Assembly: GCA_021157525.1 (NCBI GenBank)
Contig: JAGGWK010000079.1
Span: 1-38,884, forward strand
Direction of reading: 5' to 3'
Length of the DNA: 38,884 nt
Source: Candidatus Cloacimonadota bacterium
GTDB lineage: Bacteria > Cloacimonadota > Cloacimonadia > Cloacimonadales > TCS61
A program made the translations under genes and the position numbers. Below the pieces are notes generated by a model, which did no database searches, was not told where the DNA came from, and worked only from the letters and a program-made list of their open reading frames with translations. How positions within the stretch are numbered: position 1 is the first letter of the stretch; the number at the start of each line of letters is the position of its first letter. Below are positions 1 through 38,884 of the stretch, in pieces.

Positions 1-90
1 GAATCAGGTTTTTTCATGTATGTCGCTCTTCCTTTAAATTTATGCGCCCGTTGAGCGTAGCTCAAGGGGAGTAGATTACCTCTGTAAGAT
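1..90. repeat. 90-nt direct repeat, copy 1
   Basis: These bases are identical to 310-399, a spacing of 309. The repeat contains the short palindrome TTGAGCGTAGCTCAA (51-65). The copy begins at the window edge and may extend to the left. No convincing gene lies in or around it. Confidence 0.9.
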
Positions 91-157
91 ACGTCCAGTC
101 TTCGATCCAAGTTACCGGAACTACGCCCTGGCATGCAGAGAGACGATTTCTCTTCTC

Positions 158-225
158 GTCCCAGCGCTACTCTCCATTTCTTCTTTAGGTACGAAATGGA
201 GCCGCACAAGTCCGCGCTGGGACGT
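158..225. other. Long imperfect hairpin between the two repeat copies
   Basis: The outer arms CGTCCCAGCGC (158-168) and GCGCTGGGACG (215-225) are perfect inverses. The inner arms CTCCATTTC (173-181) and GAAATGGAG (194-202) pair inside them, leaving a loop of about 12 nt. The stretch is non-coding and could be part of a dispersed palindromic element. Just downstream, a segment containing CGTCATTCTGAGG (269-281) and GACGAAGAATC (304-314) resembles the CATTCTGAG...GAAGAATC palindromic sequences found between genes in many bacteria. Confidence 0.6.
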
Positions 226-309
226 TTTATCCGATCACACGCGGAGCGTTGCGACCAGAGGGGAAAACCCGTCATTCTGAGGTTTCTTACACGTTGCTCT
301 TTTGACGAA

Positions 310-399
310 GAATCAGGTTTTTTCATGTATGTCGCTCTTCCTTTAAATTTATGCGCCCGTTGAGCGTAGCTCAAGGGGAGTAGATTACCTCTGTAAGAT
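310..399. repeat. 90-nt direct repeat, copy 2
   Basis: This is a perfect copy of 1-90. The sequences diverge immediately after base 399 (compare base 91 onward), so this edge of the repeat is sharp. Confidence 0.9.
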
Positions 400-534
400 T
401 CCTCAGGGAGACGGTCATTTCCATGTCGCTATGCACCGGAAAACCCCCTTTTATTCCCCCTTACAAGGGGGACAGATTCATGCTCCGGCAACACCTGGCA
501 GGTTAGTAAAAACCTGCCAGGAGGCCGGTTGCCA
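400..534. other. Intergenic spacer with palindromic sequence and a hairpin downstream of the sorted-protein gene
   Basis: There is no gene here. Around 445-470 lies a C-run/G-run palindrome (CCCCCTT... and AAGGGGG type) like one at 2318-2333. The arms CCTGGCAGGTT (494-504) and AACCTGCCAGG (511-521) form an 11-bp stem, flanked by GGCAAC/GTTGCC (487-492, 528-533). It sits 14 nt beyond the stop of the minus-strand gene ending at 535, so it could terminate that transcript. The U-tract after it is weak. Confidence 0.5.
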
Positions 535-1917
535 TTATTTCAACAATAGCATTTTCTTCGAAATGTCCGAATCATGTGTCTTCAGTTTGTAAAAATACAC
601 TCCTGAAGCAACTTGTTTTCCTGCGTTATCCTGTCCATCCCAATTCACGATATGAGATCCCGGGATAATCCTTCGGTTTATCAGTGTTTTTACCAACTGA
701 CCCTTTGTGTTGTAAACAGACAGGTTAACCTTGCCTTCAAAGGGAACAGAGAACGATATTCGGGTAGATGGGTTGAAGGGATTGGGGTAGTTGGAATGCA
801 GAATTGTCTGGGAAATTTCCGGTACGATTTCCTGGTCGTCATCAGCAAACAAACGAAGTATCGTATGTTCCTGTTCTCCTAATCTGATGTTTCGTTTTTC
901 AAAATCTCCAGTTTCTACGTTCAAGACGCGGTATCCTTCGGCTTTCTGATATCCTCTTCCGCTACCGTAGGAAAATTGGAAGGTAAGTTCTCCACCGCGA
1001 TTAACCGCATCGGTATAGGCCAATATCTGTAGTGGAAATTCCTCTACTACAGCAGCACCCACGCATACGTCGTTTTCAAAAACACCGATTTCTGCGATAC
1101 TGGTTCCACCTTCGATAGTATCAATTATCACCGATTCATAATCCGGCTGCTCTTCGTAAACAAAGGTCTGGGGAGTTTGAACTGAAAATTCTGAACCTAA
1201 TTCTCCGGAAACATTCCATGCAAAGTCCAGAATGTCTTCATATACACGAACAACATACCCTTTGCCATAGTGTAATGGACGAATGGGATAATAACTCGGT
1301 ACGGAATTTCCTCGTATGGTATTCATGTTTATCCATTCCCAGTCTTCGGCTTTTATGGATTGGATGTTATCCCACTCTTCACCAAATGCATCATCAATGT
1401 CTTGGGAATCCTGAATCCAATAGCCTATCCAGTTATCCTGCCCTGCCAGAAGATCAATTGCAGTTGTCTCATCCAGTAATGTGCCGGGAACATCAAGAAT
1501 CCTGTAATTATAGTCGTGCTGTAGATCAGGTTGAACCTGAATCTTAAAGCAGCGTGTACTTTGTAAATCGTAACCGGTTGAAGGAAACCATGATGCATTA
1601 TAGCATAGTCTTCCATATCCTTGAGAGGTACCAATTGGTCCTGTATTGAGAACGTCAATGTATGTTATGTTTTCAGGAAAACCAGGTAGTTCTTCAAAAA
1701 CAGGTATCGCATCTACTGTGCCGTTTCCGGTTCTGTCCAAAATGGGGAATGATTCCCAGTTCCAACCGTTAAAGAGGGGTTTCACCTTCCAGAAGAGTTC
1801 CGGAGGCTCCATATAATGAACGTTTGAATTTGACGTAACTTCATCAAAGATGGTTACATCTTCGTAGAGAATACACGTAATCATTACCGTGATAGTAATT
1901 ACAATGATTCTTCGCAT
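535..1917 (-). CDS. Secreted protein with C-terminal type-IX-like (FlgD Ig-like) sorting domain
   Basis: This is a 460-aa protein of unknown function. I chose the ATG at 1917 because GGGAGG lies 6 nt upstream and the protein then starts with a basic, hydrophobic export signal (MRRIIVITITVMITCILY). An in-frame ATG at 1974 lacks these features. The body is rich in Trp, Tyr and acidic residues, typical of exported beta-rich proteins, and I recognise no catalytic motif. The last ~85 residues are a FlgD Ig-like/Por-secretion tail: SNYPNPFNPSTRISFSV, then a YNTKGQLV turn, WDGQDNAGKQVASGVYFYKL and a basic end (KKMLLLK). In FCB bacteria such tails direct export and surface attachment. The gene is probably single, with its own promoter and a hairpin after it. 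Confidence 0.8.
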   Translation of the reverse strand: MRRIIVITITVMITCILYEDVTIFDEVTSNSNVHYMEPPELFWKVKPLFNGWNWESFPILDRTGNGTVDAIPVFEELPGFPENITYIDVLNTGPIGTSQGYGRLCYNASWFPSTGYDLQSTRCFKIQVQPDLQHDYNYRILDVPGTLLDETTAIDLLAGQDNWIGYWIQDSQDIDDAFGEEWDNIQSIKAEDWEWINMNTIRGNSVPSYYPIRPLHYGKGYVVRVYEDILDFAWNVSGELGSEFSVQTPQTFVYEEQPDYESVIIDTIEGGTSIAEIGVFENDVCVGAAVVEEFPLQILAYTDAVNRGGELTFQFSYGSGRGYQKAEGYRVLNVETGDFEKRNIRLGEQEHTILRLFADDDQEIVPEISQTILHSNYPNPFNPSTRISFSVPFEGKVNLSVYNTKGQLVKTLINRRIIPGSHIVNWDGQDNAGKQVASGVYFYKLKTHDSDISKKMLLLK

Positions 1918-1945
1918 TATAACCTCCCATCTGGTAAGGATATAC

Positions 1946-1974
1946 ATAATACACATTGCTGTTTTTTTCAGCAA
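1946..1974 (-). promoter_or_regulatory. Possible sigma70-type promoter for the sorted-protein gene
   Basis: On the minus strand TTGCTG (1969-1974) is followed after exactly 17 nt by TATTAT (1946-1951), about 29 nt before the ATG. The -10 box is good and the -35 box weak. The same bases form a small TTGCTG/CAGCAA palindrome, so the match could be accidental. Confidence 0.35.
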
Positions 1975-2473
1975 GATACTTCATGCGATGTTAACGTTTT
2001 ATACTCAATTTACGAACATTATTGCTAACAAGCTGTGCTCAAATCTACTACACAACCTTTGGTTTTCGATAGTTATTATTCAGGTTTATCCCTCTTTGAT
2101 TCAAATGCCTTATATTTTATTAACATCAGACATTTCCCTCTCAAAAACTATTTATGCAAAAATACTGTCATGATTTTGGTCAAGCTAAAAAAACATGGAG
2201 CTTATTATGTAGGTAAAAAAGAATACCTGAGTGCATAATAATATGTAAACAAAAAGGAATGACTGTTCGATGAATGTTCACCGAAGCTGAAAATTTGGTG
2301 AGATAAACCAATACATTCCCCTTTTTAAAGGGGGATAAACTTTGCGCCTTAGCACTCTTTGCGGTGAAAAATAGATGAAACTACCTGGTTGAGAAGAAAT
2401 CCCTGTCGATGGTATTTGAAACTGTTACAAAATGGTAGTTGAAATTGGTACAGCAAAAACCAGAATAACCAAA
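1975..2473. other. AT-rich intergenic spacer with dispersed-repeat-like sequences
   Basis: I see no supportable gene; short plus-strand ORFs near 2035-2238 lack a ribosome binding site and have low-complexity composition. CCCCTTT (2318-2324) and AAAGGGG (2327-2333) form a palindrome, followed by TTTGCGCCTTAGCACTCTTT (2340-2359). Both resemble non-coding sequences that recur between genes in many environmental genomes. A 21-nt near-tandem duplication lies at 2409-2452. Confidence 0.5.
2409..2452. repeat. Imperfect tandem 21-nt repeat
   Basis: ATGGTATTTGAAACTGTTACA (2409-2429) is followed two bases later by a copy at 2432-2452 that differs at three positions. Short repeated TGAAA...GTTACA units are typical of the ends of IS21-like insertion sequences, so this may be a leftover end. 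No transposase is present, so that reading is speculative. Confidence 0.4.
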
Positions 2474-2503
2474 ACGGCTCCAGAGCTTTCGCGCCGGAGC
2501 CGT
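2474..2503 (-). terminator. Terminator of the lpx operon
   Basis: Arms ACGGCTCC (2474-2481) and GGAGCCGT (2496-2503) form an 8-bp GC-rich stem. Read on the minus strand it is followed by TTTGGTTATT. It lies 24 nt after the lpxA stop, as expected for an intrinsic terminator. Confidence 0.65.
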
Positions 2504-2526
2504 GGTAAAGATTTTTTGAGGTTTTT

Positions 2527-3312
2527 TTACCGTTCCCGGTATCGGCTGATGCCCCGTTCCGCCGTATCGATGAAATCCAGGAAAACCTGCTGCTCGGCAG
2601 TGAGAGACGGCACAGCGTGAGCTGCTACTTTGGCCTGGCTCACATTCATCCCGCTTGCATAAAAAAGCTTATACATCTCTTTGATGGCGGCAATTTGTTC
2701 ACGGCTAAATCCTTTGCGCTGCAAGCCAACGGAGTTTAGCCCACTTATAATGTAGGGGAAACCTTCTCCCCGAGTGTAAGGTGGCACGTCTTTTTTCACA
2801 CCGGATTTCCCTCCGATAAAGGCATAGACACCGATTTTCACAAATTGATGAATTGCTGTCATCCCACCCAGAGTAACGAAATCCTGGATGTGAATATGCC
2901 CGGCCAGGGTCGTTGCATTGGCAATGATCACGCCGTTCCCGATGTGACAATTGTGAGCAATATGGCAATAGGCCATAAAGAGGCCATTATCGCCGATGGT
3001 AGTATCTTCGTCCATGGTGGCCGAAACATTCACCGTGCAAAATTCCCGGAAGGTGTTGTTCTCACCAATGATGAGCCGGGTTGGTTCGCCGGTATATTTC
3101 AGGTCTTGGGGTTGGGTACCGATCACGGCACTGTTCAAGAAATGGTTATTTTTGCCAATGGTGGTATGGCCTTGGATGAGTACATTGCTATCCAGCCTGC
3201 AACCGTCTCCCAATGTTACATAGGGACCAAGGATACAGAAAGGCCCAATGTTCACATCAGCACCGATCTTTGCAGCCGGATCTATGATAGCGGTAGGATG
3301 AATCTGCGTCAT
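2527..3312 (-). CDS. lpxA: Acyl-ACP--UDP-N-acetylglucosamine O-acyltransferase
   Basis: LpxA catalyses the first step of lipid A synthesis, moving a 3-hydroxyacyl chain from ACP to UDP-GlcNAc in the cytoplasm. The ATG at 3312 gives 261 aa (E. coli has 262) and has AGAGGA 5 nt upstream; an earlier in-frame ATG at 3360 lies inside lpxC/fabZ. Left-handed beta-helix hexapeptide repeats (IGADVNIGPFCILG and so on) run through about residue 190, followed by a helical C-terminus. The catalytic His is H120 in CHIAHNCHIGNG, matching E. coli H125. It is the last gene of skp-lpxD-lpxC/fabZ-lpxA, starting 8 nt after the previous stop, so it is translationally linked to the enzyme that acts on its product. 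Confidence 0.96.
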   Translation of the reverse strand: MTQIHPTAIIDPAAKIGADVNIGPFCILGPYVTLGDGCRLDSNVLIQGHTTIGKNNHFLNSAVIGTQPQDLKYTGEPTRLIIGENNTFREFCTVNVSATMDEDTTIGDNGLFMAYCHIAHNCHIGNGVIIANATTLAGHIHIQDFVTLGGMTAIHQFVKIGVYAFIGGKSGVKKDVPPYTRGEGFPYIISGLNSVGLQRKGFSREQIAAIKEMYKLFYASGMNVSQAKVAAHAVPSLTAEQQVFLDFIDTAERGISRYRER

Positions 3313-3320
3313 GCTATCCT

Positions 3321-4712
3321 CTATTTTTTCATCACTTTTGCCATGAAGTCTGCTTCGCATACTTTTACGCCGTTTACATAGGCATCGCCGTGCATTTTTG
3401 CCAGGCTTCGTTTCATGTTTATCACAGACAATTCAAAGAGTAGGGTATCGCCGGGGCCCACAGGTTTGCGGAATTTCACATTGTCAATCGATGCAAAATA
3501 GGCCACATATTCTTCGGGGTTGTCATAGCTATTCAGCAGCATGATGCCGCCGGTTTGGGCCATGGCCTCCACTATAAGCACGCCGGGCATTACAGGATGT
3601 CCGGGAAAATGGCCCTGGAAGAAGGGTTCGTTGATAGTTACGTTTTTTATCCCGGTGATAGATTCGCCGGCATTAAAATCTACAATTTTATCCACCAGCA
3701 GGAAAGGATAGCTATGAGGCAATATCTTTTTGATCGCATTGATATCGAAGACCACTTCTTTGGTGCGTTTTTTTTGATATATCTTTTGCAGCTGCTGTGT
3801 TTTGTGGATTTTGCGCAACTTTTTCACCAGCTCCACATTGGTTTTGTGGCCGGAGCGTGCAGCCAGAATATGACCCTTTATGGGCACGCCCAAAAGGGCG
3901 ATGTCGCCGATGAGATCCACTACTTTGTGGCGTACAAATTCGTTGTAAAACCGTAGCGGTGTATTATTCAGCAAGCCATTTTCAGCCACATGGATATCTT
4001 GGTCAAAGTGGAATATCTTCTTCAGTTGATCTATTTTTTCTGGTTTCGTTTCAGGATTTGCCACCACTAGAGCATTATCCAGTGCGCCACCTTTTATCAA
4101 TCCCGCTTCCTTGAGCATGAGGATTTCCTCTAAAAAGCAGAAGGTTCGGGCTGGTGCGAAATCTTTTTCAAAAACCTTCATGGAAGGTAAAAAGGTATAT
4201 TGTGTTCCCAATGCCGGATGCTGATAATCTACCATAAAGGTTACTTTCAAGTCATCGGATGGAACGATAACGATGTCCACATTATCCGGTAGGTTATACA
4301 GGGTAATGGGTTTATCAAATTCAAAATACTCCCGCTCGGCATCCTGCTCTTTGTATCCGGCAGAGTGCAATAATTTCATATATTCTATGGCACTGCCATC
4401 GGCTACCGGTACTTCCGGCCCATCTATTTCAATGCGCATATTGTCAAGATTCAGCCCCTTGATGGCGGCCAATACGTGCTCGATGGTTCCTACCGTTGCA
4501 TCCTTTATCCCGATGGTGGTTCCCCGGGAAATGTCCACCACATGATCGATATCTGCCGGGATTTCGGGATTTCCATCCATATCTACCCGCACAAACAAAA
4601 TCCCTTCATCCGCTTCTGCCGGCTTAAAGGTGATGGTGCTCACTCGTCCGGAATGAAGCCCTACTCCTCGAAATGAAACTTCTCGTTCAATAGTGTGTTT
4701 ATATTCTGTCAT
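3321..4712 (-). CDS. lpxC/fabZ: Bifunctional UDP-3-O-acyl-GlcNAc deacetylase / 3-hydroxyacyl-ACP dehydratase
   Basis: This 463-aa fusion joins LpxC (about 1-310) and FabZ (about 318-463). LpxC is the committed, zinc-dependent deacetylase of lipid A synthesis. E78-H79 in TIEHV, H262 and D266 in [14 protein letters not shown], and H289 in SGHKTN match the E. coli catalytic and zinc residues. FabZ dehydrates 3-hydroxyacyl-ACP in fatty acid elongation. Its catalytic pair H368 and E382 lies in [14 protein letters not shown] and VEAMAQ. The two halves compete for the same 3-hydroxyacyl-ACP pool, so the fusion fixes their ratio. Such fusions are known in Bacteroidota and relatives. The start codon overlaps the lpxD stop by 4 nt (ATGA), pointing to coupled translation. 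Confidence 0.96.
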
Positions 4713-5755
4713 TCTCGTTCCTCGTGCTGCTTTTGCAGCTCCTTCACCGTTTTCAATAATTCCGGTACTTTCCGCTGAGCCACCAGCATGCGCTTGTAAG
4801 CAGTGGCATCGGTCGCCGGCGTGCCAAAATATCTGGCTCCTTTGGGGACGGTATTTGTAATCCCCGATTGAGCGCCGATACGAGCTCCATCCTCTATCTT
4901 CAGATGCCCGGCAACCCCCACCTGGCCGGCGATGTAAACTACATTACCCACCGTGGTGCTGCCCGCCAGACCTACCTGCGCACACAAAATACTGTGCTCA
5001 CCAATCTCACAGTTGTGCCCCACCTGTACCAGATTATCTATTTTCGTGCCTTTGCCGATAATGGTTGAGCCCAAGGTCGAGCGGTCTATGGTGCTGTTTG
5101 CCCCCACTTCCACATCGTCCTGCAATATAACATTACCCACCTGAGGTACCTTCTTCTGTTCTCCCTCAAAATACAGATAACCAAATCCGTCGGCACCGAT
5201 CACGCTGCCGCTGTGCAGGATCACACGGTTTTCCAGGATGCAGTCTTCATACACCGTTACACCGGGATGCAGTCGACAATTTTGCCCGATCTGAACATTA
5301 TCTCCCAGCACGCAGTTGGCCATGATCACGCTGCCATCTCCCACCGTTACATTCTCTCCCAAAACCACATTGGCATCCAGCCGCACATTTTTGCCGATGG
5401 TTGCCGAAGGAGGCACAACAGCGCTTTTATGCACTGAGCTTTTTGCTTTGGGAGCGGTGAGTTCCAGCCAGGTTTTTACCACCATCATAAATTTAAGATA
5501 CGGGTGTTGGATGCGGATAAGGTTTGCCTCAGGCATGATATTGATATCAAAATTCTGAGGCACAAAAATCAAACCGGCGGGGCACTGCTTGAGTGCATCC
5601 AGATATTTTGGCTGCTCATACACACAGATGGACCGTTTGTTAGCGCTCACCAGCTCACTCACGTTATCCAGTTTGCAGGATTTCCGCAGGATCAGCTGGC
5701 CATCCAGTCTGGATGCAATCTGCTGAGGTGTGAGGGCCAGGGGAAAGCGTTTCAT
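4709..5755 (-). CDS. lpxD: UDP-3-O-(3-hydroxyacyl)glucosamine N-acyltransferase
   Basis: LpxD adds the second 3-hydroxyacyl chain, from acyl-ACP, to the product of LpxC. The protein has 348 aa, close to the usual 340. It has a uridine-binding N-terminal domain (about 1-100), a beta-helix of hexapeptide repeats (about 108-300), and a helical end (KRMLVAQRKVPELLKTVKEL). The catalytic His is H247 in LVQVGHNCEIGEHS, equivalent to E. coli H239; the ADGFGY and STIDRSTLG signatures are present. Its ATG overlaps the stop of the upstream skp-like gene by one base (TAATG), and its own stop overlaps lpxC by 4 nt. Confidence 0.96.
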   Translation of the reverse strand: MKRFPLALTPQQIASRLDGQLILRKSCKLDNVSELVSANKRSICVYEQPKYLDALKQCPAGLIFVPQNFDINIMPEANLIRIQHPYLKFMMVVKTWLELTAPKAKSSVHKSAVVPPSATIGKNVRLDANVVLGENVTVGDGSVIMANCVLGDNVQIGQNCRLHPGVTVYEDCILENRVILHSGSVIGADGFGYLYFEGEQKKVPQVGNVILQDDVEVGANSTIDRSTLGSTIIGKGTKIDNLVQVGHNCEIGEHSILCAQVGLAGSTTVGNVVYIAGQVGVAGHLKIEDGARIGAQSGITNTVPKGARYFGTPATDATAYKRMLVAQRKVPELLKTVKELQKQHEERE

Positions 5756-6306
5756 TATTTTCCGGATGTGCCGGTACTGGTATCGTCGCCATCGCCGATG
5801 GTTTTGGTCATCTCTTCCAATACTTCATCTGTGATGTCGATATTTGGCTTGGCATATACAATGGCAGCGGAAGCGGCATCCAGAACGATGGTGTAGTTAT
5901 TTTCTATGGATACTTTGTTAATGGCCTGCTGCAGCTTATTCAGGATGGGAGTGATAAGCTCTGTCTGTTTTTGATAGTACTCACCCTGTTCGCCAAAGAC
6001 TTCTTGTACCCGTGCTTTGTAGGCATCGGTTTTCTGCTGAATCTTATCTTGGGCTTCAATCTTGGCAGCTTCCAGAAGCATCATCTTCTTGCTGTCATAA
6101 TCGTCTTTCAGTTGTTGAATTTCCTGCTCAAGGCCGTGCAGTTCCTGCTCCCATTTTTCCCGCTCTGCCTGCAATGCGGGATTGATATCCTGGGTTTTTA
6201 AGTACATGATTTTATCAGAGTCGATATAGGCAATGTTCATGGTTTCGGCAACCAGAGCAGTTGACATAAGGCCGATTACAGCCAGAATCATTAATACTTT
6301 TTTCAC
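5755..6306 (-). CDS. skp: OmpH/Skp-family periplasmic chaperone
   Basis: Skp-family proteins hold unfolded outer-membrane proteins in the periplasm before assembly by BamA. The best start is the GTG at 6306, with GGAGG 5 nt upstream. It gives 183 aa with a clean signal peptide (MKKVLMILAVIGLMSTALVAE); an ATG at 6339 would put extra residues in front of the signal. The mature protein begins NIAYIDSDKIM, the usual OmpH opening, followed by a long charged coiled coil (about 35-110) and the closing strand YTIVLDAASAAIVYA. The order skp-lpxD-lpxC-fabZ-lpxA is the classical one, but bamA is not upstream. It is first in the operon; TTGACG at 6371-6376 may be its -35 box. Confidence 0.88.
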   Translation of the reverse strand: MKKVLMILAVIGLMSTALVAETMNIAYIDSDKIMYLKTQDINPALQAEREKWEQELHGLEQEIQQLKDDYDSKKMMLLEAAKIEAQDKIQQKTDAYKARVQEVFGEQGEYYQKQTELITPILNKLQQAINKVSIENNYTIVLDAASAAIVYAKPNIDITDEVLEEMTKTIGDGDDTSTGTSGK

Positions 6307-6424
6307 ATTATCCTCCATATTCTCGTATTCATTTCGCAAATAATATCCTTTTCTATTTTCGCAGGGTAAACGTCAACTGAAAAAAGTAGTGGCGTACCGA
6401 TAAAAAAAACGGAGAAGACAGGCC

Positions 6425-6441
6425 GTTTGCATCCTGCAAAC
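6425..6441. other. Perfect short hairpin upstream of skp
   Basis: GTTTGCA (6425-6431) and TGCAAAC (6435-6441) are perfect inverses with a 3-nt loop, between the skp promoter region and the end of the oxidoreductase operon. It could be an operator or part of a terminator. Confidence 0.4.
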
Positions 6442-6462
6442 AGGGGATGAGAGACAAGAAAG

Positions 6463-6486
6463 CGGGGCATGGCAAGGCACACCCCG
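6463..6486 (-). terminator. Terminator of the 2-oxoacid:ferredoxin oxidoreductase operon
   Basis: CGGGG (6463-6467) pairs with CCCCG (6482-6486), and inner pairs extend the stem to about 9 bp including wobbles. It starts 20 nt after the stop at 6507. On the minus strand it is followed by GCTTTCTTG. A better T-run (GTTTTTG) lies on the plus side, so it may block transcription both ways. Confidence 0.55.
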
Positions 6487-6506
6487 TTTTTGTATAGCCA
6501 CGTTGA

Positions 6507-7043
6507 TTATTTTACCAGATCCATTCCGTGCTTGATGGCTTTCAGATTCATCTCCAGCAACTGGGGGTTTTTCTTCAGTAAAAAGGCGGAAAGGTCTTTT
6601 TCCAGGGTTTCATAGCTCACCATCTTGGTATGGCCAATAATCATGCCGATGGCGATCATATTGAGCACTTTTTCGTTACCAATTTCTTTGGCGATGGTAT
6701 TCATAGGAGCATAATACTCGGTGATATCTTTACGTCCTAATTTATTAGGACACATATCTGTGTTGGCTATCATCAGTCCTCCAGCCTTTACCTCGGGACC
6801 AAATTTATCCAGGGATGGCTGATTGAGAGCTACCAGCACGTTGGGAAAGGAAACGATAGGTGAGGCAATCTCAGCATCGGAAACCACTACCGAAACGTTT
6901 GCCGTTCCACCACGCATTTCCGGGCCATAGGATGGTAACCACGATACAAATTTCCCTTCTGCCATGGCAGCTTTAGCGATGAATTTACCAATGGTGAGTG
7001 CGCCTTGACCACCAAATCCTGAGCACAAAATATCATGTCTCAT
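6507..7043 (-). CDS. 2-oxoacid:ferredoxin oxidoreductase, gamma subunit
   Basis: The 178 aa form one gamma domain of the pyruvate/2-ketoisovalerate/2-oxoglutarate:ferredoxin oxidoreductase family. The family signature opens the protein (SGFGGQGALTIGKFIAKAA), followed by SYGPEMRGGTANVSVVVSD. The enzyme cleaves 2-oxoacids to acyl-CoA and CO2, passing electrons to ferredoxin, a reaction of anaerobes. It is the last of four genes (delta, alpha, beta, gamma), with 2 nt between it and the beta gene. Subunit sequence alone does not settle whether the substrate is a branched-chain 2-oxoacid or 2-oxoglutarate; the alpha subunit most resembles VorB. Confidence 0.92.
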   Translation of the reverse strand: MRHDILCSGFGGQGALTIGKFIAKAAMAEGKFVSWLPSYGPEMRGGTANVSVVVSDAEIASPIVSFPNVLVALNQPSLDKFGPEVKAGGLMIANTDMCPNKLGRKDITEYYAPMNTIAKEIGNEKVLNMIAIGMIIGHTKMVSYETLEKDLSAFLLKKNPQLLEMNLKAIKHGMDLVK

Positions 7044-7045
7044 GA

Positions 7046-7789
7046 TTATTCCTCCCCTTTGTCACGGAATTTTTGTGCCTTAAAGAATGGCAACATATTT
7101 TCCCGTGCCCAGTCACGTGCTTTCATGGGATCCATGCCCCAGTTTGTTGGGCAGGTAGATACAAATTCCACAAAGGTAAAACCACGTTCTTCCTTGTTAT
7201 AGAGCAGTGCTTTTTTCACAGCCCGTTTCGCCTTTATGATTTCGGCAGGAGAAAGCAGAGAGACTCGTTCGATGTAAAATGGTGCTACCAGAGAATCCAG
7301 CAATTCACATACACGGATGGGGTAGCCAATATCATCTACATCACGGCCATAGGGCGACGTAGTGGTTTTCATCCCGGGAAGAGAGGTGGGGGCCATCTGG
7401 CCTCCGGTCATCCCGTAGATGGCGTTGTTAACGAAAAACACGGTGATATGTTCGCCGCGGTTTGCAGCGTGTATGATCTCGGCAGTACCGATGGCTGCCA
7501 GGTCACCATCACCCTGATAGGTAAACACGTGCATATCGGGGCGTGCACGTTTCATCCCGGTGGCAACTGCGGGAGCGCGGCCATGAGCTGCTTCCTGCAT
7601 GTCACAATCAAAAAATTTATACGCAAACACCGAGCATCCCACAGGTGCTACACCCATGGTCTCGTTGCGTATATCAAGTTCATCCATTACTTCGGCGATA
7701 AGACGATGGGCAACCCCATGCAGACATCCCGGGCAGTAGGTGAACTGCAGATCAGTTAAGGATTTTGGTCTTGTTGCTACTACTTGCAT
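7046..7789 (-). CDS. 2-oxoacid:ferredoxin oxidoreductase, beta (TPP-binding) subunit
   Basis: The 247-aa beta subunit binds thiamine pyrophosphate. The TPP motif starts at GDGD (93-96) and ends with NNAIYGMTGGQ (about 121-131). The N-terminal YCPGCLHG (18-25) is typical of the VOR/KOR beta subunit; no separate cysteine-rich iron-sulfur domain is visible here. It starts 8 nt after the alpha gene, with an AGGAGG-type site in the gap, and the gamma gene follows after 2 nt. Confidence 0.92.
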   Translation of the reverse strand: MQVVATRPKSLTDLQFTYCPGCLHGVAHRLIAEVMDELDIRNETMGVAPVGCSVFAYKFFDCDMQEAAHGRAPAVATGMKRARPDMHVFTYQGDGDLAAIGTAEIIHAANRGEHITVFFVNNAIYGMTGGQMAPTSLPGMKTTTSPYGRDVDDIGYPIRVCELLDSLVAPFYIERVSLLSPAEIIKAKRAVKKALLYNKEERGFTFVEFVSTCPTNWGMDPMKARDWARENMLPFFKAQKFRDKGEE

Positions 7790-7797
7790 GTTTCCTC

Positions 7798-8880
7798 CTA
7801 CAAATACTTTTCGATCTCTGCTTTTACATCTTCGGGTGTAAAGACCAGACCGCCGACTTTGCCCATAAATTCCACGGGAACTTTGCCATTGATCGCCAGT
7901 TTCACATCTTCTACCATCTGGCCCAGATTCAATTCAAAGGTGACTACCCGTTTTACCTTGGGGCCTACCCCGGCAGCTACTTGCTGATAGGGGAAGGGCC
8001 ATACGGAGATAGGACGAACCATCCCGACATTTTTACCCTCTTCTTTCAGCTGATCGATAGCCGATTTTACGATGCGTGAGGCTGTACCATAGGCACAACA
8101 CAGAAGCTCATTGTCGTCATTGACATTGTAATTTTCCCACCGGCACTCATTTTCACGGATGAGATCGTATTTTTCACCTAAACGCAGTACGTGTTTTTCC
8201 AGTTCCTTGGGGTCGATTTCCAATGAATTGATCTCATGATGATGATGATTTGGTTCATCTTCGTTTGGACGGCAGCACCAATCCCAATGTTGTTTTTCTT
8301 TCTCCAGAATTTCTTCCGGTGTAAGAGCATCTTTAAATTCCACCGGCTCCATCATCTGGCCCAGCAATCCATCGGCCAAAATCATTACCGGGTTACGATA
8401 TTTATCCGCCAGGTCAAAGGCCAGAGAAGCCATGTCGGCAAATTCCTGAACCGAATTGGGAGCAAGGCAGATCACATAATAATCACCATGACCGCCACCA
8501 CGGGTTGCCTGGAAATAATCGCCCTGAGCAGGCTGAATATCACCCAATCCCGGGCCGCCACGGGCCACATTTACGATAACCGCAGGAAGCTGTGCCCCTG
8601 CAATATAGGAAATCCCTTCCTGCTTCAGCGAGATTCCTGGTGAAGACGACGAGGTCATTACCCTGCGGCCACAACCTGCAGCGCCATACACCATGTTTAT
8701 GGCAGCAACTTCACTCTCTGCCTGCACAAATACGCCATCGGCTTTTGGCATCATCTTTGCCATGTACTCGATTAACTCGCTTTGAGGCGTAATGGGATAC
8801 GCAAAATAAAGCCGGCAGCCTGCACGAATCGCAGCTTCTGCAATAGCTTCATTGCCTTTCATCAATACTTTCTTGCCCAT
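7798..8880 (-). CDS. vorB: 2-oxoacid:ferredoxin oxidoreductase, alpha subunit (VorB-like)
   Basis: The 360-aa alpha subunit holds the pyrimidine-binding domain and the substrate-side domain. The opening GNEAIAEAAIRAGC...YFAYPITPQSELIEYM is the conserved start of VorB/KorA proteins. TSSSSPGISLKQEGISY is the usual active-site neighbourhood, and the C-terminal transketolase-like domain (about 245-360) includes RPISVWPFP. It favours 3-methyl-2-oxobutanoate oxidoreductase, but 2-oxoglutarate or other 2-oxoacids remain possible. A run of four histidines (PNHHHHEIN, about 217) in the linker is unusual and could bind metal, or be neutral. The gene starts 13 nt after the ferredoxin gene. Confidence 0.85.
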   Translation of the reverse strand: MGKKVLMKGNEAIAEAAIRAGCRLYFAYPITPQSELIEYMAKMMPKADGVFVQAESEVAAINMVYGAAGCGRRVMTSSSSPGISLKQEGISYIAGAQLPAVIVNVARGGPGLGDIQPAQGDYFQATRGGGHGDYYVICLAPNSVQEFADMASLAFDLADKYRNPVMILADGLLGQMMEPVEFKDALTPEEILEKEKQHWDWCCRPNEDEPNHHHHEINSLEIDPKELEKHVLRLGEKYDLIRENECRWENYNVNDDNELLCCAYGTASRIVKSAIDQLKEEGKNVGMVRPISVWPFPYQQVAAGVGPKVKRVVTFELNLGQMVEDVKLAINGKVPVEFMGKVGGLVFTPEDVKAEIEKYL

Positions 8881-8893
8881 ACAAATCCTCCAT

Positions 8894-9097
8894 CTATTTT
8901 TCTATTGTAATCGCAACGTCAGGACACGTGTTATAGCACATCATACAGGCGATGCATGCATCTTGGTCAAAACACTCGGCATAGTGATAGCCTTTACTGT
9001 TGATGTTTTCCGAAAATCGGATAATTTTCTTTGGGCATGCTGCAATGCAGAGTCCGCACCCCTTACAGTACTTCGGGTCAACTGTCATTCTAGGCAT
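8894..9097 (-). CDS. 2-oxoacid:ferredoxin oxidoreductase, delta subunit (2[4Fe-4S] ferredoxin)
   Basis: This 67-aa polyferredoxin carries two full clusters, CKGCGLCIAACP and CIACMMCYNTCP, and passes electrons from the oxidoreductase to soluble ferredoxin. The ATG at 9097 has AAGGAG 8 nt upstream. It is the first gene of the operon (delta-alpha-beta-gamma), the usual order for VOR/KOR clusters. Confidence 0.93.
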   Translation of the reverse strand: MPRMTVDPKYCKGCGLCIAACPKKIIRFSENINSKGYHYAECFDQDACIACMMCYNTCPDVAITIEK

Positions 9098-9387
9098 AAT
9101 CTACTCCTTCATTTTTATTCTAACTTTTTTTAAAAAAACCGGTGCCACTCTATTTTGTCAACCACAAACTCACGACACTTTGGGTGCCGATTGGTTTTTG
9201 CCCTGTGCCATGTCGCTTTCCCAGCCGTAATCTCTTACATGACATAGTGTAGCGGTTTTTCTGCCGCACCTTAATCTAGGATGCAGCTGCGGTAAAAATA
9301 GTTCGCCCTTCCACTCCCCCATTTGTTGTTGTTTTGGTAGGATGCCAGACGCCATGGCCGACAAATTTCTCTCTTTTTATCAGCCCC
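9098..9387. other. Long leader between comEC and the oxidoreductase operon
   Basis: These 290 nt hold no convincing gene. On the minus strand GTCATGT and ACATGGC (9237-9243, 9207-9213) can form a 7-bp stem with one wobble, enclosing a smaller GCT/AAGC-type hairpin. A CCGCA/TGCGG stem lies around 9270-9295. I match no known riboswitch. The comEC terminator may also be here. Confidence 0.4.
9133..9161 (-). promoter_or_regulatory. Possible promoter of the oxidoreductase operon
   Basis: A perfect TTGACA lies on the minus strand at 9156-9161, about 60 nt before the ferredoxin ATG. The -10 region 17-19 nt on is only T-rich (TTTTTT/TTTTTA), so the call is weak. Confidence 0.35.
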
Positions 9388-11682
9388 TTACTCTCGGGTT
9401 GTCGGTTTTGCCTGGGACTTTTCAAAGATGATGCATCCATCTGTGCCGGTGATGTAACAGGGCACTCCCGCCTGTGCATAACGCCGCATGGTGGCTGGAT
9501 GGGGAAAGGAAAAGCGATTATGCCGGGAGGTGGAGACAATGGCCACTTCGGGAGATGTCCCTTGGATAAAGGCCATTGTGGACGAGGTTTTGCTGCCATG
9601 ATGTCCTACCTTTAAAACATCGCAGTTGAGCATCTTAGGATACCGTGATAACAGATGTTCTTCCACCTCTTCCTCGGCATCACCACAAAATAAAAAGACG
9701 GTAGATTGCAGCACAACCCGCACCACGATGGATGCATTATTTATTTTTGGATGGTTGTAGCCAGCGTCAGGATGCAGCACTTTCAGCCGTAGGTCGCCTA
9801 CCACAATCGTGGTGGTATCTGTTACGGTGGTTACTTCAGCGTTTTCTTCGACAATGGTTCGCTGGATCCGGGGCCAACAGGAGCGGGTTTTAAATTCATC
9901 CGTCACGGCTACCCGCTGGATATTCAGCTCCTGAGCCAAAGCATCAAAGCCTCCAAAATGGTCGTTATGCCCATGAGTGAGAATCACCAGATCGAGGTTT
10001 GTGATGCGTTGCCGGATAAGAAATGGCAATATCGTGCGGGTTGCGTGGCCAGGTTCATCTTCCACCGGGCCGGTATCTATCAGCACAGCTGTTTCTCCCT
10101 GCTGAATCAGCGCACAATCCCCCAGTCCACAATCAAAAAAAACTACCCGCTCATGTTTGCTGGGAACCATGTAAGGCAGCGCCACCACCGCTACCAGAGC
10201 CAGGACCACTCCTATCAACATTGCACGGTGACGCCTTTTTTGCAGCACTCCGCCCAAAATTAACAAACCAAAAAGCACTATCACCTGCATCCCGGATGCA
10301 AACAGTGGCTTCCAGCAAAAAGGCATCCCGGCACACAGTGCCACCCAACGGTTAAGCACCTGATGAACCACCAGAAACACCGGATAATACAGCTGATACA
10401 GCGGCGGCGGAACTGCCAGGCAAATCACGCTGAGCACCAGTAGCAGGCTAAAAAGCGGGATTGCCAGCATGTTGGCAATGATGCCGTTGAGATTGAATTG
10501 ATAAAAATAGTGCATCGTGATAGGTGACAAATAGAGGGAAACCCAGAAGCTCACTCCCACGATGCCAATCAGATTGTTGGCAGACTTTTTGGCCGCCAGT
10601 TTCAGGCCATTGTCACTTTTTGTAATGCGACACGGCCGTATCCTGGGCAAAAAGAAAAGCAATGTTGCCACGGCAATAAAAGACATCTGCAATCCCACAC
10701 TGTAGATATCTTCCGGTCGCAAAATAGTGATAACCAGAAAGGCGGCCGCCAGGATGTTTGGTGCCGATACTTTGCGGGAAAAGAGACTTGCCAGTAGATA
10801 CAAACTCAGCATTGTGGTGGCACGGAACACCGAAGGAATGCCGTTACACAGCAGGCAATACAGCATCAAAAGGGCTATGGTAAGAAGCTTACGAAACGTG
10901 CGCTGCGGCAGAATAGACGTGATTCCGGTGATGATGAGAAACAGCACTCCCACATGCAACCCGCTGATAGCCAACAGATGGCTGAGCCCCGCTTGGGTAA
11001 AGAGGGTCCTGGTATCCCCCAGCTCGTCTTTGCATCCCAGCAAAACAGCGGAAATGAGAGGTGCATCCTCGCCAAAACGTTGCCGGATACGGCGAAGCAT
11101 CCACCGACGAAGATCGATGATACTGCGCTGTAACGAAAAACCTGACGCCGGTTGTACCGTTACGGCAGATCGGGGATATCCTCGGGCAAAAATTCCGCGC
11201 CGTCCATACCATTTTTGCCAATTCATCATCCCGGGATTTCCCGGTGGCCGAATGGCTGAAAGTTGCATAATGCAGCTCACCCTGTCACCATAGTGTAAAC
11301 CCGGCTTAGTGGTAGAAAAAAGCGCAGCACCAGACACCGCTACACCACACACCGTAAGTTGGTTAATGCGGGTAAGCCACCGGCCATCCCGCAAAACCAC
11401 TTCTCCGGAAATGGTGCCGGAGATGGGCTGCAAAATCTCTTCCTTTGCAGTGAACAACGCAGTAACATGCCGACCGGGCAATTGGCGATTTAATGAAATA
11501 TGAAGGGCTGCCAAAGCAACAATTGCCACCAATATGGCGCCACTTCGCAGCGACCGCTTCAGCCATCCTGCACCGAGAGCTGCCACCAGCAGGAAAAACC
11601 AGATGACGGTGGGTTGTTGTGAGGAAACCAGCAGTCCGCCGAGCCAGCATACTGCACAAAAAATCAAAGGAAGAGGAGACAT
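9388..11682 (-). CDS. comEC: ComEC/Rec2-type DNA uptake channel
   Basis: ComEC forms the inner-membrane channel that passes single-stranded DNA into the cell during natural transformation. The 764 aa contain N-terminal membrane segments and a DUF4131-type soluble region (about 1-190), the Competence domain with HLLAISGLHVG (about 235-245) and many membrane helices (to about 505), and a C-terminal metallo-beta-lactamase domain with THGHNDHFGG (about 569-578) and KVGHHGSKTS, thought to act as the nuclease. Length and order match full ComEC proteins. It starts 21 nt after dxr behind GAGGAGG and is the last gene of the long minus-strand run. No other competence gene is visible. Confidence 0.93.
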   Translation of the reverse strand: MSPLPLIFCAVCWLGGLLVSSQQPTVIWFFLLVAALGAGWLKRSLRSGAILVAIVALAALHISLNRQLPGRHVTALFTAKEEILQPISGTISGEVVLRDGRWLTRINQLTVCGVAVSGAALFSTTKPGLHYGDRVSCIMQLSAIRPPGNPGMMNWQKWYGRRGIFARGYPRSAVTVQPASGFSLQRSIIDLRRWMLRRIRQRFGEDAPLISAVLLGCKDELGDTRTLFTQAGLSHLLAISGLHVGVLFLIITGITSILPQRTFRKLLTIALLMLYCLLCNGIPSVFRATTMLSLYLLASLFSRKVSAPNILAAAFLVITILRPEDIYSVGLQMSFIAVATLLFFLPRIRPCRITKSDNGLKLAAKKSANNLIGIVGVSFWVSLYLSPITMHYFYQFNLNGIIANMLAIPLFSLLLVLSVICLAVPPPLYQLYYPVFLVVHQVLNRWVALCAGMPFCWKPLFASGMQVIVLFGLLILGGVLQKRRHRAMLIGVVLALVAVVALPYMVPSKHERVVFFDCGLGDCALIQQGETAVLIDTGPVEDEPGHATRTILPFLIRQRITNLDLVILTHGHNDHFGGFDALAQELNIQRVAVTDEFKTRSCWPRIQRTIVEENAEVTTVTDTTTIVVGDLRLKVLHPDAGYNHPKINNASIVVRVVLQSTVFLFCGDAEEEVEEHLLSRYPKMLNCDVLKVGHHGSKTSSTMAFIQGTSPEVAIVSTSRHNRFSFPHPATMRRYAQAGVPCYITGTDGCIIFEKSQAKPTTRE

Positions 11683-11703
11683 ATGCGCCTCCTCTTTATC
11701 GGC

Positions 11704-12855
11704 TTAAATTAGCGTCTGGAAGTTTTTTAAAACGAAGTTTCTGGTGTCGTGATTGGTGGTGAGAATCGTCTCCACATCTGGGTGAGAAATGTTTGCAGCC
11801 TGCTCCACCGTCGCAGCTACCAGAGTAAAAATATCGTTGAACCGAATGCGCCGGGTGCGAAACAGCTCGATGGCAGCTTCGTTGGCGGCATTCATGATGG
11901 TAGGTAACAAACCGCCAGCGGCGGCAACCTGCAGCGCCAATCCAAAGAGAGGATAACGCTGGGTTGAGATAGCTTCGAATTGAAGGGTTTTGATAGCCAG
12001 GAAATCGGTATGTGTCACCTGTGGCGCAACATGTTTTGGATGTGTAAGCGCATAAAGTATTGGCAGTTGCATCGTTGGTTTGCTCATCTGAGCCAAAATA
12101 GAGCCATCGATAAATTGCACCATCGAATGGATGATTGACTGCGGATGGATGATGGCCTCAATGCGGCTGTAGGGCATGTCAAACAGCCAGTGCGCTTCGA
12201 TGATTTCCAGCCCTTTATTCAGCATAGTCGCTGAATCCATAGTAACTTTGAACCCCATATCCCAAGTAGGATGTTTGAGGGATTGGGCAAGGTCGATGTG
12301 GGAAAAATCTTCCAGTGGAAGCTGGCGGAACGGCCCGCCGGATGCTGTAATAATCAGCTTGTGTACCTCTTCCACCGGCCTGCCGCTCATAGCCTGTAAT
12401 ATTGCGCTGTGCTCGCTGTCCACCGGCAAAAGGGTGGTGTGGGTTTTGGCCAGTAGCGGCTTCACCAAATGGCCGGCCATCACCAGAGATTCCTTGTTAG
12501 CCAGCGCCACATCGATGCCAGCCTCTAGAGAGGTAAGGGTGGATTGCATCCCGGCAGAGCCTGAGATGGCATTAAACACCACATCCAGAGGAAGGGTTTT
12601 CAGCAGAGAGTCAAGAGCATCGGTACCGTAATGCACTGTACATCCCCGGGGAATATCGGTAATGGAATCGGGTGAAATCTGATTGGTGAGCACCACGTGG
12701 GGTATCGAAAATTCCTCAGCCAGCCGGAACAGTTTTTTACTATTGTTATGAGACGTTGCCAGCTCAATGCGAACCAGTCCCGGATGCGACCGCATCACCT
12801 GGATGGTTGAGGTTCCTATGGAACCGGTGATTCCCAATATCCCGATGGATTTCAT
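11704..12855 (-). CDS. dxr: 1-deoxy-D-xylulose-5-phosphate reductoisomerase
   Basis: DXR converts DXP to 2-C-methyl-erythritol 4-phosphate with NADPH, the committed step of the MEP isoprenoid pathway. The 383 aa have the NADPH loop GITGSIGTST (8-17), LANKESLV, the metal ligands in PVDSEHSAI and NKGLEIIEAH, the substrate-binding SGGPFR and HPTWDMG, and the C-terminal MNAANEAA. The start overlaps the stop of the upstream barrel gene by 4 nt. Isoprenoids feed undecaprenyl phosphate, the substrate of the wecA-like enzyme at the head of this run. Confidence 0.96.
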   Translation of the reverse strand: MKSIGILGITGSIGTSTIQVMRSHPGLVRIELATSHNNSKKLFRLAEEFSIPHVVLTNQISPDSITDIPRGCTVHYGTDALDSLLKTLPLDVVFNAISGSAGMQSTLTSLEAGIDVALANKESLVMAGHLVKPLLAKTHTTLLPVDSEHSAILQAMSGRPVEEVHKLIITASGGPFRQLPLEDFSHIDLAQSLKHPTWDMGFKVTMDSATMLNKGLEIIEAHWLFDMPYSRIEAIIHPQSIIHSMVQFIDGSILAQMSKPTMQLPILYALTHPKHVAPQVTHTDFLAIKTLQFEAISTQRYPLFGLALQVAAAGGLLPTIMNAANEAAIELFRTRRIRFNDIFTLVAATVEQAANISHPDVETILTTNHDTRNFVLKNFQTLI

Positions 12856-13799
12856 AGACGCATACTCACCGAAACCCGATGGGAATTGTCCAATTCCGCA
12901 TTGTGTTCAAATCCGTAATTCACGCTGAAATGATCAAAGTCAAGGCTCAAACCGGCGGTGAGGTTTTCCACATCATAGCCAGCCAGCAGGGTAACCCGCT
13001 GATGTACATCCAGAGCCATGCCGGCATGATAATCCAGACTGAGAGAACCCAGCGATGTGGTAGCCGCCTCTTCCCTGCCTTCGGTGTAGGTTTCTACGTT
13101 AACATACCAGGATGCGTTGCGGTTGATCACCGGCAGCATCAAGTGGTTGCGCACTTCCACATCCAGACCAGGATTCACGCTCTCTACGGTGTCGTTACTC
13201 CATATCACCTGGGTGGTAAAGAAATCCCGCAAGCGCAGTCCCAGCCGCCATTGGGGGGTAAAATCGAAATAGGTAGAGAGGTCAGCGCCAAAGCCGAAAC
13301 CGGTTTCTTCTGCCAGATCCCGATAAGCCAACTTAGGGGTAATGCCCAACACATAGTTGCCGATTTTCCGCGACATTCCGGCATAGAGAACCATGTCTGA
13401 AGTGTTTACATGTTTGTAGGCGTAGGGGCGGTTTTGATAGGATGGATCTACGCTGGGGTCATTTACTTTTGTAAGGGGAATATCATCTATCCCGATACGG
13501 GTGACCACTACCGAAAACTTGGTTTTTTTACCCCAAACGGCAGAAAAGGTGTCATAACTCAACAGACCGTCATACTCTTCGGCGTGCATCATTTCAAAGC
13601 GATTGTCGGTAACTTCCTGCAAAAGTGCTGCATTCCAATAGGCCAGACCAAAGGCATCGCTATCGGTAACACCGCATCCCCCAAGGGCATAATTACGCAC
13701 TCCGGCACCCATCCGAAAAATCTCCCCGGCATATTTATCGGCCCATGCACTGGCAGCAAGCACCAGCATCAGGGCAAGAATCACTATTCGTTGTTTCAT
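12852..13799 (-). CDS. PorV/UPF0164-like outer-membrane beta-barrel protein
   Basis: A 315-aa exported protein with a clear signal peptide (MKQRIVILALMLVLAASAWA). The mature start GEIFRMGAGVRNYALGGCGVTDSDAFGLAYWNAALL fits the PorV/PorQ/UPF0164 pattern (G.R..ALGG..V...DA....WN.A.L) in pieces; the remainder alternates hydrophobic and polar residues and ends in the aromatic-plus-arginine strand SVSMRL, typical of outer-membrane barrels. PorV-like proteins serve type IX secretion in Bacteroidota, which fits the sorting tail on the protein at 535-1917. Direct participation is inference. The ribosome binding site is AAGGAG, 6 nt before ATG. Confidence 0.75.
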   Translation of the reverse strand: MKQRIVILALMLVLAASAWADKYAGEIFRMGAGVRNYALGGCGVTDSDAFGLAYWNAALLQEVTDNRFEMMHAEEYDGLLSYDTFSAVWGKKTKFSVVVTRIGIDDIPLTKVNDPSVDPSYQNRPYAYKHVNTSDMVLYAGMSRKIGNYVLGITPKLAYRDLAEETGFGFGADLSTYFDFTPQWRLGLRLRDFFTTQVIWSNDTVESVNPGLDVEVRNHLMLPVINRNASWYVNVETYTEGREEAATTSLGSLSLDYHAGMALDVHQRVTLLAGYDVENLTAGLSLDFDHFSVNYGFEHNAELDNSHRVSVSMRL

Positions 13800-13809
13800 G
13801 TTAACTCCT

Positions 13810-15969
13810 TTATATCAAGCTCACATAACTGCCAATAATTCGTTTCAGCTCTCCACTGTCAAAGGATATGGTCAATTTGGCCTTATTTCCTTTGCCGTCC
13901 ACATTTAAGATCATACCATCGCCAAAAGTAACATGGCGAATTCTTTGTCCAATATGAAAATGCTTCTCCGATTCCATCGTCACTGGAGGTTTTGTTTTTT
14001 TGCCCCCGGGAGCCTGAAATTCGTAGAAGGAATTATTGATGCGTTCGTAGCACTCCTCATCCAGCTCGCGGATGAAGCGGCTGGGCATTGTCATGGTTAC
14101 ATTGTTGTATATTCGTCTGGATGCAGCATAGCAAAGCTGCAAGGTTTTCCTGGTGCGGGTGATTCCCACATAGAGCAGGCGCCGTTCCTCTTCCAATGCG
14201 CTATCCAGTTCCAGAGAGCGGTTGTGGGGCAAAAGGCCGTCTTCCAGCCCAACGATAAACACATGGTCAAATTCCAAGCCTTTGACATTGTGCATGGTCA
14301 TCAGTTTGATGGAAGAGCTTTCCGTGTCGTAATTATCCAGATCGGTTTGTAATGATACGGTTTGCAGATAGTCCTGCAAGGTCGGTTCCTCTTCATGGTC
14401 TTCCACGAAGCTTTCGCTGAATTCATCTACCGCAGCGATGAATTCTTTGAGGTTTTCGGCGCGGGCAATGTCCTGGGGATCATCGGATGCTTCAAATTTC
14501 CGGATTACCCCCAGATCTTCCACCAGCTGCGATACACATTCAAACACCGAAGCCTCGTTGGAAAGCTCGATCCATTTTTGCATCTGCCGGCCAAAGTTCT
14601 GCATTTTGGCAAAAGCCGATGTGCCCACACTCACCTGATCCACAGCAAACAGCGCTTCTCGCAATGAGAGATTTGCATCCCCGGCGAACTTGATAAGTCG
14701 CTCTTGGGACACTTTGCCGATGCCTCTGCCCGGTTCGTTGATGATGCGCAAAAAGCTCTCGTTATCCTGAGGATTAATCAGCACCCGCAGGTAGGCCAGG
14801 ATGTCTTTGATCTCTTTTCGTTGATAAAAATTTACTCCACCGATGATCTGGTACCGCAGGTTTTGCCTGGTAAAAGCATTTTCAAAAACCCGGGACTGCG
14901 CATTGGTGCGGTAAAGCACAACACATTGGTTTAGATCTGCTCCTTTTCGTTGTAAGGCTTTAATCTCTTTTGCCACAAACTTCGCTTCGCCGTTTTCGTT
15001 GTCAGTGCGCACCAGCAGTGGCTTTTCGTCGCTCTTCAGGGCCGACCACAACTCTTTGCTATGACGCTGGGAATTGTTCTTTATCAGACTGTTTGCCAGG
15101 TTCAGAATCACCTTCGGCGAGCGGTAGTTTTGTTCAAGTTTTATGGTTTTTACGTTTTTATAATCCTGCTCAAAGTTCAGGATGTTTTTGATATCTGCGC
15201 CCCGCCAGCTATAGATCGCCTGGTCGTCATCCCCCACCACACAGAGGTTTTGGTGTTCCCTGGCGATGAGGTTTATGATGCGGAACTGCGCATAGTTGGT
15301 ATCCTGATATTCATCTATCATCACGTAGCGAAATTGCTGCTGATAGTGTTGCAAACGGGAGGGATTATCGTGGAGCAAAAAGGCGGTGTTCATCAGCAGA
15401 TCGTCAAAATCCATGGCATTGTTTTTCAGCAGATGACTCTGGTAGCGTTGGTAAATATCTTCTACCATGTCGGAGTAAAAATTGGAATCGTTAAACTGAA
15501 AGAAGTCCTCCGGCCGGATGAGGGAATTTTTGCTCCGGCTGATAATGTTACGGATTTTATTTGGGGGAAATTTTTTCGTGTCTATGCTCCGATCTTTGTA
15601 GATGCGGTTTATTACCGCTTTTTGGTCGCCATCATCATAGATGGAAAAATTGGATGTATAGGGAAGTGCTTCGCTTTCTTTCCGCAGGATGCGTGTGCAG
15701 ATGGAGTGAAAGGTGCCGATCCACAGAGAACGAACATTGAGATTGAGCGATGCGCTGAGACGATCTTTGAGTTCACGGGCTGCTTTATTTGTGAAGGTAA
15801 CCACTAACAGATTCCAGGGAGTGATGTGTTTTTCTTCTATAAGGTAAGCAGTGCGGGCAATAACCGAGCGGGTTTTGCCACTACCGGCACCGGCCAGCAC
15901 CAGAAGCGGACCTTCGGTAGTGGTAACCACCTGCAGTTGGGCGTCGTTCAAATCATCCAGTATATGCAT
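13810..15969 (-). CDS. pcrA: UvrD/PcrA-type ATP-dependent DNA helicase
   Basis: Superfamily 1A 3'-to-5' helicase used in repair and replication. The 719 aa show Walker A AGAGSGKT (26-33), motif Ia TFTNKAARELK, motif II DEYQDTN, motif III VVGDDDQAIYSWRGA, motif IV with YRS, motif V MTMHNVKGLEFDHVF and motif VI LLYVGITRTRK. The C-terminal end has the short Tudor-like segment (GQRIRHVTFGDGMILNV) that binds RNA polymerase in PcrA-type proteins. It starts 6 nt after the upstream lipoprotein gene. Confidence 0.95.
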   Translation of the reverse strand: MHILDDLNDAQLQVVTTTEGPLLVLAGAGSGKTRSVIARTAYLIEEKHITPWNLLVVTFTNKAARELKDRLSASLNLNVRSLWIGTFHSICTRILRKESEALPYTSNFSIYDDGDQKAVINRIYKDRSIDTKKFPPNKIRNIISRSKNSLIRPEDFFQFNDSNFYSDMVEDIYQRYQSHLLKNNAMDFDDLLMNTAFLLHDNPSRLQHYQQQFRYVMIDEYQDTNYAQFRIINLIAREHQNLCVVGDDDQAIYSWRGADIKNILNFEQDYKNVKTIKLEQNYRSPKVILNLANSLIKNNSQRHSKELWSALKSDEKPLLVRTDNENGEAKFVAKEIKALQRKGADLNQCVVLYRTNAQSRVFENAFTRQNLRYQIIGGVNFYQRKEIKDILAYLRVLINPQDNESFLRIINEPGRGIGKVSQERLIKFAGDANLSLREALFAVDQVSVGTSAFAKMQNFGRQMQKWIELSNEASVFECVSQLVEDLGVIRKFEASDDPQDIARAENLKEFIAAVDEFSESFVEDHEEEPTLQDYLQTVSLQTDLDNYDTESSSIKLMTMHNVKGLEFDHVFIVGLEDGLLPHNRSLELDSALEEERRLLYVGITRTRKTLQLCYAASRRIYNNVTMTMPSRFIRELDEECYERINNSFYEFQAPGGKKTKPPVTMESEKHFHIGQRIRHVTFGDGMILNVDGKGNKAKLTISFDSGELKRIIGSYVSLI

Positions 15970-15975
15970 CCTGCT

Positions 15976-16371
15976 TTACCAAGAATGGGCTTCGGAACGG
16001 TATCCTTCCAGCTTTTCGCCATCAACCAAAAGGTAGGCAGAGAGCTTGTACCAATAGAAATTCTCATTACCCACGGTGGCGATCTCCACATTCACATCTT
16101 CAAACGTGATAATATCTGACACTTCCACTTCTTTGATCAATGGGAATGCCCCATCATAGGATTGTGACCGATAAATATAGTATCCGTCGGCATCAGAAAG
16201 TGCTTCCCATTGGAGATAAACAGTATTTGAGCCGGTAACAGACACCTGAATACCCGTCACTTTTCCCGGTGCGGAGACGTTATGGCTATCGGGATCCAGG
16301 GGATTTTTCCGGGATAGCGAACAGGAAATCAGAAGAAAAAGGATGAGAGCGGCCATGATAATTTGTTTCAT
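15976..16371 (-). CDS. Small lipoprotein with one fibronectin type III-like domain
   Basis: The 131-aa protein begins at the ATG at 16371, which overlaps the stop of the preceding gene by one base (TGATG). It gives MKQIIMAALILFLLISC with lipobox Cys17. After the Cys come SRKNPLDPDS, a motif I associate with exported lipoproteins of this kind, and an Fn3-like fold (about 33-131; VYLQWEALSDADGYYIYRS is diagnostic). No enzymatic motif is present. An upstream in-frame ATG (16500) would read through most of the neighbouring gene's end and is unlikely. Confidence 0.8.
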   Translation of the reverse strand: MKQIIMAALILFLLISCSLSRKNPLDPDSHNVSAPGKVTGIQVSVTGSNTVYLQWEALSDADGYYIYRSQSYDGAFPLIKEVEVSDIITFEDVNVEIATVGNENFYWYKLSAYLLVDGEKLEGYRSEAHSW

Positions 16372-16946
16372 CAAAACCTCACAGACACTGTGCCCATACC
16401 CAGAGAAATGCGCTTTCCTGAATCTTGCAAAATCCGGTTCCACACAGCTGCATTGTATTCGTCGGTAACCACTATCGTATCGTAAATAGTATAGCACCAC
16501 ACCAGCAGGCCAAGGCTCATAAAGCCCTGAAACATCCGGTATTCGTCATTGGCATCGGTATAAAATTGCTTGATGTCGCCGATGTAGGTAGCGTCTTTGT
16601 AGTTACTGTAGCTATCCATCGCCTTATCCAGATAAAAGAACCCGGTGCCAAAAAGCACAACTTCCGTGGCCAATAAAATACTGCCTTTATTGTAATGTTG
16701 CGCTGAAAAATGCCCCCATCCGGGAACCAGAGCGGATTTCACAAGGTTTGAGGTTACATCCTGTTTTTTAAGCTCGTAAATTTGCAGTAGTTTCTGGCGC
16801 TCCAGCAAATCCTGACGAAAAGCCTGCTGTTCTTCAAAATTTTTCCACTGATATTTCTGCGGATCGGAAAAGCGCGCAATATCAAAATCTGCACTTAATG
16901 AAATGACCACAGCTACGAGAAAAATGATTATATAATTCTGTTTCAT
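16371..16946 (-). CDS. DUF5683-like membrane protein
   Basis: A 191-aa protein with an N-terminal signal or anchor (IIIFLVAVVISLSA) and a central module, SALVPGWGHFSAQHYNKGSI, matching the A.vPG.GQ.y....KG pattern of DUF5683. It continues into two or three hydrophobic helices. The function of the family is unknown. It lies between two envelope lipoproteins, with 3 nt after the TPR gene and a 1-base overlap with the next, so it is probably part of the same envelope module. Confidence 0.7.
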   Translation of the reverse strand: MKQNYIIIFLVAVVISLSADFDIARFSDPQKYQWKNFEEQQAFRQDLLERQKLLQIYELKKQDVTSNLVKSALVPGWGHFSAQHYNKGSILLATEVVLFGTGFFYLDKAMDSYSNYKDATYIGDIKQFYTDANDEYRMFQGFMSLGLLVWCYTIYDTIVVTDEYNAAVWNRILQDSGKRISLGMGTVSVRF

Positions 16947-16949
16947 GGG

Positions 16950-18380
16950 TTATTCCGTCTTCTTTTCAAGGATATTTCCGGTGCTTTTATTCAGCGGGAT
17001 CACGGTTTGATCGACCAAGTTTACCCGCCAGATGAAGTAATAACTTTCCGCCGGTGTGAGCAAGTCGTAGCGGACTTCGTAGCGATAGTCTCCAAAGGCG
17101 TAGAGCACGCGCCAGCCGGAGGAGGTCAGTTCATCAGAATAGGTGAGTCGCAGTTCTTGTTCCAGCGCATAAATGGCCTCAACCACTTTCCCGTTTTTGT
17201 AGTTTTCCAGGATGGAAATGGCAAAATCCTTGGGATTTTCCTGCGCCCGCAGCAGATTTTTCATCACGAAGATTTTCTGTTTTATCTCCGCTGCCGGAAT
17301 GAGCCGATAGGAGCGCTGATATAGTTCCAGAGCTGCCTGGTAATTTTCTGCATCTTCTTGCATGGATGCCTTTTCGTTGAGCCGAACAGATTCATCTATT
17401 TTCTTTTGCAGAGTTTTGGCCGCCTCGATACCAGCCTCGGCAGGCTCATACTGGGGAATCAGGGCAAAACAATGGGTATATTCCTCGATAGCTGCATCAG
17501 TTTTAAATTTCTCTAATTCTCTGTCACCATTTTGAATAAAGCCACTACATATCCCTTCGATGTAGGCTTGCAACTTCTGTTCTTTTGCAGGATTATATTT
17601 CACCGCATTGGCAATAGCGCTTTGTACCAGATGCATATCCCTTTTGCTATAGGCATCTTCGGCCATGGCTTCGTAGGCGTCGCTGATGAGGTTGCGAATT
17701 TGGGACGTGTGCTCTGCAGTATACTCTTCCAGCACAAAAAGGGTATCCAGTGCCGCTTGAAATTGATCCCGTTGCAATGTTTCAGTCGCTTTTTCAATAA
17801 ACCAGGGAAGCAATGAATCCAATTTCGGCTGAGCTTTCCGAGTAAATTCATTGGTGTGAAACTCATTCCACAGCCGGGAAAAGTCATTGAGAGCACTGTC
17901 CCTGGCATCTTGCCCAATATAAATGAGAAACCGATTATACAGGACTTGGGGAACCAGTTCCGATGTGGGAAACTGCGTAAGAATCTGGGAATAGTAATCA
18001 AGTGTGGTAGCTGTATCTGCTGATGCAAAGGCGTTTTGGGCCAGTTGATACAGCACATTGTCAGCATATAGATCGGACTGGGGAGAATTTGCCAGGAAGA
18101 AGAGACGGTTTGCCAGTACCCAGTTTTCTTTGGCATAGGCCTGCTTTCCTAATTGATAGTAACATTCAGACCGCTCAAGCTGCGCATTGGTAGCGACAGC
18201 ACCATTGATGGCCGTTTCCAAGTAGTTATCATACAAAGAGATGGCTGTGACATAGTTTTTATCTACAAAAAACTTATGAGCCGATTTATATCCACTATTT
18301 GTGCTACATCCGGCCCAAAATACCGTGAGCAACACCAGTGACCTAAAGGCGATACGTTTTATTTTCATGAGCAATTTCAT
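16950..18380 (-). CDS. TPR-repeat lipoprotein
   Basis: The 476 aa begin with a lipoprotein signal (lipobox FWAGC, Cys25), followed by tetratricopeptide-like helical repeats. Examples are AHKFFVDKNYVTAISLYDNYL, ADNVLYQLAQNAF and AENYQAALELYQRSYRL. The arrangement recalls BamD/YbgF-like outer-membrane assembly proteins, but I cannot assign it. The C-terminal ~80 residues (WRVLYAFGDYRYEVRYDLLTP) look like a small beta domain. I chose the ATG at 18380 because AGGAT precedes it. The gene overlaps the upstream hydrolase gene by 38 nt. Confidence 0.75.
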   Translation of the reverse strand: MKLLMKIKRIAFRSLVLLTVFWAGCSTNSGYKSAHKFFVDKNYVTAISLYDNYLETAINGAVATNAQLERSECYYQLGKQAYAKENWVLANRLFFLANSPQSDLYADNVLYQLAQNAFASADTATTLDYYSQILTQFPTSELVPQVLYNRFLIYIGQDARDSALNDFSRLWNEFHTNEFTRKAQPKLDSLLPWFIEKATETLQRDQFQAALDTLFVLEEYTAEHTSQIRNLISDAYEAMAEDAYSKRDMHLVQSAIANAVKYNPAKEQKLQAYIEGICSGFIQNGDRELEKFKTDAAIEEYTHCFALIPQYEPAEAGIEAAKTLQKKIDESVRLNEKASMQEDAENYQAALELYQRSYRLIPAAEIKQKIFVMKNLLRAQENPKDFAISILENYKNGKVVEAIYALEQELRLTYSDELTSSGWRVLYAFGDYRYEVRYDLLTPAESYYFIWRVNLVDQTVIPLNKSTGNILEKKTE

Positions 18381-19077
18381 ATCCTGTTTCTAACCTATTT
18401 TCAAACATTCGACCCAAGGCATAAGATAATCCGTGATTGAGGATCACCCGTCCTTTTACCAAATCTTTCAGCAGCAAAATCTCTTCTGCTGACGTGTGGA
18501 AAGCATCAATAATGAGGAGGTCTGTTTCTGGCAAATACTTTTTTATTTCATTGATGCTCTGCACATCTCCTGAATAGAGCAACTGCCTGGTTTCCCGCAC
18601 CACAAAACCCCATGACAGGCATTCATTAGTGAGGCCATGAGCTGTCGCAAACCCCTGATACCCGCTCATGTGGCTGGTGGGAAAGCACTGAACAAAGGGG
18701 TATTGCCCACTGAATTCTTCCATCTCAGAAAACCGTATTTCATAGGAAAGCCGCTGAGGGAAAAGATAAAAAAGATTCAACGCTGCAATCACATCTTCTA
18801 CCCGTTCTGGCAAAAAGATATTCAGCGGTTTTTTGCGACCATTGAGATAGAGATTTTGCAACACCATAAAAAGACCTGTTACGTGGTCTGGATGCAGGTG
18901 ACTGATGGCGATGGCATCCAGTGTATCTGGTGCAATGGCATTTCTGAGTAATTGTCGGGATGTGCCTTCACCGCAATCCAGTAAAAGCGTGGCTTTTTCG
19001 TGGGCTACCAACAACGCTGCATGATGGTGATCCAGATCGCTTTTACCACTGCCACTTCCCAATATGGTTACAATCAA
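18343..19077 (-). CDS. Metallo-beta-lactamase-fold hydrolase (RNase Z-like)
   Basis: A 244-aa protein with GSGSGK near the N-terminus, the binuclear zinc motif SHLHPDH (H60, H62, D64, H65), SGDVQ with the bridging Asp and LNHGL with the last His. These fit the RNase Z/ElaC-like branch. The usual RNase Z arm is not obvious, so tRNA 3' processing is unproven. The ATG overlaps the stop of the wecA-like gene by 4 nt. Confidence 0.82.
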   Translation of the reverse strand: MIVTILGSGSGKSDLDHHHAALLVAHEKATLLLDCGEGTSRQLLRNAIAPDTLDAIAISHLHPDHVTGLFMVLQNLYLNGRKKPLNIFLPERVEDVIAALNLFYLFPQRLSYEIRFSEMEEFSGQYPFVQCFPTSHMSGYQGFATAHGLTNECLSWGFVVRETRQLLYSGDVQSINEIKKYLPETDLLIIDAFHTSAEEILLLKDLVKGRVILNHGLSYALGRMFENRLETGYEIAHENKTYRL

Positions 19078-20162
19078 TCGGTATCTCCCTGTGGTTTACG
19101 TAATTGATTCTGGGTAATAATAATGGGTATGTTATCCAGTTTACGACCAAAAAACAGGAAACCTGCGGCAAAAAGAATGGTGGAGAAAATAAGCAGAGGC
19201 TCAGAATGCATCTCGTACACCAGAATGGTCACCAGAACGATGATGATATTGATAAGATAGATAATGACGGCGGTGATTTTTGTAGAGCCCATGGCAGTTC
19301 CGATGCGGTGTGTAGAGTGATCTTTGCCACCTTGACTCACCCGGCGTCCATCCCGCTTGCGGGTATAGCTCACCAGGGAAATATCAAAAATGGCGTAACT
19401 GAGCATGAGCACAGGAAGCAGGTAGAAGAGGCGGTTACCCATATTTTCCACTGCCAGCCGACCGGTGAGAATACCGATGGTGCCGAGAAAATAGCCGATG
19501 AACAAGCTCCCGGCATCCCCCAAAAAGATTCTGGCCGGATTGAAATTGTAGGGCAAGAAACCAAACACTGAGCCGGCAAAAGCCAGGGACAGGAGTGCGA
19601 CAAAATCGGCATAATGGATGATCGCAGGATTTTTGCTGATAAAGCTGATAGCATAAAAACCCAACGCCAGGATTCCCGACATCCCGGAAATAATGCCATC
19701 CATGTTATCTAGAAAATTCAGCGCATTCATCAGCCCAACCATCCAGAGAAATAAAATGGGTAACGTAATGTAGATGGGCCCCAGTATGGTAAACAGGTTG
19801 TTGGAATAGATAAACAGCATGCAAGCAAGAGCCTGTCCCAGCATTTTTACGATGGGCGACATCCCCCGTTTATCATCGATCACCCCCACCAAGACGATAA
19901 CCACCGCACCCAGCAGATAGCCGATGAGCGGTAATCCATAGCTGTGTATCTTGGTTACGATAATGATGGTAGTAACCAAAAAGAAGCCCACAAACACAGC
20001 AATGCCACCCATCAGTGGAGTCGCCTTTTTGTGGATTTTGCGGTAATTGGGTTTATCTACGAAATTAATACGTAGCGCAAATTTGATAATTAACGGTGTG
20101 ATAAAATAAACTATAGAAAACGAAAGTAACAAGACAATGAAACATGAGTATATTATATTCAT
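19074..20162 (-). CDS. Undecaprenyl-phosphate sugar-1-phosphate transferase (WecA/TagO/MraY family)
   Basis: A 362-aa integral membrane enzyme with about ten hydrophobic helices. It moves a sugar-1-phosphate from a UDP-sugar to undecaprenyl phosphate, starting O-antigen or other envelope glycans. Family motifs: VDKPNYRKIH (35-44), the catalytic GVIDDKRG (D96, D97), NALNFLDNMDG (146-156), ARIFLGDAGSLFIGY and the His-rich loop GGKDHSTHRIG. The VDKP and NFLDNMDG forms favour WecA/TagO over MraY. It is the first gene behind the promoter at 20207-20235. Confidence 0.88.
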   Translation of the reverse strand: MNIIYSCFIVLLLSFSIVYFITPLIIKFALRINFVDKPNYRKIHKKATPLMGGIAVFVGFFLVTTIIIVTKIHSYGLPLIGYLLGAVVIVLVGVIDDKRGMSPIVKMLGQALACMLFIYSNNLFTILGPIYITLPILFLWMVGLMNALNFLDNMDGIISGMSGILALGFYAISFISKNPAIIHYADFVALLSLAFAGSVFGFLPYNFNPARIFLGDAGSLFIGYFLGTIGILTGRLAVENMGNRLFYLLPVLMLSYAIFDISLVSYTRKRDGRRVSQGGKDHSTHRIGTAMGSTKITAVIIYLINIIIVLVTILVYEMHSEPLLIFSTILFAAGFLFFGRKLDNIPIIITQNQLRKPQGDTD

Positions 20163-20206
20163 ACTATCCTTTCTTTTTTTGATTCACATTTACTCAAAAC
20201 GTGGAG

Positions 20207-20235
20207 CTTTTATTCTCACTGTGCATTTTTGTCAA
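20207..20235 (-). promoter_or_regulatory. Sigma70-type promoter of the wecA-to-comEC gene run
   Basis: On the minus strand a perfect TTGACA (20230-20235) is followed after exactly 17 nt by TAAAAG (20207-20212), about 45 nt before the ATG at 20162. It lies in the 158-nt gap between the divergently transcribed wecA-like gene and smpB. Confidence 0.6.
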
Positions 20236-20320
20236 CTGCTAATCTCTTTTAAAAGTATGGGAAAAGAAGCAAATATTTGACAACATGGAGGCCCTTTCTT
20301 AAATGATTCGAGAGGAAATG

Positions 20321-20761
20321 ATGAAAGTATTTAAAAATAAAAAAGCGAGTCACAACTATTTTTTCCTGCAGGAATTGGAAGCCGGTGTGGTTTTGAAGGG
20401 CACCGAGATCAAGTCAATTCGTTTGGGAAAGGTGAATTTTAAAGACAGTTACGCCCGGATTATCGACGGTGAAATGTGGCTTTTCAGCCTGCATATTGGC
20501 CATTATGAGCAGGCATCCTTTTTCAATCATGAACCCGAGCGGAAGCGGAAGCTGCTATTACATCGTCGTGAAATCCGCAAGCTTCAGAGCAAGATAGAAG
20601 AGCGCGGTCTCACCTTGATCCCGCGTAAGCTCTACATCAATGATGATGGCCGTGTGAAGATTACCTTGGGGCTGGCAAAGGGTAAACACCTCTACGATAA
20701 ACGGAATTCCTTGCAGAAGAAAGATCAGATGAGAGATATGGAACGTCGATTAAAAGAGTAG
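20321..20761 (+). CDS. smpB: SsrA-binding protein SmpB
   Basis: SmpB binds tmRNA and helps rescue stalled ribosomes. The ATG at 20321 has GAGG 5 nt upstream and gives 146 aa; a farther upstream ATG at 20303 is possible but less well placed. Conserved blocks are KKASHNYFFLQELEAGVVLKGTEIKSIR, split here as the oligonucleotide-binding fold, DSYARI, HIGHYEQA and KLYINDDGRVKITLGLAKGKHLYDKR, ending in the basic C-terminal tail that enters the decoding centre. It stands first in a short plus-strand group; the tmRNA gene itself is not in the window. Confidence 0.95.
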   Translation: MKVFKNKKASHNYFFLQELEAGVVLKGTEIKSIRLGKVNFKDSYARIIDGEMWLFSLHIGHYEQASFFNHEPERKRKLLLHRREIRKLQSKIEERGLTLIPRKLYINDDGRVKITLGLAKGKHLYDKRNSLQKKDQMRDMERRLKE

Positions 20762-20772
20762 TTGGAGGATTT

Positions 20773-21267
20773 ATGAAATTTGTCGGCTGGCTGCTACTTG
20801 TGGTTTTTTGCTCTGCTTCCTTTACACTTCGGGCAGGCACGCCTCTGAAAGTTGAGGGAGACTGGCATTATCCTCCCGACGAATTTCTCGACGCCAATGG
20901 CGAGCCTACCGGTTTTAATGTGGAACTGTTCAAAGCGGTGGCAGAGGCCACTGGCCTGAATTATCATATCCATCCGGGCCCCTGGAACGAAATCCGTACA
21001 CACCTTGAATCCGGCGAAATTGACGTTATCACCTGCATGTATTTTTCTGAAGAACGCAGCAAAATTGTCTCCTTTTCCATACCGCACACCATCGTCAGCC
21101 ATACCATTTTCGTTCACTCCAGCTCTCGTGCTCATTCTCTGGATGATCTGCGCAACAGCCGCATCATCATTCAGCAGGATAACATCATGAACGACATTAT
21201 CCTGTCAAAAAACATAACGGAGAATGTGATGGAAGCAGAAAATCAGGACCATCCTGGAAGCCGATGA
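20773..21267 (+). pseudogene. Remnant of a sensor histidine kinase: N-terminal solute-binding (SBP_bac_3-like) part
   Basis: A good ribosome binding site (GGAGG) and a signal peptide (MKFVGWLLLVVFCSASFTLRAG) open the ORF, which then matches the first half of a periplasmic amino-acid-binding domain. Visible blocks are GDWHYPPDEFLDANGEPTGF, FKAVAEATGLNY and WNEIRTHLESGEIDVI. At about 21240 the similarity stops, and the frame ends 9 codons later. The sequence then continues in another frame with a kinase ATPase domain. It reads as an internal deletion that also changed frame. It starts 11 nt after smpB. Confidence 0.7.
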
Positions 21268-21574
21268 TGTGGAATTGGACATCACCCGGGCAGTCCCTTG
21301 CGGACTGATTGTCAATGAGATCTATTCAAATGCTCTCAAATACGCTTTTATCGGCCGTAAAAAAGGCACGATCAACATCTCCATGACAGAAACTGACAAC
21401 GACATTATCCTTGAGATCAAGGACGATGGCATCGGTTATGAGCAACCGGAAGATGTTGATAATCTTGATCCCCTGGGATTGCGTATCATCGATTCTTTGG
21501 TAAAACAAATTCACGCAACTATCGCTGTAAAGAGTTCCGAAGGAACCACTATTACCATCACTTTCCCAAAATAG
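21242..21574 (+). pseudogene. Remnant of a sensor histidine kinase: C-terminal HATPase domain
   Basis: In a frame different from the preceding fragment, codons from 21242 read IRTILEADDVELDITRAVPC and continue with GLIVNEIYSNALKYAF (N box), DDGIGYEQP (G1 box), GLRIIDSLVKQI (G2 box) and TTITITFPK. This is the ATPase domain of HWE/HisKA_2-type kinases. The phosphoacceptor His, the membrane segments and any PAS domain are missing. A remnant ORF could start at the ATG at 21269, but without a substrate-binding and dimerisation domain it is unlikely to act as a kinase. Confidence 0.7.
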
Positions 21575-21586
21575 CGAGGTAGCCCT

Positions 21587-22423
21587 ATGTGGATGTGGGA
21601 CAGCAGAACCCACCAGTACATCGTTGCCCAGGCACTGCAACGGTCACCCGCCAGCTTTTGCGCCCGGCTGCAGCGGTACCAGCACTATCTCATCCTTGGC
21701 ATAGAGACCCCAGACCGCATCCTGCGGGACTTTTACAATCACTGCTGGCACTGCACACCTACCGGAGGAAATCATCACTACGGCGGTGCTATTGCCACCG
21801 CATCCCGCACGCTGGAATTCCTTAACTGGCAGGCATCCCACTCCGATACTCTGACCCATTATCATAAACTGCCATCCTACATCTGCCAGTTGCTCAACGA
21901 TCCCCTCAAGAGCTTTGTTTTTCATATAGGGATGCTTACCCATTACGTCGCCGATCTGCACCAACCCTTTCATACCGATGGCAGTGCCCGCTTTCCCCAT
22001 GAAGAAACGGTACACAAGGTGATGGAGCAGGATACGCGGCTGCATCTGCAAGAGTTGACGATAGAGTTGCACAGACGGCGGCGAATTTGTGCGCCTCAGG
22101 ACTATTTTTTAGAGTGTGCATTTCGGGCAAATGAGCGTTATGATGCTTTGATAGATGCCTACTTCCTACGTCCTGGAAAAGTGCGGCCTCGGCGCTGGAA
22201 GGATGGGTCTCCGGCCATTGAGCAGTGCATTACCGAAGCGGCACAATCTGTAGCAAATCTGTTTCTCACTATCGAAGACCTTATGGCCTCGTTTCGCAGT
22301 TGGGATCGTAGAGATGCGCTGTTGAAGCGGGTAGAGGGTGCTGTAAATAATGAAAAATCCTATCGATTTAGAAAGTACCCATCGGGTACCGTGGCGTTGT
22401 ATCCAAAAATAAACAAGAGGTAA
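21587..22423 (+). CDS. Zinc-dependent phospholipase C / S1-P1 nuclease fold protein without a signal peptide
   Basis: 278 aa; GAGG lies 7 nt before the ATG. H119, D123, H129, H143 and E147 (in THYVADLHQPFH and HEETVHKVME) have exactly the spacing of the zinc ligands H118, D122, H128, H142 and E146 of Bacillus cereus phospholipase C. W4, H9 (WDSRTHQ), D43 and H63/H64 match the remaining ligands of the same fold. The W-to-H spacing equals that of S1/P1 nuclease. There is no signal peptide, which is unusual because the mature N-terminal Trp normally binds zinc. Substrate unknown: phospholipid and single-strand nucleic acid are both possible. Gap to the next gene is 2 nt. Confidence 0.75.
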   Translation: MWMWDSRTHQYIVAQALQRSPASFCARLQRYQHYLILGIETPDRILRDFYNHCWHCTPTGGNHHYGGAIATASRTLEFLNWQASHSDTLTHYHKLPSYICQLLNDPLKSFVFHIGMLTHYVADLHQPFHTDGSARFPHEETVHKVMEQDTRLHLQELTIELHRRRRICAPQDYFLECAFRANERYDALIDAYFLRPGKVRPRRWKDGSPAIEQCITEAAQSVANLFLTIEDLMASFRSWDRRDALLKRVEGAVNNEKSYRFRKYPSGTVALYPKINKR

Positions 22424-22425
22424 CT

Positions 22426-23010
22426 ATGCAAAACTGGACAAAAATGATCGAAAACACGTTACACCTGGCAGGGAAGGAAGTAAACAAGGAACATCTGCTG
22501 GAACGGTTTTTTGAATCTCACGCATCTATCCCCCGGAATAGCCAGGAAGAAGCTGAATTTGCTGAATTTTCCCTGGTAACCTGCAGTATGGCTTTGCTGA
22601 TTCATGTGGCCAAGGCAAACAAAATCCTGCCGCCGGAGATGCAAAAGCGTATCTTGAATGACCTTCTTTTTCAGCTGCATCAGCGGCCAACGAGGGAGAT
22701 CCAACGGCTGAGTGCATACGGCACGGAAGAAAAAGAGATGATCATAAACCTCTATCACTCTATGATGCAGCAATATGATGCTGGCAATCTGGATATCGAA
22801 GGCTCGATACGAGCCATAAACCTCGTCTACCGGCACAATCCTGAAAAGCGAAATTATCTCATCCGCCTCTGCTACTATTGTGCCTGTGCCGATGGCGCTC
22901 TCACCGATTCAGAAGCCGATACCATAGATCAGATTGCCAGAGCACTCCATATAACTCACGAAGACCAGCAGCAAATTCAACAGGAAGCAGTCAGGGAAAT
23001 ATTGGGATGA
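22426..23010 (+). CDS. TerB-like (tellurite-resistance-type) protein
   Basis: A 194-aa soluble all-helical protein. Its last ~60 residues (LIRLCYYCACADGALTDSEADTID followed by QIARALHI, a span given here in two parts) follow the TerB/DjlA N-terminal pattern with paired acidic residues (ADGALTDSE). The N-terminal half has a second, weaker helical repeat (EFSLVTCSMALLIHVAKANK). TerB proteins bind metal and occur in envelope or stress complexes. It is linked to the zinc protein (gap 2 nt), so they may act together; this is inference from position. Confidence 0.65.
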   Translation: MQNWTKMIENTLHLAGKEVNKEHLLERFFESHASIPRNSQEEAEFAEFSLVTCSMALLIHVAKANKILPPEMQKRILNDLLFQLHQRPTREIQRLSAYGTEEKEMIINLYHSMMQQYDAGNLDIEGSIRAINLVYRHNPEKRNYLIRLCYYCACADGALTDSEADTIDQIARALHITHEDQQQIQQEAVREILG

Positions 23011-23092
23011 TAACAAGGCATGGACACTCTCCAAGTCTTGCCGAACCCGGACTTTTTGAGTATGGATTGAGCTTTCAGGCAACCCAAAACCT

Positions 23093-23114
23093 CCGACGTT
23101 GAGGAAAACGTCGG
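23093..23114. other. Palindromic hairpin after the TerB-like gene
   Basis: CCGACGTT (23093-23100) and AACGTCGG (23107-23114) are perfect inverses with a 6-nt loop. It resembles short palindromes scattered between genes in many genomes. The true terminator appears to be the one at 23179-23201. Confidence 0.4.
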
Positions 23115-23178
23115 ATAGGACAGGGACATAGTTCACAGCTTTCTGCATCCAGAAGTAAAGGATAAACCTAAACGCAAA

Positions 23179-23201
23179 AGCGCCCGGCCAAGCCGGGCGC
23201 T
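23179..23201. terminator. Bidirectional intrinsic terminator between converging genes
   Basis: AGCGCCCGGC (23179-23188) and GCCGGGCGCT (23192-23201) form a strong 10-bp stem with a 3-nt loop. T-runs follow on both strands (TTTTTAT on plus, TTTTGCG on minus). It separates the plus-strand smpB-TerB group from the minus-strand lipoprotein gene. Confidence 0.9.
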
Positions 23202-23222
23202 TTTTATCTATCGATTAATCGA

Positions 23223-26200
23223 TTAGTTTACTTTTACCAGACGGAAACCGATGGTTGTATTTACGCGACCATAGGTAAGGTTTGCTTTACAGCTACTACG
23301 GTTTGCGTTGCGCAGATATTCCGGGCCAAACTCCCAGCTGCTTCCACGGATAACCATGCGGGCTGTAGCGGAGATAGTTCCGCCGGGGCCTGTGGGATCT
23401 GTGTTCGGACTGGTTTCATAGTACTCGGCATTGTAAATATCATTACACCATTCCCAGGCATTTCCAGCAAGGTCAAAACATCCCAGAGCGCTCTGTCCGG
23501 CAGTTGCACTTCCCACAGCAACCAAGGCATTTCCCCAACCGGAATTGTAGAAGTTTGCATGGTCTTGATCGGGAGTTGCGGTTCCCCAGGGATAAATTCG
23601 GCCATCATTGTGCTGAGCTACATATTCCCACTCAGCTTCGGTGGGCAGACGATATCCTGTGGTGCCATAGACAGTGGCGGTGAAGTTATTTCCAGAGCGA
23701 TCGTAGAGGTTGTCTGTGCCTTTGATTTCGCCATAACCATTGGCAAACATGGCAGCACCCATCCAGGTTACGCTCACTACAGGAAGGTCACCATCGCCGT
23801 TATTAACAACAAACTGTTTGGTTTGATTGCTGAATTCGATAGCACATTGGTCATCATCCATCAGGAGCATCTTCTCAATGCTGTAGGCATCGGGATTATA
23901 CACCAAGTCACCATCTTCCAGGTATGCATCTTTAATCAGACCTTTGCCCAGAGCCCAGTTCAACACTTCGGCATACTGAGCGTTGGTAACTTCATAGGTG
24001 CCCATTTCGATAGCATTTGAGAGAATTACATTGTGAACCGGTTGTTCGTCGTCATCACCAGTAGTGCTTCCCATATCGAAAGAACCGGCAGGAGCAGAGA
24101 CGAAGTCAATATCATTCGCCATGGTGAAATCTTCAGCCACTTGAGAGACTGGTGCAGACCAGACGCTGAGGCCGGTAGGAGAATCGGTTTGAAGACGATA
24201 GAAGTATTCCACGCCGGGAGTCTTATCAAAGTCAACAAAGTAGGTAGCATCTGGCGAAGCAGATCCCAGATCTTCCCAATCCCCGCCATCTTCTTTTACC
24301 TGCAGATTGATAGCTGTTTCGTTGGCAGTAGCATCTTCCCAGCTGATATCCAGCTTATAGGCAGACCATGCATGTACTTCGATTCCGGTAGGGATGCCGT
24401 CACGGGTAGAGAAACTCCACACGGAGCTCCAGTCGCAGTTATCCCCACGAACACGCCAGTAGTAGGTAGTATCGTAGGTAAGCATTGTCTCATCAACAAA
24501 GGAATAATTGGTACCTGAGGTAACAGCATCTACCAATATGTTTGAGAAGTTTTCATCTGCGGCCAACTGATAACGGTAGTTATCGCAGCCAGGGAAGCGG
24601 GTCCACTGAAGCTTTGGCTTGAGAGTAAGGTCTTCCATCTCGTTAAACGGGAAAGTCAGTTCCAGATCTTCGTTGACCAATTCAAGAGTGGTAAAAGACC
24701 ATGGATCGCACCAATTAAGATCATCGGGCTTAACCCGCCAGAAATATTGAGTTGTAGGCTCAAGAACAGCGCTTTCCAGTACCTGGATAGTATCACTGGA
24801 GGTCTCTTCTGCCAAAACCGTTGCAAAGGTTTCATCGGATGCAACTTGGAGCGTGTACGAGGCTGCGCCGTTAAATTTACGCCACACAAATCGAGGAATC
24901 ACTTTGACATCGTTTGCTGTGTTTGTTGGTTCACTCAAAATCACTACGTTGTTTGTTTTAAAGCTGAAAGTATCGCTCCAAGCAGAAACGTAGGGAGAAT
25001 TTACCCGCCAGAAATATTCATTATTGGCGGCAAGTTCACCTACAGAAGCGTAGCTGGTTTCTGTTTGGGTCTCATCGATGAGCAGTGTGGTAAAGAGAGA
25101 ATCTTCAGCCACCTGAAGAGTATATTCAGGTGCGTTATCGATAACTTTCCACATAAAGTTCACATCGGGTTCTACTTCTGTGGCATTGTCTTCCGGTGTT
25201 TGAAGGCCAACCACACCATCGGTGGTAAAGTACAATCGATCGCTCCAGTGCCCAGTAGAATTATCACTTATCACTCGCCACCAATAGCGGGTGTTGAAGG
25301 CGAAGTTTTGATCCCAGGTGAAGGTGGTTTCTGTCATTGTTTCGTCTATCAATATTGTATTGAAAAACTCATCGCTTGCTACTTGCAGGGTATATTCCGT
25401 TGCACCGTCCATGGCAATCCATGCAAAATTGGGGCGAACACCGATTGAGGCGGTTCCGGAAGGAGCAGAAAGCTGAACAAGACTGTTGGTATTGAAAGCC
25501 CAAACAGAGCTCCATGCAGAGTTGTCTGCTTTTACCCGCCAGAAATAACCGGTAAAGTTATCCAGAGTGAGATTGTTGTCAGCGCAGGAATATCCGGGAT
25601 ACCCAGCACCGATATCACCGTCGGTTACTTCGTTTACTACAAATCCCTCAGTCGATTCAAAGTCGTCATCCAGGCGCAATTGGAAGGTATATTCCACAGC
25701 GTCTGCATATCCATACCAGCGAAAGTTTGGAGAAAGAGTGGTAAGGTCATCATCGTTATCTACCGGAATCACCATGTCCTTGTGGGGTTTGAACAGTGTA
25801 ACCTGTGGCCCGTGGCTGTTACGGTAGAACAGTTGATAATCATTAACATTAACGGTGTGGAGGGTATCAGTGACTGGGTCGAAGTTATAGACGGCTTCGG
25901 CAGTGGTTTCTTCCCGAACCCACAATGCGCCGGTATCGGTATTAAAGTAATAATCATAGAGATAATGATTTACCTCATCGGCATCAACATATCCAACCTG
26001 GTTTTCATTAAAGATGATACCCAGCTTGGTTTCAGGAACCACAGAGGTTCCATCAAAGCTGATATTATCAATATTCAATACCAGGTAGTTTTCATCAATC
26101 ATGTTGTGATAGCCACGATCGTTTGCCCGTGTAGAATCTACCACCTCATAGAGGTCCCAGCTTCCCAGAAGGAGTATATTGACATCGGAATAGTTGGGTT

Positions 26201-26303
26201 GTGCGTCGGGTTCCGTGGATTTATCGTTTTTTGAACAAGCCATGGTAATGAGCAAGGCTGCCAACGTGATAAAAAGCACGGTTCGTTTCATGAATGGCTT
26301 CAT
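23223..26303 (-). CDS. Large lipoprotein with tandem Fn3-like domains and a C-terminal FGE-sulfatase (SUMF1) domain
   Basis: The 1026 aa start with a lipoprotein signal (lipobox MAC, Cys23); AAGGAG lies 6 nt before the ATG. After an N-terminal region (about 25-170) come five tandem repeats of ~90 residues. Each holds EYTLQVASDE.F- and YFWRV..D...W-type strands (about 171-640). Then one more Fn3-like domain (about 655-740) and a formylglycine-generating-enzyme-type domain (about 755-1026; GYRLPTEAEWEYVAQ, DLAGNAWEWCNDIY, IRGSSWEFG). FGE domains activate sulfatases or form binding folds. Only one Cys (in NRSSCKAN) lies near the usual catalytic spot, so enzymatic activity is uncertain. Paired with the gene at 26315. 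Confidence 0.8.
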   Translation of the reverse strand: MKPFMKRTVLFITLAALLITMACSKNDKSTEPDAQPNYSDVNILLLGSWDLYEVVDSTRANDRGYHNMIDENYLVLNIDNISFDGTSVVPETKLGIIFNENQVGYVDADEVNHYLYDYYFNTDTGALWVREETTAEAVYNFDPVTDTLHTVNVNDYQLFYRNSHGPQVTLFKPHKDMVIPVDNDDDLTTLSPNFRWYGYADAVEYTFQLRLDDDFESTEGFVVNEVTDGDIGAGYPGYSCADNNLTLDNFTGYFWRVKADNSAWSSVWAFNTNSLVQLSAPSGTASIGVRPNFAWIAMDGATEYTLQVASDEFFNTILIDETMTETTFTWDQNFAFNTRYWWRVISDNSTGHWSDRLYFTTDGVVGLQTPEDNATEVEPDVNFMWKVIDNAPEYTLQVAEDSLFTTLLIDETQTETSYASVGELAANNEYFWRVNSPYVSAWSDTFSFKTNNVVILSEPTNTANDVKVIPRFVWRKFNGAASYTLQVASDETFATVLAEETSSDTIQVLESAVLEPTTQYFWRVKPDDLNWCDPWSFTTLELVNEDLELTFPFNEMEDLTLKPKLQWTRFPGCDNYRYQLAADENFSNILVDAVTSGTNYSFVDETMLTYDTTYYWRVRGDNCDWSSVWSFSTRDGIPTGIEVHAWSAYKLDISWEDATANETAINLQVKEDGGDWEDLGSASPDATYFVDFDKTPGVEYFYRLQTDSPTGLSVWSAPVSQVAEDFTMANDIDFVSAPAGSFDMGSTTGDDDEQPVHNVILSNAIEMGTYEVTNAQYAEVLNWALGKGLIKDAYLEDGDLVYNPDAYSIEKMLLMDDDQCAIEFSNQTKQFVVNNGDGDLPVVSVTWMGAAMFANGYGEIKGTDNLYDRSGNNFTATVYGTTGYRLPTEAEWEYVAQHNDGRIYPWGTATPDQDHANFYNSGWGNALVAVGSATAGQSALGCFDLAGNAWEWCNDIYNAEYYETSPNTDPTGPGGTISATARMVIRGSSWEFGPEYLRNANRSSCKANLTYGRVNTTIGFRLVKVN

Positions 26304-26314
26304 ATCTTACTCCT

Positions 26315-28804
26315 TTACTGATTTTCGATATCGTTAACGATTTGCGTTAACGCAGCTTTTGCTTCTTCCGGTACCATATAGGAAAGTGGGAATCCTAAAA
26401 GATAGCAACGGGAGGTAGAGGTTATTTTACGAATCGCTACCGGACGGGCATTCAATTCGTCATATTCAGCCTGCGTAAGGTCCAAAGGACCATCGCCGGG
26501 AGGGATACTCCCGAAGGTAAACAGCGATGTTACATCGGCATCATAGTTGTTAAAATACGCAACCGGGCCCAAGGCCTGGTTGGGATTCAGAACAACATTA
26601 TTCATGATATTTGCAACTTCACTGGGCATCTGGAGGTTAACTTCCCCCGTGAAACCTGCATCGGCATTAGCTTTGGCATATTTAAACAGCTGAAGGTTCA
26701 GGAAGTCAGATTCTATACCGCTTTTTGAGGGAATGTTGATCATATCTTCGCCATCCAGTGGTAAACCGAAATAACGATCCATGATATTGAACCCTTTGAT
26801 GGCACATAATTCAAGGACAGGACGCACGTTTGCTCCTGCGCTGAAAATGATGTTTCCGCCACTGCGGAGATATAGATTCAGTACATCATACTCCCAGGCA
26901 AAACGACTGCCTGAGCTGATCCGTGGATCATCGGAATGATACACGATGGTCTTGTATTGTTGCAGGTCTGTGGGCGACAGAACCGGACGGGTGAAATGCA
27001 ATCCCCAAAGATTCAGATCGCTGATGAAGGTACGCAGTTCTTCACGGTCGATTACATCAACTTGGCCGGCATAATCGCTGAAATAATACTCCTCATACAG
27101 TGAATCTATCAAGGCTTCGGGAGCATATCCCGGTTGGCTGTTGGTATCATCGATAATCAGAATACCTGATTTCTCAGCTGCAGGAATGGGATCTACAATT
27201 TTGAAGACAAATTCAGCGGGGGTTTTATCGCCGACACCTTGGAGGTCAACAGCACGGACTTCGAAGCGATGGAAGCCGGGAGCCATGTTATTAAGGATTG
27301 TTGCCTGAGCGATATCAGAGCCCACAGGAACGCGCAGCCATTCTGTGCCGTCTTCATCTACCACGTTGTACTGAGCAGCAGGCAGCGGAGCGTACGTATA
27401 GGCCATACCATCCAGACGCAGGTCAAAGTAACGGATTTCTGAGAAGTATGAGCTATTGGTCATCTCATCCAGCACAGAGCCTATTTTTGTTGAGTTTGGA
27501 TTGTTGTTAATAACGGCCCCATCTGCAGTTTTGTAACCATACTCACCATTGTATCCCCAGTGGAGGTAGATCTTCAGGTCGTTACTGTTCATCACGGCAA
27601 AGTTACCATCCTTATCAACCCAGAAGGGAGTGGAATAATGGGTACCTTCAATAGTGGAAACACTGGGAATAATGCGCCCGATAATGTCTTCCAGGTAATT
27701 GACGAAATGATTTTCGCCCAGGGCATAAATATCATTTTTCGTGCCATTAAAAGTACCATCGGTTTCGGCACCGTAATAGATCAATGAGTTAGGATAGAAT
27801 CCCTCTTTTACGATAAAGGAGACGGTGTCGGGTTCAGAAACAACTCCAGCTAAATCGATTGCTTTAACAATGAGGAATGTCGAATCCTGCGGAGCATTGT
27901 TAACCAGTTCATTGGTAAGGATTGCCGGATTGGTAAGCTGGGTAAGCATAAATTGGTTTACGTTGAACTGCCCGGCAGTTGAAATCCATTCGTCATCACC
28001 CAGATCGTAGCCACCCTGCTCTGGTCCAAGAACCTCACCGGTATTGACGTTACGTTTTTCCAGGCGAAATTCATAATGATCAGCTTCAGATTCTACGTAG
28101 GGATCGTTATCTATAATGGCAAACTGCAGTACAACGCCGGTACCGATTTGTTTGCCATTGATTTTACCTTTGGTAGATTGAACACTTACTCGGGGAGTAA
28201 AAGATTGAGCCCGGAAATATTTTTTTACCGGTGTACTTTCATCACCCTGATCATCCACACATTTTACTTCAAAAATGCTTACGACGGGTTCATAAATAGG
28301 ATTACCGTATTTGTCATATACAGGATTTCCCTCTCCATCTACGACCAAAGCTCCACGAGCTGGAAAGTTGATGACAGCGCTCACCTGTTTTGACCATACT
28401 GTTTTCTGTTCTGTTACAGCCAGAGGAATACTCTCGTCTGCACCTTCCTGATAATGATATACCCACCCTTGATCATCAAGGACTTCGTAGCCTGGTGTGG
28501 CATTTCCTATCGGATTATCTACCGTACCATAAAGCGGATTGCCTTCTTCATCAAGCGTGATAACACGGAATGCATATCCTTCAACAACACCATCAACATC
28601 ATGCGCTTCCCAATAGATGCGCTGTTGGAAAAGAACTGAGTCACTTACCGAAGCAAGACTGTCTTCTCCCACGTATGAAGTGATTTGAATCATTGGTTTG
28701 CTGTTTGGATAGAGATCCCCTTTTCGATCCTCGCAGGCATTGAAGAAAAGCAATGTAAATAGAGCGATAGTTATAAAAACCATTGCGTTTCTAAATCTCA
28801 ACAT
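26315..28804 (-). CDS. Large lipoprotein with a C-terminal glutamine-amidotransferase-like fold
   Basis: The 829 aa start with a signal and lipobox (FFNAC, Cys24) behind AGGAGG. Residues 40-550 are beta-rich and resemble cadherin or Fn3-like modules (DNDPYVESEADHYEFRLEKR; DLQGVGDKTPAEFVFKIVD). From about 565 (KSGILIIDDTN) the sequence looks like a GATase/ThuA-like domain: TIVYHSDDPRISS, YLRSGGNIIFSAGANVRP, YLLGFPLSYM. No catalytic Cys-His-Glu set is evident, so the domain may bind rather than catalyse. Start of a two-gene unit, 11 nt before the FGE lipoprotein; surface or periplasmic assembly is likely but unproven. Confidence 0.75.
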   Translation of the reverse strand: MLRFRNAMVFITIALFTLLFFNACEDRKGDLYPNSKPMIQITSYVGEDSLASVSDSVLFQQRIYWEAHDVDGVVEGYAFRVITLDEEGNPLYGTVDNPIGNATPGYEVLDDQGWVYHYQEGADESIPLAVTEQKTVWSKQVSAVINFPARGALVVDGEGNPVYDKYGNPIYEPVVSIFEVKCVDDQGDESTPVKKYFRAQSFTPRVSVQSTKGKINGKQIGTGVVLQFAIIDNDPYVESEADHYEFRLEKRNVNTGEVLGPEQGGYDLGDDEWISTAGQFNVNQFMLTQLTNPAILTNELVNNAPQDSTFLIVKAIDLAGVVSEPDTVSFIVKEGFYPNSLIYYGAETDGTFNGTKNDIYALGENHFVNYLEDIIGRIIPSVSTIEGTHYSTPFWVDKDGNFAVMNSNDLKIYLHWGYNGEYGYKTADGAVINNNPNSTKIGSVLDEMTNSSYFSEIRYFDLRLDGMAYTYAPLPAAQYNVVDEDGTEWLRVPVGSDIAQATILNNMAPGFHRFEVRAVDLQGVGDKTPAEFVFKIVDPIPAAEKSGILIIDDTNSQPGYAPEALIDSLYEEYYFSDYAGQVDVIDREELRTFISDLNLWGLHFTRPVLSPTDLQQYKTIVYHSDDPRISSGSRFAWEYDVLNLYLRSGGNIIFSAGANVRPVLELCAIKGFNIMDRYFGLPLDGEDMINIPSKSGIESDFLNLQLFKYAKANADAGFTGEVNLQMPSEVANIMNNVVLNPNQALGPVAYFNNYDADVTSLFTFGSIPPGDGPLDLTQAEYDELNARPVAIRKITSTSRCYLLGFPLSYMVPEEAKAALTQIVNDIENQ

Positions 28805-28836
28805 TAAACCCTCCTGTATATATTGACTTTTTCAAA

Positions 28837-28861
28837 AAACACAAATTCATGAACTGTGTTT
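28837..28861 (-). terminator. Possible terminator after folD
   Basis: On the minus strand AAACACA and TGTGTTT (28855-28861, 28837-28843) pair around an 11-nt loop and are followed by TTTG. It lies between the folD stop and the next lipoprotein gene, so the long infC-to-folD run probably ends here. Confidence 0.5.
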
Positions 28862-28889
28862 GCATTTTCACCCATATCCGTCAAGGAAA

Positions 28890-29759
28890 TCATGCCAAAC
28901 CCATCGATTTTTTAAGTGCCAGACAAACATTGCGTAAAAGCAAAGCGGTGGTAACCGTACCCACTCCGCCGGGAACCGGAGTAATCGCCGATGCTTTTTC
29001 TTCGCATCCGACAAAATCCACATCCCCTACGTAGATTGTACCCCTATCGCCATCGTTTATCTCATTCACTCCTACATCGATGACCACCGCACCTTCCCTG
29101 ATCATATCCGGCGTCACAAATCGAGCTTTGCCGATTGCGGCTACCAGGATGTCGGCAGTGCGGGTGATTGCAGCAAGATTTTCCGTGTGGCTATGACACA
29201 CCGTTACAGTGGCATTGCCTACGTTACTCTTGCGCAACAGCAGGTTTGCAAGAGGCTTCCCCACCACAGCGCTGCGGCCTAAAACCACAACATGTTTGCC
29301 AGCAACGGCTATCTCATAATGACGCATCATTTCAATAACTGCCGCCGGTGTGCTGGGCAAAAAGCCCTCCTGATCTAAAACCAGTCGTCCCATATTGAGA
29401 GGATGAAACCCGTCCATATCTTTACCAGGGGCAATAGACAGAACAATCTCATCTTCATCGATCTGGGATGGAAGTGGTTTTTGTAACATAATTCCATGAA
29501 CCGTTGAGTCGGTATTTAACTCGCTTATTATCGATAGTAAGGATTGGTGCGTGATGTCCCCGGAGAGATGCCGTGTTTCTACCACAATTCCCACTTTGGC
29601 ACCACGATTCTCTAGATTTCGCACATAAAACCGTGCGGAAGGATCATCCCCGATAAACAATACAACCAATTTTGCTTCAACACCAAGAGAGGAAATATCC
29701 TCTTTAACAGCACGATATATCGCTTTTGAGACCGGTTTCCCCGTTAATCGCTTTCCCAT
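28890..29759 (-). CDS. folD: FolD-type methylenetetrahydrofolate dehydrogenase/cyclohydrolase
   Basis: FolD interconverts methylene-, methenyl- and formyl-tetrahydrofolate with NADP. The 289 aa carry GIMLQKPLP, KDMDGFHPLNMGRL, the nucleotide motif VVLGRSAVVGKPLANLLL, VIDVGVN and ITPVPGGVGTVTTA. The Lys usually found four residues after the active-site Tyr (human DC301 Y52/K56) is replaced: the codons at this point read FYVRNLENRG, so position K56 is Leu (CTA). In human DC301 that Lys is needed for cyclohydrolase activity, so this protein may keep only the dehydrogenase step. The ATG has AGAGGGA upstream and overlaps the ymdB end by 16 nt. Confidence 0.92.
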   Translation of the reverse strand: MGKRLTGKPVSKAIYRAVKEDISSLGVEAKLVVLFIGDDPSARFYVRNLENRGAKVGIVVETRHLSGDITHQSLLSIISELNTDSTVHGIMLQKPLPSQIDEDEIVLSIAPGKDMDGFHPLNMGRLVLDQEGFLPSTPAAVIEMMRHYEIAVAGKHVVVLGRSAVVGKPLANLLLRKSNVGNATVTVCHSHTENLAAITRTADILVAAIGKARFVTPDMIREGAVVIDVGVNEINDGDRGTIYVGDVDFVGCEEKASAITPVPGGVGTVTTALLLRNVCLALKKSMGLA

Positions 29760-30538
29760 GTTACATCCCTCTTGATCCGTTTAATAGCATAGGCCGTACC
29801 ATTATTTTCATCTATTTCGATCACAACGGCATTTATCTGCAATCCCCCCTCCGCTACTTCATAGCGCATGGGCATGCCGGTAGTCATTTTTTCAAAGATG
29901 ATGGAAGTCTTTACCCCGATTATCGAATCGTGGGGGCCAGTCATCCCAACATCTGTTATGTAGGCTGTTCCGCCGGGAAGAACCTCTTCGTCGGCTGTCT
30001 GGATGTGGGTGTGGGTCCCCACTATTGCGCTGATTCTGCCATCAAAGAACTTACCGATGGCGCGCTTCTCCGCCGTCGCTTCGGCATGAAAATCTACCAA
30101 CAAGTTCTGGGTCTGTGCATTGATCTCCGGCAGAATGGCATCCAGTGCTGTGATGGGAGAATCTGCAGGTGGCATAAATGCCTGACCGATAATTGTAACC
30201 ACAGCCAAGGTGGCACCCGACGGTGCTGTGAGCACAATATACCGTGCGCCCAGCGCTTTTTCAGGATAATTTATCGGCTTCAGGATGCGTACATCCTTAC
30301 GAAGATACTCCAGGCTTGGCAACTTGTCCCACAAATGGTTTCCCGAAGTAAGAGCATCAATGCCCGCCTGAAACAATACGCTGGCCGTCTTTTCCGTCAC
30401 ACCGCGGCCCTGGGCGATGTTTTCGCCATTGGCAATGCAGAAATCCGGAGAAAATTCCTCCATTAATTGCGGCAAAAAGCGCTGGACGACTGTGCGTCCA
30501 GGCTTTCCAAAAACATCACCAAAAAAAAGTACTTTCAT
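29744..30538 (-). CDS. ymdB: YmdB-family metallophosphoesterase (TIGR00282)
   Basis: The 264 aa carry the metal-binding set of this family: FGDVFGKPGR, NGENIAQGRG, SGNHLWD, DFHAEATAEK and GTHTHIQTADE. YmdB is a 2',3'-cyclic nucleotide phosphodiesterase in Bacillus subtilis, where its gene lies beside rny and affects development. Here too it directly follows rny, sharing one base (TAATG). Confidence 0.93.
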   Translation of the reverse strand: MKVLFFGDVFGKPGRTVVQRFLPQLMEEFSPDFCIANGENIAQGRGVTEKTASVLFQAGIDALTSGNHLWDKLPSLEYLRKDVRILKPINYPEKALGARYIVLTAPSGATLAVVTIIGQAFMPPADSPITALDAILPEINAQTQNLLVDFHAEATAEKRAIGKFFDGRISAIVGTHTHIQTADEEVLPGGTAYITDVGMTGPHDSIIGVKTSIIFEKMTTGMPMRYEVAEGGLQINAVVIEIDENNGTAYAIKRIKRDVTWESD

Positions 30539-32103
30539 TACTTCGCAACCGCCGACTGCCGGGTTTCACGTATTACTACTACCTTTATCTGTCCGGGGTA
30601 TTGCATCTCCTGCTCGATTTTCTCGGCAATGTCAGAGGCAATAAAGGCCGTGCTTTTATCATCCACAGATACAGGATCTACCACGATGCGTAGCTCCCGT
30701 CCCGCTTGAATAGCAAAGGATTTGTTCACGCCCTCTATGGAATTGGCAATTTCTTCCATCTTGTTCAGGCGCTTCATATAGGTTTCCAACATTTCTCTGC
30801 GTGCTCCCGGACGGGCGCCGGAAATGGCATCTGAGGCCTGGGTAAGTACTGCATAAACGCTGTTATATTCTACTTCTTCATGGTGAGCTTCGATAGCGTT
30901 TACCACTATCCGACTCTCACCATTTTTCCGTGCCACATCGGCACCCAGCTTGGCATGGGATCCATCAAATTCATGATCGATGGCTTTCCCGATGTCATGC
31001 AAAAATCCACAGCGCCGCGCCAATTCCTGATCGATACCCAGCTCCGCTGCCATAATACCACAAATCCATGCCGCCTCGATAGAGTGCTGCAGGATGTTCT
31101 GGCCATAACTGGTACGGTAACGTAAGCGCCCGATCAGTTTTACCAGATTTGGAGAGATGTTGTGAATATTGGTCTCCATGCAGGCTTTTTCGCCGATGCG
31201 CACCAGATTTTCGTTCATCTCTTTGGTGGTTTTGTCTATCACCTGCTCAATCCGCCCAGGATGAATACGGCCGTCGGATATCAGCTTTTCCAGTGACAGC
31301 CGTGCCACTTCCCGGCGAACCGGATCGAAGCAGGAAAGTACTACGGCTTCCGGTGTGTCGTCAATGATCAGGTCAACCCCAGATGCCTTTTCAAAGGCAC
31401 GGATATTGCGTCCTTCTCTACCAATGATGCGGCCTTTCATCTCATCATCAGGAAGAGAAACCACGGCAACTGTCGATTCGGAAACATAGTCCACTGCAAA
31501 GCGTTGAACAGCAGTAGCAAGGATGCCAGCCGCCAGTTTATTAGCTTCGTTTTTGGTCTGTTCCACAATCTGACGAATCTCCCGAGACGCCTCATTGCGC
31601 GCTTTGTTACGCAGGTTGTTTTTAAGAATCTGCACAGCCTCTTCCCGGGATAACCGGGCAATTTCCGAGAGCTTGGCATTTTGCTTTTCAATTGCGCTGT
31701 TCAGCTCATCCCGCTTGGCAGCGAGTTCTGCCTCCTGCTTTTTCAGCTTTTTCTCAAACTCCTGCAGGTTGGCATCTTTGCGATCTAACGTGTCAATGCG
31801 TTTGTCCAGATTCATCACGCGTTCATTGTAATTACGCTCTAACACGAGCACTTCTTTTTTACGGGAATCAATGTCCGTTTCCAGCTTATGCTGCTTCTTA
31901 TACCATCTTTCTTTTGCTTCCAAAACTGCAGCTTTTTTCAGAGTCTCCGATTCCGCCTTGGCGTCCTCGATGATCTTTTTGGCCAACTCATTTGAATTAA
32001 GTATATTGCGGTTGTCCTGAGACCGTTTCACCGCTGCATAAATAAGAAAGAAAATGGCACCGACTGCAAGCCCTACTATTAGAAAAATTATCTTTTCAAG
32101 CAT
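30538..32103 (-). CDS. rny: Ribonuclease Y
   Basis: RNase Y is a membrane-bound endoribonuclease that starts mRNA decay. The 521 aa are close to the ~520 of B. subtilis Rny. In order they show an N-terminal membrane helix (5-24), a long coiled coil (about 30-170), a KH domain (GRIIGREGRNIRAFEKASG) and an HD domain (GFLHDIGKAIDHE). It comes after zapA with the putative 6S RNA gene between them, and ahead of ymdB with a 1-base overlap. Confidence 0.96.
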   Translation of the reverse strand: MLEKIIFLIVGLAVGAIFFLIYAAVKRSQDNRNILNSNELAKKIIEDAKAESETLKKAAVLEAKERWYKKQHKLETDIDSRKKEVLVLERNYNERVMNLDKRIDTLDRKDANLQEFEKKLKKQEAELAAKRDELNSAIEKQNAKLSEIARLSREEAVQILKNNLRNKARNEASREIRQIVEQTKNEANKLAAGILATAVQRFAVDYVSESTVAVVSLPDDEMKGRIIGREGRNIRAFEKASGVDLIIDDTPEAVVLSCFDPVRREVARLSLEKLISDGRIHPGRIEQVIDKTTKEMNENLVRIGEKACMETNIHNISPNLVKLIGRLRYRTSYGQNILQHSIEAAWICGIMAAELGIDQELARRCGFLHDIGKAIDHEFDGSHAKLGADVARKNGESRIVVNAIEAHHEEVEYNSVYAVLTQASDAISGARPGARREMLETYMKRLNKMEEIANSIEGVNKSFAIQAGRELRIVVDPVSVDDKSTAFIASDIAEKIEQEMQYPGQIKVVVIRETRQSAVAK

Positions 32104-32123
32104 ATCGATCCTTTCTTTATGAT

Positions 32124-32295
32124 AACCTGCGTGTACCGTGTATTGTATCTCTCTCGAACCACCGTTACAGGTGGACGTCTACCGTATCTTATCTTACATA
32201 TCCAGATCCTGTCTGGCTTATCCGCGATAAATGGCTCGACTTCCGAATTTTTACTTGGTTCAGAATCGATTACAATATCACGAGTACCGCAGGCA
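32124..32295 (-). ncRNA. ssrS: Putative 6S RNA
   Basis: The 200-nt gap between zapA and rny folds into one long closing stem. On the minus strand the 5' part has GCCTGCGGTACTCGTG and the 3' part CACGGTACACGCAGG. Pairs are CCTGCG/CGCAGG, GTAC/GTAC, CGTG/CACG, TATTGTA/TACAATA and TC/GA, about 23 bp with single-base bulges. Inside are a CCACC/GGTGG hairpin on the 3' side, and TTATC/GATAA and CCAGA/TCTGG hairpins in the apical part. 6S RNA often lies next to zapA and has this closing stem, open centre and ~170-nt length. It has not been tested against a covariance model. Ends are approximate. Confidence 0.72.
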
Positions 32296-32304
32296 TTATT
32301 TGCC

Positions 32305-32571
32305 TTAATCGCTACCTATATCACCGACCAACTGATTTATTCGCTCGATCTCACGCGTCAACGATTTATTTTTTTCTGCTTCGTTGAAATATTTTTCCGT
32401 GATCATCAGCAAACAAAGTACTAAGAGTTTACGCTGATCTACCGTATTAAATTTCTTCTCCAGACTCTCGATTTCCTGCTGCACTAATTCGGCCTGCATC
32501 TGGAAGCGCGCAGGGTCATCTACTCTGAAAAAATATTTTTTCCCCAGTACTTCCATTTCCACCGATTCCAT
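32305..32571 (-). CDS. zapA: Cell division protein ZapA
   Basis: ZapA crosslinks FtsZ filaments at the division site. The 88-aa length and pattern fit: an N-terminal beta hairpin (VEMEVLGKKYFFRVDD) followed by a coiled-coil helix (EIESLEKKFNTVDQRKLLVLCLLMITEKYFNEAEK in part). It lies 4 nt after the coiled-coil gene and 9 nt ahead of the putative 6S RNA. Confidence 0.88.
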   Translation of the reverse strand: MESVEMEVLGKKYFFRVDDPARFQMQAELVQQEIESLEKKFNTVDQRKLLVLCLLMITEKYFNEAEKNKSLTREIERINQLVGDIGSD

Positions 32572-32575
32572 CGTT

Positions 32576-32896
32576 CTACAGCTCGCTCAAATGTTCAAAA
32601 ATGCCGTCGATTTTCGCGGTGGCTTCGTGCATCTTGGTTTCATACAGAGCCACTCGCTCACGCAGTGCACTGTTTTCCTGATGCAACTTTTCCAATGCGG
32701 CAGCCTGTTCAGCCCTTTTTTCTTCCAGACGACGGTACTCTTCGGATGATACCGTAGAGTTTCGCAATTGCTGGAGTCCCTGCTCAAGGTTGCTTTTTTG
32801 CACCACCAGTTCAGCATATTTATTTTTCAACTCGGTATAGTTGTTTATCAATTTCTGGATCTTTGCATCCAGAGTAAGAATCGCACCTTCTGTCAT
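32576..32896 (-). CDS. ZapB-like coiled-coil protein
   Basis: 106 aa, almost all coiled coil with heptad patterning (LDAKIQKLINNYTELKNKYA, EEYRRLEEKRAEQAAALEKL). ZapB in Proteobacteria is also a short coiled coil that interacts with ZapA, and here the gene directly precedes zapA, but sequence identity is not diagnostic. It starts 2 nt after pheT. Confidence 0.65.
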   Translation of the reverse strand: MTEGAILTLDAKIQKLINNYTELKNKYAELVVQKSNLEQGLQQLRNSTVSSEEYRRLEEKRAEQAAALEKLHQENSALRERVALYETKMHEATAKIDGIFEHLSEL

Positions 32897-32898
32897 AA

Positions 32899-35289
32899 TT
32901 ACCTCATCTCAACAGCGTGTTTCGCTTCTAGCTTTTTCATAATCTTCTGTAAAATTTTGTTGGTGAATTCGTCCGTCAAGGTTTTTATGTCGGAGCCAAT
33001 CACGATGCTGAAGGTGAGGCTGCGAGACCCTGGCGTAATATTCTTTCCCGTGTACTCATCGAAGAGGACGACACGTTTGATCAGTTGGGGATTAGTTGAG
33101 CGGATCGTTTTTGTGATATCCGCTACCGAATGTTCCTTCGACACCACAAAGGAGAGGTCGCGCACAACGGGTGGAACCTTGGGAATGGCTGCAAATACCG
33201 GAGATTTCACTTTTCCACTTTCCAGAATCGTATCAAAATAAACCTCAAATCCAAATATCGGCTGACCGATATCAAAGGCTTCGGCTACCTTGGGGTCTAT
33301 CTTTCCACAGGATGCAACCTTGCTGTTGCGATACAGTATATCTGCACCGACACCCGCCTGATAAAAACTGTCTGCTGATTGGACAATGCGCAACTTGCTG
33401 GTGCCCAGCTGTTCCAAAATTTCTTCCACCACTCCTTTTACATCGTAAAAATCAACATCCTGATTTTTTTCCTTCCAAAAGGTTTCGTGGAGAGCACCGG
33501 TAGCAAGGCCGCTCAACATTTCCCGCTCCATCGGCAGCTTTTCGTTGCTGGAAAAAAAGACCTTATTCAGCTCAAAAAGCTTCAGAGAGCCAGCTCCGTG
33601 ATTGAGATTGTAAGACGCCGTCTTCAGCAACCCGGGAATCAATGAAGAACGCATCACAGAAAAACGAGCACCCAGGGGATTTTTGACAGGAACCGTCTTG
33701 CGCCGGTCATCCTCTGCATCCAGCTTGAGATGATCCATATCTTCCGGATCACCGAAACTCCAGTTCACAATTTCCGAATAGCCATAGGAAACCATGATAT
33801 CCTGCAACATTCTGCGAGAACCAATTTTCCGGCGATTCATGATGGTCTGAGGGAAAAAACGAGGTTCCACGTTGTTGTAGCCGTGAAGGCGAATAAGTTC
33901 TTCGATGAGATCGATCTCACGGGTGAGATCCTTGCGGTAGGGAGGGATGGAAAAGGTCAATTCATCTGCAGCTTCTGCCACGCATTCCAGTCCCAATGCC
34001 TTGAGATAGTCTTTGATCATTGTGCCGTCCATGGCCACGGTAAGCAGCTTTTCCACGCGGGATGGACGTACCGATACCTTGATAGTGGGCTTTGGCGCAG
34101 GATACACATCGATAACACCGTCCAGCAGAGTGCCGCCAGCAATCTCCACTATCAACTGAGCAGCACGGGCACTGACAATCTCGGTGGTTTCGTCGGCGAT
34201 ATCCCGCTCGAAGCGGTAAGATGAATCGGTAAAAATCTTCAATCTCCCGGAGGTTTTGCGCACCGTGGAGTAGAGGAAATTGGCAGCTTCGATCACGATA
34301 TCCGTGGTATGTTCGGTGATCTGAGAATTATCTCCTCCGATCACTCCGGCAAGGGCCACCGGCTTTTCAGCATCAGCAATCACCAAATCCCGGGATGAGA
34401 GGCGATACGTTTCTCCATCCAGCGCAGAGAATGCTTCTCCATCAGCGGCACGGCGGATAATAATGCGGCTCTCTGCCAGCTGGGCAAAATCAAAAGCATG
34501 CAGCGGATGACCGTATTCCATCATCACGAAATTGGTCACATCCACCACGTTATTTATGGGTCGCAGTCCCACCGAAAGCAGCTTATCTTTAAGCCATTGC
34601 GGCGATTCTGCGATGGTAACCCCTTGTACCATCCTGGCGGTGTAGCGGGTGCAGAGATCCGGTGCCTGATTTTCTATGGCGAGGGTATCCCGGATGCATC
34701 CTGCCGTAGCGGGAAGGGTGATTTTGGGGGTGATCAGCGGTTTTTGAAGCAAAGCCGAAAGGTCTCGGGCCACCCCTAAAATCCCCAGAAGGTCCGGGCG
34801 GTTTGGTGTGATTTCCACTTCGTAGCATGTATCGGCGAGGCCCAGATAGGAAGCCATGTCGGTTCCGATGGGTGCATCCGGGGGCAATACCATAATGCCG
34901 TCGTGGTTATCGGAGAGTTCCAGCTCTTTTTCAGAACAGATCATACCAAAGGAGAGTTCACCCCGGAGTTTTGTTTTCTTGATGGTAAAATCCCCAAAGG
35001 ATGCGCCGACAGGCGCAAAAGGCACCACTTGGCCGGCTGCGCAGTTTGGCGCTCCACAGATAACCTGCAGAGTCTCGGTGCCGTCATTTACGGTGCAGAT
35101 AGAGAGGTGATCTGAGCCGGGATGTGGTATCCGAGTCTCGATTTTGGCGATGCGGATTTGTTTCAATCGCGCACCCAGTTCTTCGATGCCCTCCACCTCG
35201 ATGCCGGCAAAGGTCATCCGATCGGTCAATGCTTCGGGAGAAAGCTCCGTTTTAAGATAGTCCTGTAACCATTTATAGCTGATCTTCAT
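32899..35289 (-). CDS. pheT: Phenylalanine--tRNA ligase, beta subunit
   Basis: The 796-aa beta subunit of the (alpha-beta)2 enzyme. In order: N-terminal MKISYKWLQDYL, EMAP-type tRNA-binding domain (about 40-150), B3/B4 editing region, B5 domain, catalytic-like core and the C-terminal ferredoxin-fold anticodon-binding domain (FDEYTGKNITPGSRSLTFSIVI split about here). It lies 22 nt downstream of pheS. Confidence 0.97.
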   Translation of the reverse strand: MKISYKWLQDYLKTELSPEALTDRMTFAGIEVEGIEELGARLKQIRIAKIETRIPHPGSDHLSICTVNDGTETLQVICGAPNCAAGQVVPFAPVGASFGDFTIKKTKLRGELSFGMICSEKELELSDNHDGIMVLPPDAPIGTDMASYLGLADTCYEVEITPNRPDLLGILGVARDLSALLQKPLITPKITLPATAGCIRDTLAIENQAPDLCTRYTARMVQGVTIAESPQWLKDKLLSVGLRPINNVVDVTNFVMMEYGHPLHAFDFAQLAESRIIIRRAADGEAFSALDGETYRLSSRDLVIADAEKPVALAGVIGGDNSQITEHTTDIVIEAANFLYSTVRKTSGRLKIFTDSSYRFERDIADETTEIVSARAAQLIVEIAGGTLLDGVIDVYPAPKPTIKVSVRPSRVEKLLTVAMDGTMIKDYLKALGLECVAEAADELTFSIPPYRKDLTREIDLIEELIRLHGYNNVEPRFFPQTIMNRRKIGSRRMLQDIMVSYGYSEIVNWSFGDPEDMDHLKLDAEDDRRKTVPVKNPLGARFSVMRSSLIPGLLKTASYNLNHGAGSLKLFELNKVFFSSNEKLPMEREMLSGLATGALHETFWKEKNQDVDFYDVKGVVEEILEQLGTSKLRIVQSADSFYQAGVGADILYRNSKVASCGKIDPKVAEAFDIGQPIFGFEVYFDTILESGKVKSPVFAAIPKVPPVVRDLSFVVSKEHSVADITKTIRSTNPQLIKRVVLFDEYTGKNITPGSRSLTFSIVIGSDIKTLTDEFTNKILQKIMKKLEAKHAVEMR

Positions 35290-35311
35290 AACTCTTCCAA
35301 TCTGTTAATCA

Positions 35312-36328
35312 TTAAAACTGTTTTAAAAAACGAATATCGTTTTCAAAGAGAAGCCGCATGTCTGGAATATTGTATTTAAGCATGGCGATGCGATCGATAC
35401 CCAGACCGAAGGCGTATCCGGTGTAGATTTCCGGATCAATTCCCAGCATTTCAAAGACGTGGGGGTCCACCATTCCGGCACCGCCCATTTCCAGCCAACC
35501 GCTGCCTTTGCAGATGTTGCAACCTTTGCCGCGACAATTTACGCAAAGCATATCAATCTCGGCGCTGGGCTCGGTAAAGGGGAAAAAGTGAGGTCTGATG
35601 CGAGAACGGATTTCGTCGCCAAACATCTTTTTCACGAAGACATTGAGCATGTCTTTCAGGTCGGCAAAGGTTACCCCTTTATCCACTACCAGCGCCTCCA
35701 CCTGGTGAAATGCCGGTGAGTGAGATGCATCGTTGTCGTTACGGTAGCAGCGTCCTGGTGCGATAATACGGATGGGAGGAGCGTAGTTTTCCATTGTACG
35801 AATCTGGACGGTGGAAGTTTGGGTGCGCAGGAGTACGTCGCCACCGACATAAAAGGTATCGGAAAGGTCACGGGCCGGGTGGTCTTTGGGGGTATTGAGT
35901 GCGTCGAAGTTGTGGAATTCGTCTTCGATATCCCGTCCTTCTGCCACATCAAAGCCCAAGCTCACGAAGATATCTTCGATTTCCCGGCGGGCCAAGGTGA
36001 CAGGATGCAGGCTTCCGCGGTCTTGGCGGCGTCCCGGCATGGTAAGGTCTATCCGTTGGGATGCCAGTGCGTGGTTATATTGGGCTTCTTTGATGGTATT
36101 CTCTTGTTGGGTGAGGAGCTCAACCAGGGCTTCTTTCGCCAGATTTACGGTTTTTCCAAAAGTGGGACGCTCCTTCGGATCAAGATGTCCCAGCTTTTTC
36201 ATAAAGCCGTTGAGCACACTTTTCTTGCCGGTATAACGTGATTTTAATAGCATAAGATCATGCAATGAACGACATTGCATGATCTCTTCACGGGCAGCTA
36301 AAATCACTTTTTGAAGTTCTTCTTTCAC
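35312..36328 (-). CDS. pheS: Phenylalanine--tRNA ligase, alpha subunit
   Basis: The catalytic alpha subunit (338 aa). Motifs GRDIEDEFHNFDALNTP, PGRCYRNDNDASHSPAFHQ and GFGLGIDR-like YAFGLGIDRIAMLKY are clear. A four-Cys cluster (CVNCRGKGCNICKG) in the catalytic domain is found in many bacterial PheS proteins. The start is GTG at 36328 (MKEELQK in frame). It comes 14 nt after rplT. Confidence 0.96.
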   Translation of the reverse strand: MKEELQKVILAAREEIMQCRSLHDLMLLKSRYTGKKSVLNGFMKKLGHLDPKERPTFGKTVNLAKEALVELLTQQENTIKEAQYNHALASQRIDLTMPGRRQDRGSLHPVTLARREIEDIFVSLGFDVAEGRDIEDEFHNFDALNTPKDHPARDLSDTFYVGGDVLLRTQTSTVQIRTMENYAPPIRIIAPGRCYRNDNDASHSPAFHQVEALVVDKGVTFADLKDMLNVFVKKMFGDEIRSRIRPHFFPFTEPSAEIDMLCVNCRGKGCNICKGSGWLEMGGAGMVDPHVFEMLGIDPEIYTGYAFGLGIDRIAMLKYNIPDMRLLFENDIRFLKQF

Positions 36329-36342
36329 CCTGACGCCCTTTG

Positions 36343-36699
36343 TTAATTAAGTTGTTCTTTTGCTACTTCGCAGAGTTTTCCAAAGGCATCGGCATCATGG
36401 AAGGCCAGATGAGCCAGAACTTTACGATCAACTTCGATTTCTGCAATTTTCAAACCGTGCATCAGGCGACTGTAAGAAAGGTCATGCATGCGGGCGGCTG
36501 CGTTGATACGGATAATCCAAAGGCGACGGAATTCACGTTTTTTCGTTTTTCTGTCGCGGTAAGCATAGAGCCAACCTTTTTCCACAGCCTGGCGGGCTGT
36601 ACGGTATAATTTACTCCGGCCACCAACATATCCTTTGGCCGCTTTGAGATATTTCTTTTTGCGTTGTTTCGCTGCTACATTATTTACTGAACGTGGCAT
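36343..36699 (-). CDS. rplT: 50S ribosomal protein L20
   Basis: 118 aa, normal length, with the L20 signature ([20 protein letters not shown]) and high basic content. L20 binds 23S rRNA and, in several bacteria, also the leader of its own infC-rpmI-rplT operon, which it represses. Confidence 0.98.
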
Positions 36700-36722
36700 G
36701 TTTCTCTCCTTTTAATAAAAAA

Positions 36723-36917
36723 TTAAACGCCCAACATTTTACGGACGCGGGGAGCGTCTGCTTTGTCCACCAAGTCTGAGCTTCTCAGATTGCGTTTCTG
36801 TTTGGTGGTTTTAGCGGTAAAAAGGTGGCCTGCATACGCGTGCCAACGTTTGATTTTTCCTTTTCCGGTAAGTTTGAAACGTTTTGCCGCACTACGTCTG
36901 GTTTTCATTTTCGGCAT
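36723..36917 (-). CDS. rpmI: 50S ribosomal protein L35
   Basis: 64 aa with the standard L35 pattern ([20 protein letters not shown]). It stands between infC and rplT, the usual order. Confidence 0.97.
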
Positions 36918-36948
36918 GGCTTCCTCCTATTATTCCTTAGATTTTTGT

Positions 36949-37566
36949 TTATTCGTTATCCTCAACTTCTTCTACAGCATCAGAACTGTCTAAGTAATCG
37001 AGTCTTTTCTCAATATCTTTTACCGGTGAAACAATGATGAAAATTGTTCTACCTTCAGACTTTGGACGTGAATCAATTTCCACGAGATCTTTCAGATCTT
37101 CCATCAGGCGTTCGAGAAGGTTAAAGCCGATATCTTTGTGAGCAAGCTGGCGTCCACGGAATCGTACCGTGAATTTTACCTTATTGTGATTCTTGAGGAA
37201 CTTCATGGCGTTTGTCTTTTTGAAATTGTAGTCATGCTCTTCTGTATTGGGACCAAACTTAACTTCCTTGGTCTGCACGATATGCTGCTTCTTGCGGGAT
37301 TCCCGCATTTTCCGCTCTTTTTGATAGTGATATTGACCAAAATCCATGATTTTACAGACGGGTGGGACAGCGTTTGGGGATATCTCCACCAAATCCAATT
37401 CAGCTCGTTCTGCCTTCGACAATGCTTCCGCAAAGGACACAACGCCTACCTGCTTACCATCTGCGCCGATCAGGCGAACCTTATCCGCTGTGATCTGCCG
37501 ATTGATTCGTTCCTTCGGAACATCCGGCTTTCTTTTTGTCTTGCTTTTCCTACTTCTCCAAGCCAA
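36949..37566 (-). CDS. infC: Translation initiation factor IF-3
   Basis: 205 aa with N-terminal ERINRQITADKVRLIGADG, linker and C-terminal FTVRFRGRQLAHKDIGFNLL domains. IF-3 stabilises free 30S subunits and rejects poor start codons. The start is TTG at 37566, four bases after AAGGAGG; there is no ATG ahead of it in frame. E. coli infC likewise uses a rare start (AUU), through which IF-3 limits its own synthesis, so TTG may serve the same purpose. The C-terminal tail is acidic (SSDAVEEVEDNE). It is the first gene of infC-rpmI-rplT-pheST. Confidence 0.95.
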   Translation of the reverse strand: MAWRSRKSKTKRKPDVPKERINRQITADKVRLIGADGKQVGVVSFAEALSKAERAELDLVEISPNAVPPVCKIMDFGQYHYQKERKMRESRKKQHIVQTKEVKFGPNTEEHDYNFKKTNAMKFLKNHNKVKFTVRFRGRQLAHKDIGFNLLERLMEDLKDLVEIDSRPKSEGRTIFIIVSPVKDIEKRLDYLDSSDAVEEVEDNE

Positions 37567-37590
37567 GGAACCTCCTTTATTTATAAGAAA

Positions 37591-37611
37591 AGGCGGAGAT
37601 ATACCCCGCCT
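37591..37611 (-). terminator. Attenuator-type terminator hairpin in the infC leader
   Basis: On the minus strand AGGCGG and CCGCCT (37606-37611, 37591-37596) form a 6-bp stem with a 9-nt loop, followed by TTTCTTATAAATAAAGG. It is 25 nt before the infC start, so it can only stop the operon's own transcript. No gene on this strand lies upstream within the window. Confidence 0.6.
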
Positions 37612-37641
37612 CTATATTGCATAGATCGTTATCATTCCAAA

Positions 37642-37675
37642 CCTTATGAGCATTCCCCCAAGGGAAGCTGTAAGG
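37642..37675 (-). promoter_or_regulatory. Strong leader hairpin upstream of the infC attenuator
   Basis: On the minus strand CCTTA pairs with TAAGG, AGC with GCT and TTCCC with GGGAA, giving about 13 bp with two small bulges. Together with the hairpin at 37591-37611 it resembles leaders of infC-rpmI-rplT operons that L20 controls. A leader of at least 110 nt is implied. The antiterminator pairing is not demonstrated. Confidence 0.5.
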
Positions 37676-37960
37676 TAGAAGCGGGATGCTTCTTTTCTCC
37701 ATTTCTTACAATCACTCCCCAAAATCCCTACCGCCCTCATACCGTCAAGTTTTTTGTTTTTAGCACGATAGAGATAAATATCCCATATCAAAAGACAGCA
37801 TCACCAATCGACAAAACCCGCTGATAGAGCAGAAAGATGACACTACAAAAGAAAACATAATAATCGACTTAAATAGATTAATGTAAAAAATCCTTGCCAA
37901 TATTTTCAGGGATTTACATTTCTGATGTCAAATTATCCCGAGCACACTATGGAGGTGATG

Positions 37961-38196
37961 ATGATACCAAATCATCCTAAAAATCGTGTTGCATTCATGG
38001 TTCTGATACTGACCTTCTCAGGAGCAAGTATCTGGAGTTTAGTTCGTCACTATCGCAATTGTACACCGATTCTATCTGTTGAGTCCAAAGTGATATCACG
38101 CCCGGATTGTTCAATCTGGCGCCAAAGGCATCAGGAATAGAGACCCAGAACCTGTGCAGTTTCTTTGGCGAATTCAATTCTACTAACTGGGGCTAA
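37961..38196 (+). pseudogene. Frameshifted single-core relative of the downstream repeat protein
   Basis: GGAGG at 37951-37955 serves the ATG at 37961. The first frame reads a leader, MIPNHPKNRVAFMVLILTFS and GASIWS, then CTPILS before it goes astray and stops at 38140. Shifting back by one base at about 38080 gives VQSDITPGLFN, then NLCSFFGEFNSTNWG and a TAA at 38194. The parts match the neighbour at 38242: leader NLVLFLV...SAISISS, QSDITP at the same place, and the core CGIFGDIKPMDWD. A single-base deletion near 38075-38085 explains it; a sequencing error or programmed shift are alternatives. The core here ends the protein, one residue after Trp. Confidence 0.7.
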
Positions 38197-38241
38197 ATGT
38201 TAAAAAAAAACAAAAAAACAAGCTAAAAAAAGGAGATTATC

Positions 38242-38884
38242 ATGAAAACAAATTTAGTGCTTTTTCTCGTAGCCGCCCTTATCCTGTCCGCTATAAGCAT
38301 CTCATCGATGCTCAACACCTCAAACTCAGCTGACGTCGCTTCCCAATGCCGCATCCAGAGTGACATCACTCCCGCCAATTTTGATGCAATAATTCTTCCC
38401 GACGAATCTAAGGACAGCGAAATCTGTGGCATCTTCGGAGATATCAAGCCTATGGATTGGGACGAGTGGTTAGCAAAAAAAGCAGCCTCTACTACCGAAA
38501 GCCTTACCAGCAACCCCGTCTGTGGCATCTTCGGCGATATCAAACCTATGGATTGGGACGACTGGTTTGAAGGCAACGACCCAACCACCCCGGAAACCAT
38601 CACCAGCAACCCTGTTTGCGGCATCTTCGGCGATATCAAACCTATGGATTGGGATGAATGGTTCGCAAAAAAAGCAGCCTCTACTACCGAAAGCCTTACC
38701 AGCAACCCCGTCTGCGGCATCTTCGGCGATATCAAACCTATGGATTGGGACGAGTGGTTAGCAAAAAAAGCAGCCTCTACTACCGAGAGCATCACCAGCA
38801 ACCCCGTTTGCGGCATCTTCGGCGATATCAAACCTATGGATTGGGACGACTGGTTTGAAGGCAACGACCCAACCACTCCGGAAA
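38242..38884 (+). CDS. Secreted multi-repeat peptide or protein, partial (runs off the window)
   Basis: AAGGAG lies 6 nt before the ATG. At least 214 aa are visible with no stop. Residues 1-22 are a signal- or leader-like segment (MKTNLVLFLVAALILSAISI), followed by a spacer with QCRIQSDITP. From Cys62 an exact 32-residue repeat begins: Cys62, 94, 126, 158, 190. Every unit holds CGIFGDIKPMDWD, then E or D, then W, followed by a 17-residue linker of one of two kinds ending TSNPV. No known family is recognised. Possibilities: multi-core precursor peptide, secreted repeat protein, or surface protein. CGIFG resembles the N-terminus of class II glutamine amidotransferases, but the repetition and absence of that fold argue against it. 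Confidence 0.75.
   Translation, partial: MKTNLVLFLVAALILSAISISSMLNTSNSADVASQCRIQSDITPANFDAIILPDESKDSEICGIFGDIKPMDWDEWLAKKAASTTESLTSNPVCGIFGDIKPMDWDDWFEGNDPTTPETITSNPVCGIFGDIKPMDWDEWFAKKAASTTESLTSNPVCGIFGDIKPMDWDEWLAKKAASTTESITSNPVCGIFGDIKPMDWDDWFEGNDPTTPE
38425..38884 (+). repeat. 96-nt tandem coding repeat, at least five units
   Basis: Units start at 38425, 38521, 38617, 38713 and 38809 (the Cys codon), the last cut by the window end. Core codons are nearly identical even at silent positions (GGCATCTTCGGCGATATCAA), which suggests recent duplication. Linkers are of type A (AKKAASTTESLTSNPV, units 1, 3, 4) and type B (EGNDPTTPETITSNPV, units 2 and 5). Confidence 0.95.

Follow-up and report, generated by a model that had tools for sequence, protein, structure and literature searches.

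What is the interrupted reading frame that lies immediately ahead of a multi-core peptide precursor at one end of a 38,884-nucleotide stretch of Candidatus Cloacimonadota DNA (the window), and to which system do the two genes belong? The interrupted frame and the precursor gene that starts at 38242 are tandem paralogs, of which the former has decayed; their similarity is well beyond chance. Broken and intact copies together appear to head a peptide-sensing cassette, through which cells may sense their own released peptides. The receptor and output genes of this cassette lay beyond the view of the first-pass annotation of the window and change the meaning of the broken copy, which is a small part of a larger result, the three-gene cassette.

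In the frame of its ATG, the broken copy has an open reading frame running from 37961 to 38140, and another frame ends in NLCSFFGEFNSTNWG followed by a TAA codon (38194-38196). A profile made from 20 intact precursors of other genera, with the window sequence excluded, matches the ATG frame with 5.4 bits over model positions 4-30 (37979-38059) and the second frame with 14.6 bits over model positions 31-81 (38044-38190), the second match continuing directly from the first. Compared to these values, 558 tiles of the remaining window, taken from both strands in three frames each, gave a top single score of 8.5 bits, and their best split pair reached 4.8 against 20.0 for the broken copy. Moreover, none of 1000 dinucleotide shuffles attained 14.6 bits. 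The copy was also recovered by a whole-genome search with the downstream protein, with an E-value of 0.002. The first-pass annotation had described a frameshifted paralog upstream of the gene at 38242, which the two-frame match, the tiles and the shuffles bear out; its alignment of the leader, QSDITP and the C-x-x-F-G-[DE]...W core between the two genes, and its view of the family as precursor-like, held as well.

Table 1. Features at the precursor end of the window, with the evidence for each.
Feature	Position	Strand	Evidence
infC (IF-3), first gene of the divergent infC-rpmI-rplT-pheS-pheT operon; outside the cassette	36949..37566	-	fixed neighbour in family f1
Shine-Dalgarno-like GGAGGTG ahead of the ATG (37961) of the broken copy	37951..37957	+	read in sequence
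Decayed upstream peptide-precursor paralog, two cores, frameshifted	37961..38196	+	profile of other genera matches two successive frames; background tiles and shuffles
Broken copy, hydrophobic N-terminal segment, ATG frame, model positions 4-30	37979..38059	+	profile; hydrophobicity 2.09 over 19 residues
Broken copy, core 1 remnant (C, TGA stop 38080-38082, VQSDITPGLF)	38077..38112	+	aligned to CxAQGDFMPxPF
Broken copy, core 2, CSFFGEFNSTNW	38155..38190	+	profile match
Multi-core peptide precursor P0001, runs off the contig end within its repeat	38242..38884	+	sequence, relatives
P0001 N-terminal hydrophobic segment	38242..38313	+	hydrophobicity 2.52 over 19 residues
P0001 core 1, CRIQSDITPANF	38347..38382	+	family alignment
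P0001 core 2, first copy, CGIFGDIKPMDW	38425..38460	+	repeat comparison
P0001 core 2, second copy	38521..38556	+	repeat comparison
P0001 core 2, third copy	38617..38652	+	repeat comparison
P0001 core 2, fourth copy	38713..38748	+	repeat comparison
P0001 core 2, fifth copy, final one before the contig end	38809..38844	+	core count

The second frame reads a Cys codon (38077-38079), the TGA and then VQSDITPGLF. The Cys aligns with the invariant Cys of the precursor family, and VQSDITPGLF with the core 1 that relatives have; QSDITP is therefore what is left of a first core, with CSFFGEFNSTNW as the second core. The gene is thus a two-core precursor like nearly all its relatives, not the single-core gene it had been taken for. 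The overlap of the two profile matches places the frame change at 38044-38059, upstream of the TGA and of the position near 38080 that was originally given for the lesion. Two lesions in the copy are therefore likely, namely a frameshift plus the in-frame TGA; one lesion at 38080-38083 could also account for it, provided that the invariant Cys is lost. We consider it unlikely that the frameshift is an assembly or sequencing error in an intact upstream gene, a reading that would touch the state of this copy only and not the system. The genome is a draft of 87 contigs, the present contig ends in the adjoining repeat, and several relatives possess two intact tandem precursors, all in keeping with an error, but two separate lesions are likelier than one, and two other genomes (L033, L034) have an upstream copy without core 2. 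The broken copy shows the turnover of tandem precursors.

Among the four complete 96-bp units of P0001, the core codons differ at 10 synonymous and no nonsynonymous positions in pairwise comparison, compared to 39 differences in the spacer codons (7 synonymous and 32 nonsynonymous), the pairs not being independent in either case. The contig breaks inside this tandem repeat (38884, and the end of L061), the operon going on in contig C3; several relatives break at the repeat too, and therefore core counts and counts of system-bearing genomes are lower bounds. Elsewhere in the window, a single tandem repeat was reported, at 2409-2452, with 1.9 copies of a 23-bp unit.

Across the family, core 1 reads CxAQGDFMPxPF, with C42, Q45, G46 and P50 invariant in 20 of 20 rows of an alignment that covers 20 of the 30 listed precursors, the long multi-core ones being excluded. 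At least two cores are present in 36 of 38 precursor sequences, 34 of them recognized by pattern and two (L146 and L147) by eye, as the pattern missed their second core. The remaining two (L033:8485 and L034:9795) are decayed upstream paralogs. The first-pass annotation had proposed that a single-core ancestor became multi-core by duplication, and had named the absence of intact single-core genes from related genomes as speaking against it; there is none among the 38 sequences. We therefore rejected a single-core ancestor visible today. Duplication of the last core stands, from an ancestor that is, on the evidence, two-core. The position of the core at the very end of the protein, also proposed there, is not general, since many relatives have an acidic tail behind the last core.

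Three to seven cores, arising by amplification of core 2, occur in 10 genomes including that of the window. The repeat units comprise 17, 21, 22, 25, 26, 32 or 35 residues and their spacers look unrelated, which suggests that core 2 was probably amplified several times independently. In five precursors, Ala replaces Cys in 14 of 20 copies of core 2. Paralogs paired within one operon share 75-100% identity in core 2 in seven of nine cases, with leaders that are 22-90% identical there; in the other two pairs the upstream core 2 is degraded, and the upstream copy of L034 lacks it. One genome (G030) has two receptor-precursor loci, L040 on C142 and L043 on C151, with different second cores, CSMQGDIMPKGW and CSMQGDICPDPW; these are either two systems or mixed strains, the contig coverages being 79 and 121.

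At E ≤ 0.001, 30 of the 124 genomes from the phylum have a match to the precursor profile, comprising 26 of family f1 and four of f13, a second family of the same class. No match was found in 13 of 40 family genomes even at E ≤ 0.01. Pfam and NCBIfam searches assigned the precursors to no family, and a contig search with the window protein alone confirmed no relatives. Four hits (G005:C48, G009:C186, G016:C15 and G023:C177) were excluded as unrelated or stop-filled frames; an earlier count of 22 of 59 includes the excluded G009, and the profile counts over 124 genomes are used instead.

The cassette of Candidatus Cloacimonadota consists of one to three small precursors, a ~222-aa protein with seven predicted transmembrane (TM) helices, here termed the receptor, and a TM-PAS protein that ends in an HD-GYP or histidine kinase domain, here termed the output protein. 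In f1 the block leads away from the divergent infC operon in the order precursors, ~222-aa membrane protein, ~415-aa TM-PAS-output protein, a ~700-aa protein and NuoE/F/G-like genes. In f13 the precursor, receptor and output genes are found together with none of the other f1 neighbours, which indicates that these three form the unit. Neither a processing protease nor an exporter was found among the conserved neighbours of the cassette. In the genome of the window the block is split, with C23 ending inside the repeat and C3 (10,511 bp) starting inside the receptor gene and holding the rest.

Precursor and receptor are both present in 28 of the 124 genomes and both absent from 91, three genomes having the receptor alone (G024, G117 and G123) and two the precursor alone (G012 and G060), a co-occurrence with a Fisher p of 4e-22 when relatedness is ignored. 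By coordinates, contig ends truncate the locus in G012, G060 and G117, the locus of G024 is spread over separate contigs, and the receptor of G123 carries three stops. In 27 of the 28 genomes, one of them (G027) by a weak fragment with an E-value of 0.002, the precursor lies directly upstream of the receptor on the same contig; the 28th is the genome of the window, where they are split between C23 and C3. Near infC, five of the seven family genomes without the system that we checked have unrelated genes (G004, G009, G014, G017 and G019), and the other two (G007 and G028) end or begin at infC and are uninformative. All 25 loci among the receptor-homolog records belong to Candidatus Cloacimonadota, including Tenebribacter and Celaenobacter, in a scan with two peptide patterns that could miss distant relatives.

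Some loci show additional features. At L150 of G123 (9009-9305), the receptor with three stops adjoins a broken output gene and there is no precursor match; this locus is a decayed system, and it adjoins a TPR histidine kinase and a sigma-54 response regulator. The ~700-aa family, represented by L038 7749-9896 and its relatives, follows the output gene and accompanies the block in f1 only. It has no Pfam match and no match in a PDB sequence search, and its structural model (pLDDT 78.7, pTM 0.66) consists of a beta sandwich and a large barrel, with generic outer-membrane barrel folds as matches. Further downstream of the cassette, in L038 (10193-15722) and in L061, NuoE/NuoF-like genes are followed by a fusion of glutamate-synthase-small-subunit-like and NuoG-like parts.

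The AlphaFold2 model of the receptor has seven helices, with a mean pLDDT of 81 and a pTM of 0.80. Positively charged residues occur in loops 1 and 3 and at the C-terminus, a distribution that fits the predicted N-out/C-in topology of the seven-helix protein. With this topology, a conserved loop, Y-x-P-[IV]-N-T-T-D-F, in which P128, N130, D133 and F134 are invariant in 16 rows, would face outward. Fold matches comprise rhodopsins and GPCRs at background level (best Foldseek E-value 0.02), and the comparison with VIA gave a Z-score of 13.6 and an RMSD of 4.5 over 209, close to what is stated as background for helical bundles; therefore we claim no relation to either group. A Pfam search assigned the receptors to no family, and a PDB sequence search yielded one weak match only (FliQ, E-value 0.07).

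Receptor and output genes share an overlap of 28-34 bp in 20 of the 30 loci tried, the other 10 not being measurable by the script. The product of the output gene consists of one TM helix, a coiled coil and a PAS domain, followed by HD-GYP or a histidine kinase. The TM-PAS N-terminus is conserved, and the C-terminal part is HD-GYP in most, with an HD_5 match at an E-value of 1e-40 and HHExxDGSGYP kept in the alignment; the HD and GYP motifs are also present in the output protein on C3 of the window's own genome. The output is a HisKA_2 kinase in L047, L049 and L149 and, by alignment, in L051 and L054; moreover, L146 has a GAF-HisKA_2 output and L148 a PAS-GAF-HisKA output. These sequences show interchangeable output domains on a common TM-PAS N-terminus.

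Taken together, we consider it rather probable that the cassette mediates peptide signalling via a split seven-helix receptor, and that at its head stands a tandem pair of two-core precursors, the first of which has decayed into the broken gene of the window. We infer that the precursor would be inserted in, or exported across, the inner membrane by its hydrophobic N-terminus, and that short peptides around the cores, of the CxAQGDxxPxP[FW] type and CGIFGDIKPMDW in the window, would be released. These peptides would be sensed by the seven-helix protein encoded next, which may act together with the product of the overlapping gene, so that peptide binding would change c-di-GMP breakdown or phosphorylation; repetition of core 2 would raise the peptide yield per precursor. 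Linkage, the overlap of receptor and output genes, domain exchange and core conservation support signalling. It is weakened by the fact that the unit contains no processing enzyme, by the 13 of 40 family genomes without a precursor match and by the degraded upstream core 2 in two of nine pairs. In addition, a partial Mantel test across 12 genomes (r 0.26, p 0.11) showed no significant covariation of core and receptor distances beyond phylogeny, in a set of 12 of the 18 loci with typed cores that had both receptor and PheS. The QGDxxPxP pattern is also common across genera, which weakens the reading further; signals for private communication are often more divergent.

The strongest rival to peptide signalling is a tethered, non-diffusing ligand or accessory subunit: the precursor would stay anchored by its N-terminal helix, its periplasmic cores would bind the cell's own receptor and determine its activity, and the repeats would raise avidity. 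The hydrophobic N-terminus indeed looks uncleaved, no lipobox or processing enzyme was seen, and precursor and receptor are strictly linked. However, the repeated amplification of core 2 with unrelated spacers resembles a dosage of released units, and the cores are fixed whereas the spacers are free to vary; we regard such tethering as quite unlikely. Small, secreted-looking tandem precursors would also suit an antimicrobial peptide, with bacteriocin-like cores and a seven-helix protein that protects or regulates the producer. This is very improbable, since the partner conserved with the precursor is not a transporter but a PAS-HD-GYP or kinase protein, and the replacement of Cys by Ala described above runs contrary to thioether chemistry. 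Genome-wide searches found a LanC-like protein in none of the 40 family genomes and a double-glycine C39 peptidase/exporter in one, marginally (E-value 8.5e-4); a lanthipeptide or C39-type bacteriocin was rejected on these counts. Finally, it is hardly credible that the precursor is secreted as a repeat protein and works in a surface or envelope structure together with the ~700-aa protein, a predicted outer-membrane barrel, the receptor pair being an unrelated neighbour: the barrel gene does come after the output gene in f1, but the f13 unit of precursor, receptor and output lacks it, and many precursors have only two cores.

If peptide signalling is correct, the cassette would provide a first candidate cell-cell signal for an uncultured anaerobic phylum, as a peptide that is readable from the genome and testable by synthesis. 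It would also be an example of a single receptor family coupled to c-di-GMP breakdown in some cases and phosphorylation in others, and of repeated peptide-core expansion within one precursor. Searches of open-licence papers, with passages of PMC8542988 among them, yielded no description of the system and showed no quorum sensing for Candidatus Cloacimonadota; the cassette thus looks undescribed. Whether it amounts to a new class of bacterial peptide communication is a tentative proposal that we hold with slightly more doubt than belief. Such a class would combine multi-copy, alpha-factor-like precursors, a stand-alone seven-helix receptor that switches a partner, direct control of c-di-GMP breakdown by an extracellular peptide, and HD-GYP and kinase outputs exchanged between lineages.

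Parts of the cassette resemble several known systems. Similar to precursors of RiPPs such as lanthipeptides, its precursors have a leader and short, sometimes repeated cores with Cys; however, no modification enzyme is found among the conserved neighbours, and in five precursors the repeated cores do not all retain Cys. RpfG of the DSF system is an HD-GYP c-di-GMP phosphodiesterase sensor, and the cassette likewise places an HD-GYP output under a proposed extracellular cue. Compared to RpfG, the HD-GYP protein of the cassette is a TM-PAS protein linked to seven-helix and peptide genes, and the output protein scanned has no response-regulator receiver. AgrD/AgrC and ComX/ComP are peptide quorum-sensing systems with polytopic membrane receptor kinases. 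The cassette shares with them a small precursor gene beside a polytopic, here seven-helix, membrane receptor (adjacent in 27 of 28 genomes) and an output module, as well as kinase outputs in part of the family. By contrast, Agr and ComX combine receptor and histidine kinase in one polypeptide and have AgrB or ComQ in the operon, whereas the cassette uses two overlapping genes with mostly HD-GYP outputs and has no dedicated processing gene among its conserved neighbours; it also resides in a double-membrane candidate phylum and has no sequence family in common with them. Yeast alpha-factor derives from a multi-copy pheromone precursor, which the multi-core precursors resemble in the hydrophobic N-terminus, the repeated short cores, the variable and often acidic spacers and the seven-helix partner. 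The cassette differs in being bacterial and in having no Kex2-like dibasic sites seen; its GPCR fold matches are at background, and we claim no homology. Given its separate receptor and output genes, its mostly HD-GYP outputs and the absence of a processing gene, we consider the cassette a member of neither group, one that would work like Agr and ComX in its sensing and like alpha-factor in its multi-core precursor.
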